This document shows positions 1-57,414 of a stretch of 57,414 bases of DNA, one piece after another. The translations under genes and the position numbers were made by a program. The notes beneath the pieces were generated by a model that saw nothing but the letters and a program-made list of their open reading frames with translations, did no database searches and was not told the DNA's origin. Numbering within the stretch: the first letter of the stretch is position 1; every line of letters starts with the position of its first letter. Source of the stretch: a virus; the IMG/VR virus record IMGVR_UViG_3300037041_002697, positions 1 to 57,414 of that record; one strand, written 5' to 3'.

Positions 1-81
1 GAAAAATTAACGTACGTAGAATTAATTAAATACAAATTAGTGGCTTATTCACTTGATAACATAGTTTTGGCGGACTTGTAA
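1..81 (+). CDS. 3' end of tail-tip protein gene (continues from 57350 copy)
   Basis: This open frame gives the C-terminal 26 residues, ending ..VLADL then TAA, identical in frame to the end of the gene at 55047-57350 apart from one Ile/Val difference. It is the same gene seen a second time because the contig ends overlap, not a separate gene. Confidence 0.85.
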   Translation, partial: EKLTYVELIKYKLVAYSLDNIVLADL

Positions 82-145
82 AATGATTACCGACAAAGGC
101 AGAATTAAATATACCGTCTCAGGTATTGAGTATACCATCGATTTT
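1..145. repeat. Left copy of terminal overlap (circular genome closure)
   Basis: Bases 1-145 match 57270-57414 without gaps except for substitutions at 54 (t/g), 61 (a/g) and 106 (t/a). The copy holds the last 26 codons plus stop of the tail-tip gene and the first 21 codons of the next gene, so both reading frames run straight across the joint. The simplest reading is a circular or circularly permuted genome whose contig ends overlap. The three differences (two silent, one Ile/Val) look like strain variation, not sequencing error. Confidence 0.9.
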
Positions 146-1636
146 GATCGCTATTGGCAGACCTGGCAGGAAGTTCAACAGCGGATTCGGGGCATGATGC
201 AAGCGATTTCCGGGATTGTACAATACGCTGGATTTTATGACCAATCAGTGATTTCTGTCCTGCGCGATCACCTTTCAGGCGACTTGAAAATGCAACTCCA
301 GCATTGGTATGATGCAGTCAAGGATGGTACGAGTTTTAAATTTTGGCTGAATAAATACCTGGTGCTTTACCTGTCATTTGAACGCGGAACCAATACCCAT
401 GATGGTAATGCTATTACCTTTGTGCGCGCGGGTGCAGCTAATTACGAAAACATTCATACCGGCGAACTCGAAAGCGCAGCTACAAATATTCCACGCTTAG
501 TTGAGGGAAAGTTTACCGATACGGAAGGACTTTTGCGCGAATCGATAATGACTTCTCATTTAATTGCCAAATCAGAAGCATTGGATGATGTTTCTTGGGT
601 GGCTTCCAATGTTACCGTAACGGCAGATCAAGTAGTCGCACCCGATGGAACCACCACAGCTGATAAGTGCGTGGCAGGTGTTGGCGGTGGAACCTTAACG
701 TACGACACGGCAACGGCCTTTGGAACCAATAATGTAGCTTTCTCAATCTGGGCAAAGTCATTGCTGGGAACGGTTAGTTTTCAATTAAGCATTCAAAATA
801 CAGCCGGAACAGTCTTAGCCAGCACCACGATTACAGCCAATAGTGAATGGCAACGGTTTAAACTCGGTTACAAAACCGTTTCCAGTGTAGCGAATAATAT
901 TCGATTCAAGGTGCATCTTACTACCGAAGGATCGACCCTTTGGCTTTGGGGGGCACAAGGTGAACTTAGTCAATACCCCACCCATTACGTTAAAGACGGC
1001 GGAGCACGTGAAGCCGAAATTGTGTATTATGCTATTCCAACTTGGTATTCCGAAAGGCAATTTTCGATTTCTTTCTGGTATAAATCCGAATTTAATCAAG
1101 TAACGGGCACGAATAGAAGACTTTTAGCTTTTTATGCCACGACCAGTTCCTATGGCTACTTAAAACTTGACACCTCCGATCAACTTGCTATTGGCTGGGC
1201 GCGCAAAGATGCTGGTTATACCTTTGTTGATGCCTGGGCGATTGGATCAACTGTATTCGTCAAAGATACCTGGGTGCATATCTGTATGACTTGGGATACC
1301 TATACTGCCGATTCGCTGAAAGTTTATCTCAACGGCGTATTGAATCATACTTGCACGGTTCCTGAAATGGACATTTACAAATGTAATCGCTTATACCTGG
1401 GAAGTACCGCCACACCAACCGAAGGTGCTGACGGCGTGTTTGACGAAATTCTGCTGGAATCACGCGTGATTGATGCAGCGGAAGTACGTGCCAGGTATAA
1501 TCGGCAGTATTCATTTGGAATCGGACAGAATTACTTCCCCACCCTGCAACTCAGTGAAGGCACGTTTGAACCGTCTCCGCAGCAGGGAGCTGACACCTGG
1601 ACATTTAAAGGATTATTTAAAGAAGTTTTAACATAG
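83..1636 (+). CDS. Phage fibre protein with LamG/concanavalin A-like lectin domain
   Basis: This 517-residue protein starts directly after the tail-tip gene stop. Residues 1-110 are alpha/beta and probably attach it to the tail. Residues about 185-315 resemble the jelly-roll 'spike/fibre' domain found in many phage structural proteins, ending with a W-G-A-Q..YPT pattern. Residues about 325-475 are a convincing LamG-type lectin fold: QFSISFWYK at the start, VHICMTWD and VYLNG in the middle, FDEILLESRVIDAAEV at the end. Such domains bind glycans, so a role in receptor recognition is likely. There is no signal peptide, unlike several genes that follow. The first 21 codons are repeated at the right end of the window. 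Confidence 0.75.
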   Translation: MITDKGRIKYTVSGIEYTIDFDRYWQTWQEVQQRIRGMMQAISGIVQYAGFYDQSVISVLRDHLSGDLKMQLQHWYDAVKDGTSFKFWLNKYLVLYLSFERGTNTHDGNAITFVRAGAANYENIHTGELESAATNIPRLVEGKFTDTEGLLRESIMTSHLIAKSEALDDVSWVASNVTVTADQVVAPDGTTTADKCVAGVGGGTLTYDTATAFGTNNVAFSIWAKSLLGTVSFQLSIQNTAGTVLASTTITANSEWQRFKLGYKTVSSVANNIRFKVHLTTEGSTLWLWGAQGELSQYPTHYVKDGGAREAEIVYYAIPTWYSERQFSISFWYKSEFNQVTGTNRRLLAFYATTSSYGYLKLDTSDQLAIGWARKDAGYTFVDAWAIGSTVFVKDTWVHICMTWDTYTADSLKVYLNGVLNHTCTVPEMDIYKCNRLYLGSTATPTEGADGVFDEILLESRVIDAAEVRARYNRQYSFGIGQNYFPTLQLSEGTFEPSPQQGADTWTFKGLFKEVLT

Positions 1637-1663
1637 TATTTTATAATAAGAAAGGGCTATTTT

Positions 1664-2209
1664 ATGAAAAAATTGATGTTTATATTTCTTACATTCTGGT
1701 TAATTTCGCCTGTAATTTCACAGGATATTATTAGTAATGACGAAATCTTATCACAGCGAATTGATTTTGACTATTCAATTCGGGCGGGAGTTACTACGCA
1801 GTATGCTGCCAATCGTGACACCGTGACTATTTTAGGAGCACTTGATACAGTTGTTACCCGCTATTGGAAAAACAAAGGCGGAGATATGTCGGTACAATTT
1901 CAGATTAACAATGGAACAGCAGTCCGTTTATCAATTGAAGTTCAAGCCGCGAATGGTAGTGAAATATTTGCTGATTCGAGCTTTCAAACGCTATATTGGA
2001 TCCATTGGACAGGCAGTGATTTAGCACAAGTAAAAACGGCGGTGGATTCAGTAAGGTATACCGGCACAGCAACGTATAAAAAGACCATTCCGATTATTAT
2101 TCCACCGCTCGGAATTGATGTCTTTCGTATTCGCATTATATCAAAATCCACCTGTACCGGCACTCCCAAAATTCAGGGCATCATTCTCAAACGCTTAAAA
2201 GTTAGTTAA
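1664..2209 (+). CDS. Exported beta-rich protein of unknown function
   Basis: The 181-residue product begins with a classic Sec signal peptide (MKK, about 15 hydrophobic residues, VIS before QDI), so signal peptidase would leave Gln at +1. The mature part is beta-strand rich and has a single Cys (T-C-T-G) near the C-terminus. It lies 27 bases after the fibre gene and 14 before the beta-helix gene, in the same operon. I do not recognise a family. Virions assemble in the cytoplasm, so a signal peptide here is unexpected; the protein is more likely delivered to the periplasm or outside than built into the tail. Confidence 0.6.
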   Translation: MKKLMFIFLTFWLISPVISQDIISNDEILSQRIDFDYSIRAGVTTQYAANRDTVTILGALDTVVTRYWKNKGGDMSVQFQINNGTAVRLSIEVQAANGSEIFADSSFQTLYWIHWTGSDLAQVKTAVDSVRYTGTATYKKTIPIIIPPLGIDVFRIRIISKSTCTGTPKIQGIILKRLKVS

Positions 2210-2223
2210 ACGAGGTGAAAATT

Positions 2224-5200
2224 ATGCGACAATTCTTATTAATATTTTTAATAGTGTTTTTAGCTTTTGCCAGTTATGGGCAAAATACGACTACAATGAC
2301 TCCATTTCTGCATGTTATGAATACTTTAACGGCGGATTCAATCTGGGCGCGGGCGTATGGCAATTTAGCCACCAGTTTAGGATCAGCCAGTGTTATGGAT
2401 TTTGGCGGAACTCATGCCGACTCAGTCGATAATGCCACTGCAATTCAGGCGGCTATTACTTACGCTCAGGCGAATGGATTGCATACAATTTACTTTCCAT
2501 CAGGGAATTATTGGACAAGTCAAATTACTTTAAGCAGTGATGATTCATTAGCTTTTGTCGGACAAGAGGGAACTGTTATTCACAGTCTGGTAACATTTCC
2601 TGTGGATTATGCAACAGTGGCTTATTATAGAAGTATTTTCTACATTGTAGGGTGTGATTACCTCACTTTTGACAATTTGTCTTTCAATCTGGGAGCATCG
2701 ACAAAATTTCCAATGAGTTATATTTATCCAATTTTTGTTTATTCTTCCAGCGGGAATAACTTGCATTCAAAATATATTCGGGTGAAAAATTGCACTTTTA
2801 CCGATTGTGCAGCCATTGAATTTTGGGGGGCTTCCAGCGATACTTCCGTTTGGGGAGCCGATATTTCACGTAATAACTTCTTTCCTGCTGACACTTTAAG
2901 TGGTATTCAATTTTATACGTCAGGCTTTTTAGTGAATGTTACCAATAATAATTATTACGGAAACGACCTGGGACGGCAGTTTATAGTTGGTCAACCCACA
3001 AAGGCAATTATAACAAATAATAAAGTATATCGACCGGCGGATTCGGGAATTTATCTTAGTTCCCCAGATGTGTTAATTGCCGATAATTACATAGAAGCCT
3101 GCGGTAAAGATGGCATAAAAGTAATTCATTCACGTGGTTCAAATATAATTGTCAATAATAATATTGTTAACGGCGTTGGACGGTTAAATCGCGGTTCAAA
3201 TGTTGGCTATAACTTTGAAGCATCGCGGGTGGCAATGACTGGGAATATTTTTACAGCCGACACTACCAACGCCAGTGGTGATATTTGGTATTGGAAAACC
3301 CAACACGGCCTAAAGTTAGGAACTGGTACGGACTCCAGTCAATTTTCTAATAATCAATTTTACGGTGTTGGTTTATTAGGTGGAGCCAATGAAGGTTCCG
3401 GTGTCCGACTTAGTGTCAGTGTTACGGAATGTAAACTTTCAAATAATATTTTCACTGGTTTTGAATACGGAGTTGTCGGAATTGGAAATAATGTTAAGCG
3501 AATTTACCTGGATAACAATTATTTTTATGACATTCGCTTAAATAACATTCGTTTTGCCGATACTTATACAGGTATGGCAAATATAATTGTCAAAAATAAT
3601 ATCCATCGAGACAGTAATTATCCCATCATTGTAAAAAACGTGGATTCATTATTGATTGAAAGTGAATTTTCAACTGGCACGCAAGACAACTCATTTATTA
3701 CCGATCAAGGCGGGAATACTAACTTTGTTCAGCATAATAACGAACGAATGGGTAATTTAACCCTATTTAAAAATTTTCAAGCCAATTGGGTGGTGGTAAA
3801 CGACTCAATTCGAGTTGAGAAAACAGCTTTAATCAAAGGTAAAGTTACAACTAACGACTCATTAGCCAATGTTAAAGGTATCCGTACCGAAGGAATTTCA
3901 CTACTTAAAGGAACGGTTACCGCAAAAACTAAAGTAATAATAAATGATTCACTACGGGTGGAAGAAACCAGTTTATTGAAGGGAGCGGTTACTCTAAAAA
4001 ATGCCATCGACTTAAATCATGGTACCACCGGGGTTAAAATTACGAATAATTCAGATGGATCCTTGACTTTTCTCGGACTGGGAAACGGTGCTGATGAAAA
4101 TGTCACCATCGATTTAGACAGTAAAACCGATACGGTTTATGTTTCGAGTGGAACTGGAGCCAGTACTTTGCATTATGTTGGTACGATTTCAGGATCAACC
4201 GGACTTTCCACGCCCGGTAAAATTGTGGTCAATGATTCGTTACGCATTGGGGAAAATACAGTAAAAGATAATGTAGTTCCGTCATTATCACTCAAAGGGG
4301 ATGCTGATAGTGATCTTTCAGGTATAACGAAATCAATCTGCACCCTTACATTAGCGGGGAATGCTGACCCAACCCTGGCATACTGGAAATTATCAGCCAC
4401 TTCAGATCGTTTCTGGCTGGGGGGAGCGACTGACTATGTGACAATAACTCCATCAACTACCACGGGAATGTTAGTTCTGAATGCAGCTACAGCGGGGAAC
4501 TGGACTGGAATCACTTTCAGTGGAGCTGGATTCAACGATGTAAGTGATTATTGGATATACATGGATTCAAACACGTTTTGGCGGAAAGGTGGGGCACTTA
4601 ATACGACATCTAATATTAATACTACAGGCAATTTACAAGCGCAAAATGGCAACATAATAAATAATGCAACGGTTTCAGATGCTGAGAATCCTACCTACAC
4701 CCAAAAAGCTGATTTCGATTTAGATGCAGGTGTGGTTCAGGGATATGACTTAGTGCTACAGGCAACCTCAAACGCCAATCCTGCACTTGGAAAATGGTCG
4801 TGGACTAGTACCGGCGGATTAGGTTACTCATTTGATAAAACACTTTTTGCTGATGGCCTGCAATTAACCAACGGCCTAAAATCAAAATATGTTGATAGCA
4901 CTGGCGTTGACGGAATTGTAACCAATAACACCTTATCAAGTTTAGGCAGTTTCACTAAATTAGTCGTGAATGATTCACTCCGGGTTGAGGAAACCACTTT
5001 AATAAAAGGCAAAACAACGGTTAATGATAGTTTGGTAGCTGTTAAGGGTATTCGTACCGAAGGTTTAGCTTTCTTAAAGGGTAAAGCGATTATAAATGAC
5101 TCAATCCGTGTTGAAAGTACCTCACTTTTAAAAGGCAAAATTACTGGAAACGACTCAATAGTTACTTTAAAAGGCATTCGATCAGAAGGTTTAGCATTTT

Positions 5201-6108
5201 TGAAGGATAAAGCTGTTATTAATGATTCGCTTCGGGTTGAAAAAACTTTATTAAGTAAAGGTAAAGGAACTTTCAATGATTCCTTAGTTACAATAAAAGG
5301 ATTTCGTAATGAATCAATCTCTACGTTGAAAGGGGATGTAACTGCTCGAACAAAAGTAGTCATAAATGATTCTTTACGTGTAGAAGAAACGGCACTGATT
5401 AAAGGCGCTATTACAGCAAACAAAAAAGTAGTCGTAAAAGATTCGCTCCGCGTGGAAAAAACTAGTCTATTAAAAGGTAAATTAACCACCAATGACAGTC
5501 TGGTAAACATCAAAGGTATTCGTACTGAGGGACTGGCTTTCTTAAAAGATAAAGCAGTGATCAATGACTCCCTGCGAGTTGAAAAGACTGTCTTAATAAA
5601 AGGTAAATTAACCACTAATGATAGTTTAATAACTTTAGATGGTTTTCGCACGGAAGGTCAAGCCCTGCTCAAAGATAAAGCCGTTGTCAGTGATTCATTT
5701 CGAGTTAGATTAACATCAGTTTTTAAAGGCGTTATTACTGCTGCCGGGATAAATTCCAGTTCAGCAATTGCCACCACAGCAAATGCTGATATAACGACTT
5801 CCCGCTATTTTGTGCATAGTGTTGCGGCTACATTGACCGCTGCAACACCCGGAATCCAGGGAGATGCTCAATTATCGAAAGAAGTTAATGAAGTTTCAAC
5901 TGTGACAAACACCAACGATGCAGTTACATTGCCAAATGCCGCGGTTGGGCGGGAAATTTTTATTATCAATAATGGAGCAAATACGCTCGAAATTTGGCCT
6001 GCTTCGGGTGATAACTTAGGAGCGGGGGTTAATACGGCCACCACTTTAATTTCTGGAGCCAATATAACCTTTATAGCCTATGACACCACTAATTGGGAAG
6101 TTAAATAA
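2224..6108 (+). CDS. Giant exported parallel beta-helix protein with tandem NDSLRV repeats
   Basis: The ATG at 2224 follows gaggtg; an in-frame GTG at 2215 lies inside that ribosome site, so I prefer 2224 (1294 residues). A signal peptide (MRQFLLIFLI.., SYG|QNT) precedes a pectate-lyase-like right-handed beta-helix at about residues 50-500: an N-terminal DFGG..DNATAIQAAI cap, the FPSGNYW strand and many N-N-x-F/I turns. Residues about 520-595 and 915-1170 carry ten copies of a V-N-D-S-L-R-V-E-x-T motif in an LKGK/NDSL/KGIRTEG repeat. The last 110 residues are a compact beta domain seen at the ends of phage fibres. It could be a depolymerase-like spike, but the export signal argues for secretion. 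Confidence 0.75.
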   Translation: MRQFLLIFLIVFLAFASYGQNTTTMTPFLHVMNTLTADSIWARAYGNLATSLGSASVMDFGGTHADSVDNATAIQAAITYAQANGLHTIYFPSGNYWTSQITLSSDDSLAFVGQEGTVIHSLVTFPVDYATVAYYRSIFYIVGCDYLTFDNLSFNLGASTKFPMSYIYPIFVYSSSGNNLHSKYIRVKNCTFTDCAAIEFWGASSDTSVWGADISRNNFFPADTLSGIQFYTSGFLVNVTNNNYYGNDLGRQFIVGQPTKAIITNNKVYRPADSGIYLSSPDVLIADNYIEACGKDGIKVIHSRGSNIIVNNNIVNGVGRLNRGSNVGYNFEASRVAMTGNIFTADTTNASGDIWYWKTQHGLKLGTGTDSSQFSNNQFYGVGLLGGANEGSGVRLSVSVTECKLSNNIFTGFEYGVVGIGNNVKRIYLDNNYFYDIRLNNIRFADTYTGMANIIVKNNIHRDSNYPIIVKNVDSLLIESEFSTGTQDNSFITDQGGNTNFVQHNNERMGNLTLFKNFQANWVVVNDSIRVEKTALIKGKVTTNDSLANVKGIRTEGISLLKGTVTAKTKVIINDSLRVEETSLLKGAVTLKNAIDLNHGTTGVKITNNSDGSLTFLGLGNGADENVTIDLDSKTDTVYVSSGTGASTLHYVGTISGSTGLSTPGKIVVNDSLRIGENTVKDNVVPSLSLKGDADSDLSGITKSICTLTLAGNADPTLAYWKLSATSDRFWLGGATDYVTITPSTTTGMLVLNAATAGNWTGITFSGAGFNDVSDYWIYMDSNTFWRKGGALNTTSNINTTGNLQAQNGNIINNATVSDAENPTYTQKADFDLDAGVVQGYDLVLQATSNANPALGKWSWTSTGGLGYSFDKTLFADGLQLTNGLKSKYVDSTGVDGIVTNNTLSSLGSFTKLVVNDSLRVEETTLIKGKTTVNDSLVAVKGIRTEGLAFLKGKAIINDSIRVESTSLLKGKITGNDSIVTLKGIRSEGLAFLKDKAVINDSLRVEKTLLSKGKGTFNDSLVTIKGFRNESISTLKGDVTARTKVVINDSLRVEETALIKGAITANKKVVVKDSLRVEKTSLLKGKLTTNDSLVNIKGIRTEGLAFLKDKAVINDSLRVEKTVLIKGKLTTNDSLITLDGFRTEGQALLKDKAVVSDSFRVRLTSVFKGVITAAGINSSSAIATTANADITTSRYFVHSVAATLTAATPGIQGDAQLSKEVNEVSTVTNTNDAVTLPNAAVGREIFIINNGANTLEIWPASGDNLGAGVNTATTLISGANITFIAYDTTNWEVK

Positions 6109-6126
6109 CGAAGAGGAAATAAAATT

Positions 6127-6681
6127 ATGAAAAAATTATGGTTATTATTAATACTTTTAAGCCTGGTGACCGGTTGTTTTTCACAGCATAAAGTTGATTT
6201 AACAACAACTCCGCCAAGCGTGGTATTTCCGGGTCAAGTTAGTTGGAATTTTATTCATGCGTTTATGTTTAAGGAAGATACCACGATCACGCCCAATTGT
6301 GACGGCACCGGACTTTATGTCAAAATATTGGGAAAGTTTGTGACTGGTTTTGGCTTAGTAGAAAACGATGGATTTACTATTGCCGGAGACAGCATAACAA
6401 TTATAACGCCTGGTGATTATTATCTGATTTATAGTTATACTTTTTCTGGTTCAAATAATGCCGATTGGAAGATCGCAGTATTTAAGAATTCTGTCAAACA
6501 ATACGGAACACGGCGATCATCGACTTCTGGAAACTATTCCGGGGGAACCACGCCTTTTTATCTCTTGAATTTGGTAGCCGGGGACGATATTTCAATGAAA
6601 GTGGCAAATTTGACAGCGCCCGGAACAGATAATCCAACTTTTTCAAATGTTAATTTATTTATATATAAAATTCCAGAATAA
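6127..6681 (+). CDS. Putative lipoprotein with C1q-like jelly-roll domain
   Basis: The 184-residue product opens with MKKLWLLLILLSLVTGC; VTGC is a good lipobox, so Cys17 should be lipidated and the protein membrane anchored. The rest (TPGDYYLIYSYTFSG, then KIAVFKNSVKQYG, PFYLLNLVAGDDISMKV and NVNLFIYKI at the end) follows the strand order of C1q/TNF-like jelly rolls, folds that trimerise and bind ligands. The lipobox is clear in the sequence; the fold is inferred. Ribosome site gaggaaa. It sits 18 bases after the beta-helix gene. Surface display by the infected cell or superinfection exclusion are possible roles. Confidence 0.65.
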   Translation: MKKLWLLLILLSLVTGCFSQHKVDLTTTPPSVVFPGQVSWNFIHAFMFKEDTTITPNCDGTGLYVKILGKFVTGFGLVENDGFTIAGDSITIITPGDYYLIYSYTFSGSNNADWKIAVFKNSVKQYGTRRSSTSGNYSGGTTPFYLLNLVAGDDISMKVANLTAPGTDNPTFSNVNLFIYKIPE

Positions 6682-6719
6682 TATCGTTCAAAAGGAATCT
6701 AATAAACATAAGGACAGCT

Positions 6720-6992
6720 ATGAATGACAGGAATGACGAAACAAACGAAACCGAAAAAGACTGGGCTAAATCAAGATTATTTGTCATGAATGAATTAAAT
6801 CGGCATGTAAAATGTTTGGATGAAGTAGGTACTAAATTAGATCAAATTCTGGCTACTTTACAAGAAATGAAAATAAATGAGGCTCGGTTTACTACTGAAT
6901 TTAAAATTAAATCAGGTTTCTGGGGAATTTTAGGCGGCGCTATTTTAGTATTAATCGAATTGGTGTATCAACTTTTAAAAAATAAATTCTAA
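6720..6992 (+). CDS. Small coiled-coil protein with C-terminal membrane helix (XhlA/holin-like)
   Basis: The 90-residue product has a charged, helical N-terminal two thirds with heptad pattern (LDEVGTKLDQILATLQEM) and one C-terminal transmembrane segment of about 18 residues (WGILGGAILVLIELVYQLL) followed by KNKF. This layout is that of the haemolysin XhlA/holin-accessory family found in phage lysis cassettes. It begins a group of three small genes of which two are hydrophobic. A lysis role is inferred; no endolysin lies beside it. Confidence 0.5.
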   Translation: MNDRNDETNETEKDWAKSRLFVMNELNRHVKCLDEVGTKLDQILATLQEMKINEARFTTEFKIKSGFWGILGGAILVLIELVYQLLKNKF

Positions 6993-7026
6993 TTGTTTAA
7001 CAAATCTTAAAATTGAGAGGCTTAAT

Positions 7027-7314
7027 ATGAACAAATTATTATTAAAAATCGTGGCATTTCTGGCAACTTGGGATTCATTGCTGGAAGTTTTATTGAAATT
7101 TGCTCTGGACTATTTGGCTGATATTGTTAAAAATAAAATCACTCCACAAGGTCAGGATGCTGTAAAAGTGTTCTACGTTTTATCCAAAACACTCGGAACC
7201 CGCTGGGCACGTGATACTAAAAGTTCTATTGATGATACTTTAGTTAATCAAGTAAATACTAAATGCGAGCAAATTGCCATTGCAACTGGTTTTAAATTAC
7301 CCACAATTTATTAG
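7027..7314 (+). CDS. Small hypothetical protein in the putative lysis group
   Basis: A 95-residue protein with a hydrophobic, amphipathic N-terminal half (two helices around residues 3-35) and a polar C-terminal half. It has no clear signal peptide or family motif. The start follows gagagg in an operon of small genes with similar 10-35 base spacing. It could be a holin partner or a virion component; the sequence does not decide. Confidence 0.5.
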   Translation: MNKLLLKIVAFLATWDSLLEVLLKFALDYLADIVKNKITPQGQDAVKVFYVLSKTLGTRWARDTKSSIDDTLVNQVNTKCEQIAIATGFKLPTIY

Positions 7315-7328
7315 AACAGGAAAAATCT

Positions 7329-7709
7329 ATGTGGATTTATATTTTATTCGGATTTTTAGCAGGCTTTTTCAAGGCGATTCGGGATACGGTCAAAGACCAT
7401 TGGCCGCGGGCTATTTTCAATCAACTGCCTGAACCCTGGTGTGCCTGGTTCCGTTCCGATTGGCAGGATAAAAGACTACCTTATCCCCTAACCGATGCCT
7501 GGCATTTGGCGGATTTTTTAAGTTATATCTGCACTGGGGTATTTTTACGCCACTGGCATTTGTTAACCAGTATTGACTATTTTGTGCAAATCGCTATCAT
7601 ATTCTTATTATTTTTCGTAACAATGACCATTACTTTTCAGCTCTTTTATCATAAGATTTTAGTCAGAATATACGAAAAAATTTATACTCGATTTTTTATG
7701 GAGGCATAA
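7329..7709 (+). CDS. Integral membrane protein, unknown function
   Basis: A 126-residue protein with an N-terminal hydrophobic segment (WIYILFGFLAGFF), a Trp/Pro-rich amphipathic middle (about residues 25-55), a likely second segment around DFLSYICTGVFL, and a strong C-terminal helix (QIAIIFLLFFVTMTITF). His residues occur near the membrane segments (HLADF, RHWHLL). It lies between the small lysis-like genes and the glycosidase, with aggaaaaa before the ATG. A holin, spanin-like or membrane-remodelling role is possible but not shown. Confidence 0.55.
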   Translation: MWIYILFGFLAGFFKAIRDTVKDHWPRAIFNQLPEPWCAWFRSDWQDKRLPYPLTDAWHLADFLSYICTGVFLRHWHLLTSIDYFVQIAIIFLLFFVTMTITFQLFYHKILVRIYEKIYTRFFMEA

Positions 7710-7714
7710 AATAA

Positions 7715-9439
7715 ATGCAAAAAATCGGTGGATTAATTTTAATTTTAGTTGAACTGGCATTTAGTCAAATTACAATTGATTTTAATATAGTGAAACCAAT
7801 TCCATATCGTAATCTTAATGGCTTTGGGCATTCTGGATTTTACTACGAACAAACTACAGCTTATAAGGAATTTCATCGCCTGCTAAAATTAGCAGAACAC
7901 CAGGGTAACTATCCAGCAAAATATTTACGGTTATTAAATATTTTTTCATACCGCGAAAATACCGATGGCAGCCTGATGGATTATGCCGAAAAAATGGGTG
8001 GTCGACCTTATGATGAGGAGCGTTATCCAGGGGATCATTTTAATTTCGGAAAGGTTTTTCAGGTACTTGATGAACTTAATAATAATACCAAATTAAAATT
8101 ATTAATTGAATATAGCTTTATGCCAGTCTGTCTGGCTGCGGAACAGTATGTTGGAAATTTTGGTGAGGCTATTTGTTCGCCACCAAAATCGTATGATATT
8201 TGGGAGAATATTATCTTCCGAACGCATTCGGAATTGATCGCCAGATATGGTGCAAGTACGATTAATTCCTGGCGGTTTGGCGTTTGGAATGAACCAAATT
8301 TTAGTGTTTTTTGGAAATTCAATGAGTGGGGCTACGATGGCTTTATTCGACTATACGATATTGGTAATGATGCCATGCGAAACGTTCCTGGTGCACTGCC
8401 GATTACTGGCGGGCCGGATAATACGGCGGTCATGATCTATTCTAAACAATTTGTCAATCACACGAAATCGGGGGTTAATTATGCCACCAATAATATCGGC
8501 AGTCAAACCGATGCTTTCACCTGTCATCAATATTCAACTAATCCTCGTGATGTTCTAAAAGACATGTGGCAAATGTGCAAAGACGTGATTGAAGTTTATG
8601 GCACTCAGCACCAGGAAAAACAAGTCTGGATTACGGAAACTGCTCCAACTGGCGAAATGTGGTCGCAACCGTATGTACAAAATGAATATGCAGCCTGCTG
8701 GTGGTTGTCACTGTTAGACATTGCTTACGAAACCGCCGACTTGCAAGGTGAATTTTGGCTGCCAAAAATGATATTATTTCACGGTGATCTTAGGCAATTT
8801 GAATACCGTTCAATCGGCATCTTGAATGCTGATAACAATTCAACTCAGGTTTTGAAGACCCCTCTTTTCAACCTTTGGGAAATGATGACCTATCTATCCC
8901 CCACCCGCTTGCAAGTTCAGGGGTGTAATTACCCCAGTCAAATGACAGATGTCAATTATACGGCTGGAATAACGCCAGATCAAGTGCGGGCTATTGCTAC
9001 TAAATCGAATGCGGGAATACAAATCCTGTTATACCACTTTGACGCCAGCAATCGGCTGGTTTACAACAAAATGGATGACGGTAGTAATCCTGCTCAATCA
9101 TACGGAAATTATAAAACCGGTCGGGGCAGCTATACCACCCAATATTTTATTTCGGGTATTCCTTTTTCGCAAATTCGCATTCGGCATTTCGTGATCGATG
9201 AAACGCGGTCAAATGTATTCGCGTATCGGTACAAATACAACCTTACCGGTAATTTTGCCGTACTTGACGAACATGACGACCTGGAACAGACGGCGGAATT
9301 TCAGCAAAATATTTATCACACCGGCACCTTCCGCGAGACGGTTACCTTGCAGGAAAATTCAATTCTATTAGTCTTAATTGACGCTGTTGGAGATTCTTAC
9401 AAAATGGAAAAAATTAACAATTTGAGGTTAATAAAATGA
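7715..9439 (+). CDS. Exported glycoside hydrolase, family 39-like (clan GH-A)
   Basis: This 574-residue protein has an N-terminal hydrophobic leader ending AFS|QIT, giving Gln at +1. A TIM barrel follows. The acid/base motif VWNEPN places Glu193, and WITET places the nucleophile Glu308, about 115 residues apart as in GH39 beta-xylosidases and alpha-L-iduronidases. GFGHSGFY near residue 36 and TCHQYSTNP near 279 add to the match. The C-terminal 130 residues look like the accessory beta-sandwich. GH39 retains configuration and cleaves xylosides, iduronides or exopolysaccharides; the substrate is unknown. It overlaps the next gene by ATGA. Probable role: digesting host capsule, biofilm or released glycans. 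Confidence 0.8.
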   Translation: MQKIGGLILILVELAFSQITIDFNIVKPIPYRNLNGFGHSGFYYEQTTAYKEFHRLLKLAEHQGNYPAKYLRLLNIFSYRENTDGSLMDYAEKMGGRPYDEERYPGDHFNFGKVFQVLDELNNNTKLKLLIEYSFMPVCLAAEQYVGNFGEAICSPPKSYDIWENIIFRTHSELIARYGASTINSWRFGVWNEPNFSVFWKFNEWGYDGFIRLYDIGNDAMRNVPGALPITGGPDNTAVMIYSKQFVNHTKSGVNYATNNIGSQTDAFTCHQYSTNPRDVLKDMWQMCKDVIEVYGTQHQEKQVWITETAPTGEMWSQPYVQNEYAACWWLSLLDIAYETADLQGEFWLPKMILFHGDLRQFEYRSIGILNADNNSTQVLKTPLFNLWEMMTYLSPTRLQVQGCNYPSQMTDVNYTAGITPDQVRAIATKSNAGIQILLYHFDASNRLVYNKMDDGSNPAQSYGNYKTGRGSYTTQYFISGIPFSQIRIRHFVIDETRSNVFAYRYKYNLTGNFAVLDEHDDLEQTAEFQQNIYHTGTFRETVTLQENSILLVLIDAVGDSYKMEKINNLRLIK

Positions 9440-9918
9440 AGAAATTTAACATGATGTTATTACTTCTGATGGTAATTTTACTAAGCCTGCCAATTCAGGC
9501 TAAGGATTTTAAAATTGCCTGGACACATCCAACTATGGCCATTATTGATAGTTTTCAAGTCCAGTGGGGAGTGCATTCCTATTTGAACCCGAAGGTTAAT
9601 ATTACCTTTGACCAGGTTGTTCCGACCTTTGACACCCTATTTACTGCCATCATTCCTGACGGCGAAATAACCACTAACGGCGGGTATCAAGTCTGGTTCC
9701 GGGTGATTGCTTTTGCCAGTGGGCTAGCAGCGATTTCCGACACTTTAACTTATACGGAATATCTTCGGGCAGATATGGAGCGTGATCCTACAAAATCCGA
9801 AGTCACTTCCCGTGATCATGCCCTTTTTCAGGATCGCTTTCAAGCAATTTATCAACGCCCGGCCTTGAATTTTATATTCCCCAAGAGGCGAATCCCGGAC
9901 GTACAGCCACAATTTTAA
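9436..9918 (+). CDS. Exported fibronectin type III-like protein
   Basis: The 160-residue product starts within the last four bases of the glycosidase gene (ATGA), so the two are translationally coupled. A strong signal peptide (MKKFNMMLLLLMVILLSLPIQA) precedes about 85 residues that look like one FnIII module: FKIAWTHP at the start, SFQVQWG in the middle and YQVWFRVIAF near the end. The C-terminal 50 residues are charged and end with Pro/Arg-rich sequence. FnIII modules are common next to secreted carbohydrate-active enzymes. A partner or anchoring role for the glycosidase is an inference from position. Confidence 0.6.
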   Translation: MKKFNMMLLLLMVILLSLPIQAKDFKIAWTHPTMAIIDSFQVQWGVHSYLNPKVNITFDQVVPTFDTLFTAIIPDGEITTNGGYQVWFRVIAFASGLAAISDTLTYTEYLRADMERDPTKSEVTSRDHALFQDRFQAIYQRPALNFIFPKRRIPDVQPQF

Positions 9919-9930
9919 CAGAAAGTTATT

Positions 9931-10425
9931 ATGGCATTATACAGCATTTTAACCGATATATTTTACACAATCGGACAAATTTTAACGCAACTTAACGAAA
10001 GTGAGACTAATATGAATATGTTAATTGGTGAAGAAAAAACGCTTAATTTAGTAATAAATGGTGATACAATCAGGCAGTGTGAAGTGAATTTGAGTTACCC
10101 GGCGAACCTGATAGATATTATTTTGCCAACTCAGGGAGCAACCGGATTTACGAATTTTACAGCAGGAAAAGTGACCGGACAAACTGGCAAATATTTCTTT
10201 TTAGGTTCCTTTGCGTCGGGTGGATTTCAAACCTTCCTGAATACTTTATTCGCAACGGCGAAAATTAAAGCGCTGGCGGCGGGAACGGGTGCAATTGTAA
10301 TCACACTGGGAAAACTGCGTGACAACGGCCTGGCGGATTTTTCTAACATTGAACTGGTCAATCCTGATGGAACGATCACTATTCCCGCGCCTGTGGTGTA
10401 TCGAATTACGCTAACAATTACTTAA
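9931..10425 (+). CDS. Cohesin-like beta-sandwich protein
   Basis: A 164-residue protein and the last gene before the late terminator. Residues about 30-155 follow the pattern of bacterial cohesin-type modules: GEEKTLNLVINGD, then a CEVNLSYPANLIDI strand, GKYFFLGSFASGGF, ATAKIKALAAGTGAIVI, and a final strand pair. Cohesins bind dockerins or act as carbohydrate-associated scaffolds. No signal peptide is visible; the N-terminus (MALYSILTDIFYTIGQ) is amphipathic. I saw no dockerin repeat in the window. The fold is inferred from strand pattern only. Confidence 0.5.
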   Translation: MALYSILTDIFYTIGQILTQLNESETNMNMLIGEEKTLNLVINGDTIRQCEVNLSYPANLIDIILPTQGATGFTNFTAGKVTGQTGKYFFLGSFASGGFQTFLNTLFATAKIKALAAGTGAIVITLGKLRDNGLADFSNIELVNPDGTITIPAPVVYRITLTIT

Positions 10426-10462
10426 GATCAAAATTTCCCTTTCCATTTCCCTTCTAAAATAG

Positions 10463-10518
10463 CCGTCTGCTTGACAGGTGAGGAATTTCCGAAATCAGGC
10501 AGGCGGTTTGTTTTCTTT
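10463..10518 (+). terminator. Strong Rho-independent terminator of the structural operon
   Basis: Arms ccgtctgcttga (10463-10474) and tcaggcaggcgg (10495-10506) pair over 12 positions with two G-U pairs, followed by tttgttttcttt. It lies 37 bases after the cohesin-like gene and closes the rightward structural transcript that crosses the contig joint. Confidence 0.85.
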
Positions 10519-10559
10519 ATTACGAATTGATTACAAATTTGTCAAATCCAGAAAGTCAA

Positions 10560-10575
10560 TGGAATAAAATTTGCT
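10560..10575 (+). promoter_or_regulatory. Candidate sigma54 promoter of the replication operon
   Basis: TGGAATAAAATTTGCT has GG-N10-GC spacing as in the -24/-12 consensus TGGCAC-N5-TTGCW, and an A/T-rich core. It lies between the late terminator and the primase-like gene, where a promoter is needed. One of a family of similar intergenic sites in this genome. Confidence 0.6.
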
Positions 10576-10626
10576 TATAGGAATTTTACCCACTAAAACG
10601 AAAAATTTATAAAAAGGAGAATAATT

Positions 10627-11211
10627 ATGAAAAGTTTAGAAGAACTGCATGTACAATTTTTAGCCGTTTCGGGTGGAATTCGGGTTTTGATGTTAGTTCA
10701 TAGATCAAAAGACGGTGGAAGTAATAATAAGCGCCAGCGTGATGTTAAAAAAGCTATTACCCAAAATTCAGAAGAATTTTTCAAGACTATTCGAGATATG
10801 CAAAATACAATGAAGAATGATTCACGTCAATTAAGAATTTATGCTGCCTGTAATTCTCGTGATATTAACAAAGCTATTAACTTATTTAAACACCGTCAAT
10901 TGGATTTAGAAAGTCAAAATAAACTTGATCAATGGAATTTTTATACTGATATTGACAACCGTTTTATTTCCTGCTTAATGAATCCTGGCTGCCGATTGGA
11001 ACGAAATTTTTTATTTGATATTGATACAAATGAAATCTCTGTTTTTCTGGCAAAGAAAAAATTATTACAAGAGTATATTATAACACATTATAAAACTCCA
11101 AATGGCTCACATATTATTACCAAACCTTTCAACTATGTTAAATTCCTGAAAGAAGATCAGGATTTAATTAAAAGCTTGCACACCGATGGACAACTGTTAA
11201 TTGATTTTTAA
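10627..11211 (+). CDS. Putative archaeo-eukaryotic primase-like (AEP/PrimPol core) protein
   Basis: The first gene of the replication operon encodes 194 residues. NFLFDID places two acidic residues at 131 and 133 after a hydrophobic strand, PNGSHIIT places His172 in an s-x-H context, and LLIDF at the C-terminus gives a third Asp at 193. This D-x-D / s-x-H / hh-D order is the metal and nucleotide site of the AEP superfamily. The protein is short, so only the catalytic core would be present. Two genes downstream is an AAA+ helicase, the usual primase partner. Ribosome site aaggag. The match is by motif only; an unrelated fold cannot be excluded. Confidence 0.45.
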   Translation: MKSLEELHVQFLAVSGGIRVLMLVHRSKDGGSNNKRQRDVKKAITQNSEEFFKTIRDMQNTMKNDSRQLRIYAACNSRDINKAINLFKHRQLDLESQNKLDQWNFYTDIDNRFISCLMNPGCRLERNFLFDIDTNEISVFLAKKKLLQEYIITHYKTPNGSHIITKPFNYVKFLKEDQDLIKSLHTDGQLLIDF

Positions 11212-11250
11212 GAATTTGCTACTTTAACTTTCAACTTTGGAGAACACAGT

Positions 11251-11514
11251 ATGAACCTGAATTTTAGCCACGATCATTTTGTCACTGAATCAGCCAAATT
11301 CAAACGTTGCCAGTACAATGCCCTTTGTTTTTCCTGTAATTTGGTGGTGCATGATATGAGTTACGCCAGTGCTCCGCTTTGTAATTTTTGTTTCCTGCAA
11401 ATGATCAAGCAAAATTTCCCCGAACGAACTGCCGTGATTGAACACTTTGAAGCATTAATTGGTGATCCGAAATATAATGTAATTAAAAATTTAATCTCAG
11501 GAGAACAACTATGA
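11251..11514 (+). CDS. Small zinc-finger-like protein
   Basis: The 87-residue product has a Cys-x8-Cys-x2-Cys cluster (KRCQYNALCFSCN) and a second pair (CNFC) about 17 residues later, the arrangement of a small treble-clef or zinc ribbon. It overlaps the methyltransferase start by four bases (ATGA), so the two are co-translated. The function may be DNA or protein binding; no specific family is recognised. Confidence 0.55.
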   Translation: MNLNFSHDHFVTESAKFKRCQYNALCFSCNLVVHDMSYASAPLCNFCFLQMIKQNFPERTAVIEHFEALIGDPKYNVIKNLISGEQL

Positions 11515-12311
11515 AAAATGAAATCTGGCTGGGGGATTGCCTTGAATTGATGAAAAATATTTCTGATAAGTCAATTGATTGTATCTTGTGCGACCTTCCT
11601 TATAATACGACGGCATGCCACTGGGATAAGCTTATTCCGTTTGAACCGTTATGGGCACAGTACAAGCGAATTATAAAAGATAATGGTGCGATTGTTCTTT
11701 TCGGTTCGCAGCCGTTTACTTCAATGTTGATTATGAGTAATTTGAAGATGTTTAAATACGAATGGATTTGGGATAGAGAGATACCAAGCGGTCATTTAAA
11801 TGTTAAAATTATGCCATTAAAATATCACGAAAACATATTGGTATTTAGTAATAGAACACACATTTTTAATAGACAATTTACACCAAAAGATAAAGCAAAT
11901 CAAAGACCTAATAAATATAAATGTTTAGCAGAAAGAGATAGTAAAAGAGGTGTGATTATAAACGAAAAAGAAGTCTTTGGTGTTCATAATATTGCATACG
12001 CAAAAGATAATAATGATACAATGTGTAATCCAAAGTCTATAATTTCATTTTCAAACAGCAAATTAAATAGACAACACCCCACTCAAAAACCAGTTGCCTT
12101 ATGTGAATACCTAATAAAAACCTACACCAATGAGGGTGATTTGGTACTTGATAATTGCGCCGGTAGTGGCACGACTGGAGTTGCCTGCCTCAATACCAAT
12201 CGTCAATTTATTCTTATCGAAAAAGAAGAAAATTATTTCAACATCATTAAAACCAGGATCGCCAAACGTCAAGAGGAGCTTGCTAATGTCTCGCATCAAA
12301 CAAATGACTGA
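11511..12311 (+). CDS. DNA methyltransferase (beta-type, adenine-N6 or cytosine-N4)
   Basis: A 266-residue protein with catalytic motif DLPYNTTACHWD at residues 28-39 and the AdoMet motif NCAGSGTTG near 214, preceded by HPTQKP. The order catalytic motif, target recognition region, AdoMet motif defines the beta class. No restriction enzyme is adjacent, so it probably protects phage DNA or modifies regulation. The middle (about 11770-12070) is clearly richer in A/T than the flanks and reads like a different codon style, suggesting the recognition domain was exchanged. It overlaps the helicase gene by 26 bases. Confidence 0.85.
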   Translation: MKNEIWLGDCLELMKNISDKSIDCILCDLPYNTTACHWDKLIPFEPLWAQYKRIIKDNGAIVLFGSQPFTSMLIMSNLKMFKYEWIWDREIPSGHLNVKIMPLKYHENILVFSNRTHIFNRQFTPKDKANQRPNKYKCLAERDSKRGVIINEKEVFGVHNIAYAKDNNDTMCNPKSIISFSNSKLNRQHPTQKPVALCEYLIKTYTNEGDLVLDNCAGSGTTGVACLNTNRQFILIEKEENYFNIIKTRIAKRQEELANVSHQTND

Positions 12312-13848
12312 CCCTTTAATTCCGAAAATATTACAGCCTGATTTCCCCCATATTCGTGAAGAAATTACCCGCTTGCTATCAGCCGAAGGCAATATAGAGC
12401 GGAGAAGGAATCAAGCTGCTGCATATATTTTAGACCAACTCGAAAAAATGGGCTATTTTGTACACTCCGAGGCTCACAAAACATATTACTTTGAAAAACA
12501 AAGTAACCAGTTGATTGATTTACATTCTGACCTCTGGCAGGCTTATTTAGCGAGTTTTTGCGGTCGGAATGAAGAGAGTAAGGAATTTAAGTACTTTGAA
12601 AATGCTTGCAGGGATAAAGCGCTGTTTTCAGACAAAGTGGAAGTATACACCATGTCGCACTGGGACGGCCAGAAGCTATATATTTCGACTTTTAACGGTC
12701 GGGTTCTGATTTTAGATGGCCAAAGTGTGTCTATTACAAACAACGGAATGCCCTTTTTATTCGTGGATGGATTCGCTTCGCCGGTAGACTTCCCAAATTT
12801 CGCTCCGCAAGGCTGGGAGCGTTTCATAAACCATGAAGGAAACATCCGCGAACTTTCCGAAACGGTCAACTGGTCGTCAAATTCGGAACTAAATTCAATC
12901 GGCTTCCAGACCCTTTTGTATTTGCTTTTTTTCTCAGATCTTTGCAAAGAAAAACCGATCATTCTCTTTCGTGGCATCAAAGGCAGCGGGAAAACCATGC
13001 TGATTCGGATGCTCCTGAAATTCTTATTCGGGAAAAATTCGGAAGTGACTGGCATTACAACGGAAGAGGCTTTCCACTTGCAAGCCAGCAATCAACCGAT
13101 TTTGGTCATTGATAATTTGGATCGAAATGTCACCTGGCTTAAAGATTTACTAGCTACAATTTCAACAGGAATTAAGAATTTTAGACGGCGGTTATACAGC
13201 CACGACTTGATTACCATGAATTACAATTCCTGGATTTTTATTACCTCCCGCTCCCCTTTAACATTAGAACGGGATGACTTGCTTGACAGGTTAGTAATAT
13301 TTGACCTGGATCGCATTCCCGATGATAAACGAATCAGACAGTCCTATTTTATTAACAACATCGCCGCCGAAAGGCAGAACTTCTGGATTGAAATCGTCCA
13401 CCGTTTAAACATCTTGGTGGCCTATTTTCGATCACATGAAATTCCGAAAACCAGTATATTTCGGGTGGCTGACTTTGGCGCGGCTGGAGCGGCAATTAAC
13501 GCCTGCTTCGGAAGTCTTCCCGAATGGTATCAATTTCTGCGAATGCAACAAGATAAGCAGAAGCAAATGTTAATCGGAATTTCAACGGTTTATGATATTT
13601 TACTAAAAACATTTAACGAAAAAAATGAAGTTCTAAACCGAAAAATTACCCTTCCCGAATTATTCGGGCACGCTTTTGGCATTGCATTTGCTTTACAAAT
13701 GAAAGACTTCCCAAGAACTTTGAAACAATTTACAACTGAATTTTTTGCCGTGTATAAACATTTTGCCGAATTCAGAATTCAGTTGGAATCCGACAAAATT
13801 TATTATGTTACTATCACGAAGGAGGAACCCATCAAAGAAGCCGAATAA
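12286..13848 (+). CDS. AAA+ replicative helicase / primase-helicase C-terminal-like ATPase
   Basis: The frame is open from 12130, but ATG 12286 follows gaggag with good spacing and overlaps the methyltransferase end, giving 520 residues. FRGIKGSGKT (about 228-237) is a Walker A, PILVIDNLD (about 270-278) a Walker B, and ITSRS then DRLVIF provide sensor and arginine-finger candidates. This resembles the superfamily 3-like helicase half of phage primase-helicases; the N-terminal 200 residues may be a degenerate primase-linked domain. With the AEP-like protein upstream it probably forms the replisome core. Confidence 0.7.
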   Translation: MSRIKQMTDPLIPKILQPDFPHIREEITRLLSAEGNIERRRNQAAAYILDQLEKMGYFVHSEAHKTYYFEKQSNQLIDLHSDLWQAYLASFCGRNEESKEFKYFENACRDKALFSDKVEVYTMSHWDGQKLYISTFNGRVLILDGQSVSITNNGMPFLFVDGFASPVDFPNFAPQGWERFINHEGNIRELSETVNWSSNSELNSIGFQTLLYLLFFSDLCKEKPIILFRGIKGSGKTMLIRMLLKFLFGKNSEVTGITTEEAFHLQASNQPILVIDNLDRNVTWLKDLLATISTGIKNFRRRLYSHDLITMNYNSWIFITSRSPLTLERDDLLDRLVIFDLDRIPDDKRIRQSYFINNIAAERQNFWIEIVHRLNILVAYFRSHEIPKTSIFRVADFGAAGAAINACFGSLPEWYQFLRMQQDKQKQMLIGISTVYDILLKTFNEKNEVLNRKITLPELFGHAFGIAFALQMKDFPRTLKQFTTEFFAVYKHFAEFRIQLESDKIYYVTITKEEPIKEAE

Positions 13849-13937
13849 TCTCAATAATTCATAACTAACTATTAAATATTTAATCATTTCTTATTAATTA
13901 ATTTCATTTTACTAATTTAAATTAGGAGTTTATTGTT

Positions 13938-14825
13938 ATGTCAACCGAATTAAAAGAAAAAAGGTATTCAAATCCTGCACTTGGTTTCCTTCCTGAAAAC
14001 TGGGTTGAAATTGAAGCTGGTTGGAACAATCAAGTAGCACTTTGCAGCCTTCGGCCTGGAGTCGCTGATTTTGGTGAAAAATATGGCAAGTCGATTGGAA
14101 TTTATATTGACCTGTCTTTTATCAACCCAGACGTTTCCGAAGTTCCCGCGTCAAAAATACCCTTCTTTTCAATCGCACGTGGTGAAAACATGTCGAAATT
14201 TTTGCTGAATGAGGCTGGGAAAACTTTGACCTTTACCGATCAAGCGGTGGTTTCTCCGTCCTGTAATTTTTCAGCAAAGTTATATCCCCTGCTCGAAATG
14301 GCCGCAACTCGTTTGGGAAAATTGGATTTTCTTAAATCAGCTTTACGGACTGGAAATTTCGGCCTGATTCAATTCAAAGCCATGATTGAAACATCCACGC
14401 AAGTCGATGAAAAAACCGGCAAAAAGAAAACTTACATTGACAAAAAAGATGGCAAAGAAAAGGATTCGTATGTTATTGGAATCAAGGAAATTATGGAATT
14501 TGTCACTCCCATGAATATGCCTGGAATGCCGATGTCAACTCCACAGGCTCCTGCTATGCAGCCAATGCCAAACGTTCCACCGATGAACACAATGCCTCAA
14601 GCGCCTGTCAATACTGGATCGCCAAAGGAAAAAACCTTATTGGCCAATTTCCTTAAATCTCAGAGCAAGGCCTCCCCATTGAATGAACTGGAAGGTAAAA
14701 TGTTAATCCTGTCAAACCTGGCCACGTTATTATCGCAAGGTGCTGATGTGAATATCATTACCTCAGCCCTAAACGGTCAACGGCCGGATGTGTGTGTTAT
14801 TTCCAATGGTGTAATCACTTTCTAA
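13938..14825 (+). CDS. Hypothetical replication-associated protein with Pro/Met-rich linker
   Basis: The 295-residue product has an alpha/beta N-terminal domain (1-185) with a Lys/Asp-rich stretch (EKTGKKKTYIDKKDGKEK), a low-complexity linker of repeated PMNMPGMP/PAMQPMP type (about 190-235), and a C-terminal helical domain. An N-terminal core followed by a flexible linker is common for single-strand DNA-binding proteins, and the place after a helicase and before the origin fits, but no OB-fold signature is clear. It is closed by its own terminator, suggesting high expression. Confidence 0.5.
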   Translation: MSTELKEKRYSNPALGFLPENWVEIEAGWNNQVALCSLRPGVADFGEKYGKSIGIYIDLSFINPDVSEVPASKIPFFSIARGENMSKFLLNEAGKTLTFTDQAVVSPSCNFSAKLYPLLEMAATRLGKLDFLKSALRTGNFGLIQFKAMIETSTQVDEKTGKKKTYIDKKDGKEKDSYVIGIKEIMEFVTPMNMPGMPMSTPQAPAMQPMPNVPPMNTMPQAPVNTGSPKEKTLLANFLKSQSKASPLNELEGKMLILSNLATLLSQGADVNIITSALNGQRPDVCVISNGVITF

Positions 14826-14857
14826 ATTTTTTCAATCAGTTGTTAGGTCACTAAACG

Positions 14858-14896
14858 AAACCCGCTTGGAGCGTCAAACCTTCGGGCGGGTTTTTT
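14858..14896 (+). terminator. Rho-independent terminator
   Basis: aaacccgc (14858-14865) pairs with gcgggttt (14886-14893) around a 20-base loop, with a T run to 14896. It separates the helicase operon from the origin region. Confidence 0.8.
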
Positions 14897-14937
14897 ATTC
14901 AGATGCCGAATTTAAAGCAGTTTTTAAGTTCAGTTTT

Positions 14938-15000
14938 TAAGAAAAAAAAGAGAGAAAAACTATTAAATATATTATTAAATATAATATTAAATATAATATT
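14938..15000. other. A/T-rich tandem stretch (candidate DNA unwinding element)
   Basis: After a purine run there are repeated attaaatata-type units (aaatatattattaaatataatattaaat pattern) with almost no G/C for more than 45 bases. It lies 60 bases left of four iterons, the usual layout of an iteron origin. Confidence 0.5.
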
Positions 15001-15012
15001 CCCTGCCGAAAT

Positions 15013-15040
15013 TTGGCATTTAACTATATAATTTTATTAT
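15013..15040 (+). promoter_or_regulatory. Candidate sigma70 promoter of the initiator gene
   Basis: TTGGCA (15013) and TATTAT (15035) are separated by 16 bases. The predicted start falls just before the iterons, so initiator binding there could repress its own gene. Both boxes are imperfect. Confidence 0.35.
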
Positions 15041-15059
15041 AACTTACAAGGACACTTTG

Positions 15060-15147
15060 CCTTGTACTTTCGTTCAAGGTACCTTGCACTTTCGGACAAG
15101 GTACCTTGCACTTCTGTTCAAACCACCTTGTACTTTCGTTCAAGGTT
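15060..15147. repeat. Four contiguous 22-bp iterons (candidate replication origin)
   Basis: Copies at 15060, 15082, 15104 and 15126 share CCTTG(T/C)ACTTTCG(T/G)(T/A)CAAGG; the third is the most diverged at its right end. Each unit contains an inverted CCTTG..CAAGG. The repeats are joined head to tail without spacers, 40-60 bases from a winged-helix gene and a DnaC-like gene. This is typical of an initiator-binding array. Spacers are absent, so this is not a CRISPR. Confidence 0.75.
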
Positions 15148-15185
15148 CTAAGTCTTTAAAAATCAAATAAATGAAAGGTTTTTTA

Positions 15186-15644
15186 ATGGAAAAGGATTTA
15201 AACTATTATTCAATAATTCCCGGTAAAGTTATGTCCAGTGAAAAGTTGACTGACAAGGCAAAGTTAGTATTTGGAGTTATTACTGCCTTGAGTAATAAAT
15301 ACGGTTATTGCAACGCCAAAAATCAATATTTAGCCGATGTATTTAAAATAACACCCACCTGGATTAGCAAAATTCTGGCACAATTAAAAAAAGAAAAGTG
15401 TGTTAAAATTATTTACGTTGCAAAGGAACGGCGAATATATCCGATAATGGATGCCTTTGGTGGAGTGATGTCAACAGAAAAGCGGGAAGGTAAACCAGCA
15501 ACGCCGGCAAAATCTTACAAACCCATTAAAAACCCAAATGTCCCAATTGATGCTGGAGCAGCCCGATTAGTTAAACAAATGGAAGAAAAAATGCGTCAAT
15601 CAATGTCAATGCCGATTACACCAATAACAACGGAGATCAATTAA
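15186..15644 (+). CDS. Winged-helix replication initiator-like protein
   Basis: ATG 15186 is preceded by aaagg at the right distance; an in-frame ATG at 15171 has no ribosome site, so the protein is taken as 152 residues. Residues about 10-80 form a winged helix: LTDKAKLVFGVITAL, NQYLADVFKITPTWISKILAQL as the recognition unit, then a beta wing (KIIYVAKERRIYP). The C-terminal half is Pro/Lys-rich and ends in a short amphipathic helix. This is the pattern of phage replication initiators of the DnaD/RepA-N kind; the adjacent iterons and helicase loader support it. Confidence 0.65.
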   Translation: MEKDLNYYSIIPGKVMSSEKLTDKAKLVFGVITALSNKYGYCNAKNQYLADVFKITPTWISKILAQLKKEKCVKIIYVAKERRIYPIMDAFGGVMSTEKREGKPATPAKSYKPIKNPNVPIDAGAARLVKQMEEKMRQSMSMPITPITTEIN

Positions 15645-15645
15645 A

Positions 15646-16356
15646 ATGTTTGAACGAAAATTTACCGAAGAAGAATTGCAGTATATTACCAAATGTCGTA
15701 ACTGTGGGCGGGATGAGTATCATCATACTTTATTCTTTGAACCTGGTCGAAATACGCACGTTTGTGAATATTGCCTGCCTGAAATTAACAAATTTGAAGA
15801 ACAGGAATTTTTAAATCGTTTACAAAATTCACCCCATGAAATATTTTCAAGCTTTATTCCACCAGCTTATTTAGACGTAACCTATACGTCTTTTATTCAC
15901 ACGGATTCCCAATTTATAAACCGTGTTATCAATGCAGCTATTCAGAACAAAAGCCTTTGCCTGATGGGGGCAAATAATACCGGTAAAACCACTGCCTTGT
16001 GGATTTTATTTAAGCACCTGGTAACATCTCGAAAATATCATCCACGATCTATCATTTTTGAGCGAACTTGTGATTTACGCGATAAATTTATCCAGGGAGT
16101 GCAGGAAAATTTCATATTTGACACCGAAAAATATAAACTGGCAAAATTATTGCTATTGGATGACTTAACAGCCGTGAACTTAACTCCCGCTTTTGAAAAT
16201 ATTCTATATGCAATTTTAAATTATCGTTCTGATTTTGAAAAACCAACTTTTATCACGACTGATGCTGATTTGATTCAGTTATCAAATTTTGACAAACGTA
16301 TTGCAGCGCGGGTTAGTCGATTTCCTTTTCTTTTTAATACAGGAGTGAACGCTTAA
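15646..16356 (+). CDS. DnaC-like AAA+ helicase loader
   Basis: The 236-residue product starts one base after the initiator gene. Residues 15-45 have CRNCG..CEYC, a zinc-binding N-terminal element seen in DnaC/DnaI-type loaders. MGANNTGKTT (about 106-115) is Walker A, LLLLDDLTAV (about 169) Walker B, and FITTDAD with KRIAARVSRF give sensor 1 and arginine-rich elements. Loaders place a replicative helicase on melted origin DNA. The next gene overlaps by one base (TAATG). Confidence 0.75.
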   Translation: MFERKFTEEELQYITKCRNCGRDEYHHTLFFEPGRNTHVCEYCLPEINKFEEQEFLNRLQNSPHEIFSSFIPPAYLDVTYTSFIHTDSQFINRVINAAIQNKSLCLMGANNTGKTTALWILFKHLVTSRKYHPRSIIFERTCDLRDKFIQGVQENFIFDTEKYKLAKLLLLDDLTAVNLTPAFENILYAILNYRSDFEKPTFITTDADLIQLSNFDKRIAARVSRFPFLFNTGVNA

Positions 16357-16919
16357 TGCAATCTCAAATTTTAGATATACCTTTTGTACGCTTTCCAGAA
16401 GTCCCCAGAAACTTGGATCGAATTCATTTTTCCGATATTATCAGGCATTATAACCTGTATTTTCTGGGGAAAAAGTATAAAGACATGCAGGGAGATCGAA
16501 ACGACCCCGGCAATTTTGACTATGGGTTTCTTTGGGAGGAAATGGCCTCTCTCGCCTTCGGAAATCTATCATCCTGCCGACCTGAACCCAGAGAGCTGGA
16601 TAAAATAATAATGTCGCCAGACGGCCTGGATGAGCGAAAATTGGTCAATCCATTAGGCGGGATTTTGGAATATAAAGCCACGAAAATGAAAGCCGTTCCG
16701 ACTGTGATTTATAACGATTCATGGATTAAACAAGGTCTTGCTTATTGTAAAGGCTGGGGTGTTGACAATGTTTTATACCTGGTTTGGTACATCAACGGCG
16801 AATATAAACACTCAAGCTCAATCTTTTTGCCTGAACTAATTACTTTTACACAAGACGAAATTAACACGAACTGGCAATTTTTCCAAGATTATGCCAGGAT
16901 TAATAACTTACTAAAATAA
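16356..16919 (+). CDS. PD-(D/E)XK-like nuclease
   Basis: The 187-residue protein contains GFLWEEMASLAFG (helix with Glu), MSPDGLDE and GGILEYKATKM. An Asp followed by E-Y-K on the next strand is the catalytic core of the PD-(D/E)XK fold used by Cas4, RecB and lambda-exonuclease-like enzymes. Four Cys are not clustered, so an Fe-S site is unlikely. It is coupled to the loader gene and precedes a RecA-like ATPase, as in phage recombination modules. DNA-end processing is the likely role. Confidence 0.6.
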   Translation: MQSQILDIPFVRFPEVPRNLDRIHFSDIIRHYNLYFLGKKYKDMQGDRNDPGNFDYGFLWEEMASLAFGNLSSCRPEPRELDKIIMSPDGLDERKLVNPLGGILEYKATKMKAVPTVIYNDSWIKQGLAYCKGWGVDNVLYLVWYINGEYKHSSSIFLPELITFTQDEINTNWQFFQDYARINNLLK

Positions 16920-16931
16920 AGGAATTCAATT

Positions 16932-17663
16932 ATGCCCTATTCATTTCAACTTACAACTGACGGTGGTGTTGGTGGAACCCGCTTCTTACTCGGAATGCCT
17001 GATCCTATTTTATTTATGAATACTGACCGTCCGGAAGACGAAAGCTGGACACTTTTTCGCCAATCGAAACGAATCGATTGCAAGATGTATTACCCGGTTA
17101 CCAATCTGTTAAACGTTTCAAAAGATGCTACCGATGAAATCAAAAAGAAAAATTTAACCGTCCTGGAAACCATCCTTGACGACATTGGAACGGCAAAACA
17201 AAAGGGTTACAAATCAATTGCCATTGATACGAAAACCGTTATCTGGAAACTCCTGCTCCCGCTGGTCAATTTCGGAAAAACCGATAAAATTCCTCCCGAA
17301 CAGCGGGGTATTTTGACCTCACAATTAACGATGATTATAAATGAATTGTGGAGATCGGGACTGAATTTTGGTTACACGGTGCGAACCAAAGAGGAATATA
17401 AAAAGAACGTTCCGACTGGAAACATGGTTCCTGATTCAGCAAAGGATTCAAATACTTTTGCCCAAACGAATATTATATTATCAAGGCGAGTATTGCCCAA
17501 CACAGGAATGAATCAATGGCCATTTGACGGTGCAATGCATTTCTGCGCGGAAATAACAAAGTGTAATCCCAGTCCGTTTTTAGTTGGTCAATGGCTTTAT
17601 GATGGGCAGATTTCGTTTGATTTTATTGTGAATACAATTCAACAACCGTATAAGGTGGCTTAA
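16932..17663 (+). CDS. RecA/Sak4-like ATPase relative with degenerate P-loop
   Basis: The 243-residue protein has the strand order of phage AAA/Sak4 NTPases: a glycine-rich loop after strand 1 (TDGGVGGTRFLL), PILFMNTDRPED, and the Walker B-like strand KSIAIDT. However, the loop lacks the conserved Lys-Ser/Thr of GKS/T, having G-G-T-R. Either nucleotide binding is changed or the protein is structural. It sits between a PD-(D/E)XK nuclease and an ERCC4 nuclease, and overlaps the latter by one base, which suggests a role in single-strand annealing or recombination. Confidence 0.55.
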   Translation: MPYSFQLTTDGGVGGTRFLLGMPDPILFMNTDRPEDESWTLFRQSKRIDCKMYYPVTNLLNVSKDATDEIKKKNLTVLETILDDIGTAKQKGYKSIAIDTKTVIWKLLLPLVNFGKTDKIPPEQRGILTSQLTMIINELWRSGLNFGYTVRTKEEYKKNVPTGNMVPDSAKDSNTFAQTNIILSRRVLPNTGMNQWPFDGAMHFCAEITKCNPSPFLVGQWLYDGQISFDFIVNTIQQPYKVA

Positions 17664-18418
17664 TGCAAGTTATCATCGATCATCGAATTGGTTCAAAGGA
17701 ATTACTTCCCCTGTTCCCTTCGGGGAGTGCACTCATGTCAACTTGCGATTTAGATGCCGATTGTGTAACGCTCGGTTATTCCGAAGGTCAATACTTTCAA
17801 GTTGGTTTTGAACGGAAACGCTTGAGCGGGTCACAGTCCGAAAAAGGTGACTTTTTGCAGTCATTCCTGTCAAATCGTTTGCACTCGCAACTCGAAAATA
17901 TGCTGGAGAAGTTCCGCTTTTCCTATTTGCTGATTGAAGATCATTACTGGTCGGAACCTGCCAGTGGTGATCTGGTCATTCAATCCCCTTTTGCCAGGAT
18001 GAAACAAAAAAACGGCCTGTACTATTGGAAGTACTCAACTCTCGAAAGTATTTTAAATTCCTTTCGTTTATACGCTCCTGGCAGGCTTTTTGTATTGCAA
18101 ACCAGCGGTATGAAAGGAACCGTTGACTTGATTCTTTCACTCCAGGATTTCTATATGAAATTTGACGAGCACCAGTCAGTATATGGTGCTTACATGGGTG
18201 AAGGCATTAAGAAATCCAATCCAGCAGCCTTTGGGAAGAAAGTCCTGTCATTGGTTCGGGGAGTGCGCTGGAAGTTAGCAAATCAATTATTTGACCAGAT
18301 TGGAAGCACTGAAAACGTCCTGAAAGCTTTATTACAGTACTCGGAAGCCGATTGGTCAAAATTCAAAGGAATTGGTCAAAAAACAGCCCAAATTTTGGCG
18401 AATGTAAAAAAATCTTAA
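17663..18418 (+). CDS. ERCC4/XPF-type nuclease with helix-hairpin-helix
   Basis: A 251-residue protein. The N-terminal domain has the ERCC4 core: acidic residues near 29-32 (DLDAD) and the signature E-R-K at 50-52 (GFERKRLSG), followed by FSYLLIEDH. The C-terminal 70 residues hold a tandem helix-hairpin-helix ending FKGIGQKTAQILANVKK. XPF/MUS81 family enzymes cut branched or flapped DNA. The position in the recombination block fits processing of replication intermediates. The last catalytic Asp usually found after ERK (D-x3-S) appears as GSQSEKGD, slightly shifted. Confidence 0.75.
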   Translation: MQVIIDHRIGSKELLPLFPSGSALMSTCDLDADCVTLGYSEGQYFQVGFERKRLSGSQSEKGDFLQSFLSNRLHSQLENMLEKFRFSYLLIEDHYWSEPASGDLVIQSPFARMKQKNGLYYWKYSTLESILNSFRLYAPGRLFVLQTSGMKGTVDLILSLQDFYMKFDEHQSVYGAYMGEGIKKSNPAAFGKKVLSLVRGVRWKLANQLFDQIGSTENVLKALLQYSEADWSKFKGIGQKTAQILANVKKS

Positions 18419-18437
18419 ACTAAGAGGAGAACTAAAA

Positions 18438-18758
18438 ATGTCCGAAACAACTTTATCAACCCTGGAATTAACACAACTAATCGGTATGAAAATTACTGAT
18501 TTATTTAATGAACACCTGGAAGCCGTCAAAAAATGTGATTATGACCAGAAACTTAAAGACGAATTTTCAGCATTAATAACCGAATTAAAATCCGAATTTG
18601 CTGACGTTTACGATGAATTGCAGCAAAAAATTGATGATCACATTGGGGAATTAGTCGATTATAAAAGCAAGATCCTATCAGATTGGTTATGGCAAAAAAT
18701 GGCTGGCTTAACCGTTTTTGAGTGTGATCGGGAAGCTGATTCAATCCTGGAGATATAA
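18438..18758 (+). CDS. Hypothetical acidic coiled-coil protein
   Basis: A 106-residue, strongly helical and acidic protein (EFSALITELKSEFADVYDELQQKIDDH) with a probable coiled coil over residues 25-80. The start follows agaggag. No family is recognised. It stands between the nuclease and two membrane-protein genes with tight spacing. Confidence 0.55.
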   Translation: MSETTLSTLELTQLIGMKITDLFNEHLEAVKKCDYDQKLKDEFSALITELKSEFADVYDELQQKIDDHIGELVDYKSKILSDWLWQKMAGLTVFECDREADSILEI

Positions 18759-18762
18759 CATC

Positions 18763-18924
18763 ATGCAAAATGTAATCTATTTTATCATGATTGTCTCAAT
18801 CCTGATGAATATTGCCCTGGCAGGTGGCATTTATTACCTGCTTTACTATCTTATCAAGGGAAAATTCGAGATTCGCAAAGTTAACGGAAAGGTCGAATTT
18901 CGGGATAACGTAACAATTAAATAA
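18763..18924 (+). CDS. Small single-span membrane protein
   Basis: The frame opens at 18718, but ATG 18763 has ggaga upstream and avoids a long overlap, giving 53 residues. Residues 4-29 (VIYFIMIVSILMNIALAGGIYYLLYYL) form one long membrane helix, followed by a basic cytoplasmic tail with a beta hairpin (KFEIRKVNGKVEFRD). It is followed by a larger membrane protein; the two may act together. Confidence 0.55.
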   Translation: MQNVIYFIMIVSILMNIALAGGIYYLLYYLIKGKFEIRKVNGKVEFRDNVTIK

Positions 18925-18959
18925 GAATTTTTTAAACTTTTAGAAGGGAAATCTAAAAA

Positions 18960-20039
18960 ATGGCAAATCTTAAACTGACTGGTAAAAGTAGCCTGTCAAA
19001 AGTAACACCCGGCTGGGCACAAGTTCTGGCTGTAATCTTTATTATCAGTATTTGGTTAATTGTGGAGTTAATTTCTGCTAAAGGAACCGGAACCTGGTTA
19101 ATGCCTTTCACGTATGGCTTAACGGATAACCCGGTGCTGACAATTATTTTAACCGTATTATTAACTTTCGTGGTTCATGGTGGGCGTATTGCCTGCGGAT
19201 TTATTATGACTTGGAAGGACATTATCGGCATTCGCATTTTAATGGTCATTTTTATTTCAATATTTACGATTATTTCAATGTTCGGGAGTTATTCTACCAA
19301 TAATCGCTCAGTTGAGTTAGCAAAATTGGAAAGCTTCGATCTGACTTCATTACAGGAAGCTAAAACCGATGCCAGGAATAATATTGATCGCTTGCAAAAG
19401 CAACTAAATGACATTCCCCCCACCTGGAAAAAGTGGACTACTGTAAATAACCAATTACTCGCAGAGCAAGGTCGCCTGGAGCAACTTAATTCGCAAATTT
19501 CGGAAGCTCAGACCAGTGTTGGAGTTGATAAAATTCAGCTTTCACAAGGGCAAAACGTACAATCAAGGCTCTGGTTCTGGATTCTGATTGAATTTATCTG
19601 TATTACTTTTTCATTTTTAGGCTTTTCGTTAATCGACTGGGCAGATGGCGAAGCTAATCTGGCGGGAAATGTACTTGTAAGTTCCTCAGCCAGTCAAAAT
19701 AAAGTCAATCAATACGAACTAACAGAAGAAGACGATTTTCCTGCTCCTCAAATACAGGCAATACCGACAACCGCCAGCGCAAAAATGGGTTTTCAATCAA
19801 ATGACGTTGAAATCGATACGGAACCAGAATTACAAAAATATCAATCCGTATTCTTAGAGCGTAACAACAAACAACCGACCGTGCTGCAATTAAAAATTCT
19901 TAGGAAATATTTAAACCGAAAAGCCCGGCAGAAGTCAATCACCTTGAGAGCTATTTCAGAGGCTTTAAATTTTGAAGGTTCGCCAGTCTATGTCAAAGAC
20001 ACCTTGAATGCTTTTGGTATTAATACCAATCGCAGGTAA
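18960..20039 (+). CDS. Multi-span membrane protein with coiled coil and C-terminal basic domain
   Basis: The 359-residue product has three membrane helices in the first 125 residues, a polar helical loop (about 125-200) rich in Gln/Leu heptads, a fourth helix near 205-225, and a soluble C-terminal half. The last 60 residues (LQLKILRKYLNRKARQKSITLRAISEALNFEGSP..KDTLNAFGI) read like a helix-turn-helix. The plan resembles membrane-anchored proteins with a cytoplasmic DNA- or protein-binding tail, perhaps tethering replicating DNA to the membrane. No named family is recognised. A small Cys-containing reading frame follows. Confidence 0.6.
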   Translation: MANLKLTGKSSLSKVTPGWAQVLAVIFIISIWLIVELISAKGTGTWLMPFTYGLTDNPVLTIILTVLLTFVVHGGRIACGFIMTWKDIIGIRILMVIFISIFTIISMFGSYSTNNRSVELAKLESFDLTSLQEAKTDARNNIDRLQKQLNDIPPTWKKWTTVNNQLLAEQGRLEQLNSQISEAQTSVGVDKIQLSQGQNVQSRLWFWILIEFICITFSFLGFSLIDWADGEANLAGNVLVSSSASQNKVNQYELTEEDDFPAPQIQAIPTTASAKMGFQSNDVEIDTEPELQKYQSVFLERNNKQPTVLQLKILRKYLNRKARQKSITLRAISEALNFEGSPVYVKDTLNAFGINTNRR

Positions 20040-20045
20040 ATTAAC

Positions 20046-20198
20046 ATGAACTTACTAATGAACGGAAATTGTTCACTTTGTACTGCACAACTGGACAGTT
20101 TTCGTTCAGATTTTACAAACAGATGTTCGATTTTTGACCAGTCTTTACAAAATTTCAAACGTTGGAAATTAAAAATTAACAATATTTTATTAAAGTAA
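20046..20198 (+). CDS. Possible small CxxC protein
   Basis: A 50-codon frame starting ATGAAC, with NCSLC near the start, a third Cys at residue 27 and a basic tail (KRWKLKINNILLK). Its ribosome site (aggt) is weak. It occupies the first half of an otherwise empty 320-base gap. Codon choice resembles neighbours, but the length makes it uncertain. Confidence 0.4.
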   Translation: MNLLMNGNCSLCTAQLDSFRSDFTNRCSIFDQSLQNFKRWKLKINNILLK

Positions 20199-20220
20199 AC
20201 TAACAACAAAAAATTAATAA

Positions 20221-20338
20221 AGAGTGTGTAATTTATATACATACGAACAAGCATAAATTATGCGTAAATTGGGTAAGTTTTATACACTCTGCGTAATTTC
20301 GCAGGGGTAATAGTTTGAAAAATATGGTAAAAATACCA
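20221..20338. promoter_or_regulatory. Cluster of inverted repeats before the Dam-like gene
   Basis: AGAGTGTGTAA (20221) pairs with TTATACACTCT (20280-20290) with one G-U; inside is the palindrome GCATAAATTATGC (20251-20263). Next come CTGCG-taattt-CGCAG (20288-20303) and TGGTA-aaaa-TACCA (20325-20338). This could be an operator array or a structured 5' leader controlling the methyltransferase. No T run follows any stem, so these are not ordinary terminators. Confidence 0.45.
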
Positions 20339-20360
20339 ACAAAAAGAGGAGAAATTTAAT

Positions 20361-20870
20361 ATGCCAGCAAATCCAAATTGTTTAACCGGGAAGTCCGACT
20401 GGGGAACGCCTGATTGGCTTTTCAATTGGTTTAATAACGAATTTCATTTCACTATTGACGGCGCTGCAGGGCATCGAAACCACAAGTGCAATCGTTATAT
20501 TACGGCTGAAGAAGACTTCTTTAAAGAAGCCCCTTATCTGCGAAACGAACGAATTTGGATCAACCCACCTTACACGCGGGGAATGATTCTCAAATTTGTC
20601 GAAATGTCAATTAAAATTTGTAGTAAAAACAATTTAATAGTTTTATTATTACCTTACGATGCAACAAAATACACGCGACTTTGCCATGAAAATGCTTACA
20701 GAATTTATTTACTAAGCCATCGTATTCGTTTTGTTGGAGCAGAGGCTTCTCCACCATTTTCTTCAATGGTGGTGCTTTTTGATAAGGATAGAATGTATAC
20801 TCAATATGTATATAAAGATATAGCCAGTATGCAGCCCGAAACTTGGGAAAAACTCTATCGGGGGAAATAA
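20361..20870 (+). CDS. Phage DNA N6-adenine methyltransferase (Dam-like)
   Basis: The 169-residue protein matches the short phage N-6-adenine-methyltransferase family: DWGTPDWLFNWFNNEF at the start, DGAAG, then IWINPPYTRG (catalytic NPPY near residue 75) and LLPYDATKYTRLC. In this family the enzyme methylates adenine without a separate recognition domain. It is the second of three methyltransferases here. The ribosome site is gaggaga. The next gene overlaps by one base (TAATG). Confidence 0.85.
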   Translation: MPANPNCLTGKSDWGTPDWLFNWFNNEFHFTIDGAAGHRNHKCNRYITAEEDFFKEAPYLRNERIWINPPYTRGMILKFVEMSIKICSKNNLIVLLLPYDATKYTRLCHENAYRIYLLSHRIRFVGAEASPPFSSMVVLFDKDRMYTQYVYKDIASMQPETWEKLYRGK

Positions 20871-21466
20871 TGCCTGCTGGTTCCGTGCATAAAAAGGTTA
20901 ATATGAAAGTATTCAATCTCGGCCTGATTTTGATTATCTTTTCAGGCCGATTGAATTTACTTAGCCTGCTGCCAGGCTACATTTTCGGAACTTTTGTCTT
21001 GAATCTGGATTTAGACGTCAAAAGTTCGCCTTTCCAGGAACTCCTTTGGCCATTTTCAAAAATTTGGAATTGGTACGCCAGCCGGATGAATCATATTGAG
21101 TGGGGAACTCCCTTGATTGGCCAAAATACCAAACGCGGCAAAGGTCATGGCATAGTAATCGGAACCGGTTACCTGCTGACAATTTTCTTTTTTATTCACC
21201 TTGACATTGATTTCCTACTTGCACTCCTCTCAGGAGTTATTGCAAATTTTACGCTAACTGAAATTATGACTCAATTTTTTCAAAAATGGCTTACAATTCT
21301 TGGCAATGAAATTGCATTATTAAACGTGGTTGGTCTCTGGCTGTCGCATGTAGTTCATGCTTTAACGGATATGCTGGAGGATCGTACCCAAATCGAAAAG
21401 CCGACTAACGGCAAGGTAACAAAGAAATTTAGTATTAAATCAGTATTTATGAACAGGAAAAATTAA
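20870..21466 (+). CDS. Membrane protein resembling metal-binding YdjM/DUF2227-type hydrolases
   Basis: The start could be ATG 20870 (ggggga upstream, coupled to the previous stop) or 20903 (aaaagg). After an N-terminal hydrophobic helix comes LNLDLDVKSSPFQELLWPF, then HIEWGTPLIG and two further hydrophobic segments containing His and Asp (HLDID, HVVHALTDM). The D-x-D motif followed by spaced His is the pattern of integral-membrane YdjM/DUF2227 metal-dependent proteins. Catalytic activity is not established. The gene lies between DNA-modifying enzymes without an obvious link. Confidence 0.45.
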   Translation: MPAGSVHKKVNMKVFNLGLILIIFSGRLNLLSLLPGYIFGTFVLNLDLDVKSSPFQELLWPFSKIWNWYASRMNHIEWGTPLIGQNTKRGKGHGIVIGTGYLLTIFFFIHLDIDFLLALLSGVIANFTLTEIMTQFFQKWLTILGNEIALLNVVGLWLSHVVHALTDMLEDRTQIEKPTNGKVTKKFSIKSVFMNRKN

Positions 21467-21467
21467 G

Positions 21468-21692
21468 ATGAAATTTGATGAATTATTCCCAAACGTGATG
21501 CCATTAGGCCAGGCCGATTACCAGCAAGCCTTCATATTTCGCAGCAAAAAGTTAGGTATTTGCTGCATTTGTGGAGCCGAAACCACGTGGTGTGATGGTG
21601 ATTTTGAAGACTTTGTTTGTTCGCCTGAATGTGATGAACATCTCTGGGAAATGTATTTTGCAGCACTTGAAAAAGGAGAAGAAATAGAATGA
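21468..21692 (+). CDS. Small zinc-ribbon protein
   Basis: A 74-residue protein with CCIC at residues 32-35 and C-x3-C (CSPEC) 16 residues later, a compact zinc-binding site, and an acidic C-terminus. It overlaps the polymerase gene by four bases (ATGA), so it may be a polymerase-associated factor. Confidence 0.55.
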   Translation: MKFDELFPNVMPLGQADYQQAFIFRSKKLGICCICGAETTWCDGDFEDFVCSPECDEHLWEMYFAALEKGEEIE

Positions 21693-24619
21693 ATTTAGAC
21701 TGGCAAAAATACAGCACCAAGCAAGTACCTGGTCAATATGTGGCCAATGCTCCTGTTCTCTTGCTGGGATGGTATCCTGGTAAAGAAGAAAATAATAGAG
21801 GCATTCCTTTCTGCGGTCAATCTGGAGATGAATTAAATACAATTTATTTACCATCAGCAGGATTGCAACGTTATAATTGCAATCTAGATTTCATCATTCA
21901 ATATCATTCCTGGAGTATGAAAAAAGCTTCCATAAATGATATTAATATAGCAAAACCCGAATTTTTTGATCGTTTGAAACGGATAAATTCAAAATATATT
22001 ATTGCCTTTAGTGATGCTAATTGTATGTTTCATTCGGCTGGTAATAAATTCAAAATTAGTAGTAATCGAGGAATTCCGTATGCCTGGAATGATAAAATAA
22101 TTTTACCAACATTTCACCCTGCTGCTGGTTTGAAAGCTGATAAAAAAGATCGGCAATATCCACGAACGATGTCATTTATTTTAGAAGACTTCAAATATTT
22201 CGGGCGTATTATTTCAGACGAGGAACCGTTTATTCCAATGCAGCCAAATGCTATTAAGACGATTCATATTAACAAACCAGGCCAGATAACAAAGCTCCTG
22301 CAGGATGTTCAAATAATTGCCGTTGATACGGAATTTAATCCCGAAACTGGCGACTTATGGAGCTTGCAGTTTTCTACAAATGCCGAAACAGGCTATCTGG
22401 TATTGACTGCGGATACAGACTTGATTCGTGAATTTGCCGAAATTGTCAATTCCCGAAAAATTGAAATAATATATCACAACGCTTTAGCCGACCTGCCAAA
22501 GTTGGAAAAAATTGGCATCCAGACGCATAAAATTCAGGACACCATGCAGATGGCGTATGTCCTGGGAACGCAATTGAAAGGTTTGAAACCTTTGACTGCC
22601 CGCTTATTGCATATTCGCCTGTCAGAGTATGAAACTGTAATCAACTCCGCGCAACAGTGCAAAGTGGCGGAGCATTTGGATCATATTCTGGAGCAGGAAA
22701 TTCCCGAAATTCCCCTGGAAATTGAATATAGCGTTGATGGCACGGGAAAGCCCAAGAAAGTAACGGAATTTAAAAAATGGTGGAAGTCGCTCTGCTTAAA
22801 AACTTTTGGTGACGAAAATCAATTGAAAATTGAAACCCAGAAATTTAACGATAAGTTTCTATTAGCCTTTAACGCTGATGACGAATTTAAATCGGCGGTC
22901 AAACAGGCCGAAGTTGATCGCAATCTGGAAATTTTCAAGCTGGAAAACAGTGGTAAAAAGATTGGCAAAAAGATTGAAACCGCGCATTCAAAGTTTAACA
23001 AATTGGTCATTAAATTCGCCAAACAGCGTGATGCAAAGAAGAAATACACACCTGAAAAATTCCAGTCCGATGTCCAGCGAGTGACGAAAAAGTTCTCTCC
23101 GAAGGGAACGAATCTGATAAAATCCTGGAAAAATTACGGTCATTGCAGCCAACTCGAAAACCTTTTCGGAAAGCCTGAACTCGCAACCCTGGCGGATGTT
23201 AACTTTACAAAAGCCTTGAAATATGCAGGCAGTGACCCGGCCTGTACCTTCGGAATCTGGGAAAAACTTACTGACCTGATAAAACAAGAAGATCAAAACA
23301 TGCGATCACGCATGCAATTTAATGGTGAAACAAGACAATATGAATATCTTTATCGACCTTGCTTGCTTAATGCCCTGCAAGTTGACTATAACTCAATGCC
23401 TTTAATTTGTGATGTTATCAATACAGGTTTCCGAATTGATGTTGACTATTTTCATCGAAAATCAGCAGAATGCAAGGTAATTATTGACCAGGCGCGGGAG
23501 GAAATTTTCTTTCAGGTTGGTCACAAATTTAATATTAATTCCAATCAGCAGCTTTTGAAAGTGTTGAATGACTTGGGCATCAAAGTGGAAACGACAAACG
23601 CAATGGTTCTTAAAGAGATTGAGCACCCATTTCTTGAATTACTTTCAAAGTATAAAAAAGCCATCAAATTGCATTCAACGTACTGGGAACCAATGCCCAA
23701 ATTAATTAAATCTGATGGCAGATTACATTCTGAATACTCAATTTCGCGGGCATCAACTTCCAGATTTAATTCATTCAATATGAATGCTCAAAATATTCCA
23801 CGTGAAGTCCGAACCGGTATCATTCCCGCGCCTGACTGCTCACTTTTTGCTATCGACTATTCCGGCCAGGAACTACGCATTTTGGCACATTTTTCACAAG
23901 ATGCTGAAATGCTGGAGACCTTCCGATTGGGTAAAAACCCACATAAGGAAGTCGCAGCGGAACTGTTTGGCGTCAAGCCATCCGAAGTAACGGATATTCA
24001 GAAATCAGTCGCTAAGGGCGTGAATTTCGGGATTCCATACGGTACGAGTGCGTTTGGCCTGGCTGCTACTTTGCAAGGTAAAGGAATTAAAGAAATTGAC
24101 GGCAGGCCGATGGATGAAACCCTGGCGCAAGAATACATTGACAAATATTTCCGAAAATATCCCGGCATTAAAGCCTGGATTGAAAAGGTGAAAAAAGAAG
24201 TGTCCGAATATGGTTATTCCGAAACCTATTCAGGCCACCGTAGGATGATTCCCGAAGCCTTCTCTTCGATTTGGAAAATCAAATCAGCAGCCGGTCGTTA
24301 TGGTGTCAATAACTGGATTCAGGGCACGGGCGGAGATATGTTAAAGCTTTGTTGTCCGGGATTGAAAGCCTTTTATACGCAATTTAACCAAATTGATAAA
24401 ATTTTACGTCCGATTATTTTAGTCCACGATGAAATCGTATGGGAGATTTCCGACCATATAGTGGTCAAAAATCTGCCAGTGGTGGTATGGTTTATGGAAA
24501 ATTCCATCAAATTGGACTTGCAAGTTAAGACGGAAGTCAAATATTCGCAAAAAAACTGGCAGGATTGCATGGAAACTCCGTTAGCGAAAGTAATCGAATT
24601 CTACGAGAAGCTGGCATAA
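21689..24619 (+). CDS. DNA polymerase A with N-terminal uracil-DNA glycosylase-like and exonuclease domains
   Basis: The 976-residue protein has three parts. Residues 1-185 resemble family 4 uracil-DNA glycosylases: LLLGWYPGKEE, PFCGQSGDEL and TFHPAAG. Residues about 205-330 begin a 3'-5' exonuclease (IAVDTEFNPETGDLW). Residues 330-500 are a lysine-rich, helical insertion. Residues 560-976 are the PolA palm and fingers: motif A AIDYSGQELR (about 720), motif B KSVAKGVNFGIPYG (about 771), motif C VHDEIVWE (about 910). It is the replicative polymerase. SPO1-like phages also have a UDG-like N-terminus on PolA, so the fusion has precedent, but glycosylase activity is uncertain. Confidence 0.9.
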   Translation: MNLDWQKYSTKQVPGQYVANAPVLLLGWYPGKEENNRGIPFCGQSGDELNTIYLPSAGLQRYNCNLDFIIQYHSWSMKKASINDINIAKPEFFDRLKRINSKYIIAFSDANCMFHSAGNKFKISSNRGIPYAWNDKIILPTFHPAAGLKADKKDRQYPRTMSFILEDFKYFGRIISDEEPFIPMQPNAIKTIHINKPGQITKLLQDVQIIAVDTEFNPETGDLWSLQFSTNAETGYLVLTADTDLIREFAEIVNSRKIEIIYHNALADLPKLEKIGIQTHKIQDTMQMAYVLGTQLKGLKPLTARLLHIRLSEYETVINSAQQCKVAEHLDHILEQEIPEIPLEIEYSVDGTGKPKKVTEFKKWWKSLCLKTFGDENQLKIETQKFNDKFLLAFNADDEFKSAVKQAEVDRNLEIFKLENSGKKIGKKIETAHSKFNKLVIKFAKQRDAKKKYTPEKFQSDVQRVTKKFSPKGTNLIKSWKNYGHCSQLENLFGKPELATLADVNFTKALKYAGSDPACTFGIWEKLTDLIKQEDQNMRSRMQFNGETRQYEYLYRPCLLNALQVDYNSMPLICDVINTGFRIDVDYFHRKSAECKVIIDQAREEIFFQVGHKFNINSNQQLLKVLNDLGIKVETTNAMVLKEIEHPFLELLSKYKKAIKLHSTYWEPMPKLIKSDGRLHSEYSISRASTSRFNSFNMNAQNIPREVRTGIIPAPDCSLFAIDYSGQELRILAHFSQDAEMLETFRLGKNPHKEVAAELFGVKPSEVTDIQKSVAKGVNFGIPYGTSAFGLAATLQGKGIKEIDGRPMDETLAQEYIDKYFRKYPGIKAWIEKVKKEVSEYGYSETYSGHRRMIPEAFSSIWKIKSAAGRYGVNNWIQGTGGDMLKLCCPGLKAFYTQFNQIDKILRPIILVHDEIVWEISDHIVVKNLPVVVWFMENSIKLDLQVKTEVKYSQKNWQDCMETPLAKVIEFYEKLA

Positions 24620-24627
24620 AATTTGTA
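24612..24627 (+). promoter_or_regulatory. Weak sigma54-like site
   Basis: TGGCATAAAATTTGTA matches the genome's other sites but has GT instead of GC at -12 and overlaps the polymerase stop codon. It could drive the small gene at 24668 or be chance. Confidence 0.25.
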
Positions 24628-24667
24628 ATTATGAGAAGTGAATTTTTAACAAAAGAGGGAAAATAAA

Positions 24668-24847
24668 ATGGCTAAAGTACGTTCAAATGAAGCTGGAATA
24701 AATATAATTCGCTTGCAAGAAGTTATTAACTATATCAAGCGTGAAATTCCCTGCACCTGTACTGAACCTGTAAGTGCTAATCAGTGCGAACGGTGTAGTA
24801 TTTTAACTAGTGTTTTGGCAGTTATTAACAGTATAAAATTTAATTAA
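24668..24847 (+). CDS. Small Cys-containing protein
   Basis: A 59-codon gene with a good ribosome site (agaggga) seven bases before ATG. The product is helical at the start (NIIRLQEVINYIKREI) and has C-x-C (PCTCTEP) and C-x2-C (CERC) pairs, likely binding zinc. Its size excluded it from routine gene lists. No family is recognised. Confidence 0.55.
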   Translation: MAKVRSNEAGINIIRLQEVINYIKREIPCTCTEPVSANQCERCSILTSVLAVINSIKFN

Positions 24848-24906
24848 TGAAGTAATGCAAAAATGATAAACTATAATGCTGAAAAATGAATATTTAAGGA
24901 AACAAA

Positions 24907-25398
24907 ATGGCAATGATAAACTATAATGTCAGGGAAGTACAACAGATTTTAAAACAAGCTGAGTATCTTAATTCACTTGAATTTGATAATCTGGTAATTC
25001 AATATGGAAGTGATTATCTTTTATTCTCTCCAGCATTTTTGGATGAATTTAAGGCCAAAAAACAGCCCAATGCCAAATTTTTTCATAATAATTATTTCCT
25101 GCCTGGTGTAATCGGAACCACACAAAATTTAGAACAAATAAAACCAGATGGTTTAGTAATTTCGATTGGGAGGGTACGGTATATTCTAAATTATTTAGAG
25201 ATCCTGGATTCCCGAAATTTTTCTTTAATTAACTGGTACGATGAATTTAAACGCCTGGAAATTGATCCAGTGGTTTCACAATTCTGGAAAGCCATCAATC
25301 GCAAAAATTCGGAATTTATCCGCCTGGGAGTGTATCTCCTGAAAGCGGAAAATGTTGGGCATATTTTAAATTACAAGGGGGATTTGCAACATGCTTAA
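24907..25398 (+). CDS. Hypothetical protein
   Basis: A 163-residue soluble protein, mixed alpha/beta, with no recognisable motif. Its first bases (aatgataaactataatg) also occur 50 bases upstream at 24862, as though the 5' end was duplicated. The downstream membrane-protein gene overlaps by eight bases. Confidence 0.5.
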   Translation: MAMINYNVREVQQILKQAEYLNSLEFDNLVIQYGSDYLLFSPAFLDEFKAKKQPNAKFFHNNYFLPGVIGTTQNLEQIKPDGLVISIGRVRYILNYLEILDSRNFSLINWYDEFKRLEIDPVVSQFWKAINRKNSEFIRLGVYLLKAENVGHILNYKGDLQHA

Positions 25399-25669
25399 AA
25401 AATTATGGCAATTTTTACTAAACTTAAACGATTGGGCAGAAGAGAATCAGGTTGACAAATTGATTCACACTATCTTCTGTTTCACAGCGATCTACTTTAA
25501 TCAGGCTACCATTGCAGCTACAATCTTTGTTGCCTTTCTGGTCGAATTTGAACAATGGAATTGCCTGAGACGACCAGGAAAGACTTACATTTTAAACAAA
25601 TTAATTCCCGATTTAATCGCTGATGCCGCGGGGATATTATTAGCCGTTGTGTTCCAAATTTGGAACTAA
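25391..25669 (+). CDS. Small membrane protein, VanZ-like pattern
   Basis: The 92-residue protein has three hydrophobic segments. Between them lie DKLIHTIFCF, EFEQWN and IPDLIADAAGILL; the order D-K-x-x-H, acidic pair, D-L-x-x-D-x-x-G recalls small VanZ/phage membrane proteins. The ribosome site aagggg lies inside the previous gene. It is the last gene of the replication block before a strong terminator. Confidence 0.5.
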   Translation: MLKKLWQFLLNLNDWAEENQVDKLIHTIFCFTAIYFNQATIAATIFVAFLVEFEQWNCLRRPGKTYILNKLIPDLIADAAGILLAVVFQIWN

Positions 25670-25680
25670 TTTATTCGCCT

Positions 25681-25737
25681 TTAGTTTATATCTCTTGAAA
25701 CTCCTTTTATTATAGACCAAGCAGCAGTTTTCATCAT
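25681..25737 (-). CDS. Possible 18-residue leader or regulatory peptide
   Basis: On the minus strand a perfect aaggaggag (25742-25750) precedes two successive ATG codons and an 18-codon frame reading MMKTAAWSIIKGVSRDIN. The Shine-Dalgarno is the strongest in the window, but the frame is tiny, faces the replication operon and has no visible promoter. Confidence 0.25.
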   Translation of the reverse strand: MMKTAAWSIIKGVSRDIN

Positions 25738-25764
25738 TGTTCTCCTCCTTAAGTGACGCAATGC

Positions 25765-25804
25765 AAATGCCCTGACCTTCGGCAAGTCGGGGCATTTTTA
25801 TTTT
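25765..25804 (+). terminator. Strong Rho-independent terminator
   Basis: AAATGCCCTGAC (25765-25776) pairs with GTCGGGGCATTT (25786-25797), 12 base pairs with one G-U, loop cttcggcaa, then tttttatttt. It ends the replication operon before the terminase operon promoter. Confidence 0.85.
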
Positions 25805-25832
25805 AAACTAACAACAATGTATTACATTCCCC

Positions 25833-25861
25833 TTGACTTTTCAATGCAAAGTTAATATATT
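25833..25861 (+). promoter_or_regulatory. Sigma70 promoter of the terminase operon
   Basis: TTGACT (25833), a 17-base spacer and TATATT (25856). The same boxes, spacing and following ATTC..AATTA recur at 44615, so the two assembly operons probably share timing. Confidence 0.75.
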
Positions 25862-25971
25862 CTAATTAGTTATTTACAGAAAATGTACGAAATTCATTCA
25901 TTTTTGCTAATGGGCTAAGTGATGAATTTATAATGACTTATAAAAAATAATGTACAAAAAAGGTTCAAAAA

Positions 25972-27168
25972 ATGCAAAAGCCAGCGGTAATCGAATTAAT
26001 GGTGGAACAGTTACGAATCGCAGATTGGAATTATAAAACAGGCCAAGTTAGTGCTGAAAAGCGAGAGCGTTTCCGAAATTCTATCAAGCAAGATTCAAGC
26101 GCGGGAGTCCTGGCGGTGCGCGAATTAGAAGACGGCAGCTATGAAGTCATTGACGGTAATCATCGGCTGGAAGAAATTATTGCTCTCGGCTGGGAAACTA
26201 TTCACTGCGAAAATTTCGGTAAAATTTCTCAAGCGCGGGCGGTGTTGATTTCACGCAGGCGAAATGCTTCCTGGTTTACGGATGACCAAAGGCGAATTGA
26301 CAACCTGATGCAAAATATTGTCAACCCGGAAATTCCGATTGAAGAGTATGCGAATTATATGCCCGATGACCTGCAGGAATACAAGAAGGAACTGGGAATG
26401 ACTGAAAAGGATACCGAAGCGCAAATTGATAAGGCTCAGGAGTTGTTAGCAAAATGGCAGGTTAAGCTGGGGCAGGTCTGGCAGTTAGGAAAGCATAAAA
26501 TTATCTGCGGTGATTGTACGGATTTGAAGGTGGTGGAAAAGTTGATGGGTGGGGAAAAAATTATATATGGTATTCAAGACCCACCGTATGGAATTTCTGT
26601 GGTAAATAAAACTATAGATGGTAATAAGTGTTTTGGTTCAATTGGAGGAAAAAATATTGTCAAAGCAAATCAATATACACCGATTATTAATGATGATAAA
26701 CCATTTGATCCAAAATACCTTTTATCGTTATGTGAAAATCAAATTCTTTGGGGAGCTAATTATTATGCTGATAAATTATTACCTAAAAAGGGGTGGATTG
26801 TATGGGACAAAAAGGGAAAAGACTGGGATGATAATTTTTCAGATTGTGAATTAGCCTGGACGCCTTTTAAAAAAGTAACAAAAATTTATCGTTATTTATG
26901 GATGGGTTTAGTTCAGGAAGGAAACCGTGAAAAGAGGGTACATCCAACTCAAAAGCCAGTTGGATTATATGAAAAAATTATAACTGATTATTTTACTAAT
27001 GATGGAATAATTATTGATTTTTTTCTCGGTTCCGGTACCACCCTAATCGCCTGTGAAAACCTAAACCGCCAATGTCGGGGAATCGAAATCGCTCCCGAAT
27101 ATATTGCCGTTACCTTGCAACGCTGGCAGGATCACACTGGAAAAACTCCTCAATTATTACAGGAATAG
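25972..27168 (+). CDS. ParB-like nuclease domain fused to DNA methyltransferase
   Basis: The 398-residue protein has an N-terminal ParB/Srx-like domain (about 1-140: DGSYEVIDGNHRLEEIIALGW) and a C-terminal beta-type methyltransferase with DPPYGI at 203, HPTQKP and DFFLGSGTT near 349. The fusion is common in phages, where the ParB domain may bind or nick DNA before packaging. Bases about 26560-27010 are far richer in A/T than both flanks, with an abrupt return to normal composition after the AdoMet motif, so the catalytic/recognition part seems to be a recent replacement. It heads the packaging operon. Confidence 0.85.
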   Translation: MQKPAVIELMVEQLRIADWNYKTGQVSAEKRERFRNSIKQDSSAGVLAVRELEDGSYEVIDGNHRLEEIIALGWETIHCENFGKISQARAVLISRRRNASWFTDDQRRIDNLMQNIVNPEIPIEEYANYMPDDLQEYKKELGMTEKDTEAQIDKAQELLAKWQVKLGQVWQLGKHKIICGDCTDLKVVEKLMGGEKIIYGIQDPPYGISVVNKTIDGNKCFGSIGGKNIVKANQYTPIINDDKPFDPKYLLSLCENQILWGANYYADKLLPKKGWIVWDKKGKDWDDNFSDCELAWTPFKKVTKIYRYLWMGLVQEGNREKRVHPTQKPVGLYEKIITDYFTNDGIIIDFFLGSGTTLIACENLNRQCRGIEIAPEYIAVTLQRWQDHTGKTPQLLQE

Positions 27169-27172
27169 AATT

Positions 27173-27697
27173 ATGAGTAAATCTATAAACGAAATAAAAA
27201 AACAAAAAAGAGTCAACACTAAACATTTAAAGCAAAAAGTAGAAGCTGATATTTCACCTTCCGATTTGCAAAAAATACAGCAGGCTCCTGAAATACAAAC
27301 CAGTAAAGCCGATACAAATGAGTCTAATCGGCGTAGGAATATAATTTTAAATATGTTATTAGACGGTTATGGAACAGCCTCAATTATCAGTTTTTGTACG
27401 GCAGAATTTGGAATTAAGATTGATCAAATTCGTAAATACATTAAACAAGCCAAAGCGATGCTTGCCAAATTTGAGGAAAAGGACATATCGAATACAATTA
27501 CCTGGTATAAGGCAGCCCAAAAACGGTTATACAACCGAGCAGTACAAAGAAATAACTTATCAGTGGCCAAAGATGTATTGGAAAATATGGCCAAGTCCCG
27601 AAAATTCGATGCTCAAATCGGCACGGCGGAGAATCCAGTGCATGTGATTCAGATTGTAAGGCCGGAAGGTAACGAACCTGAGAAGGAGTCTAAATAA
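27173..27697 (+). CDS. Terminase small subunit-like DNA-binding protein
   Basis: ATG 27173 follows caggaa and gives 174 residues; the upstream open frame overlaps the methyltransferase. A basic N-terminal tail (residues 1-35) leads to a helix-turn-helix (ILNMLLDGYGTASIISFCTAEFG..IRKYIKQA) and a helical C-terminal region. It lies three genes before the large terminase. Small terminases recognise the packaging site with such a domain. The call rests on fold pattern and position. Confidence 0.55.
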   Translation: MSKSINEIKKQKRVNTKHLKQKVEADISPSDLQKIQQAPEIQTSKADTNESNRRRNIILNMLLDGYGTASIISFCTAEFGIKIDQIRKYIKQAKAMLAKFEEKDISNTITWYKAAQKRLYNRAVQRNNLSVAKDVLENMAKSRKFDAQIGTAENPVHVIQIVRPEGNEPEKESK

Positions 27698-28365
27698 TGC
27701 CCGCAATGGTACAGGCTTATGAGAATCCTGACTGCATATTTCCCAGTGATAATGACCTGGAAGTTCCCACCCTGAAATTAAACGGTCAGGTGAAGTTCTT
27801 ACAGGCTCCGCATCGTTTGTGGGGGAGTGGTACGAATCCCAGAAATAGGAAATACAATTCGGGCACGTGGTTTTTTTATACCGAAGATTACCGATTTGAA
27901 AACCTGTGGAAGCATCCTGAACAACTGCTAATTACAGGCTGCACGAATGCGAGTGAAATAAACTTCTCCTGCTATGCTGAGATGCCGTTGCCGATTGGAT
28001 TTTATCAGATATATCGGAAACGCTGGATTGCACGGTATTGGCAGGAATACGGCGTGAAGATTCTGGTGGATATGAATGTGAATAGTAAGTTTTTCAAAAT
28101 GAATTTATTAGGAGTCCCGAAGGGCTGGCGGGCGTATTGTACGCGCGGGTATAACGAACGCGTAAAATTCATTGAGGAACAATTTGCAATTTGTCAGGAA
28201 CAGGCGGGGTCGAATGATATTCTATTTGTAGTGTATGGTGGGGGAAAGTTAGTTCGGGCAGCCTGCCAGCACTATGGATGGATTCATATAGTTGAAGAGA
28301 TGGAACGGAAATTATTAGGTTCAGGGAATGAAATGAAATTATTAAACTTTAATCAGGGAGTCTAA
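27697..28365 (+). CDS. DUF4417-like protein
   Basis: The 222-residue protein matches the DUF4417 layout: RFENLWKHPEQ, then an alpha/beta core with MPLPIGFYQIYRKRWIARYWQEYGVKILVDMNV, and GVPKGWRAYCTRGYN, followed by LFVVYGGG. The family is seen on mobile elements and phages and has no known function. The start overlaps the previous stop (TAATG). A role in packaging or modification is only suggested by location. Confidence 0.6.
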   Translation: MPAMVQAYENPDCIFPSDNDLEVPTLKLNGQVKFLQAPHRLWGSGTNPRNRKYNSGTWFFYTEDYRFENLWKHPEQLLITGCTNASEINFSCYAEMPLPIGFYQIYRKRWIARYWQEYGVKILVDMNVNSKFFKMNLLGVPKGWRAYCTRGYNERVKFIEEQFAICQEQAGSNDILFVVYGGGKLVRAACQHYGWIHIVEEMERKLLGSGNEMKLLNFNQGV

Positions 28366-28368
28366 ATC

Positions 28369-28530
28369 ATGCAACTATTACCACAAAGTTTTATCTGCTT
28401 GAAAGCCTCTGGCGGTGCTGGCCGAACGGCGGGCATTCCGAAGGCTGCTACCACCACTGGTTCCACGATTGGTCGATTAAAGCAAGTCGTTAAAAAACGA
28501 AAACAGGATGGGGTAGCGGGGAAGCGATAA
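28369..28530 (+). CDS. Small basic protein between terminase genes
   Basis: A 53-residue product with a Gly/Ala/Thr-rich middle and a strongly basic tail (GRLKQVVKKRKQDG). The ribosome site is gggag and the stop touches the TerL start codon, which supports co-translation. No family is recognised; nucleic acid binding is plausible. Confidence 0.55.
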   Translation: MQLLPQSFICLKASGGAGRTAGIPKAATTTGSTIGRLKQVVKKRKQDGVAGKR

Positions 28531-29952
28531 ATGCGTTTCAACCTCAACACCTGGCAGGATATGTTTATCTTTTCCGATGCTAAGGATATTTGTCTGGCTG
28601 GTGAATTCGGTTCAGGTAAAACAACGGCTGCGATATTACGGTTCAATATGCTCCTGGAGAAACATCCTGGTATAATCGGGGTAATCCTGCGCAATTTTCA
28701 CCCCGATCTGGACCGTGCCACAATTCCCGATTTCCTGGAAGTGTCATTCGGAAGTCGTTTTGAAACGCCTGATAGTATTTATTACAACAGAACGAAAAAT
28801 TTTATTCGTTATCCAAACGGTTCTGAAATTTGGTTTATGGCATTAGATCGGATTGACGATATTAAAAAACTCAAAAATGTTAAAATTGGCCTGCTCTGGG
28901 CGGATCAGGCTGAGGAGATTGATCCTATAATCTGGTCAATGGCCTGCGGGCGAGTGCGTCAGGCAGGTGTGCCCAATTACATTCAGGCTACGTGCAATCC
29001 TGAAGGTGGGGATCATTATCTTCGGGAGCGTTACTTTGCGAATCCAGTCAATGTTCGGACGGAATCAGCCTTGAAAATCATCCGTGAAGCTGGTCTGGAT
29101 GTGGAAGTGCGAACCGATCTCATTAAGCATCAATTGGAATATGGTGTCTGGAAGAATGCCCGAACAGGCGCAATCGGCATCAACCCGAAGCCTCTCGAAA
29201 ATCGTGGCAACCTGCGGCCTGATTATTATTCTGATCTAATTCGGGATTTTCCAAATGAATGGGTAATTAAATACGTCTTTTCATCCTGGATTGGTCGGAC
29301 GGGAATGGTATATAATATTCATCCTGATACCTTCTTAAAGGAATTACCATTCCGTTTGGATCATGACTATTATGAACGGTTTGACGGCATGGATTTCGGT
29401 ATTTCGGATACTAATCCGATGGTTTATTTGACTTGTTTACTGTATGACGGCGTTTATTATCTAATGAACGAAATGTATCAATTCGATAGTGGGCTTGAAA
29501 AATTGGCAAATTACATTCAATCCCTGGAATTTATTCCTGTTAAGCCAACCTTTCGGGTGGGCTGTCCCCGAACATTCCAGCGCGAGAGTTCCGCCGGTGT
29601 CGCTTACGGAATGAAACTCACGCCAGCGCAAATCTTAGGGCAACAGTTCGGAGTGCATTTCGATCCGTTTCCGATTCCCCTGGACACCAGGCAGCCGATT
29701 TTACAGGCTTTATTCGATAATGGTAAGATCAAGGTAGTTAATTGTCCAAATTTGCAAAACGAATTAAACCACTACCGCTGGTCAACCATTAAACGGGCAC
29801 ACAATCACGCGATTGAAGCGATGGAACGGATGATCGCGAAACATGCCCTTTATTATACAGTCAAGAATAATTTCATCCAAAAGGTACAGGAGCGCACGAA
29901 ATTCAGGCGCGCTGGCCTGGTGGATTCGGCTTATTTTACTGATAAATATTAA
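28531..29952 (+). CDS. terL: Terminase large subunit
   Basis: The 473-residue protein has the packaging ATPase Walker A GEFGSGKTT at 24-32, Walker B IGLLWADQAEEI at 119-130, the coupling motif ATCNPEGG, and an RNase H-fold nuclease beginning DGMDFGISDTNP near 288. It cuts concatemers and drives DNA into proheads. The start lies directly after the small basic gene's stop. The packaging strategy (cos or pac) cannot be told from this protein by eye. Confidence 0.9.
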   Translation: MRFNLNTWQDMFIFSDAKDICLAGEFGSGKTTAAILRFNMLLEKHPGIIGVILRNFHPDLDRATIPDFLEVSFGSRFETPDSIYYNRTKNFIRYPNGSEIWFMALDRIDDIKKLKNVKIGLLWADQAEEIDPIIWSMACGRVRQAGVPNYIQATCNPEGGDHYLRERYFANPVNVRTESALKIIREAGLDVEVRTDLIKHQLEYGVWKNARTGAIGINPKPLENRGNLRPDYYSDLIRDFPNEWVIKYVFSSWIGRTGMVYNIHPDTFLKELPFRLDHDYYERFDGMDFGISDTNPMVYLTCLLYDGVYYLMNEMYQFDSGLEKLANYIQSLEFIPVKPTFRVGCPRTFQRESSAGVAYGMKLTPAQILGQQFGVHFDPFPIPLDTRQPILQALFDNGKIKVVNCPNLQNELNHYRWSTIKRAHNHAIEAMERMIAKHALYYTVKNNFIQKVQERTKFRRAGLVDSAYFTDKY

Positions 29953-29967
29953 CCAATGAGGAAACCC

Positions 29968-32202
29968 ATGAATTTTTTCAATCGAAATAAATTAGAACGA
30001 ACGAAGTTGGAACTTCAAATCCAGACCTTGAAAGGCCAAATAAACGCCGTGCAGCAGATGCGGGAATTAACCTCGTATGGTGCTACTGGTATTAAAAACA
30101 TAATGGGTCAATATTTCCAAACCGATTACAATGGCATCTGGGATAACCAGACGCAACGGTATGATAAGATCGCCGAAATGAAAAATGATGCGATTATAGC
30201 TGCCTGTCTTGAGGCGATCATGTTGCCAATAATGTCCTGTCCGGTCATGGTGCAGCCCGTGAGCGAATCAAACCTGGATATGCGAATTGCAGAAGCAGTG
30301 GAAAAGCAATTATTTGAGAGTGACAAATTCACCTGGAGTGATCTGCAAAATTGGATTCTCGAAATGGTCGCCTATGGGTTTTCACTTTTTGAAAAGGTGC
30401 GCTATTTTAACCCGAAGGAACGTATCTGGATGTACGATTTGCAGCCACGTATTCAGAGTACGATTGAAGGGTGGCATCTTGACGAGAATGGCAGATTGCG
30501 GACGGTGGAACAATTCGTATACAAGAATGGTAGCTATCAGTCAGCATTTATGCCAAACGAGGCAGTCCTGCTTTTCAATATTAAACAGACAGGAAACGAT
30601 TATCGCGGTAATTCTTTACTACGCCAGATTTTCTTCAACTGGCATTCCAAAACAATCATGAATAAAATCTATACCCTAACCGTTCAGCTCTGGGGATTGA
30701 AGGCGCCAGTCATTCACCTGCCCGAAATGCAGCACGATAACGACCTGGAAAAAGCGCAAGAGGTCGCCCAGAATTGGATCTCCCACGAGTCGCAGTATAT
30801 GGTACTTCCTTACGGTTTCCAGGCCTCAACACTGGGTGATACCGGCAACATGCCTGATATTTCAAGGGCACTTGAATTTCATGACAAACAAATTGCTACG
30901 CGCTTTTTGGCAGATTTTCTCATGCTGGGCGGAGCAAAAGGCAGCTATGCCCTGAGTCGGGATAAGTCGGATTTCTTCTTAATGTCGATTCAATATATTA
31001 TCAATCGAATTGAAGACGTCCTGAGTCGTGAAACAGGCGGCAGATCCTTCATTCCAGAATTTGTCAAGCTGAATTTTGGGGAGCGTGCTGAAAGCCCAGC
31101 GGTCAAGTATTCTAAACTCATTGACATTGACTTGAACAAATTGGCCATTACGCTGGCAAGCCTGGCAGAAAAGCAGTTCATAGTTCCTACGGAAGAAATT
31201 CGTTCTTATTTGCTGGAGGCTCTCGAATTACCAACGGAACAAACGATCATTCGCCAGGCAGAGACGAAGCCCGCAATTGAAGACGAAACGCGGCCAGGTG
31301 ACCAACAGGAAGAGAAACCCGAAGGCGAAGGCGCTCAGGAAGGCGAAAATGAAGCTGAGGAAATTGAAACTCATTCGCACCATGCAGGGGAAATTCATCT
31401 CATGGATTCCCCAGACTTTACTTTCAGTCGTGAACTAACCGACCAGGAAAAAGCCGTTTCCAATCTCGAAAAAATTAAAGACGAATTAAACAAAGCGAAG
31501 GCCAATATTACCAAAATTTGTAACGATTGGCGGGCAAAGTCAACCGAAGTTCTTTGCGAGGCGGGCATAAAGTATCTGGCAAAAGGCATGCAATCGAAGG
31601 AATTTGAAGAGGCTCTCAATCAGGAATTGATTTCACAACGTTTACTAAAAAAACGCGATGTAACCCGCTTGCTTGAGGTTGAATTACTGACCTTGTATCG
31701 GTTTGGGATTCAATCTTGCATTGACGATCTGGCCAAACAGGGTATATCGGTAAACTTTATGCTGCAAGATGTAAATGAGGAAGGCAGTACCGTGGTTAAG
31801 ACCTTAGCAGCCACGATCATTTCCTTCCTGGCCGATAAGCTATTATTCAACTGGAAACTCGAATTGATTCGCCAAAAATTGTCAAATTTGGTCAATAAGG
31901 TCGGCCTCCGTTCGCTCCTGGAGAAACTTACAAAGGGTGATACGCTGCGGAAGGTAACGGAGGGTGTCCTAAAATCGTTTGGCATCGCCCGAAATTCAAC
32001 GGCTGAAAAATATGATGCTGAAATAAAAATCCTGCGATCTGAAGTAATGGACATTAGAACTTGTAAAGAGTGTCGCAAAATTGATAAAAAAATTTTTGAT
32101 TTTTCGGATGCTTTTTGGGCAGAAGTAAGAACAGGGGCGTATGCAAATTGTGAAGGGGGTTTACTTTGTCGGGGAATTAACCTTTTTGTGAAGCAGGAAT
32201 AA
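29968..32202 (+). CDS. Portal protein (Mu gp29/DUF935-like) fused to head-morphogenesis domain
   Basis: ATG 29968 is placed behind gaggaaa; an ATG at 29956 lies within that site. The 744-residue product is a portal in its first 400 residues (NDAIIAACLEAIMLPIM, ILEMVAYGFSLFEKV, SLLRQIFFNWHSK). An acidic Glu/Gly-rich hinge (about 430-470) joins a helical second half ending RTCKECRKIDKKIF..YANCEGGLLCRG, the Cys-rich end of Mu gpF/SPP1 gp7-type minor head proteins. These are usually two adjacent genes; here they form one chain. The 3' end overlaps the leftward gene at 32177 by 26 bases. Confidence 0.8.
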   Translation: MNFFNRNKLERTKLELQIQTLKGQINAVQQMRELTSYGATGIKNIMGQYFQTDYNGIWDNQTQRYDKIAEMKNDAIIAACLEAIMLPIMSCPVMVQPVSESNLDMRIAEAVEKQLFESDKFTWSDLQNWILEMVAYGFSLFEKVRYFNPKERIWMYDLQPRIQSTIEGWHLDENGRLRTVEQFVYKNGSYQSAFMPNEAVLLFNIKQTGNDYRGNSLLRQIFFNWHSKTIMNKIYTLTVQLWGLKAPVIHLPEMQHDNDLEKAQEVAQNWISHESQYMVLPYGFQASTLGDTGNMPDISRALEFHDKQIATRFLADFLMLGGAKGSYALSRDKSDFFLMSIQYIINRIEDVLSRETGGRSFIPEFVKLNFGERAESPAVKYSKLIDIDLNKLAITLASLAEKQFIVPTEEIRSYLLEALELPTEQTIIRQAETKPAIEDETRPGDQQEEKPEGEGAQEGENEAEEIETHSHHAGEIHLMDSPDFTFSRELTDQEKAVSNLEKIKDELNKAKANITKICNDWRAKSTEVLCEAGIKYLAKGMQSKEFEEALNQELISQRLLKKRDVTRLLEVELLTLYRFGIQSCIDDLAKQGISVNFMLQDVNEEGSTVVKTLAATIISFLADKLLFNWKLELIRQKLSNLVNKVGLRSLLEKLTKGDTLRKVTEGVLKSFGIARNSTAEKYDAEIKILRSEVMDIRTCKECRKIDKKIFDFSDAFWAEVRTGAYANCEGGLLCRGINLFVKQE

Positions 32203-32416
32203 AGCACTTTTCCGGATGATAAAAATCACAATTTACTAAGGAAATTTTTCCAAGATCAGGCCGAAGTTCTTCAACTTCATAAACCTGGCTTTTTACTAAT
32301 TCATCAACTTTTTCAAATTGTGAACCACCTGAATATTGTACCTTTTCACCAATTTGAAATTTAGATACTGGTTTATTAGTGTTTAAATTTAGTTTCTTTT
32401 CGATGTAATTAGCCAT
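32177..32416 (-). CDS. Small SH3-like protein in leftward operon
   Basis: ATG 32416 lies two bases after the stop of the upstream gene, giving 79 residues. SKFQIGEKVQYSGG and SQVYEVEELRPDLGKISLV are typical of small SH3-like barrels that bind DNA or protein. It is the last gene of a three-gene leftward operon and runs into the portal gene end to end. Confidence 0.5.
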   Translation of the reverse strand: MANYIEKKLNLNTNKPVSKFQIGEKVQYSGGSQFEKVDELVKSQVYEVEELRPDLGKISLVNCDFYHPEKCFIPASQKG

Positions 32417-32418
32417 TT

Positions 32419-32748
32419 TTAATTCGTCTCTTTCATTAAAACCGGTAACAAATTCAGTTGAATTACCGGTAAATTTGCCTTGAAAGTTAAGCCCTTTAGC
32501 GGGCATTTTGCCGTCCAGCAGATGAAATTTCCCAGCATTCCAATGGCTTCAATTAACTCCTCATGACATTCAGGACACTGTAATTCAATGACCTGATAAA
32601 GCACCATGAACTTGCTATTTCGATAAGGAATGACAGGATCGATTTCCACTGTGCTATCACATTTCAGGCAGAATGCCGAAGTTTGATCCTTTATTACTAC
32701 TTCCTCACGCTCAAGCAAGCCACAATTAGGGCAGATAAATAATTTCAT
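32419..32748 (-). CDS. Double zinc-ribbon protein
   Basis: ATG 32748 follows aggag; the longer frame from 32781 overlaps the upstream gene. The 109-residue protein has CPNC at the start and CLKC about 25 residues later, then CPEC and a later Cys pair (CWTAKC), suggesting two zinc ribbons. Such proteins often bind nucleic acids or RNA polymerase. It lies in the operon driven by a sigma54-like site at 33065. Confidence 0.55.
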   Translation of the reverse strand: MKLFICPNCGLLEREEVVIKDQTSAFCLKCDSTVEIDPVIPYRNSKFMVLYQVIELQCPECHEELIEAIGMLGNFICWTAKCPLKGLTFKANLPVIQLNLLPVLMKETN

Positions 32749-32764
32749 TGCGAGGTTCTCCTGT

Positions 32765-33007
32765 TTAGTTAATAATTTCACCCTTTAATTTTACTACTTG
32801 AAATTTACAATTTTCAGATTTAACTACTATTGAATGATTACGTTCAGGCGGGACAATAATTTTTAAAGTCACTGAATTTAAGTCCACTGTATACCAGGTG
32901 TTCAATTTTATATTAGTCCTTATAGTAAAGGCATTATGGTGGAGCAATTGCGCCTCAATTCGATCACCTGGAACCCATTTGTAATTTTGCATTTCTTCTA
33001 CAGTCAT
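32765..33007 (-). CDS. Hypothetical beta-rich protein, first gene of leftward operon
   Basis: An 80-residue protein with MTVEEMQNYKWVPGD at the start and alternating beta strands; no Cys and no membrane segment. aggaga precedes its ATG on the minus strand. It overlaps nothing and is 58 bases downstream of a sigma54-like site. The family is not recognised. Confidence 0.5.
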   Translation of the reverse strand: MTVEEMQNYKWVPGDRIEAQLLHHNAFTIRTNIKLNTWYTVDLNSVTLKIIVPPERNHSIVVKSENCKFQVVKLKGEIIN

Positions 33008-33064
33008 GACAAATTCTCCTCATTAAATTAGTCTAAAATTAAAATAAATTTCACTTTTTTATAA

Positions 33065-33080
33065 AGCAATTATTATGCCG
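33065..33080 (-). promoter_or_regulatory. Candidate sigma54 promoter, leftward
   Basis: Read on the minus strand, CGGCATAATAATTGCT has GG-N10-GC spacing and the GGCATAA core shared with sites at 37790 and 40485. It is correctly oriented and spaced for the three leftward genes. Confidence 0.6.
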
Positions 33081-33229
33081 GTAGGTAGTAGGATTTGGAA
33101 GCCTTGCAAATTACCTGCTGCTCGAAATCCGTCCACTGGTGTCCGATTTCAGGCCACTCACTTTCGGCCAGTGTCAGTTCAATAAAAACAACACTTAAAA
33201 TATAGGAACTTCCCTGAGTCGTTTAAATC

Positions 33230-33245
33230 TGGCTTAAAAATTGCA
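33230..33245 (+). promoter_or_regulatory. Candidate sigma54 promoter, rightward
   Basis: TGGCTTAAAAATTGCA, GG-N10-GC. It precedes the SMC-like ATPase gene by 65 bases. The 150 bases between it and the leftward site at 33065 contain inverted motifs such as CCACTGG..CGGCCAGTG that could bind an activator serving both directions. Confidence 0.6.
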
Positions 33246-33309
33246 AGGGAATTAAACGTCTTTTACAATTAATTTCAGAATTTTGAAAAGTTAACAAAGG
33301 AGTTACATT

Positions 33310-34518
33310 ATGACAAATACCAGTATGAAAATCATTGGTCTTCAAATTGAGGGAGCCAGAGGAATCAAATTTGCAGAATTAAAGGATTTGAAACAACAGG
33401 GAATTATTAAAATCATTGGCGGAAATCGAGCAGGAAAAACCACTATTCTGGATTGCTTGACGTTTCTCTTGAAAAAGGGAGCCCAAGTTCCCGAACGTTT
33501 TGTCAATCGGGATATGGAACAGGCGAAAATAATCGGTCAGATTGGGGAATGGTGGTTGACGGAAGTTATCCGACCTGACGGTTCCACAACTTTCACGGTG
33601 CAGAATGACGCTGGCCTGAGTCCGAAAAGTCCGAAGACTTTGTTGGATTCACTGTGTAATGAATTTACCTTTGACATGATGCCTTTCGTACAAATGTCGG
33701 AAAACGATAAGATTAAACAGATCATGAAATCCCTGAAAATTGATTTTTCCGAAATTGACCGTCAGGTGATGAATGCCGAACAGGAGCGTTTGAATGCCAC
33801 TCGCCAAATGAAACGCATCGGGCAGCCCAGGGCGGTCGTATCCGCAACGCATGTCGATATTTCGGAAAGTCTGCAATTCAATGCAGAGCAGGATCGGAAG
33901 GCGAACGTTTTGAATAATTCAATGCAGGAACTTTCCCGCGTGAGTGAAAAGATTGCCGAATTGCAACGCCAGATGGCCGAATTACAAACCCGTCAGAATC
34001 ATCTTGTCAGTGAAATTCAGGTGCTTCCCAAACCTGAACCGAAGGTTGACGTGCAGCAGCGGGTGGAACAAAACAAAAAGGCTGACGAATATCAGGCCTA
34101 CCAAAAGCATCAGGCCGAATATAACGAATACCAGGTGGAGCATCAGGCAGCGGACCAGCGTATTAAAGACTTGCGGAAGTCAAAAATTGAAGCCCTGGCA
34201 GGTGCGAACCTTCCCGAAGGATTACGCCTGGAAATGACTGACGGTGGGTATACTCTCTTCCACGATGGAAGCGCGGCTGGCAATTGGTCAACTGCCGAAG
34301 CAATGTTAATTGCATTTGACCTTTTCCTGGCAGCCAAACCGCTCCTGCAAACGATCTTCATTGACCGAGCGGAGATATTCGATGATCGAACGCTCGAATT
34401 AATTGAGGAGCGTGCCCGCGTGCATAACATTCAAGTCATAATGACCATTGTGGACAATATCCCGGAAGAAAAAGTTGATGGAAATTTCTATCTGCTGGAA
34501 GGCGAATTGGTTAGTTAG
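33310..34518 (+). CDS. SMC/RecF/Rad50-like ATPase
   Basis: The 402-residue protein has Walker A GGNRAGKTT at 37-45, a coiled coil over about 165-295 (VSEKIAELQRQMAELQTRQNHL and a returning Gln/Glu-rich helix), an ABC-like signature region (NWSTAEAMLIAFDLFLA) and Walker B QTIFIDRAEIF near 347. The short arms make it closer to RecF or phage SbcC-like proteins than to a full SMC. It probably works with a nuclease in DNA-end processing; no SbcD-like partner is adjacent. It is a single-gene unit with its own promoter and terminator. Confidence 0.75.
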   Translation: MTNTSMKIIGLQIEGARGIKFAELKDLKQQGIIKIIGGNRAGKTTILDCLTFLLKKGAQVPERFVNRDMEQAKIIGQIGEWWLTEVIRPDGSTTFTVQNDAGLSPKSPKTLLDSLCNEFTFDMMPFVQMSENDKIKQIMKSLKIDFSEIDRQVMNAEQERLNATRQMKRIGQPRAVVSATHVDISESLQFNAEQDRKANVLNNSMQELSRVSEKIAELQRQMAELQTRQNHLVSEIQVLPKPEPKVDVQQRVEQNKKADEYQAYQKHQAEYNEYQVEHQAADQRIKDLRKSKIEALAGANLPEGLRLEMTDGGYTLFHDGSAAGNWSTAEAMLIAFDLFLAAKPLLQTIFIDRAEIFDDRTLELIEERARVHNIQVIMTIVDNIPEEKVDGNFYLLEGELVS

Positions 34519-34539
34519 TCGCGATTTCTTTTAACTCAC

Positions 34540-34572
34540 AGCCATCCTGCCCAACAGGGTGGCTTTTTTTTT
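34540..34572 (+). terminator. Rho-independent terminator
   Basis: AGCCATCCTG (34540-34549) pairs with CAGGGTGGCT (34555-34564) around cccaa with one G-U, followed by eight more T. It ends the SMC-like transcript. Confidence 0.85.
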
Positions 34573-34596
34573 GAACTTGTTATGAAAGGCTCACGA

Positions 34597-34803
34597 ATGA
34601 AATTAATTGAATATAACGCAAAACTGCCTGTCACCTGGCGGGTGAACTGCACTTGCGGAATGCAAGCTTTCACGCAAGAACGGATTGACCTGGCAACGTT
34701 TTTTGACTTAATTGATGCTGCTGGCTGGCAATTCAGCGGACGGCGGGCGAAGTGTCCTCGGTGTATGGAAATTTTAACTAAAGCTGGAAAGGCAGGTAAA
34801 TAA
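34597..34803 (+). CDS. Small zinc-ribbon protein
   Basis: ATG 34597 has aaagg upstream; an in-frame ATG at 34582 sits right after the terminator without a site. The 68-residue protein has C-T-C and C-P-R-C pairs about 38 residues apart and a basic tail. It overlaps the next gene by one base. Confidence 0.5.
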   Translation: MKLIEYNAKLPVTWRVNCTCGMQAFTQERIDLATFFDLIDAAGWQFSGRRAKCPRCMEILTKAGKAGK

Positions 34804-35240
34804 TGAATGAACTAACAAAAGCTGACAAGCAACAAATCGTAAATCAGGTGGTCAAAAGTTATCGGGATTTTCTAAAAGACTTTGAAACGCATTGGCAGAA
34901 TTATAAAACTGAGGCAGATTTTCCAGATTTATTAAAACCATTCTGCCAGCTTTCTTTTATAAATTTATATTTAGATTGTTGTTTATGCCCGTTAACTAAT
35001 AAGCAAATTAAAGGCACGCCTAAATATATTTATCGTTTTGACTGTCATCATGAAAAAACTTTTATCGAATTAAATAACCAGTTAAATGCCTTTTTACTGC
35101 CGATGCGAGGTTTTAATGAAGGTGGAACAATTAAATTAAAACATATTTTGCCAGATGCGAAGCGTCTGTTAAAAGCTTTTAATAGTCGATTAATCTGGTT
35201 AATTAGACGGGTTAAAATAAACGAATATGAGGTGATTTAA
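34803..35240 (+). CDS. Hypothetical protein
   Basis: A 145-residue, mostly helical protein with a CCLC cluster (YLDCCLCPLTN) and a basic C-terminus (RLIWLIRRVKINEYEV). No motif is recognised. It is coupled at both ends by one-base overlaps (TAATG), so it is part of a three-gene unit from 34597 to 35812. Confidence 0.5.
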   Translation: MNELTKADKQQIVNQVVKSYRDFLKDFETHWQNYKTEADFPDLLKPFCQLSFINLYLDCCLCPLTNKQIKGTPKYIYRFDCHHEKTFIELNNQLNAFLLPMRGFNEGGTIKLKHILPDAKRLLKAFNSRLIWLIRRVKINEYEVI

Positions 35241-35812
35241 TGTTAAGCGAAAAACTTACTTTCAGTTTACATGGTTTAGAAAAAGGCAATTCCTGGGTTA
35301 ATCATTTGAATGAAGGGCAAATTTTTAGGAATAAACTTACAGGATTTCCTAAGTTAATACTAACAAGAAACGATGAATTTCACGCCTGGTTATTAAAAAA
35401 TTTACAGGGAAAATTTCCCCGTTATGACTGCATTGATAAAATTCCTATATATCATTCAACTGATATAAGGTGTGATAGCTTTGCAAAAGAAGTACAGGTG
35501 TTTAAAATCAGGGATGAGTTTGTATACCTATTGCGTGGAACCAATGGTAGGAATGAGCTTTGGGCAGTTTATTTGAAGCCCGGCTATTATATAGCTTCTA
35601 ATAGTAATTTAAAAGGCCTGCATTATAATCGGGAAGACTGTATTTTACAAGCGTTATATAAGCTCGGAACTAATTTTTCAGGCCTGCAACAAAAGCGTGA
35701 CGACTGTTATAAATCCCGATTAGGTTGGAACCCAGAAACCAAGCAAATAAATTCAAAATTCTATCTAAATTTAGCCCGAAAATCAGATGATTATTTCAAG
35801 ATGAAAAAATAA
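35240..35812 (+). CDS. Hypothetical protein
   Basis: A 190-residue soluble protein rich in aromatic and basic residues, alpha/beta, with no recognised motif. The VYLLRGTNGRNELWAVYLKPGYY region suggests a beta-sheet core. It is the last gene before a 1 kb region lacking convincing genes. Confidence 0.5.
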   Translation: MLSEKLTFSLHGLEKGNSWVNHLNEGQIFRNKLTGFPKLILTRNDEFHAWLLKNLQGKFPRYDCIDKIPIYHSTDIRCDSFAKEVQVFKIRDEFVYLLRGTNGRNELWAVYLKPGYYIASNSNLKGLHYNREDCILQALYKLGTNFSGLQQKRDDCYKSRLGWNPETKQINSKFYLNLARKSDDYFKMKK

Positions 35813-36871
35813 AATATTTTGGTTTTTTTTCCAACATATTTGATATATTTCCAGTTTTGATCAGGCATTTCTACGGGGGGGTGTTTCGTACCATAAAAAG
35901 TCTAATATTTTCAATACTATATCTATCTCTAGATTTTTTTTTAAGGGAGGGGAAATTAAAATAGAATTGGAGTAAGGGTTTTTTGGGGAGGCCTAAAAGA
36001 AAATCTACTCATAGTTAAGTTTAATAAAAACAATAATAAAATATAAGGTACATCACCTGAATACTCTGAAATGCCCCTTTTTTGGAGAAAATTTTCGTCA
36101 ATATTTGCGATAATTTTTCCGAAAAGTTCGTCTCATTTCGCAAATGTTCTGCACTTTCCTGCAATAACTTTCACCAAAATCAGCAAAAATCAAGCCTTTT
36201 CAATTTTGAAAAATTTTTACAAAAAAATTGCTAACCCGTGTCTTAAAGTTTTGGAGGCCATTTTCGCAAGTACTGGCGAGATTTTTAGCCTAAAATCGAC
36301 TAAAAGTGGTCGAAAATCTGTGTTTCAAAATTCTGAAAAATATTTCAAGGAATGCATAAAAACAGGCATCTTGCGAGAATTACGAATTAATTGGCCTGTC
36401 AATTCGTTACAATCTGCGAAAAACTTGCAACAAGCCTGTCCGAAAACGGACGATTTCAGATTTTGCATGAACCGTAAAAAATAATCGTTTGTACGTGCTT
36501 TTATTTTTTAGAGCCTTTTTTTGGAGAATGTGTAAATCATTGCGATGGAAGGCTGACAAATTGCAGCAAATTGGCAAAAAGGCCTGACAAATGCGTTCCG
36601 AATTGGTTAATCAAAATGCCCGAAAATTGGCCCAAAAGAGGCCAAATTTTGAATGAACGTGGAAATACTTTAACCAGGCAAAGATCGTTTAAATTTGGGG
36701 CTAAAAAGTGGCAAATTTGCCTAATTTGCGAACAGGTGAAAGTCGTTTTTCAGCGCGTGAGCGGATTGCAAAAATTTTACAGGGGTTTGAATTGAGTATA
36801 CAATACTAAGAAGTAATTCAGAAGGTTTCAGGAAGCTAACAATTTGTTACTAATTTTGTAACAATTTATTA
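35813..36871. other. 1.06 kb region without a convincing gene, homopolymer-rich
   Basis: The stretch has long T runs (35819, 35933), a G7 run (35874), and many short words such as ttgcg, gcaaat, ggcctgacaaa and ccttttttggagaa (36076 and again 36512). Two open frames (36071-36484 and 36571-36795) lack ribosome sites and have odd compositions. A near-perfect inverted repeat TTGTTAC..GTAACAA lies at 36844-36864. Possible roles are a packaging site, a second origin or a non-coding RNA; I see no specific signature. Confidence 0.4.
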
Positions 36872-37417
36872 TTAAATTTCGATCTCACTTTGCCTTGAAC
36901 TGGCGATTGCTTGAATTTCCTTTATTGCCTCTCCATAACTGGCGAAGTATTTCCGAACGCGATACTGATTGTCGCCTTCAATTGTCAGGATGACATAAGC
37001 ATTACCTGGCACGGTTGGCCTAACCTGGCAGAGCAAATACTTTCCCGCGTAGGAGCGCATCATTTTCAGTCGATACGCAGAGCCGATATGGTTTATCACC
37101 ACCGATTGAATCGGATGGGCATGACCGGGAAATTCAATGGTTGTTAAAATTTCGTGATTAATCTTTTTCTTGAAAATAAAGCGTGTACCCGGAATTGACT
37201 GAATAAATCCTGCTTCCCAGGCCCGGTATTCAACTTTCCCAGTCCAGATGGTGCAAGCGTATGCTCGTTCACCTTGCGGGATAATCGCCTGGCAGACGCA
37301 ACAGGTTAAATCTTTGATGGCAGTCCCCAGGCCGCTGGAAGTATAAGTCCCCTTTGGTCGTTCAATAATTTGAAAAACCTTGACACAATCGGGGCAGTAA
37401 ATTTCTTTTTTGAACAT
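36872..37417 (-). CDS. Zinc-ribbon hypothetical protein, leftward
   Basis: ATG 37417 follows aaggag inside the end of the upstream gene, giving 181 residues. CPDC near the start and CCVC about 30 residues later form a probable zinc site; the last 60 residues (RVRKYFASYGEAIKEIQAIA) form a small alpha/beta domain. The family is unknown. It is the second gene of a leftward pair. Confidence 0.5.
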   Translation of the reverse strand: MFKKEIYCPDCVKVFQIIERPKGTYTSSGLGTAIKDLTCCVCQAIIPQGERAYACTIWTGKVEYRAWEAGFIQSIPGTRFIFKKKINHEILTTIEFPGHAHPIQSVVINHIGSAYRLKMMRSYAGKYLLCQVRPTVPGNAYVILTIEGDNQYRVRKYFASYGEAIKEIQAIASSRQSEIEI

Positions 37418-37418
37418 T

Positions 37419-37688
37419 TTAGTACTCCTTATATAAATTATGTTCACGGCAGATGTCGTCTATTTCTGGAATAGCGCGCCAGGTATAGATTTCCCCATCG
37501 GTTAAGACCTGTCTAAAATATTTTTGACCCTTTTTAATTTTCCAATTTTGACGTTTGGCTTTTACGATTTCGCGATATTCGGAAATTGTAAATTCTTCGT
37601 CTCCTAAAACATCGCGTAATCTTTCACAGGCAGCGCAGTTATAATCTTTGCGAGCCGTTGGGTAAGATTCATTAATTAATTCTGGCAT
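37419..37688 (-). CDS. Small Cys-pair protein, leftward
   Basis: An 89-residue protein with ARKDYNCAACERL at the start and KKGQKYFRQV later. The order Arg-Lys..C-x2-C..K-K-G-x-x-Y is seen in small phage zinc proteins, but the second Cys pair is reduced to one Cys (ICREH). aaggaga precedes its start. It is served by the sigma54-like site at 37748. Confidence 0.5.
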   Translation of the reverse strand: MPELINESYPTARKDYNCAACERLRDVLGDEEFTISEYREIVKAKRQNWKIKKGQKYFRQVLTDGEIYTWRAIPEIDDICREHNLYKEY

Positions 37689-37747
37689 GATGTTAAGTCT
37701 CCTTTAAATTTAGTTAAACTTTCCTGCTTGAATTCCTTCTTTTCGCT

Positions 37748-37763
37748 TTCAATATTTATGCCA
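37748..37763 (-). promoter_or_regulatory. Candidate sigma54 promoter, leftward, divergent pair
   Basis: On the minus strand TGGCATAAATATTGAA, with GA in place of GC at -12 as also at 42257. It is 60 bases upstream of the leftward ATG at 37688 and faces away from the site at 37790. Confidence 0.5.
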
Positions 37764-37789
37764 CAAAATTTTCAGGAGTTGAAATTTCC

Positions 37790-37805
37790 CGGCATAAAGC
37801 TTGCA
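37790..37805 (+). promoter_or_regulatory. Candidate sigma54 promoter, rightward, divergent pair
   Basis: CGGCATAAAGCTTGCA, exact GG-N10-GC, preceded by TTGAAATTT as at 38766 and 40469. The first ATG with a good ribosome site is 37860. Confidence 0.6.
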
Positions 37806-37859
37806 GGGGTTACGAATGCAATTGACAAATTGGAAGTTAACTTACAACAGGAGTTCATC

Positions 37860-38054
37860 ATGCACTTTCACAAAATAGCCTCGTTAAAACAAATTGAACA
37901 ATCCCGGAAGCAATTAGCAATTCATTATAATTACAAAATATCCTGCAATGGCCTGGTAATCCATCAGGAGCGATCATATCTGGCTGCTTTGCGTTTCCTG
38001 GCGGAGCTTCCAGATTTGCAGGAATACGCCATTGACTTGGAAGTAATTCGTTAA
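37860..38054 (+). CDS. Small hypothetical protein
   Basis: The frame is open from 37728, but the promoter at 37790 and the caggag before ATG 37860 fix the start at 37860, giving 64 residues. It is basic at the N-terminus and mixed alpha/beta with no motif. Confidence 0.5.
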   Translation: MHFHKIASLKQIEQSRKQLAIHYNYKISCNGLVIHQERSYLAALRFLAELPDLQEYAIDLEVIR

Positions 38055-38083
38055 TTTTTTAACTTAATAGGAGAACAAAAGCC

Positions 38084-38458
38084 ATGAATTTTTCAAACAA
38101 TTATTTTACCAGTTCATCCTGTAATGAAGTTCCTGCAGGAACAATTTTTTACTACAAATGGAATTTTTACCGAATGCAACGAATCTTGAAAGATCACATT
38201 AAAGCCTTTAATCTAAGCTCAGGCAAAGTCGAAAAGTTACACCGCTGGGAATACAATCAAACCGAAGAAAGTAAAAGGCGAAATTACGGAATTTTTACAG
38301 GCCATACTGAATATGACAAAACCGATCTTATTATAAAAACCATTCCCGCTGAAATTCTGATCCAGGCATTACGCGAAGATTCTGAATTCCAGAAAAAACT
38401 TAAAAATTTCGGCCTGAATATTAATAACATTCTTACCAACTTAGGAGAACAGCCATGA
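38084..38458 (+). CDS. Hypothetical protein
   Basis: A 124-residue protein with a basic, aromatic N-terminal half and a helical C-terminal half (AEILIQALREDSEFQKKLKNFG). The ribosome site is aggag. It overlaps the next small gene by ATGA. No family is recognised. Confidence 0.5.
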   Translation: MNFSNNYFTSSSCNEVPAGTIFYYKWNFYRMQRILKDHIKAFNLSSGKVEKLHRWEYNQTEESKRRNYGIFTGHTEYDKTDLIIKTIPAEILIQALREDSEFQKKLKNFGLNINNILTNLGEQP

Positions 38459-38598
38459 AAACATTTAGCATTTATTCACCATGCCATACCCGTACCTTTG
38501 GAGAAAATCTCTCCCGAAGGCAAGCGCACCACGAACTTACCCTCCTGAATGCCGTATTTCAGGGAAACGATTTCATTATTATCAAGTCCTGCCAATAA
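38455..38598 (+). CDS. Small hypothetical protein
   Basis: A 47-codon gene starting in the ATGA overlap, with taggaga upstream. The product (MKTFSIYSPCHTRTFGEN at the start) is short and mostly polar with a final beta strand and Cys. Translational coupling supports expression; its function is unknown. Confidence 0.45.
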   Translation: MKTFSIYSPCHTRTFGENLSRRQAHHELTLLNAVFQGNDFIIIKSCQ

Positions 38599-38797
38599 TC
38601 TGGCCAATTTCCGTCCACTATGGTAAATTTCCGCCCAAGCGTGAAAGCCCTGTAATGTCATAGTGGACGAGTTTTTACCACTGGTTGACAAATCTGGAAA
38701 AATTCCTTTCAAATCCTGACACTCAACCCAATTCTAAAGCTCTATAATGGCATTATTTCACTCTCTTGAAATTTATTTCACTGGCATGAAATATGCT
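38599..38797 (+). promoter_or_regulatory. Upstream control region with 10-bp inverted repeat and sigma54-like promoter
   Basis: GTCCACTATG (38613-38622) is repeated inverted as CATAGTGGAC (38659-38668). The words tctggccaatt (38599) and ggtaaatttccgcc (38622) recur exactly at 40376 and 40316. TTGAAATTTATTT then leads to the promoter TGGCATGAAATATGCT (38782-38797, GG-N10-GC). This is the arrangement of an enhancer-dependent promoter. It drives the gene at 38869. Confidence 0.55.
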
Positions 38798-38868
38798 ATA
38801 ATATAAGTCGTAAACAGGCAATAAGCCGAAAGTATAAAAAAGTAAAAATTAAAATTTGAGGTGCAACA

Positions 38869-39147
38869 ATGAAAATGACAGATTTTTTCGATAACTTTAA
38901 AAAAGAGAATGCTAACAATTTAGATAAAGCCATCGTTAGTTTGTGTCGAGAAAACGACTGGTTTCAAACCGATGAAGATTGGCTGGGAATTGTTGCCGAT
39001 GGTTGTTACTATTGTTTAGGTGACCCATCAGCAAAGATTGAAAAAATTATTAATATGCCCACCACCGAACACGAATTAACCGAAAACGAAAATGAAGCAG
39101 AAGAAATTTTCCACGCTGCTGGAAAAACTTTTTACGTGATAGTATAA
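38869..39147 (+). CDS. Hypothetical acidic protein
   Basis: A 92-residue acidic protein; helical start (NLDKAIVSLCRENDWF), then GVVADGCYYC-like small strands and an acidic stretch (ELTENENEAEEIF). Gaggtg precedes the ATG. It is the first gene behind the sigma54-like promoter at 38782. The function is unknown; acidity would suit a DNA mimic or host-protein inhibitor, but nothing proves this. Confidence 0.5.
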   Translation: MKMTDFFDNFKKENANNLDKAIVSLCRENDWFQTDEDWLGIVADGCYYCLGDPSAKIEKIINMPTTEHELTENENEAEEIFHAAGKTFYVIV

Positions 39148-39164
39148 TTAAAAGAGGTGAAACA

Positions 39165-39344
39165 ATGGAAAACTTATTAAACTTAGAACTTCCAATTTAT
39201 TATCAAAGCAAAAGCCGGTTTAACGGGAATCCGGTACAAGTAATAATTGTAAATCATAATCGTATTTTTGCCGTCGTAAAAACGACTGGCTGCGATATTA
39301 GTACAACCTTTAAGTGCAAATTAACATCGCTTTATAATGCATAA
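39165..39344 (+). CDS. Small hypothetical protein
   Basis: A 59-residue product with agaggtga seven bases before ATG. It is beta-rich (NPVQVIIVNHNRIFAVVKTTG) with two Cys. It lies 17 bases after the preceding gene and before a GC-rich hairpin. No family is recognised. Confidence 0.5.
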   Translation: MENLLNLELPIYYQSKSRFNGNPVQVIIVNHNRIFAVVKTTGCDISTTFKCKLTSLYNA

Positions 39345-39357
39345 AATAACAATCAAC

Positions 39358-39377
39358 GCCGGCCCGCTGCGGCCGGC
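39358..39377 (+). terminator. GC-rich hairpin, possible terminator or processing site
   Basis: GCCGGCC-cgctgc-GGCCGGC is a perfect 7-bp stem, followed by ttaacttttaattt. The T tract is broken, so termination would be partial. It stands directly before the first tRNA-like element. Confidence 0.5.
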
Positions 39378-39395
39378 TTAACTTTTAATTTGGTT

Positions 39396-39467
39396 TCCCC
39401 AGTCGTATAATGGCATTACGCATGAGCACACGTGTCGGGAACGCAGGTTCAAGTCCTGCCTGAGGAG
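39396..39467 (+). ncRNA. tRNA-like element 1 (defective anticodon arm)
   Basis: Acceptor arms TCCCCAG (39396) and CTGAGGA (39460) pair at six of seven positions. The D arm TCGTATAATGGC..TTAC resembles bacterial tRNA-Gly. The T arm GCAGG-TTCAAGT-CCTGC is perfect. The anticodon arm does not fold with the normal five pairs and seven-base loop; the best fit is GCATG/CGTGT with six bases. No CCA is encoded. It may be a decayed tRNA or a tRNA mimic. Confidence 0.5.
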
Positions 39468-39511
39468 CTACTTTTAAATAACTTTTTTAACTTTTAATTT
39501 GAGGTGAAACA

Positions 39512-39769
39512 ATGAAAAATTTTCAAGGTGGGGCTGTCATTAAAAACGAATCACAGCTTAATGCAGCAAATCGGTTTAGAAATGAAATTTTTAGTAAACC
39601 TTTAAGCAAGGATGAATCATTTGACGAATCCGTGAAATACGCTCCAGAATTAAATAAACCGTGTAATTTCTTTGATGGCAAATCATTCTATGCTTTTACT
39701 GGAAACTATGAGGCAGGTGCCCCGGTTCAGTGGATTTATCCAATTCAAGAATTCAGTTCCGATTTATAA
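39512..39769 (+). CDS. Hypothetical protein
   Basis: An 85-residue protein lying between two tRNA-like elements, with gaggtgaaac before the ATG. It is acidic in the middle and ends in small aromatic strands (FYAFTGNYEAGAPVQWIYP). No family is recognised. Confidence 0.5.
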   Translation: MKNFQGGAVIKNESQLNAANRFRNEIFSKPLSKDESFDESVKYAPELNKPCNFFDGKSFYAFTGNYEAGAPVQWIYPIQEFSSDL

Positions 39770-39775
39770 TCCTTT

Positions 39776-39815
39776 TCCCCGGCCGTTTCGGACGTGGATC
39801 AAATCCAGCCGGGGA
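39776..39815 (+). ncRNA. tRNA-like element 2 (minimal three-way junction)
   Basis: TCCCCGGC (39776) pairs perfectly with GCCGGGGA (39808). Between them are two small hairpins, CGT-ttcgg-ACG and TGGAT-caa-ATCCA. The edges (tcccc.. and ..ggagctacttt) are the same as in element 1, so the two look related, with D and anticodon arms lost. Confidence 0.4.
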
Positions 39816-39878
39816 GCTACTTTAAATAATTAACTTTTAACTTTTTAACAAAGAGGTGAACAAAAGGAGTACTAAGGT

Positions 39879-40070
39879 ATGTTAAAGTTACAAACCCTGT
39901 TAAAACGCATTGAAGAACTTGAAAATCAGGTGCAGGAATTAACGCTGATGCTGCACGCATTGCAAGTTCAGAATGACCCGATCTACTTTGAAAAGGAAAG
40001 TCCATTTAAAGAATACGCGGATTTTTCAGAAGTCAGGTGGATCGGAAAAACAAAAGAGGAAACCGAATAA
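39879..40070 (+). CDS. Small coiled-coil protein
   Basis: A 63-residue product whose first 32 residues form an obvious coiled coil (LLKRIEELENQVQELTLMLHAL), so it probably oligomerises. aaggag precedes the start. It overlaps the next gene by one base. Confidence 0.5.
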   Translation: MLKLQTLLKRIEELENQVQELTLMLHALQVQNDPIYFEKESPFKEYADFSEVRWIGKTKEETE

Positions 40071-40249
40071 TGAAAAAACTCATTACCCGAATTTACAAAC
40101 ACTCTAATTCAGCGGTTATTATCTATCGCTTAGGCCTGACAAAAGATCGCCTGGAATTTGACCAACCAGGCGAAATCCTGGTAACTAATGATCCCGCAGT
40201 TATCGCCTTCGCTCGCAAATACCGTCATCCAATAGAAAATTCCAAATAA
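40070..40249 (+). CDS. Small hypothetical protein
   Basis: ATG 40070 overlaps the previous stop (TAATG), giving 59 residues; the open frame begins earlier but without a site. Basic N-terminus (MKKLITRIYKHSN), then a small alpha/beta fold. Unknown. Confidence 0.45.
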   Translation: MKKLITRIYKHSNSAVIIYRLGLTKDRLEFDQPGEILVTNDPAVIAFARKYRHPIENSK

Positions 40250-40310
40250 TTTTTCAAATCCTGCCAAAAAATTTCAACTCTTATGCCAAAATCCTGCCTG
40301 ACCGCTGCCC

Positions 40311-40500
40311 GACCTGGTAAATTTCCGCCAGGTCTGGACAATATTCATACAGCTTTTAACAGCCTGTAGGCCACATCTGGCCAATTATTGACCAGTTGGT
40401 AATAGATTACCAAAACTATATTGTCTTTCAACAAAATACTATCGCTTTAAAGCCTTTATTTTGGGCTTTTGAAATTTATTTTCATGGCATAAAACTTGCA
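40311..40500 (+). promoter_or_regulatory. Enhancer-like palindromes and sigma54-like promoter
   Basis: GACCTGG..CCAGGTC (40311-40334) encloses ggtaaatttccgcc, shared with 38622. TGGTAAT-ag-ATTACCA (40397-40412) is a perfect palindrome about 75 bases before the promoter TGGCATAAAACTTGCA (40485-40500, GG-N10-GC), the closest match to consensus in the window. TTGAAATTTATTT (40469) is shared with the 38.77 kb promoter. It drives the gene at 40559. Confidence 0.6.
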
Positions 40501-40558
40501 TATACCATAAACGTAAGCAGGCAGGAAAAGGGAAACGAAAAACAAAAAGGTGGATAAA

Positions 40559-40864
40559 ATGAAATACTCAGATTTAATCATCTATATGACTCGCAAACAG
40601 GGTTTTTCCCTCCTGATTAACGGTACGGAATTCTCGATCACGAAACGATTAGATAGAAAAGCAGTCGCCTGGAGCGTAACTTCCGAAGGAACGCTGGTCA
40701 ATATCTGGAAACTCTCCCATCGGAATGGCAAATCCCTGGCAATTGACAACGGTCATCGTTTCACCATGACCACTGATACAAAGGTAACGGAACTTTCCTG
40801 TCAGATGACACACCCGGTATTCTTCGAAGCGCAAGAAGTAAAATTACGGTCGGTTACGGAATAA
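40559..40864 (+). CDS. Hypothetical protein
   Basis: A 101-residue protein starting at ATG 40559 behind aggtgg; the GTG at 40550 lies inside that site. It is beta-rich and basic with no recognised motif. It is the first gene behind the best sigma54-like promoter. Confidence 0.5.
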   Translation: MKYSDLIIYMTRKQGFSLLINGTEFSITKRLDRKAVAWSVTSEGTLVNIWKLSHRNGKSLAIDNGHRFTMTTDTKVTELSCQMTHPVFFEAQEVKLRSVTE

Positions 40865-40912
40865 ACTTGACAACAGCCTGGCCAGTGCCGTCAAAAAACT
40901 GGCCAATAGTTT

Positions 40913-40975
40913 CCCATCATGGATGAGGCAGGTATCGAATAAGCGATATTCGCGGATCGTTCCCGCGTGGTGGGG
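40913..40975 (+). ncRNA. tRNA-like element 3 (truncated)
   Basis: CCCATCA (40913) pairs with TGGTGGG (40968) over seven positions with one G-U. The T-arm-like stem CGCGG-atcgttc-CCGCG (40951-40967) abuts the acceptor exactly as in a tRNA, and a middle hairpin TATCG-aataag-CGATA (40933-40948) takes the anticodon place; the D arm is missing. The T loop lacks the usual TTC. Confidence 0.35.
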
Positions 40976-41041
40976 CAAGTGATAAGTAACAAATTCTTAA
41001 TTAACTTTTTTCAACTTAATATTTTTAGAAGGAGCAACAAA

Positions 41042-41227
41042 ATGAAAGTCGTAATCGATGAAAAACGCAAAGTAATGACTATTGAAATTGACATGCAGGA
41101 ACCCGCATTGAGCGCGTCTGGCAAGAGTTTTGTAGTCGCCTCAACTCGTGGCAACGTAACGGTCGATGCAAAAGTAAATGGTAAGAACGTAACAATCGGC
41201 CTGAATGCATATATTTCGGCCAAATAA
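41042..41227 (+). CDS. Small beta-rich protein
   Basis: ATG 41042 follows aaggag; the frame is open from 40967 through element 3's neighbour, which is unlikely to be translated. The 61-residue product has alternating beta strands (MTIEIDM, GNVTVDAKVNGKNVTIGL), perhaps an OB or Ig-like mini-fold. Unknown. Confidence 0.5.
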   Translation: MKVVIDEKRKVMTIEIDMQEPALSASGKSFVVASTRGNVTVDAKVNGKNVTIGLNAYISAK

Positions 41228-41265
41228 CGAATTAATCAACTAACAAACCCGAAGGGAGATCACCA

Positions 41266-41457
41266 ATGCAGAGCGAAATATTAATCAAGCTGTTAATCGG
41301 CCTAAAAGCCATCCAAAAAATAGGCAAACGGATTGAGATTCTCAATCAGGAAGCCTTCCTGAGAATATCATGGACGTTTGAAAAGTATTTGAAGCTTGAA
41401 AAGGGTGATCTCCATCGGGCCGCATTTTTAACTGTAAAAGAGGAGTGTATAAAGTGA
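41266..41457 (+). CDS. Small helical protein
   Basis: A 63-residue helical, basic product with aagggaga before ATG. It overlaps the next gene by four bases (GTGA). No motif is seen. Confidence 0.45.
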   Translation: MQSEILIKLLIGLKAIQKIGKRIEILNQEAFLRISWTFEKYLKLEKGDLHRAAFLTVKEECIK

Positions 41458-41816
41458 AAACACTTAGAGACCTTCCGCAAGATATGGATAACTTGACCGG
41501 CTATATTGAAGCCACACAAAAGCGTAACAGACCTGATTTATTAAAAGATGCTGAATCTGCCGAAAATGAAGCGCGTCAAATGTTAATAATCGGATTGAAT
41601 TGGATGGAACAGCACCCAGAAAGACCGTTAAAAGTCTTAAAAGATGGTCATATTAAATTGGCAGCGGCTGAGATAATAATTGAATGGCAAAGCTTTAAGC
41701 CATCTGGAACTCTTGTTCATACTATTTTAGGCCATTTGTTATACATTCAAGCCGAATCATTCAAACAATGGTGTATTGAAATTGTAAAAGCAAAACAAGA
41801 AAGGACAGTGAAGTGA
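41454..41816 (+). CDS. Hypothetical helical protein
   Basis: I choose GTG 41454, which overlaps the previous stop as GTGA and has gaggag eight bases upstream, giving 120 residues. It is helical with a charged N-terminus (AESAENEARQMLIIGLNWME). Unknown. Confidence 0.5.
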   Translation: MKTLRDLPQDMDNLTGYIEATQKRNRPDLLKDAESAENEARQMLIIGLNWMEQHPERPLKVLKDGHIKLAAAEIIIEWQSFKPSGTLVHTILGHLLYIQAESFKQWCIEIVKAKQERTVK

Positions 41817-42082
41817 CCTTACAAGATTTTATCGAACTCTTACGCTTCTGGCGAATAAAACACGTCATAATTAGTGATACGATTTTTGAAAATGGCATTA
41901 TTCACAAAAATCGCATCATTCAACTCTTGAAACCAAATTCCCGAATTTCCTCCCTTCGGGCACTGCAAGCGTTTGGCAAGGTGTTTGTCAATTGTCAGGA
42001 GTTTAAAATCATTCCATCATTTTTAAAGTTGGAACTCAATACCGCTAACTTAATTAAAGGAGATCGTAACGATGAAGCTTAA
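41813..42082 (+). CDS. Hypothetical protein
   Basis: GTG 41813 again overlaps the previous stop (GTGA), with aagga upstream; 89 residues. A helical start and a small mixed fold. Two successive GTG starts in this run suggest modest, coupled translation. Confidence 0.45.
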   Translation: MTLQDFIELLRFWRIKHVIISDTIFENGIIHKNRIIQLLKPNSRISSLRALQAFGKVFVNCQEFKIIPSFLKLELNTANLIKGDRNDEA

Positions 42083-42203
42083 TTCTCGCAAAGTATTTGT
42101 ACTCGGTCGGGAATCCGATTCCCGCTTAGCCAGAAAGTATCACGCATGGAATAAAAAGCGCAGAACAACGGCGAGAGCCTCCCGCAGAGTAAATGCGAGA
42201 TAA
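42072..42203 (+). CDS. Very basic 43-residue protein
   Basis: aaggag lies eight bases before ATG 42072, which overlaps the preceding gene in another frame. About a third of the residues are Arg or Lys (RKYHAWNKKRRTTARASRRV). Likely binds nucleic acid; possibly a host-takeover peptide. Confidence 0.5.
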   Translation: MKLNSRKVFVLGRESDSRLARKYHAWNKKRRTTARASRRVNAR

Positions 42204-42214
42204 CTTAACTCACG

Positions 42215-42250
42215 CTGCCTGGATTCGCTAAAATTCAGGCAGATTTATTC
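42215..42250 (+). terminator. Probable terminator
   Basis: CTGCCTGGA (42215) pairs with TTCAGGCAG (42234) over nine positions, followed by atttatt. The T tract is short, so it is of moderate strength. Confidence 0.5.
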
Positions 42251-42256
42251 CGAATA

Positions 42257-42272
42257 TGGCACGCTATTTGAA
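42257..42272 (+). promoter_or_regulatory. Candidate sigma54 promoter of the clamp operon
   Basis: TGGCACGCTATTTGAA contains the perfect -24 element TGGCACG; -12 is TTGAA rather than TTGCA. It lies just behind a terminator and before a short operon ending in the sliding clamp. Confidence 0.5.
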
Positions 42273-42295
42273 TAAAAAATAAGGAGTACTAAGAA

Positions 42296-42478
42296 ATGAG
42301 GTTTACATTATCAGAATGGAAAAAGTATATTTCCAAACATCAAATTACAGTTAATGAAGTTCAAGCCATTTTAAATGACTGGCAAGAAGATCGAAAGAAT
42401 TTATTACATGAGTTTGAACTATTATTACAGAAAAAACAAACCACTAATATTACTTATATTGGAAAAATTACTAAATGA
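42296..42478 (+). CDS. Small helical protein
   Basis: A 60-residue helical product with aaggag upstream (FTLSEWKKYISKHQITVNEVQAIL at the start). It overlaps the next gene by ATGA. Unknown; the sequence resembles a small helix-turn-helix only loosely. Confidence 0.45.
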   Translation: MRFTLSEWKKYISKHQITVNEVQAILNDWQEDRKNLLHEFELLLQKKQTTNITYIGKITK

Positions 42479-42609
42479 ATACCATACTACAAACAATCAG
42501 CCTGCTTATAATCAGCCTGGTTATTTACGGATTCCTAAAAATTTGCACCTTGATTGGTCAAGTCCGTATTAACCGAAATTCACGTATTATAACAGGCCAA
42601 AAATTTTAA
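42475..42609 (+). CDS. Small single-span membrane protein
   Basis: A 44-residue product starting in an ATGA overlap. Residues 4-27 (ILQTISLLIISLVIYGFLKI) form a membrane helix, followed by a basic tail. It is too short for family assignment. Confidence 0.5.
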   Translation: MNTILQTISLLIISLVIYGFLKICTLIGQVRINRNSRIITGQKF

Positions 42610-42633
42610 ATCTTTAAGAGGAGAATAACTGAA

Positions 42634-43755
42634 ATGATTATCAAAGATAGTAAAGCTTTTAAAATCGTATTGCAAAACCTGCAAAAATTTGCAGACAAAT
42701 CAAGTCACCTTGATATATTAAATTATGTCAAATTTTCTACTACCGAAGGAAGTTCAATTTTGACCATTGAGTTTTCCAATTTTATCCATTTTTCTAATAG
42801 TCGATTACAGTTTTATTACCAGCAGTCGCTTGAATTAAACCCGTCCGCAACTTTTACGACCGTGTTTTTTCTGCACCTGTCCGAATTGAAACGCCTGGTG
42901 GCCGAAATGGTCAACGCTTCAAAAATACAAATAGAAGCTGAAGGGTTAGTACTTTCAGGGAGTGTCCTGAAATTTGTCAACAGCAAAAGGTTCACAATAA
43001 ATGAATTTCCCAATTTTAAACAACCTGAACTCGAATGGCTGCCCGCGCCTGAAAACTTTCAGCAAGTTTTAACGAATGTTGAAAAATTTGTTAATGCGAA
43101 AGAAGATCGGGAATTTTTAGGCGGAACCTGGTGGTATACTAACGAAGGAAAGTTTTCCTTAATGGGTGTAGACGGGCATATTGCCTACTTTCATACCTTT
43201 ACTGACCCTGAAAGGGTTAATTTTGAGCCTTTCTGCGTGCCTTTAATTGCCAAATTCCTCAATAATTCAATTAGCACCATTGGCATTAGTAAAACGCATT
43301 TGCAACTAATCGGGCAAAATTTTATCCTGACGACTCAATTACCACAGGTTCAGGCTAAGAAGTTATGGGAATGGCAATTCAACACTCCCGAATATTTCAT
43401 TTTGACGCCTGAAATCCTGGCGAAACTCCCGAAAAAGACGGTAACTTTCTGCCTTGAACAACTCCCAAATGGAATGACTGAATTCCGCGAAACCTTTGAG
43501 CCTGCCAGCGTTGCCTGGAAATTTGAGGCCGAAATTGTATGTACTTGTAAAAATTATGTATTTGTAATTAACTGGGGTGAATTGCAAGTAATTACCAAAC
43601 TTCTGGGGGATTTTAGGGAATTGCAATTGAATTTCAATCCGCTTACCCGACTCGGAAAAACCATGATTAATGCACCAACTCCATTAATTATTAACGATGG
43701 CCAGCGAAAATTCTATTCGATGGCAGTAAAAACTTACAGTGACCAGGATGAATAA
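42634..43755 (+). CDS. dnaN-like: DNA polymerase III beta-type sliding clamp
   Basis: The 373-residue length and three-domain beta/alpha pattern fit bacterial beta clamps. LVLSGSVLKFVNSKRFTINEFPNFKQP near 105-130 matches the region after domain 1, and GVDGHIAYF near 175 matches the conserved TDGHRLA-type strand. Clamps tether polymerase to DNA; here it would serve the phage's PolA. Some otherwise conserved residues are altered, so it is a diverged clamp. Gaggaga precedes the start. Confidence 0.75.
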   Translation: MIIKDSKAFKIVLQNLQKFADKSSHLDILNYVKFSTTEGSSILTIEFSNFIHFSNSRLQFYYQQSLELNPSATFTTVFFLHLSELKRLVAEMVNASKIQIEAEGLVLSGSVLKFVNSKRFTINEFPNFKQPELEWLPAPENFQQVLTNVEKFVNAKEDREFLGGTWWYTNEGKFSLMGVDGHIAYFHTFTDPERVNFEPFCVPLIAKFLNNSISTIGISKTHLQLIGQNFILTTQLPQVQAKKLWEWQFNTPEYFILTPEILAKLPKKTVTFCLEQLPNGMTEFRETFEPASVAWKFEAEIVCTCKNYVFVINWGELQVITKLLGDFRELQLNFNPLTRLGKTMINAPTPLIINDGQRKFYSMAVKTYSDQDE

Positions 43756-43865
43756 ATTCTAATATCACCCCGGCCTTCAATCACAAATAAAAAATAATTC
43801 CAACGTGGTTAAGCAATTGAGGGTCGGGGAATTTTTCAAATCTTTTAACGCAAGTGAGGAGCAGT

Positions 43866-44066
43866 ATGAACAAAGTAAAGACAAAAAAACTTCCGACAAC
43901 GTATGAATATACGTCAAATATGGCGGAGTATAAAATCGAAGAAGACGCTGACGGCGTTTGTACCATTTATCGTAACAACCTTTTAATTGATTGGTACTCT
44001 AAAAAAGATGCCGAAGCAAAGGTAAAAGCAATGGTAAAAGATGACAATCGTAGGAAACCTAAATGA
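43866..44066 (+). CDS. Small hypothetical protein
   Basis: ATG 43866 behind gaggag; the upstream GTG lies in that site. 66 residues, basic at both ends, ending KDDNRRKPK. It overlaps the next gene by ATGA. Confidence 0.5.
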   Translation: MNKVKTKKLPTTYEYTSNMAEYKIEEDADGVCTIYRNNLLIDWYSKKDAEAKVKAMVKDDNRRKPK

Positions 44067-44308
44067 ATGAACAATTAATAGAATATTTGGCTGATTACGC
44101 GCATACTGCCTGGTCGGGCTGGATGAAATATATGTTTACAAAAGCGAAATTAAATGAAGATGGATCATGGACTGTACCAACCTGGGCCGTCGAAAGATGG
44201 CAAAGACAAATGAATACTGCTTATAAACAACTACCTGACGCAGATAAACAACTTGACCGCCAAGAGGCTGAAAAAATGTTAAACATTATAGGAGAATTTT
44301 TAAAATGA
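44063..44308 (+). CDS. Small RyR-like phage protein
   Basis: The 81-residue product has AHTAWSGWMKYM, WAVERWQRQMNTAYKQLPDADKQLDRQEAEKML at the end. The pattern W..W, R-W, Y-x-x-L-x-x-x-x-K-x-x-D-R is common in small phage proteins related to the RyR repeat. The role is unknown. It is coupled to both neighbours by ATGA overlaps. Confidence 0.55.
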   Translation: MNEQLIEYLADYAHTAWSGWMKYMFTKAKLNEDGSWTVPTWAVERWQRQMNTAYKQLPDADKQLDRQEAEKMLNIIGEFLK

Positions 44309-44532
44309 CGCAACCAACGCAAATCGAAATTGCTATTGTAGATCAAATTGATTCGCAGGTGCTGACAACTAAAGTTATCCCCAGAGATACATACATTTCC
44401 GACCATTGGCCTGTCACTAATGCCCAGCGCTTGTATATTTCCCTCAAGCTTTTACCTTTCGATACTATTATCGAACTTGGAAAACTACTCAAAGCTGATA
44501 ACGATCTTCTACAAATTTTCAACATCCGTTAA
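44305..44532 (+). CDS. Small hypothetical protein
   Basis: A 75-residue protein that starts in an ATGA overlap. A beta hairpin and helices; no motif. It is the last gene of the accessory region before the capsid promoter. Confidence 0.45.
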   Translation: MTQPTQIEIAIVDQIDSQVLTTKVIPRDTYISDHWPVTNAQRLYISLKLLPFDTIIELGKLLKADNDLLQIFNIR

Positions 44533-44614
44533 ACCTTCCCCTCAAATTCCAGCGAATTTTCCCATCTTTTTACTACATTCAGGCAAAATTAATAACAATT
44601 TACTAATTCTGCTC

Positions 44615-44643
44615 TTGACTTTTTAATATTTCCTTGCTATATT
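44615..44643 (+). promoter_or_regulatory. Sigma70 promoter of the structural operon
   Basis: TTGACT (44615), 17 bases, TATATT (44638). The expected start near 44650 leaves a short leader to ATG 44695 and rules out the GTG at 44653 as start. It is nearly identical to the promoter at 25833. Confidence 0.75.
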
Positions 44644-44694
44644 CAATTATAAGTGAGTAATTTTTACCCATTTTATTTTAAAAATGAGGAAATT

Positions 44695-45822
44695 ATGTCC
44701 GAAATTATACCTATCAGTAATCCCCGAATTTACATTGAACTTCGTGAAGCGAATATCAGAACGAAATGGTACAAAATCCTGTATACTGGAAAATTCGTTC
44801 ATGGAAAATTTGGTGAATTTAATATCACCACCGAAGACCTCAAACAAGGTAACGCTAACTTTAATGCTGGTGTTGGTGTCCGCAAGACAGCGGAACAAGC
44901 TTTTTTCCTTCCGGGAAATTATCAGCACGCGTCATTTGACGCTAACCCTGAATACGCCAAAGCCTCAGGCCGAATACACGAACTAAAATTGGAAGACGAT
45001 GCAACCTGGGCACGCATCGAATGGACTGAAAAGGCGCAGGAATATATCACGAAAAAAGAATTCAGTTTTATTTCTCCCGAATTTATGCTGAATTTTACGG
45101 ATGAGTTCGGGAAGGAACACGGCTTTACCTTTGTGGGCTTTGCCCTGACGAATGAAAATTTTTTAAAGGCCGGTCAAACCGAAGTAACCCTCATGGCAGG
45201 AGCGGAGCCTCCACTTGCTGCCAGTTCAAATATAGCTACAAATACCAATCAAAATTCAATTGAATTAATTAACAAAGGAAATAACATGAATCCAGAAATT
45301 TTAAAGTTAATGGGCGTATCTGATGAAGCACAGGTGCTTACCAAAATTCAAGAAACGCTTCAAATGAATTCCACTTTGCAGGAGCAGGTGAAAAAACTCA
45401 CGGATGAAAAGGCAAAAGTTAGTGTCGATTTGCAAGCAGTCAATGGTCGCCTGGCGGAGTTGGAAGCCCGTCAAAAGCTGATGGATGCGGAAAAGGTTAT
45501 TGACAGCAAGATTTTCAATCTGGCCACCAACTCAGGGCGAATCGCTCCCGAACAAAAGGAAATCTGGGTGAAGGCTTATATTGCCAATCCTGAAATGACC
45601 TTAACCTTGATCGATTCCCTGCCTGAAATCAAGGCCACAACTCCGCAAGGTTCAGGGACAGCAAAGATACAACTTTCTGACCCGATGGATGAACTCCACA
45701 ATGAGGCGGTTAAACTGATGGCTACTGATAAATCCCTGAAATATGACAAGGCAGTCGCACAAGTGTTGAACGTCCGTAAAGACCTGAAAGCTCGTTATAC
45801 TTCTCCAGTTCAGGCGATGTAA
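44695..45822 (+). CDS. Mu gpI-like prohead protease with C-terminal scaffold
   Basis: ATG 44695 follows gaggaaa; 375 residues. The first 185 residues match the Mu I protein layout: GKFGEFNITTEDLKQGNANFNAGVG, then ASFDANPEYAKASGRIHEL, WTEKAQEYITKKEFSFISPEF and FALTNENFL. A linker rich in Asn/Ser/Ala follows, and then a helical scaffold-like half (LQEQVKKLTDEKAKVSVDLQAVNGRL). The protease cleaves head proteins and itself during maturation. The gene starts the capsid operon. Confidence 0.8.
   Translation: MSEIIPISNPRIYIELREANIRTKWYKILYTGKFVHGKFGEFNITTEDLKQGNANFNAGVGVRKTAEQAFFLPGNYQHASFDANPEYAKASGRIHELKLEDDATWARIEWTEKAQEYITKKEFSFISPEFMLNFTDEFGKEHGFTFVGFALTNENFLKAGQTEVTLMAGAEPPLAASSNIATNTNQNSIELINKGNNMNPEILKLMGVSDEAQVLTKIQETLQMNSTLQEQVKKLTDEKAKVSVDLQAVNGRLAELEARQKLMDAEKVIDSKIFNLATNSGRIAPEQKEIWVKAYIANPEMTLTLIDSLPEIKATTPQGSGTAKIQLSDPMDELHNEAVKLMATDKSLKYDKAVAQVLNVRKDLKARYTSPVQAM
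45286..45822 (+). CDS. Nested in-frame scaffold protein
   Basis: Inside the protease gene, aaaggaaa is followed seven bases later by ATG 45286, in the same frame, at the exact junction between protease and helical half. A separate 178-residue product would be a scaffold, as lambda Nu3 and Mu Z are made. The site is stronger than chance in coding DNA. Confidence 0.6.
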   Translation: MNPEILKLMGVSDEAQVLTKIQETLQMNSTLQEQVKKLTDEKAKVSVDLQAVNGRLAELEARQKLMDAEKVIDSKIFNLATNSGRIAPEQKEIWVKAYIANPEMTLTLIDSLPEIKATTPQGSGTAKIQLSDPMDELHNEAVKLMATDKSLKYDKAVAQVLNVRKDLKARYTSPVQAM

Positions 45823-45893
45823 GATTTACAAATTGTTTAATAATTTTTCAAAATTCGTATTTAACTTTTAACAAAAATAAAGGGCTTTAAATT

Positions 45894-46280
45894 ATGTACA
45901 CCTACGATGGAACAGACGTTACCTTTCCCGCGAATGCTGATTTGTCAACGTATCAATTTTGTGCGATGACACTTACCAGCGGGAAGGCGACTCCACAAAC
46001 CAGTAATAACGGCGCGATGGTGGGGATTTTGCAAAACAAACCTGACGCTGCCAATCAAGGCGCGGTAATTCGAGTTGCCGGCGTTTCGCTGGTTAAAATG
46101 AATGAATTGGTCGCGGCTATGAAGCACGTAACGGTCGCAAATTCAGCCGGTGGCAAGCTTGAAGTCGTTGATGCTGCCAATGAACTAGCAGTCGGGTTAA
46201 TTCTTGAAGCATCCGGTGCAGCCAATGACCTGGTTCCGATGTTACTTGATTCCTGTTATGTAATTGCTTCTGAAGCTTAA
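45894..46280 (+). CDS. Head decoration protein
   Basis: A 128-residue, Ala/Val/Gly-rich, beta-rich protein between the scaffold and the capsid gene, the usual place for a decoration (cement) protein. VGILQNKPDAANQGAVIRVAGVSLV resembles DUF2190-type cement proteins. Upstream ribosome signal is weak (agggct). Confidence 0.65.
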   Translation: MYTYDGTDVTFPANADLSTYQFCAMTLTSGKATPQTSNNGAMVGILQNKPDAANQGAVIRVAGVSLVKMNELVAAMKHVTVANSAGGKLEVVDAANELAVGLILEASGAANDLVPMLLDSCYVIASEA

Positions 46281-46356
46281 CGGATATTTAACGGTTTAAT
46301 TAACTTTTAACAGATTAGAATTTTTTCGCTAAAAATAAAATAAGGACTTACAAATT

Positions 46357-47403
46357 ATGGCAGAAATTGGAATTGATGTAATAAACGGTTTACCAAGAAC
46401 TACGGATGAGCAAGGGCATGAGATTTTTCAACTCTCCGTTCCTGGTGGCCAGCGAGTGTCATTTTATGATATTCGTGAAAGTCATTTGGACAAACCAATG
46501 ACAAATTTTGCGCTGCAATATAACCAGGAAATGGAATATATTGCCGATGGAATTTTCCCGAAGTTACCAGTGCAAAAAGAATCTGATAAATATTTTTACT
46601 TTGATGCACGAGACGTTACAAGCCTGCCAACTTCGGTGGTTCGTGGTGACACGGCAGAAACAGCTCAAATTTTCACAACGGCGTCAAACACTACGTACAC
46701 CTGCGAGGAGTTAGCCCTCGGTATGTTAATCTCGCAACGCCAGATTGATAATGCTGACACTCCACTTGATCCGATTGCGGATGCAGTGTATGTGTTGACT
46801 CAATTGCTCGGCCTGTATCGTGAAAAACGGCTGGCAACCCTGTTATTTTCCACCACGAATTTTTCTAGTTATTATTCTGCTCTTACCACGACTTCCCAGT
46901 GGTCAGATATGGAAAATAGTTCCCCGATGGGTAATCAGATCACAGCCAAACAATCAGTGCAAAAGGTTGCTTTACAGCGTCCGAATACGCTGATCGTTGG
47001 TGAAGAGGTCTGGGATAAAGTGAAACGTCACCCAGAACTGTTAGCTTACATTTCTCCTGGTGGTACGGTCAACGCGCCTTCCCTGATGTCAAAAGATGCA
47101 GCCGCGCAATGTTTTGAAGTCAATCGGCTGCTGGTCGGCGGATCAGTGTATAATTCCGCCAATAAAGGCCAAACCCTGTCTTCGGCATACGTCTGGGGAA
47201 AGTATGCGTTATTTGCTTACGTTTCGCCTCGCGTTGGACAGAAAATCATGACCCTGGGAATGCACTTTACCTATCAGAACTTTCAGGTTTCCCGATATTG
47301 GGTGCCTGCTCGAAAAAGTTGGTTCGTGGAAGTCTCGATCATTGATATTCCGAAATTAACGGCGGCAGGTGCAGGCTATCTGTTCAGCACGGTAGTGGCT
47401 TAA
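46357..47403 (+). CDS. Major capsid protein
   Basis: The 348-residue protein is in the right place and size for an HK97-fold capsid protein: after protease/scaffold/decoration and before connectors. FALQYNQEMEYIADGIFPKLPVQKESDKYFYF is a common start of this capsid class, followed by RGDTAETAQ and a long helix (DPIADAVYVLTQLLGLYREKRLATLL). The fold is inferred from position and pattern. Confidence 0.8.
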   Translation: MAEIGIDVINGLPRTTDEQGHEIFQLSVPGGQRVSFYDIRESHLDKPMTNFALQYNQEMEYIADGIFPKLPVQKESDKYFYFDARDVTSLPTSVVRGDTAETAQIFTTASNTTYTCEELALGMLISQRQIDNADTPLDPIADAVYVLTQLLGLYREKRLATLLFSTTNFSSYYSALTTTSQWSDMENSSPMGNQITAKQSVQKVALQRPNTLIVGEEVWDKVKRHPELLAYISPGGTVNAPSLMSKDAAAQCFEVNRLLVGGSVYNSANKGQTLSSAYVWGKYALFAYVSPRVGQKIMTLGMHFTYQNFQVSRYWVPARKSWFVEVSIIDIPKLTAAGAGYLFSTVVA

Positions 47404-47477
47404 TTGTGAATTTTGACTGTAATTTGTAACCTGTAATTCATAATTTACCTTAACTTTAACTTAAAGGAAAAATTCAC

Positions 47478-47999
47478 ATGCGAATGAAAAATGCTTTAAT
47501 TGTTTTATTAACCTTGCTTTTTGTGGGCGCCTTCCTGGTTTTGACAGGAGCGGATCACAAATATGCTGAATTATATTGGCCTCAGATAATTGGTGAAGCT
47601 TCGGGCACGCGGGTGGTTTATACCTGGCAGATTGACCCGACTACGGCTGCAACGGATCACTGGGTTTTGGGTGACACTACCACGGCGGGAGATTACTCGC
47701 CACCTGGTGCGTTGGAAATAACTCGAATGTGTATCCACTGGGATCCCGACTCAGGTGATTCGATTCGTGTTCTAATATTAGACGGCGGTGGAACCGGGGC
47801 CGGTGCAATTGTATGCGATTCTGATACTCTATGGGGAACAGCCTGGGAAATGAATGATATTACCACTGTTTCCAGTACTGCTAAAACCATAACGGCAACA
47901 GAAGGCATGGGTGTACAATTCATTCATATCAGAGGAACTCCCGGAATTGTAAACCTAACCATTGAAGGCAAAAAACGCAACTCAGATAATGCGGAGTAA
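47478..47999 (+). CDS. Exported or membrane-anchored beta-rich protein in the head operon
   Basis: A 173-residue protein with an N-terminal hydrophobic helix (MKNALIVLLTLLFVGAFLVLTGA) that can serve as signal peptide or anchor, followed by a beta-sandwich (SIRVLILDGGGTGAGAIV). Finding it directly after the capsid gene is odd because head proteins do not normally carry export signals. aaggaaa precedes the start. Unknown. Confidence 0.55.
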   Translation: MRMKNALIVLLTLLFVGAFLVLTGADHKYAELYWPQIIGEASGTRVVYTWQIDPTTAATDHWVLGDTTTAGDYSPPGALEITRMCIHWDPDSGDSIRVLILDGGGTGAGAIVCDSDTLWGTAWEMNDITTVSSTAKTITATEGMGVQFIHIRGTPGIVNLTIEGKKRNSDNAE

Positions 48000-48005
48000 T
48001 CTCCT

Positions 48006-48254
48006 ATGACAAAAATAAAATTACTCGGAAATTACATGGTAAAGCGGGTTGAACGATTTCATGATGAAATTGTGGAAATGGCTGATGACCAAGCGGAGTA
48101 TTTCGTAACTTGTGGCTATGCTGAATATGTGAAGGAAAATGCTCAAACAGTAATCCACGATGTAACGACTCAGCCAGTTCCGAAGGCCAGTGAACCAATA
48201 ATTTCCGAAACTGAAAAACCTAAACAAACCCGAAAATCAAAAGGTGCGAAATAA
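48006..48254 (+). CDS. Small head-associated protein
   Basis: 82 residues: KIKLLGNYMVKRVERFHDEIVEMADDQAEYFVTCGYAEYV, then a Pro/Lys-rich tail (KPKQTRKSKGAK). Small proteins of this kind are common between capsid and connector genes. It overlaps the next gene by one base. Confidence 0.55.
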   Translation: MTKIKLLGNYMVKRVERFHDEIVEMADDQAEYFVTCGYAEYVKENAQTVIHDVTTQPVPKASEPIISETEKPKQTRKSKGAK

Positions 48255-48937
48255 TGCGGGCTTTTTGTACAACAGGCGATATTTCGGCAATTAACCAGCA
48301 GCGGGATTACTTAGCAACCTCGAAGCCTTCAATCAATCAGGTTGAGGGCTTCATATTAAATCGGGCGGCTGAAATTTCGCTGGCGGTTAGGATAGCTGGG
48401 TATAACTTAACGGATTTGTACTCAATTGATGATGTGGCGACAGGTGCGATTACAGCGGGAAGTACTGTATCAATAACCGTAACCAATGGGACTCAATTCG
48501 CAGGCGGTGATTCAATCCTGTTAGACGGCTTTAACTCGACCGGCGGCTATGAATTTGAAATTCAACCGATTCAAAGTATTGCCACAAATACGCTAGTATT
48601 TGCCACCATTGAAAACAGCTATGTGACAGGTGCGAACCTGACGGTATTAACTGAAAATATGAAGTTTCTCCGCCTGGTCAATCAATTAGGTGCCGGGGCC
48701 GACACTGAAATCGCTGCCTTTATGGGAGTTTCGCCAAATAAAAGCGAACACGGGCAAATTTTGCTGGATCAATATAACAGTTATTTAGCCTTTATTAAAT
48801 CGGAACCTGGAATTTTCGCAGCCATTGATGCTGACAAGAAAGTTATCAAACGGAGTACAATTTCATCTTATACCGAACAAAATTCCGATGATGAAATCCT
48901 GGACACTAAAATCAGTATTGCCAATGACAGGTGGTAA
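48254..48937 (+). CDS. Head-tail adaptor with inserted beta domain
   Basis: A 227-residue protein; residues 1-60 and 130-227 are helical and suit a gp6-like connector (EGFILNRAAEISLAVR.. and LVNQLGAGADTEIAAFMG). Between them lies a beta-rich insert of about 70 residues (GAITAGSTVSITVTNGTQFAGGD), Ig-like in pattern. The role is inferred from order. Confidence 0.55.
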   Translation: MRAFCTTGDISAINQQRDYLATSKPSINQVEGFILNRAAEISLAVRIAGYNLTDLYSIDDVATGAITAGSTVSITVTNGTQFAGGDSILLDGFNSTGGYEFEIQPIQSIATNTLVFATIENSYVTGANLTVLTENMKFLRLVNQLGAGADTEIAAFMGVSPNKSEHGQILLDQYNSYLAFIKSEPGIFAAIDADKKVIKRSTISSYTEQNSDDEILDTKISIANDRW

Positions 48938-48939
48938 AG

Positions 48940-49485
48940 GTGGTTTCATTTCACATTAAAAACATGGCTGAAAATATTCGTAAATTTAAGGCCTTGAAAA
49001 AGCTGACGAATGATCCTGACGTAAATAACAGAATCCTGGAAAAGCTAAAAATTTTAATCCCGCAACATGTTAAAAGGTTATTTGATACCGAAGGATCAAC
49101 AGGAAAAACAGGAAAATGGAAAGAATTATCAATCCCTTATGTAGTCTGGAAAGCCCGAAAATATCCCGGCAAAACAATTATGAAGCGTAAGTTATTCCTA
49201 TATAACGCTTTAATGGGTGGCAAGGGATCACAATGGAAAATTGATCGCACTTTTTTTGGAAAAACCCGCTTTCGATTTTTTATAAATTCTGAAAACTGGA
49301 AACAGCATCAGTGGGGAACGCATAAGTTACCACGCAGAAAAACATTTGACCCCACACAAAACGAATTGTTAGCCTTTATGAATACTTTTCGTATCGTTTA
49401 CATGCAGGAAATTCTCAAGTTAAAACTTTTCAAATCAGTTAATCTTAAACCGGGAACTTATTCCCGAATTGTAAAGGTCTGGTAA
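48940..49485 (+). CDS. Virion morphogenesis / tail completion protein (Mu gpG-like)
   Basis: GTG 48940 has aggtgg five bases upstream; GTG 48931 and ATG 48964 are alternatives. The roughly 182-residue protein is very basic, with FDTEGSTGKTGKWKELSIPYVVWKARKYPG and LFLYNALMGG, then WGTHKLPRRKTF, the pattern of Mu gpG/virion-morphogenesis proteins that finish the head-tail joint. Confidence 0.7.
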   Translation: MVSFHIKNMAENIRKFKALKKLTNDPDVNNRILEKLKILIPQHVKRLFDTEGSTGKTGKWKELSIPYVVWKARKYPGKTIMKRKLFLYNALMGGKGSQWKIDRTFFGKTRFRFFINSENWKQHQWGTHKLPRRKTFDPTQNELLAFMNTFRIVYMQEILKLKLFKSVNLKPGTYSRIVKVW

Positions 49486-49487
49486 AT

Positions 49488-49973
49488 ATGGCAGATAATG
49501 TCGCAGTAAAACCGTCAACGGATAGTACAAAGGTTGACATAAAAACAGATGAAGTCTCCTTAGTTCACTGGCAGTGCAACAAACTAGCATTCGGGGCAGA
49601 TGGAGCGGCCAATCTGGTCGGAGCAACCCAACCTCTCCCGGTCGGAAATCCTTACAGTATTTCGGCAACAGCAGCACTGGTAGCAATTACCGCCAGTTCA
49701 CCAATCGAAAATATTGATGTAACGAGCTTTTCACATATTACAATTTTCTGGAATGTCACCGCCATTACAGGAACCTGGCAGATAATTTTAACGGCCTACG
49801 GTGAGGATGACGACACTCAGGAAGATTATTACTTGGGTGAGGGTGTACAAGCAACGGCAACCGGGCGTTATCTCTTAGTACTCCCCTTACACGGCGTACA
49901 GAAGGTAAAAATTTCGCACTATGAAGCAAGTTCCGGAACATTAAGTTCACAAACGACCTATATTCTTTGGTAA
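49488..49973 (+). CDS. Structural beta-sandwich protein
   Basis: A 161-residue beta-rich protein (ITIFWNVTAITGTWQIILTAYGEDDD..) with no Cys but one near residue 30. It looks like a decoration or tail accessory domain that interacts with the next protein. Unknown. Confidence 0.5.
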   Translation: MADNVAVKPSTDSTKVDIKTDEVSLVHWQCNKLAFGADGAANLVGATQPLPVGNPYSISATAALVAITASSPIENIDVTSFSHITIFWNVTAITGTWQIILTAYGEDDDTQEDYYLGEGVQATATGRYLLVLPLHGVQKVKISHYEASSGTLSSQTTYILW

Positions 49974-49982
49974 GGTGAAAAC

Positions 49983-50765
49983 ATGATTCTCGCAGTTGAA
50001 GAACGGGATGAACAAGGTATTTTAGGATTGGGTATAAATGTTGGGTTAACGCACTTTTATGACTTTAATGGGCATGCCCTGACACATATCAAATACGTGG
50101 CACACACAAATAATAATTATCGGAATGACTCCGGTCAATCCGCCTGTCAAGATTCTATGATGTATCAAGTTAACTGCATTTGTACGCTCGGAGGTGATGC
50201 AATTGACCTGACAATCTGGGATAAGAACAAATACTATCAAGGAACCACGATTAACACGTATGCGAAAATAAAGGAATATTCATTAACCTATAATTCCGAA
50301 AAACTCCGCCTGCTGGGGATTGACTTCTATGGAAATAGAATAATTGCATCAGGAATGGAATACCCTTCATATACGCGGGAAGGTCTATATTGGATTAATC
50401 TGGAAAAGGAAATCGTTCGTCCGATGGCCTGGGGCTGGGTTCCTGCCGGTATTCGCGTTATCGGAAATCAGGTTTTTTCAACCTGTCAGGATGACAATTA
50501 TTTGCGCTGTCATTCAATTTCGCATTGGTCTTCCCAGTGGTCGCAATGTTTTTCCCGAACTATTCCCAACGGTGGCACGACTGCCCATTTTCGGGGAATA
50601 ACGGATTACGGAAATTATTTCCTGGTTGGGAATGAAGAAAATCATACCGTTGATTTGATTTCAGTTGGAATGAGTGCGATAACTTGTGTCAAACAGTTTA
50701 GCGTATCGGCAAATATGCTGAATGCAAGTAACAAAATGCCCTACGGTCTCTGGAGGTGGGCATAA
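49983..50765 (+). CDS. Possible beta-propeller-like structural protein
   Basis: A 260-residue protein rich in W, Y, G and Cys, with repeated short strands (LRLLGIDFYGNRIIASG, GIRVIGNQVFSTCQDDNYLRC, GITDYGNYFLVGNEEN). The spacing suggests four or five propeller blades, which often bind ligands. It lies inside the head-tail joining region, an unusual place. It overlaps the next gene by one base. Confidence 0.5.
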   Translation: MILAVEERDEQGILGLGINVGLTHFYDFNGHALTHIKYVAHTNNNYRNDSGQSACQDSMMYQVNCICTLGGDAIDLTIWDKNKYYQGTTINTYAKIKEYSLTYNSEKLRLLGIDFYGNRIIASGMEYPSYTREGLYWINLEKEIVRPMAWGWVPAGIRVIGNQVFSTCQDDNYLRCHSISHWSSQWSQCFSRTIPNGGTTAHFRGITDYGNYFLVGNEENHTVDLISVGMSAITCVKQFSVSANMLNASNKMPYGLWRWA

Positions 50766-51280
50766 TGTTATTATTATTCATTAATACCGTTGCCAGTTCG
50801 TCAGGGGTGGGCTTTATTGAGCCAATTTTGGAAGGTATCAAGGAAATCTTACAACTTTATCTGCCAGCAAAATTAATAACTGTGGCTGCTGATTTTGATG
50901 ACCAGGTAACATTAATTGATCCAAAAACCTATTCATTAGTGAATAATTTCTTACGGAAGGATTTCCCTTCTATCGAAATTTATCCAATTGCAGCACCCGG
51001 CGAAGATTATACTTCCCGCGCGGTGGATTTAGATTATCTGATCAAAGTTCAAGTCTGGGTTGGCGGGCAGGATGAACTTGAATATCTGGCAAAATACTGT
51101 TATCGTTATCTCCGCGCGGTGGCCGAAGTCTTAAAGGCAACCGATACCCTTTACACGAAAGTCAACCTTTGCCAGTTCAACGGATTCGATTATTACGGCA
51201 TTGACATCAATGATAACGGCCTATATATGGCAGGTGGAGCCGTTATTTTAAATATAAAACATGTAGAAATTTTACAATAA
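50765..51280 (+). CDS. Tail terminator-like protein
   Basis: ATG 50765 lies in TAATG with ggaggtggg upstream, giving 171 residues. The core (FDDQVTLIDPKTYSLVNNF, DLDYLIKVQVWVGGQDE, YCYRYLRAVAEVL) is alpha/beta as in tail terminator proteins, and it directly precedes the tail tube gene, its usual place. Confidence 0.6.
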   Translation: MLLLFINTVASSSGVGFIEPILEGIKEILQLYLPAKLITVAADFDDQVTLIDPKTYSLVNNFLRKDFPSIEIYPIAAPGEDYTSRAVDLDYLIKVQVWVGGQDELEYLAKYCYRYLRAVAEVLKATDTLYTKVNLCQFNGFDYYGIDINDNGLYMAGGAVILNIKHVEILQ

Positions 51281-51305
51281 TTTTAATTAAACGAGGGAAA
51301 AAATT

Positions 51306-52421
51306 ATGGCAATTGACAATACAGGGGTATCGCAGAATGCCGAATTCGGCCTGATAAACGCCAGTACCTGGCATACAGCGGTAGCACTCTCAGGGGCTGC
51401 AATGGTGGATGTTGATGGTTTAACAGGTCTGGCACCACAAATTCAAATGATCCAGGATGTCAGTATCGGAAAACCGTTTCCAAAACATATCGATCAAGGC
51501 AATCGGGAAATTGAATTCGCAATATCCGGTCGCCTGCGGTATCGTTCAAATCTTTGGATTCCGATTTTTCAGTTAATTGGAACCGATATTGGCAGCGTGG
51601 CAACAGGCGTATACACGCATTACGCTGATATGGCAGATTTTGTTTCAGGGCGTTTTTTCACGGCGGCGGCGATCATCCGTTCTACGGCAGCCCAACTTTA
51701 CGAATGGCCAACGGTCAAAACATCAAAGGTTGAACTTTCCGCGAACGGAAATGACGGTTTCATGAAATTTAATATCACTGGCATCGCTGATGACGTGAAA
51801 ATTGGTGCTGACGGTACAAATGATTCGGATAACTTTCCCGGTGGTTCGCCAGGTTCAACATTTGTCGTTACCCAGGCAACAGGCACGCTTTTAGTTCCAT
51901 TTACGAAATATCGCATCAATATGAATGCAGCCAGCGGAGCAGATTGGAATAGTTCAGGTGATGGATCAGATCGGGTTTTTCCAACAGCCATTACAATCTC
52001 AATTGCCAGACCGTTAGTTCGTGATTTCCTGGCTGACCGTACCACCGCGAACGCTCAAGCCTTTTTAACGGCGGAGCCGCGTATCGATGGCATTCAATCC
52101 GATATTCTGGTAACCCTTGAATTCAGTGAAACGGAAGCTCGCACGGCATTTGAAGACTTTCAAGATGGCACGGCGAAAAAGATGGAAATATACTTTTACC
52201 ACAATGCCAGCAATACGATAAAATTACAGTTCCCGCGCCTGGTTCCCTTGCAGCCGACTTACAATATTGACAAAATCGGACGCATTCCTTCTACGCTGGT
52301 ATATCAGGCCATCGAAGCCGAAGCTGCACCTACTGGCATGACAGCAATTACATCTCCCCTCCGCCTGACGGTAGTCAATGGTGACTCGAAATGCTACCAC
52401 GATGGCAGCACAATTACTTAG
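51306..52421 (+). CDS. Major tail tube protein
   Basis: The 371-residue protein lies between the terminator-like gene and the tail chaperones. MAIDNTGVSQNAEFGLIN at the start and large beta content (EIEFAISGRLRYRSNLWIPIFQLIG) are typical of tail tube proteins. No sheath gene follows, indicating a long non-contractile tail. Confidence 0.75.
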   Translation: MAIDNTGVSQNAEFGLINASTWHTAVALSGAAMVDVDGLTGLAPQIQMIQDVSIGKPFPKHIDQGNREIEFAISGRLRYRSNLWIPIFQLIGTDIGSVATGVYTHYADMADFVSGRFFTAAAIIRSTAAQLYEWPTVKTSKVELSANGNDGFMKFNITGIADDVKIGADGTNDSDNFPGGSPGSTFVVTQATGTLLVPFTKYRINMNAASGADWNSSGDGSDRVFPTAITISIARPLVRDFLADRTTANAQAFLTAEPRIDGIQSDILVTLEFSETEARTAFEDFQDGTAKKMEIYFYHNASNTIKLQFPRLVPLQPTYNIDKIGRIPSTLVYQAIEAEAAPTGMTAITSPLRLTVVNGDSKCYHDGSTIT

Positions 52422-52481
52422 TATTTACTAATTTATTAATACATTCTTATTAAATCTTACAACATTAGAAGGGAAAATTCA

Positions 52482-52799
52482 ATGTTTAATATTAATACGC
52501 AAAAAGAATATACGGTCTGGGTGGATTACTCAGAGGATGAAAAATATTTAATTCGTTATGCACGCGGGCTGGATTCGGATCACATTTCGGAAGAAGTTTT
52601 CAAGAACGTTTTGGATTGGAAGGGCGTATTCGCCGGTGAAAAGGAAGTGAAATACCTGCCCGAATCGGTAGAACTTTTAATGACCAATGCTGATCCGATT
52701 GAACTGGCAAAACGGGTGATTTTCCTGGCACAAAAGATAACCGATGTTTCTATTTTCTTTAACGTTGGTGAATTAATAAAAAACTCCAAAAAGGGGTAA
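52482..52799 (+). CDS. Tail assembly chaperone (G-type, short form)
   Basis: A 105-residue protein between tail tube and tape measure, with acidic helices, the position of lambda gpG. It ends AAA AAG GGG TAA. An overlapping minus-one frame stays open beyond the stop and reaches the tape measure gene, so a longer form is expected. Confidence 0.75.
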   Translation: MFNINTQKEYTVWVDYSEDEKYLIRYARGLDSDHISEEVFKNVLDWKGVFAGEKEVKYLPESVELLMTNADPIELAKRVIFLAQKITDVSIFFNVGELIKNSKKG

Positions 52800-53107
52800 G
52801 AGCACAGCTTTTTACCCCTTATGTTTTCAGGGCTGAATATATTCAGGAAACTGGGGAATATCCTGACGCTGACTTGATATTACTCCCCCTGAATGAGCGA
52901 ATTTTTGAGGCTTACAGGCACTTGAATCGAGTGCAAAATACCGGTATGCAAATCTTCATCATTCAGGCATATTTTACCGGCTTTGACGAATTTCAGGCGC
53001 AGTATGTAAGTTTAGCTTACATTGAAATTGATAGTATTTTTCAAGAGTTTCTAAATCGGGAACGCGAACGGCAACAAACGCAGGAATTTATTGAAAGTAG
53101 ACGATAA
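52482..53107 (+). CDS. Tail assembly chaperone, long form by -1 frameshift (GT-type)
   Basis: The minus-one frame is open from before the short stop to 53107 and encodes about 105 further residues (AQLFTPYVFRAEYIQETG.., ending FIESRR). The candidate slip site is A AAG GGG at 52790-52796. GGGGTAA (52793-52799) pairs perfectly with TTACCCC (52812-52818), a hairpin that could stimulate slipping. No ribosome site is needed for the second part. The shift itself is inferred. Confidence 0.65.
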
Positions 53108-55050
53108 TGGCATTAGTATTTGAAATTATTTCAGACACTAAACTCGGTAAAAGTCTGGATGAAATTTCCGAAAAGATAAAAAAAGCTGGCGGTGAAGGTG
53201 AAAAGGCCGGCTCAAAAATGAAGATGGCTTTTGCTGCGGTCAATGCTATAATTGCAACCGGTATTATAACTGGTGTAATTATGCTCACGAAACGTATGGT
53301 CGATCTCGCTTCCAGTGCTGAGGAAACAAAAAATAAATTCGATGTCGTTTTTAAGGGCGTATCAAACGCCACACTTTCGGTAAATAAACTTTCTCAATCG
53401 ACTGGCTATGCGAAATCCACCATCCATCAAATGATGGGTAGTTTAGGCGACTTGATTAAACCGGCTGGATTCGCGGCTGACAAAGCCTTTGAACTTTCGG
53501 ACGGAATTGTCAAGCTGGCAATGGACATTGGTTCCTTTTCAAACGTAGCTCCGCAGAAGGTGATTGAAGACTTTCAATCGGCGATTGCAGGTAGTTCCGA
53601 AACCATGACCAAGTATGGTATTGACGTCAAGGAAGGTTCCCTTGCTCAAGAAGCTTTTAACATGGGTTTAATCAAATCGGCAAAGGAATATTCGCGACTC
53701 AATCCCGAACAATTACGGAATGTTCGCCTGCAGGCGTTGATTTCAAAAAGTTATAAAGACTCAAAGGATGCCATTGGCGACTTAGGCCGAACACAAGGTT
53801 CATACGCGAATCAAATGCGACAATTTGACGAGGGAATGAAAACCTTAATGGAATCGCTTGGTCAATCGGTACTACCTTTTGCCACGCGTATGGTTAAGGA
53901 ATTGAACGAATTGGTAACTTTTGCTCAAACCATTCTGGCAAAAATTAAAGGCGAAAAGTCAGGCAAAGAACAGGAACAGGCTTTAATTCAGCAGCATAAA
54001 GCGGTGCAATTCCTAAATAAAGAGATTGAGTACACGTTAAAGCTTGAAAAACAATTAGCAGCCGAAAAGAAGGCCGGTAAAACCGAAGACGCTAAAGCGA
54101 CTTTTATGATTTTGCACGGCCAGCGGGAAGGTCTAAAGTATAACCTTTCCCAAAACGAAAAGATCGTGCAAGTTTTAAAGGAACGTTTCGGAATCGAAAA
54201 TGCAGCGCAAATGCAAACCGAAACCCTGAAAAATTTGCTTTCCGAAGGTGTCATTACCCTGGAAAAAGAACTTGGCATTCATGTGGAAAAGCAGAAAGTT
54301 ACTAAAACGACTACCGATTCAGTAAAAGCCACCAATGATGCTATTAAAGAAATAGTTGACACCAGTCTGCCGAAATGGCTGGAAATTTCCGTATTACAGC
54401 GGGATGTAAATATCGCATTGGCTAACGAATATGAACGCCTGTTAACAAATCAGCAAAAACGTGAAGAATCGGCTCAGGCATTATTAACAACGGAAAAGGA
54501 ACTCCCGGAACATGCTGACGATCTGAATATAGCTTTCACCAAATCGCAGCAAAAAACGAACGACATTCGCAAAAATGTTGCTACCGGCCTGGCGAACGGC
54601 CTGCAAAATGTAATCTGGCAGGCAGGAACCCTGGAGAATAAATTCAAAAGCATTGCTATGAGTGTGGCTGAAATGGCCACGAAAATGCTAATCATGTCTG
54701 GTGTAAAAGCGGCTTTCAATATGATTGGTCTGCCCTTCCTGCAAGAAGGTGGTCTGGTTCCTGGATATGCCGGCGGGGGTACAATTACGCATGGCATTCC
54801 CTTCCGTACGCAAGGCACGCGTGATAACGTCATTGTTCATGCCGAGCAAGGGGAATTTATCGAGCCTCGCAGAGCAGTGAACTCAATTACTTTACCGATT
54901 TTGGAAGCAATCAGGCAGGGAAAGACTCCCCAAAATTCAGGCGGTGGAAATATCAATATCAATATCAATACCAGCAACTTAGATTCAGTAATGATAACAC
55001 AATTAAACAATCGTTTACGCGATATTCAAAAATTTAGGACTTTGTCATGA
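53107..55050 (+). CDS. Tail tape measure protein
   Basis: A 647-residue protein that begins at the chaperone stop (TAATG). It has the tape measure pattern: an N-terminal helix, a hydrophobic segment (AAVNAIIATGIITGVIML), long helical parts, the phage TMP motif SSAEETKNKFDVVFKG and a Gly-rich C-terminal region (LQEGGLVPGYAGGGTI) followed by QGEFIEPRRAV. It sets tail length, about 95-100 nm at 1.5 angstrom per residue. Confidence 0.9.
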   Translation: MALVFEIISDTKLGKSLDEISEKIKKAGGEGEKAGSKMKMAFAAVNAIIATGIITGVIMLTKRMVDLASSAEETKNKFDVVFKGVSNATLSVNKLSQSTGYAKSTIHQMMGSLGDLIKPAGFAADKAFELSDGIVKLAMDIGSFSNVAPQKVIEDFQSAIAGSSETMTKYGIDVKEGSLAQEAFNMGLIKSAKEYSRLNPEQLRNVRLQALISKSYKDSKDAIGDLGRTQGSYANQMRQFDEGMKTLMESLGQSVLPFATRMVKELNELVTFAQTILAKIKGEKSGKEQEQALIQQHKAVQFLNKEIEYTLKLEKQLAAEKKAGKTEDAKATFMILHGQREGLKYNLSQNEKIVQVLKERFGIENAAQMQTETLKNLLSEGVITLEKELGIHVEKQKVTKTTTDSVKATNDAIKEIVDTSLPKWLEISVLQRDVNIALANEYERLLTNQQKREESAQALLTTEKELPEHADDLNIAFTKSQQKTNDIRKNVATGLANGLQNVIWQAGTLENKFKSIAMSVAEMATKMLIMSGVKAAFNMIGLPFLQEGGLVPGYAGGGTITHGIPFRTQGTRDNVIVHAEQGEFIEPRRAVNSITLPILEAIRQGKTPQNSGGGNINININTSNLDSVMITQLNNRLRDIQKFRTLS

Positions 55051-57350
55051 TTTTTGGCGGAACTAATTTTGGCAACTACGTGGATGATTTGAATGTCAAT
55101 CCTATAATCGTAATAAAAATTTCATCGTTTTATTTTTGTACCGGTACCTTTTCAGGTATCACTTCCAGCTATAAAAAATGGCTTTCCGAAGTGAAATATC
55201 AGGGTACAAAAATAAAACTTTCGGATTTAACCAGTGATTTGCCAACCCTGGATTTTACGGTAATTGATTACGATAATGACATTTCGGACACCATTGGCGC
55301 GTATAACTTTTTGAATGCTACGGTTTACCTTTATTATGGTTTTCAGGAAACTCCGATTACGGATTTTATTCAACTCGGAAAGTTCACTTGTACCAATGTC
55401 GAATTTATTGCTGACTCAAAATCATATTCCATTACTTGCCAATGGTGGGGGACGGCTTTACGCACTCCGTTATTTCGTAAGTTTACCAATAGCACCTTAA
55501 CTGCAGCTATTACTGCCAGCGAAACTGAATTAATATCTGATGGTGATCTTTCAGACGGTACCGACTGGGTGGTTACTGATGATTTCGCCTATAACTTAGG
55601 CAATCAACAGATTGAATTTGATTATGATATTGGTTATGGTTCAATTACGCAGGACAGCACTGATTTTGGTGAATTACCGGTGGCTAGTATGCGCTATGTC
55701 CTTTCATATACTTTAGCTTCACTTAGTGGTGGGACATTACCCGAAGAGGGATATGTATCAGGTTTAACAACAACTTTCTTTAGTTTACCCTGTACTACTG
55801 GCACGCATGAAGTTATCATCCAAATCCGCTCGGATTATGCCTTTCATGATTTAGTTTTAGAATTTTATTCTGATGATTCAAACGCCCATTTTTCAATTGA
55901 TGATATTTCGCTGAAATATACGGCGGTTGAAGTAACTGATGCCAGTAATTTTACCACGCCTGAATCGGCTCCCTGGGGAAGTGAAAACGATGTATATGCC
56001 AAAATTAATGATGAGGTTTTTCATTTATTATCGGTTTCAACTAACAAATTCTATACCTGGCGGGCGCGGCTGGATACCGTAATTCAGGAGCATGCCATTA
56101 ATGACTTTATACGAGAAATTTTTGTAATTGCGTATGATCCGTATAAATTTATAATGCAACTCTTACAAACAAATTACGGTGGAACTTACGACTGTAATGT
56201 TGACTCCTGGGGATTAGATGCTGGTTATCTAATTGATGAAATCGCCTGTAAAAACGATTTCCAGCGGTGGTATCACCCTGAAGTAGTGACTTCAATGTTT
56301 CATTGGTATTTAGAAGAATCACCAACCGATGCAATTCGGTATCTATTTGATGAAGTATTGCCATTAATACCGGCCTTTATTTTTGTTAATAGTGACGGCT
56401 TGCTAACATTACATGCCCTGGATATGCGGGTTCCGAATGAAGGCGACTTTGACATTGATGAAAATAATTCTAATAATCAACGCTTGAATATTGACATGAC
56501 AGGCAGTTTTTCAAATATCGAATTTTTCTCGAATTTTAATCCTGGTACAAATGATTTTATTGAAAAAGAAAATGCCAATGAACCAAACATTACCCTAAAC
56601 ATTGGGGATATAAACAAACGCACTATTAAAGTTCATGATATTAATCAGATAGCGGATGATTTGAAAAAAATGATTGCCAAAAGATTTTTCGGCATAAATG
56701 GTTATCCCATTTGTTATTGGTCTGGTGAAGTCTTCCTCTCCTCGATTGTAGTGGAAACCGGAGATGTCGTTAATATTTCAAACGCCTATTTGCCCCTTTT
56801 CCCATCGAAAACAATGGGCTGGACTAAGCGTGGAGGAATGGTGATCGGTCATTCGCTCGAATTTAATCAAAACGGATTCAAGCGGACTATCGAAGCAGCC
56901 GTATTAAACATGTTCGCGACCAGTCAAACCAGCAATGTTTTTGTATACGCTGATATAGCAGATACCACCCTAACGGTCGGAACCACCGCAACGGATGCCA
57001 CTGGCTTAGTTGATAGCCACCGTGATTACGGAATTTTTACTATTGAGGCGGATTTACCAACAGGTGCCAGTGCTGAGGAAAGCGTAAATATGACCTTTAC
57101 AATGACGGATGTTTTGGGTGGAATTACTGTTTATCGAAATTGTGATCTCTATTATGATGCCCGAAAATCAGGTAGAAAGCGCTGGGAAGTGCGTGTTGAA
57201 ACGGATGAAGCTTTATTTACGCCTTCAAATATTACAGTTACCTGGGTTTCCGAAACAGGTGCAGCGGGGGAAAAATTAACGTACGTAGAATTAATTAAAT
57301 ACAAATTAGTGGCTTATTCACTGGATAACGTAGTTTTGGCGGACTTGTAA
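55047..57350 (+). CDS. Tail-tip / baseplate protein with carbohydrate-binding-like insert
   Basis: The 767-residue product overlaps the tape measure gene by ATGA. Residues 1-155 look like a distal-tail or hub domain. Residues about 165-295 (DGDLSDGTDWVV to SIDDISLKY) have the shape of a CBM4/9-like beta-sandwich. The middle (about 320-640) is a hub-like part with W-containing strands, and the C-terminal 120 residues are FnIII-like. It probably forms the tail tip and contacts host glycans. The C-terminal codons repeat at bases 1-81. Confidence 0.7.
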   Translation: MIFGGTNFGNYVDDLNVNPIIVIKISSFYFCTGTFSGITSSYKKWLSEVKYQGTKIKLSDLTSDLPTLDFTVIDYDNDISDTIGAYNFLNATVYLYYGFQETPITDFIQLGKFTCTNVEFIADSKSYSITCQWWGTALRTPLFRKFTNSTLTAAITASETELISDGDLSDGTDWVVTDDFAYNLGNQQIEFDYDIGYGSITQDSTDFGELPVASMRYVLSYTLASLSGGTLPEEGYVSGLTTTFFSLPCTTGTHEVIIQIRSDYAFHDLVLEFYSDDSNAHFSIDDISLKYTAVEVTDASNFTTPESAPWGSENDVYAKINDEVFHLLSVSTNKFYTWRARLDTVIQEHAINDFIREIFVIAYDPYKFIMQLLQTNYGGTYDCNVDSWGLDAGYLIDEIACKNDFQRWYHPEVVTSMFHWYLEESPTDAIRYLFDEVLPLIPAFIFVNSDGLLTLHALDMRVPNEGDFDIDENNSNNQRLNIDMTGSFSNIEFFSNFNPGTNDFIEKENANEPNITLNIGDINKRTIKVHDINQIADDLKKMIAKRFFGINGYPICYWSGEVFLSSIVVETGDVVNISNAYLPLFPSKTMGWTKRGGMVIGHSLEFNQNGFKRTIEAAVLNMFATSQTSNVFVYADIADTTLTVGTTATDATGLVDSHRDYGIFTIEADLPTGASAEESVNMTFTMTDVLGGITVYRNCDLYYDARKSGRKRWEVRVETDEALFTPSNITVTWVSETGAAGEKLTYVELIKYKLVAYSLDNVVLADL

Positions 57351-57414
57351 AATGATTACCGACAAAGGCAGAATAAAATATACCGTCTCAGGTATTGAGT
57401 ATACCATCGATTTT
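57270..57414. repeat. Right copy of terminal overlap
   Basis: This is the right partner of bases 1-145, identical apart from three substitutions. The unit genome is therefore 57,269 bp. Confidence 0.9.
57352..57414 (+). CDS. 5' fragment of the LamG fibre gene (second view)
   Basis: ATG 57352 begins the same 21 codons as the gene at 83-1636, with one silent difference, and is cut by the window end. It confirms that the tail-tip gene is followed directly by the fibre gene on the circle. Confidence 0.85.
   Translation, partial: MITDKGRIKYTVSGIEYTIDF

Follow-up and report, generated by a model that had tools for sequence, protein, structure and literature searches.

The window, meaning the whole 57,414-nt stretch of DNA that was analysed, is a virus record, that of an uncultured tailed phage, encoding a terminase, portal, major head protein, head protease, tape measure protein, DNA polymerase, helicase loader and methyltransferases. 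Its two ends (positions 1–145 and 57270–57414) share 145 nt with three mismatches (142/145 identical); an exact repeat at the ends is absent from the record. Because the ends are nearly identical, the contig closes on itself, which makes it a complete genome, about 57,269 bp long, and the gene described below, which encodes a family 39 glycoside hydrolase (GH39), is therefore not a host fragment. The imperfect repeat also shows this nominally ‘linear’ record to be a circularly closed genome with strain polymorphism. Searches with the major head protein or terminase found no close phage, returning either nothing or one weak fragment.

The GH39 gene (7715–9439) lies on the plus strand within a run of same-strand genes from 83 to 10425 with intergenic gaps of less than 40 nt, in which tail and spike genes are followed by small membrane proteins and then by GH39. 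The run begins with a tail or spike fibre protein (83–1636) that contains a GTA_spike_fiber domain (NF048003, E = 7e-19) and a LamG domain (PF13385, E = 3e-15). Next are a 181-residue protein with a Sec signal peptide (1664–2209; cleavage predicted between VIS and Q) and a beta-helix, tail-spike-like protein with internal repeats and a signal-peptide-like N-terminus (2215–6108; SYG before Q; PF13229, E = 2e-10; phrog_2234, tail spike). This spike contains a diverged repeat (approximately VINDSLRVE.T.L.KG) in as many as eight copies at about 3784–5657, and over residues 1202–1294 its C-terminus shares 45% identity with a DUF2793-containing protein of the Manatee Spring phage ctIqW946. We rejected ctIqW946 as a relative: that protein, matching the end of the spike, is all the two phages have in common, and the ctIqW946 gene labelled ‘glycoside hydrolase’ turned out to be DUF2460 rather than GH39. 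The run continues with a 184-residue protein carrying a signal peptide or lipobox (6127–6681; VTGC) and, as judged by hydropathy, a 90-residue protein with one C-terminal transmembrane segment that could belong to a lysis cassette (6720–6992), a 95-residue protein with a hydrophobic N-terminus (7027–7314) and a 126-residue membrane protein that ends 5 nt before the GH39 start (7329–7709). Downstream are a 160-residue protein (9436–9918) and, as the operon’s last gene, a 164-residue protein with no Pfam, PHROG or NCBIfam match (9931–10425).

The GH39 reading frame runs uninterrupted for 574 residues from an ATG at 7715 to a stop at 9437–9439, with a GGAGG Shine-Dalgarno sequence at about 7700–7704, and its GC content and codon use are like those of the rest of the phage. 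The protein scores 89.8 bits with PF01229 (Glyco_hydro_39; E = 2.2e-25), for which the cut-off is 26. It also matches beta-xylosidases in the PDB (phmmer), and a profile of five members matched 1px8 over most of the model (E = 3e-74). When an AlphaFold2 model made from 38 sequences (mean pLDDT 77, pTM 0.85) was compared with the PDB using Foldseek, all 24 top matches were GH39 enzymes (E = 2e-30 to 3e-24), while the first GH30, GH79 and GH51 matches came only at E values of at least 2e-15. The 25th match was 5z3k, a Croceicoccus marinus glucosidase; CmGH1 of this species is described as GH39 (PMC6933502). The sequence-only reading had assigned the protein to GH39 and had named a better fit to another clan GH-A family as one outcome that would overturn the assignment. 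The Pfam profile and the predicted fold both point to GH39, which came ahead of all other clan GH-A families in the structure comparison, so the assignment withstood this challenge. By profile, model and tree, the ORF encodes a genuine GH39 family member that is predicted to be an active glycosidase. GH39 includes xylosidases, glucosidases and iduronidases, so the specificity of the phage enzyme cannot be read from its sequence.

Both catalytic glutamates are intact and normally spaced, as had been proposed. E193, the acid/base in VWNEPN (codon at 8291–8293), and E308, the nucleophile in WITET (codon at 8636–8638), are invariant across the 38-sequence homologue alignment, and in a profile alignment they pair with E160 and E277 of 1px8, the T. 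saccharolyticum xylosidase (residue numbers counted off the printed alignment). They are separated by 115 residues, compared with 117 in 1px8. The phage enzyme keeps the catalytic pair expected of a retaining mechanism, and such activity is predicted for it.

The N-terminus is predicted to be a Sec signal peptide (7715–7765; MQKIGGLILILVELAFS, followed by Q), based on a hydrophobic core of 2.95 over 10 residues and a net positive n-region by composition. Both of its 43–44% identical homologues (described below) have a signal peptide at the matching position, which bears out, as a prediction, the earlier suggestion that the enzyme is exported. Six proteins in the genome have signal-peptide-like N-termini: those encoded at 1664–2209, 2215–6108, 6127–6681, 7715–9439, 9436–9918 and 47478–47999, the last directly 3’ of the major head protein gene. 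Signal peptides are an odd feature for virion proteins, which are put together in the cytoplasm. Within the GH39 operon, Gln is the residue predicted at +1 for four of the five proteins with signal peptides (the GH39 site was judged by eye). Gln at +1 after cleavage is the Bacteroidetes Q-rule (PMC5837995), and such signal peptides were previously noted in Porphyromonas gingivalis phage proteins (PMC10367356). The pattern points to a Bacteroidota-like Sec system but does not fix the host phylum, because Q-values differ widely outside Bacteroidetes (PMC5837995).

The stop codon of GH39 overlaps the start of the 9436–9918 gene by ATGA (AAAATGAAG), so the coupling to a downstream partner described in the sequence-only reading holds, at the level of translation. 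Its label for that partner, FnIII-like, did not fare as well. The 160-residue protein has a signal peptide and no Pfam or NCBIfam match, its sole PDB match is Tencon, a consensus FnIII, at a weak E of 1.2, and folding it alone gave a poor model. No relative of it was found in INPHARED.

The closest relatives of the phage GH39 that we found are cellular. In 82 genomes of candidate division KSB1 (the phylum of L009), two proteins share 44% and 43% identity with it over nearly full length (E = 3e-156 and 8e-140), and the next-best relatives found anywhere are about 30% identical. Bacteroidota was ruled out as the nearest source found, since the matches in its 395 genomes were weak and partial, with none better than E = 8e-18. 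In a maximum-likelihood tree, the phage and the two KSB1 sequences join with support of 100/100, and this trio is nested in an all-KSB1 clade (99/98). The KSB1 pair is nearest among the matches listed, with phyla other than KSB1 and Bacteroidota partly sampled, and a closer source may exist. By these sequence relationships, the phage enzyme has its ancestry among KSB1-type bacterial enzymes and most likely comes from a borrowed host gene. A portal homologue was not found in the 82 KSB1 genomes, a search run without a positive control. Short DNA matches to the first 19.9 kb of the window gave no CRISPR spacer evidence; three lacked repeat arrays and the fourth was GH39 itself.

The surroundings of the KSB1 pair resemble neither prophages nor exopolysaccharide clusters. 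In the wider clade, the neighbours of GH39 genes (n = 83) include group-1 glycosyltransferases (15), sulfatases (8), Polysacc_synt (5), Wzy_C (4) and carbamoyltransferases (3). Control regions from some of the same genomes gave at most two group-1 glycosyltransferases in 73 genes, as inferred from the order of the families listed. In L120–L132, from the KSB1 phylum, GH39 occurs with sulfatases, APS kinase/ATP sulfurylase, carbamoyltransferases and Golvesin domains, a gene content that suggests a sulfated exopolysaccharide.

GH39 had been called unusual in phages, and our searches agree. A tblastn search of 50,697 phage records gave only one match, INPHARED MT836841 (L002), which we rejected as a second phage GH39 because its neighbour genes mark it as bacterial contamination. 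This GenBank ‘Bacteriophage sp.’ entry (MT836841.1) looks bacterial-chromosomal, its beta-xylosidase being flanked by a branched-chain aminotransferase and a lactate dehydrogenase (names assigned by reading ORFs). When 2.9 million IMG/VR contigs were scanned for patterns from five GH39 queries, no relative was confirmed; such scans require a motif to match exactly, and divergent members can escape them. Viral predicted structures likewise yielded no convincing GH39 (best TM 0.47, 10% identity). Yet GH39 has been reported on viral contigs from the Mariana Trench (PMC8725595) and the rumen (PMC11879238), and viral GH39 appears within a grouped listing in a third paper (PMC10227523). The family is thus very rare in phages but not unprecedented, and host-derived viral glycoside hydrolases are already known.

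The reading we favour, at a probability of about 0.5, is that the phage captured a host-type secreted GH39 that serves as a soluble depolymerase of the host’s exopolysaccharide or capsule and aids egress or spread. Taken together, the signal peptide and the exopolysaccharide genes neighbouring its clade argue for a Sec-exported retaining glycosidase acting most likely on host exopolysaccharide; since the two closest homologues lie outside such clusters, the proposed substrate derives from the farther clade members, at about 30% identity. A siphophage would have captured the gene and kept the signal peptide and catalytic module; the sugar-binding ones (BACON and malectin) would have been lost, and what remained would have become fixed within the tail/lysis operon. 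The enzyme would probably be produced late in infection and leave through the host Sec pathway, at least as far as the periplasm. There it could cut the host’s own exopolysaccharide or capsule by a retaining two-glutamate mechanism and, as a soluble, non-virion protein, might help progeny to exit or to spread through the slime layer.

A role in the virion is also conceivable, although we consider it unlikely: GH39 would belong to the tail or the adsorption apparatus and, in the manner of tail-spike depolymerases, cut surface polysaccharide as the phage enters. It shares an operon with the GTA_spike_fiber/LamG fibre and the beta-helix spike, and these spike and fibre-operon neighbours have signal peptides too, so having one is no proof in itself that GH39 stays out of the virion. 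That peptide would nevertheless take the enzyme away from cytoplasmic assembly, and small membrane protein genes stand between the spike and GH39. Phage tail-spike depolymerases are typically trimeric beta-helix proteins, virion-bound through a tail-attachment domain. Here the 24 best structural matches are GH39 barrels, no trimerisation, tail-attachment or other tail domain was recognised in the protein, and its layout matches that of soluble bacterial enzymes.

A broader extension of the exported-depolymerase reading strikes us as rather doubtful. Phages that infect uncultured KSB1 or other Bacteroidota-like bacteria might, during infection, export a Sec-targeted block, consisting of the small protein, beta-helix spike and lipoprotein-like protein upstream and then GH39 with its coupled partner, in which GH39 would be a dedicated slime-dissolving egress enzyme, perhaps replacing or acting alongside a conventional endolysin.

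We think it a little more doubtful still that GH39 is an auxiliary metabolic gene feeding the infected host from environmental polysaccharide, whether xylan-like or algal. Viral glycoside hydrolases including GH39 have been reported as such (PMC8725595, PMC11879238), a viral GH5 was demonstrated to be active (PMC6786970), and the closest GH39 homologues bear BACON and malectin modules. These sugar-binding modules are, however, missing from the phage protein, its gene sits in a tail/lysis operon rather than among early metabolic genes, and no transporter or further carbohydrate-metabolism gene was recognised in the phage genome.

Very unlikely, in our estimation, is a lysis enzyme that replaces the endolysin or helps to rupture the cell envelope. 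GH39 lies directly 3’ of small membrane proteins that are potential holins, and no lysozyme, amidase or cell-wall peptidase was recognisable among ORFs of at least 90 residues in the complete genome. Divergent endolysins escape profile searches and the scan was mostly confined to ORFs of that size, so this absence lends a lysis role little weight. We know of no GH39 that acts on peptidoglycan, and the homologues are polysaccharide-associated. A search of the protein for an endolysin domain matched only GH39, apart from a sub-threshold match to a rhamnosidase model (E = 0.002). Finally, an assembly chimera, contamination or a decayed passenger gene is barely credible: a second phage copy was not found, but the genome closes on itself, and the gene has an intact frame, an overlap with the next gene, matching composition and conserved catalytic residues.

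The locus offers a clean case: a complete phage genome with a host-type polysaccharide hydrolase whose active site is intact and which has a predicted export signal. The closest cellular source indicates an uncultured phylum, KSB1, for which no phage is known to us. If host exopolysaccharide is the substrate, the enzyme would count as a phage depolymerase of family GH39 that might be used against slime layers of Bacteroidota-like bacteria, and the case makes a guess at the host testable.

The phage GH39 is real and intact, with host-type ancestry; it is not a new kind of system. Its nearest counterparts, the KSB1 GH39-BACON_2-Malectin proteins (L133:8111–10660 and L134:3288–5837), have the same signal-peptide position and catalytic residues at 43–44% identity. 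They are 850 residues long, with C-terminal BACON_2 and malectin modules, and lie in a chromosomal, non-viral context, whereas the phage enzyme comprises only the catalytic part and lies in a phage operon. GH39 beta-xylosidases (1px8, 2bs9/1w91 XynB1, 6yyh) have the fold, catalytic pair and C-terminal beta-sandwich region in common with it, but at about 16–17% identity by structural alignment their exo-xylosidase specificity cannot be assumed for the phage. The alpha-L-iduronidases of GH39 (4kgj, 5ndx), which the phage model matches at E of about 1e-26, have the same fold but a specificity of their own and extra domains. The virome GH39 genes (PMC8725595, PMC11879238) are likewise on viral contigs and were described as carbon-degradation AMGs. 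The Porphyromonas gingivalis phage proteins share Bacteroidetes-type signal peptides with Gln at +1 with this operon but are not described as glycosidases (PMC10367356). Pseudomonas aeruginosa PslG (4zn2, 5bx9), encoded in an exopolysaccharide cluster, is an endoglycosidase of family GH39 that resides in the periplasm (PMC11912335). It is bacterial and its sequence is only very distantly related (profile E = 7e-5), yet it too is an exported GH39 enzyme, as predicted for the phage one, and is tied to an exopolysaccharide locus. By analogy, the phage GH39 most likely relates to the host exopolysaccharide as PslG does to its polymer.
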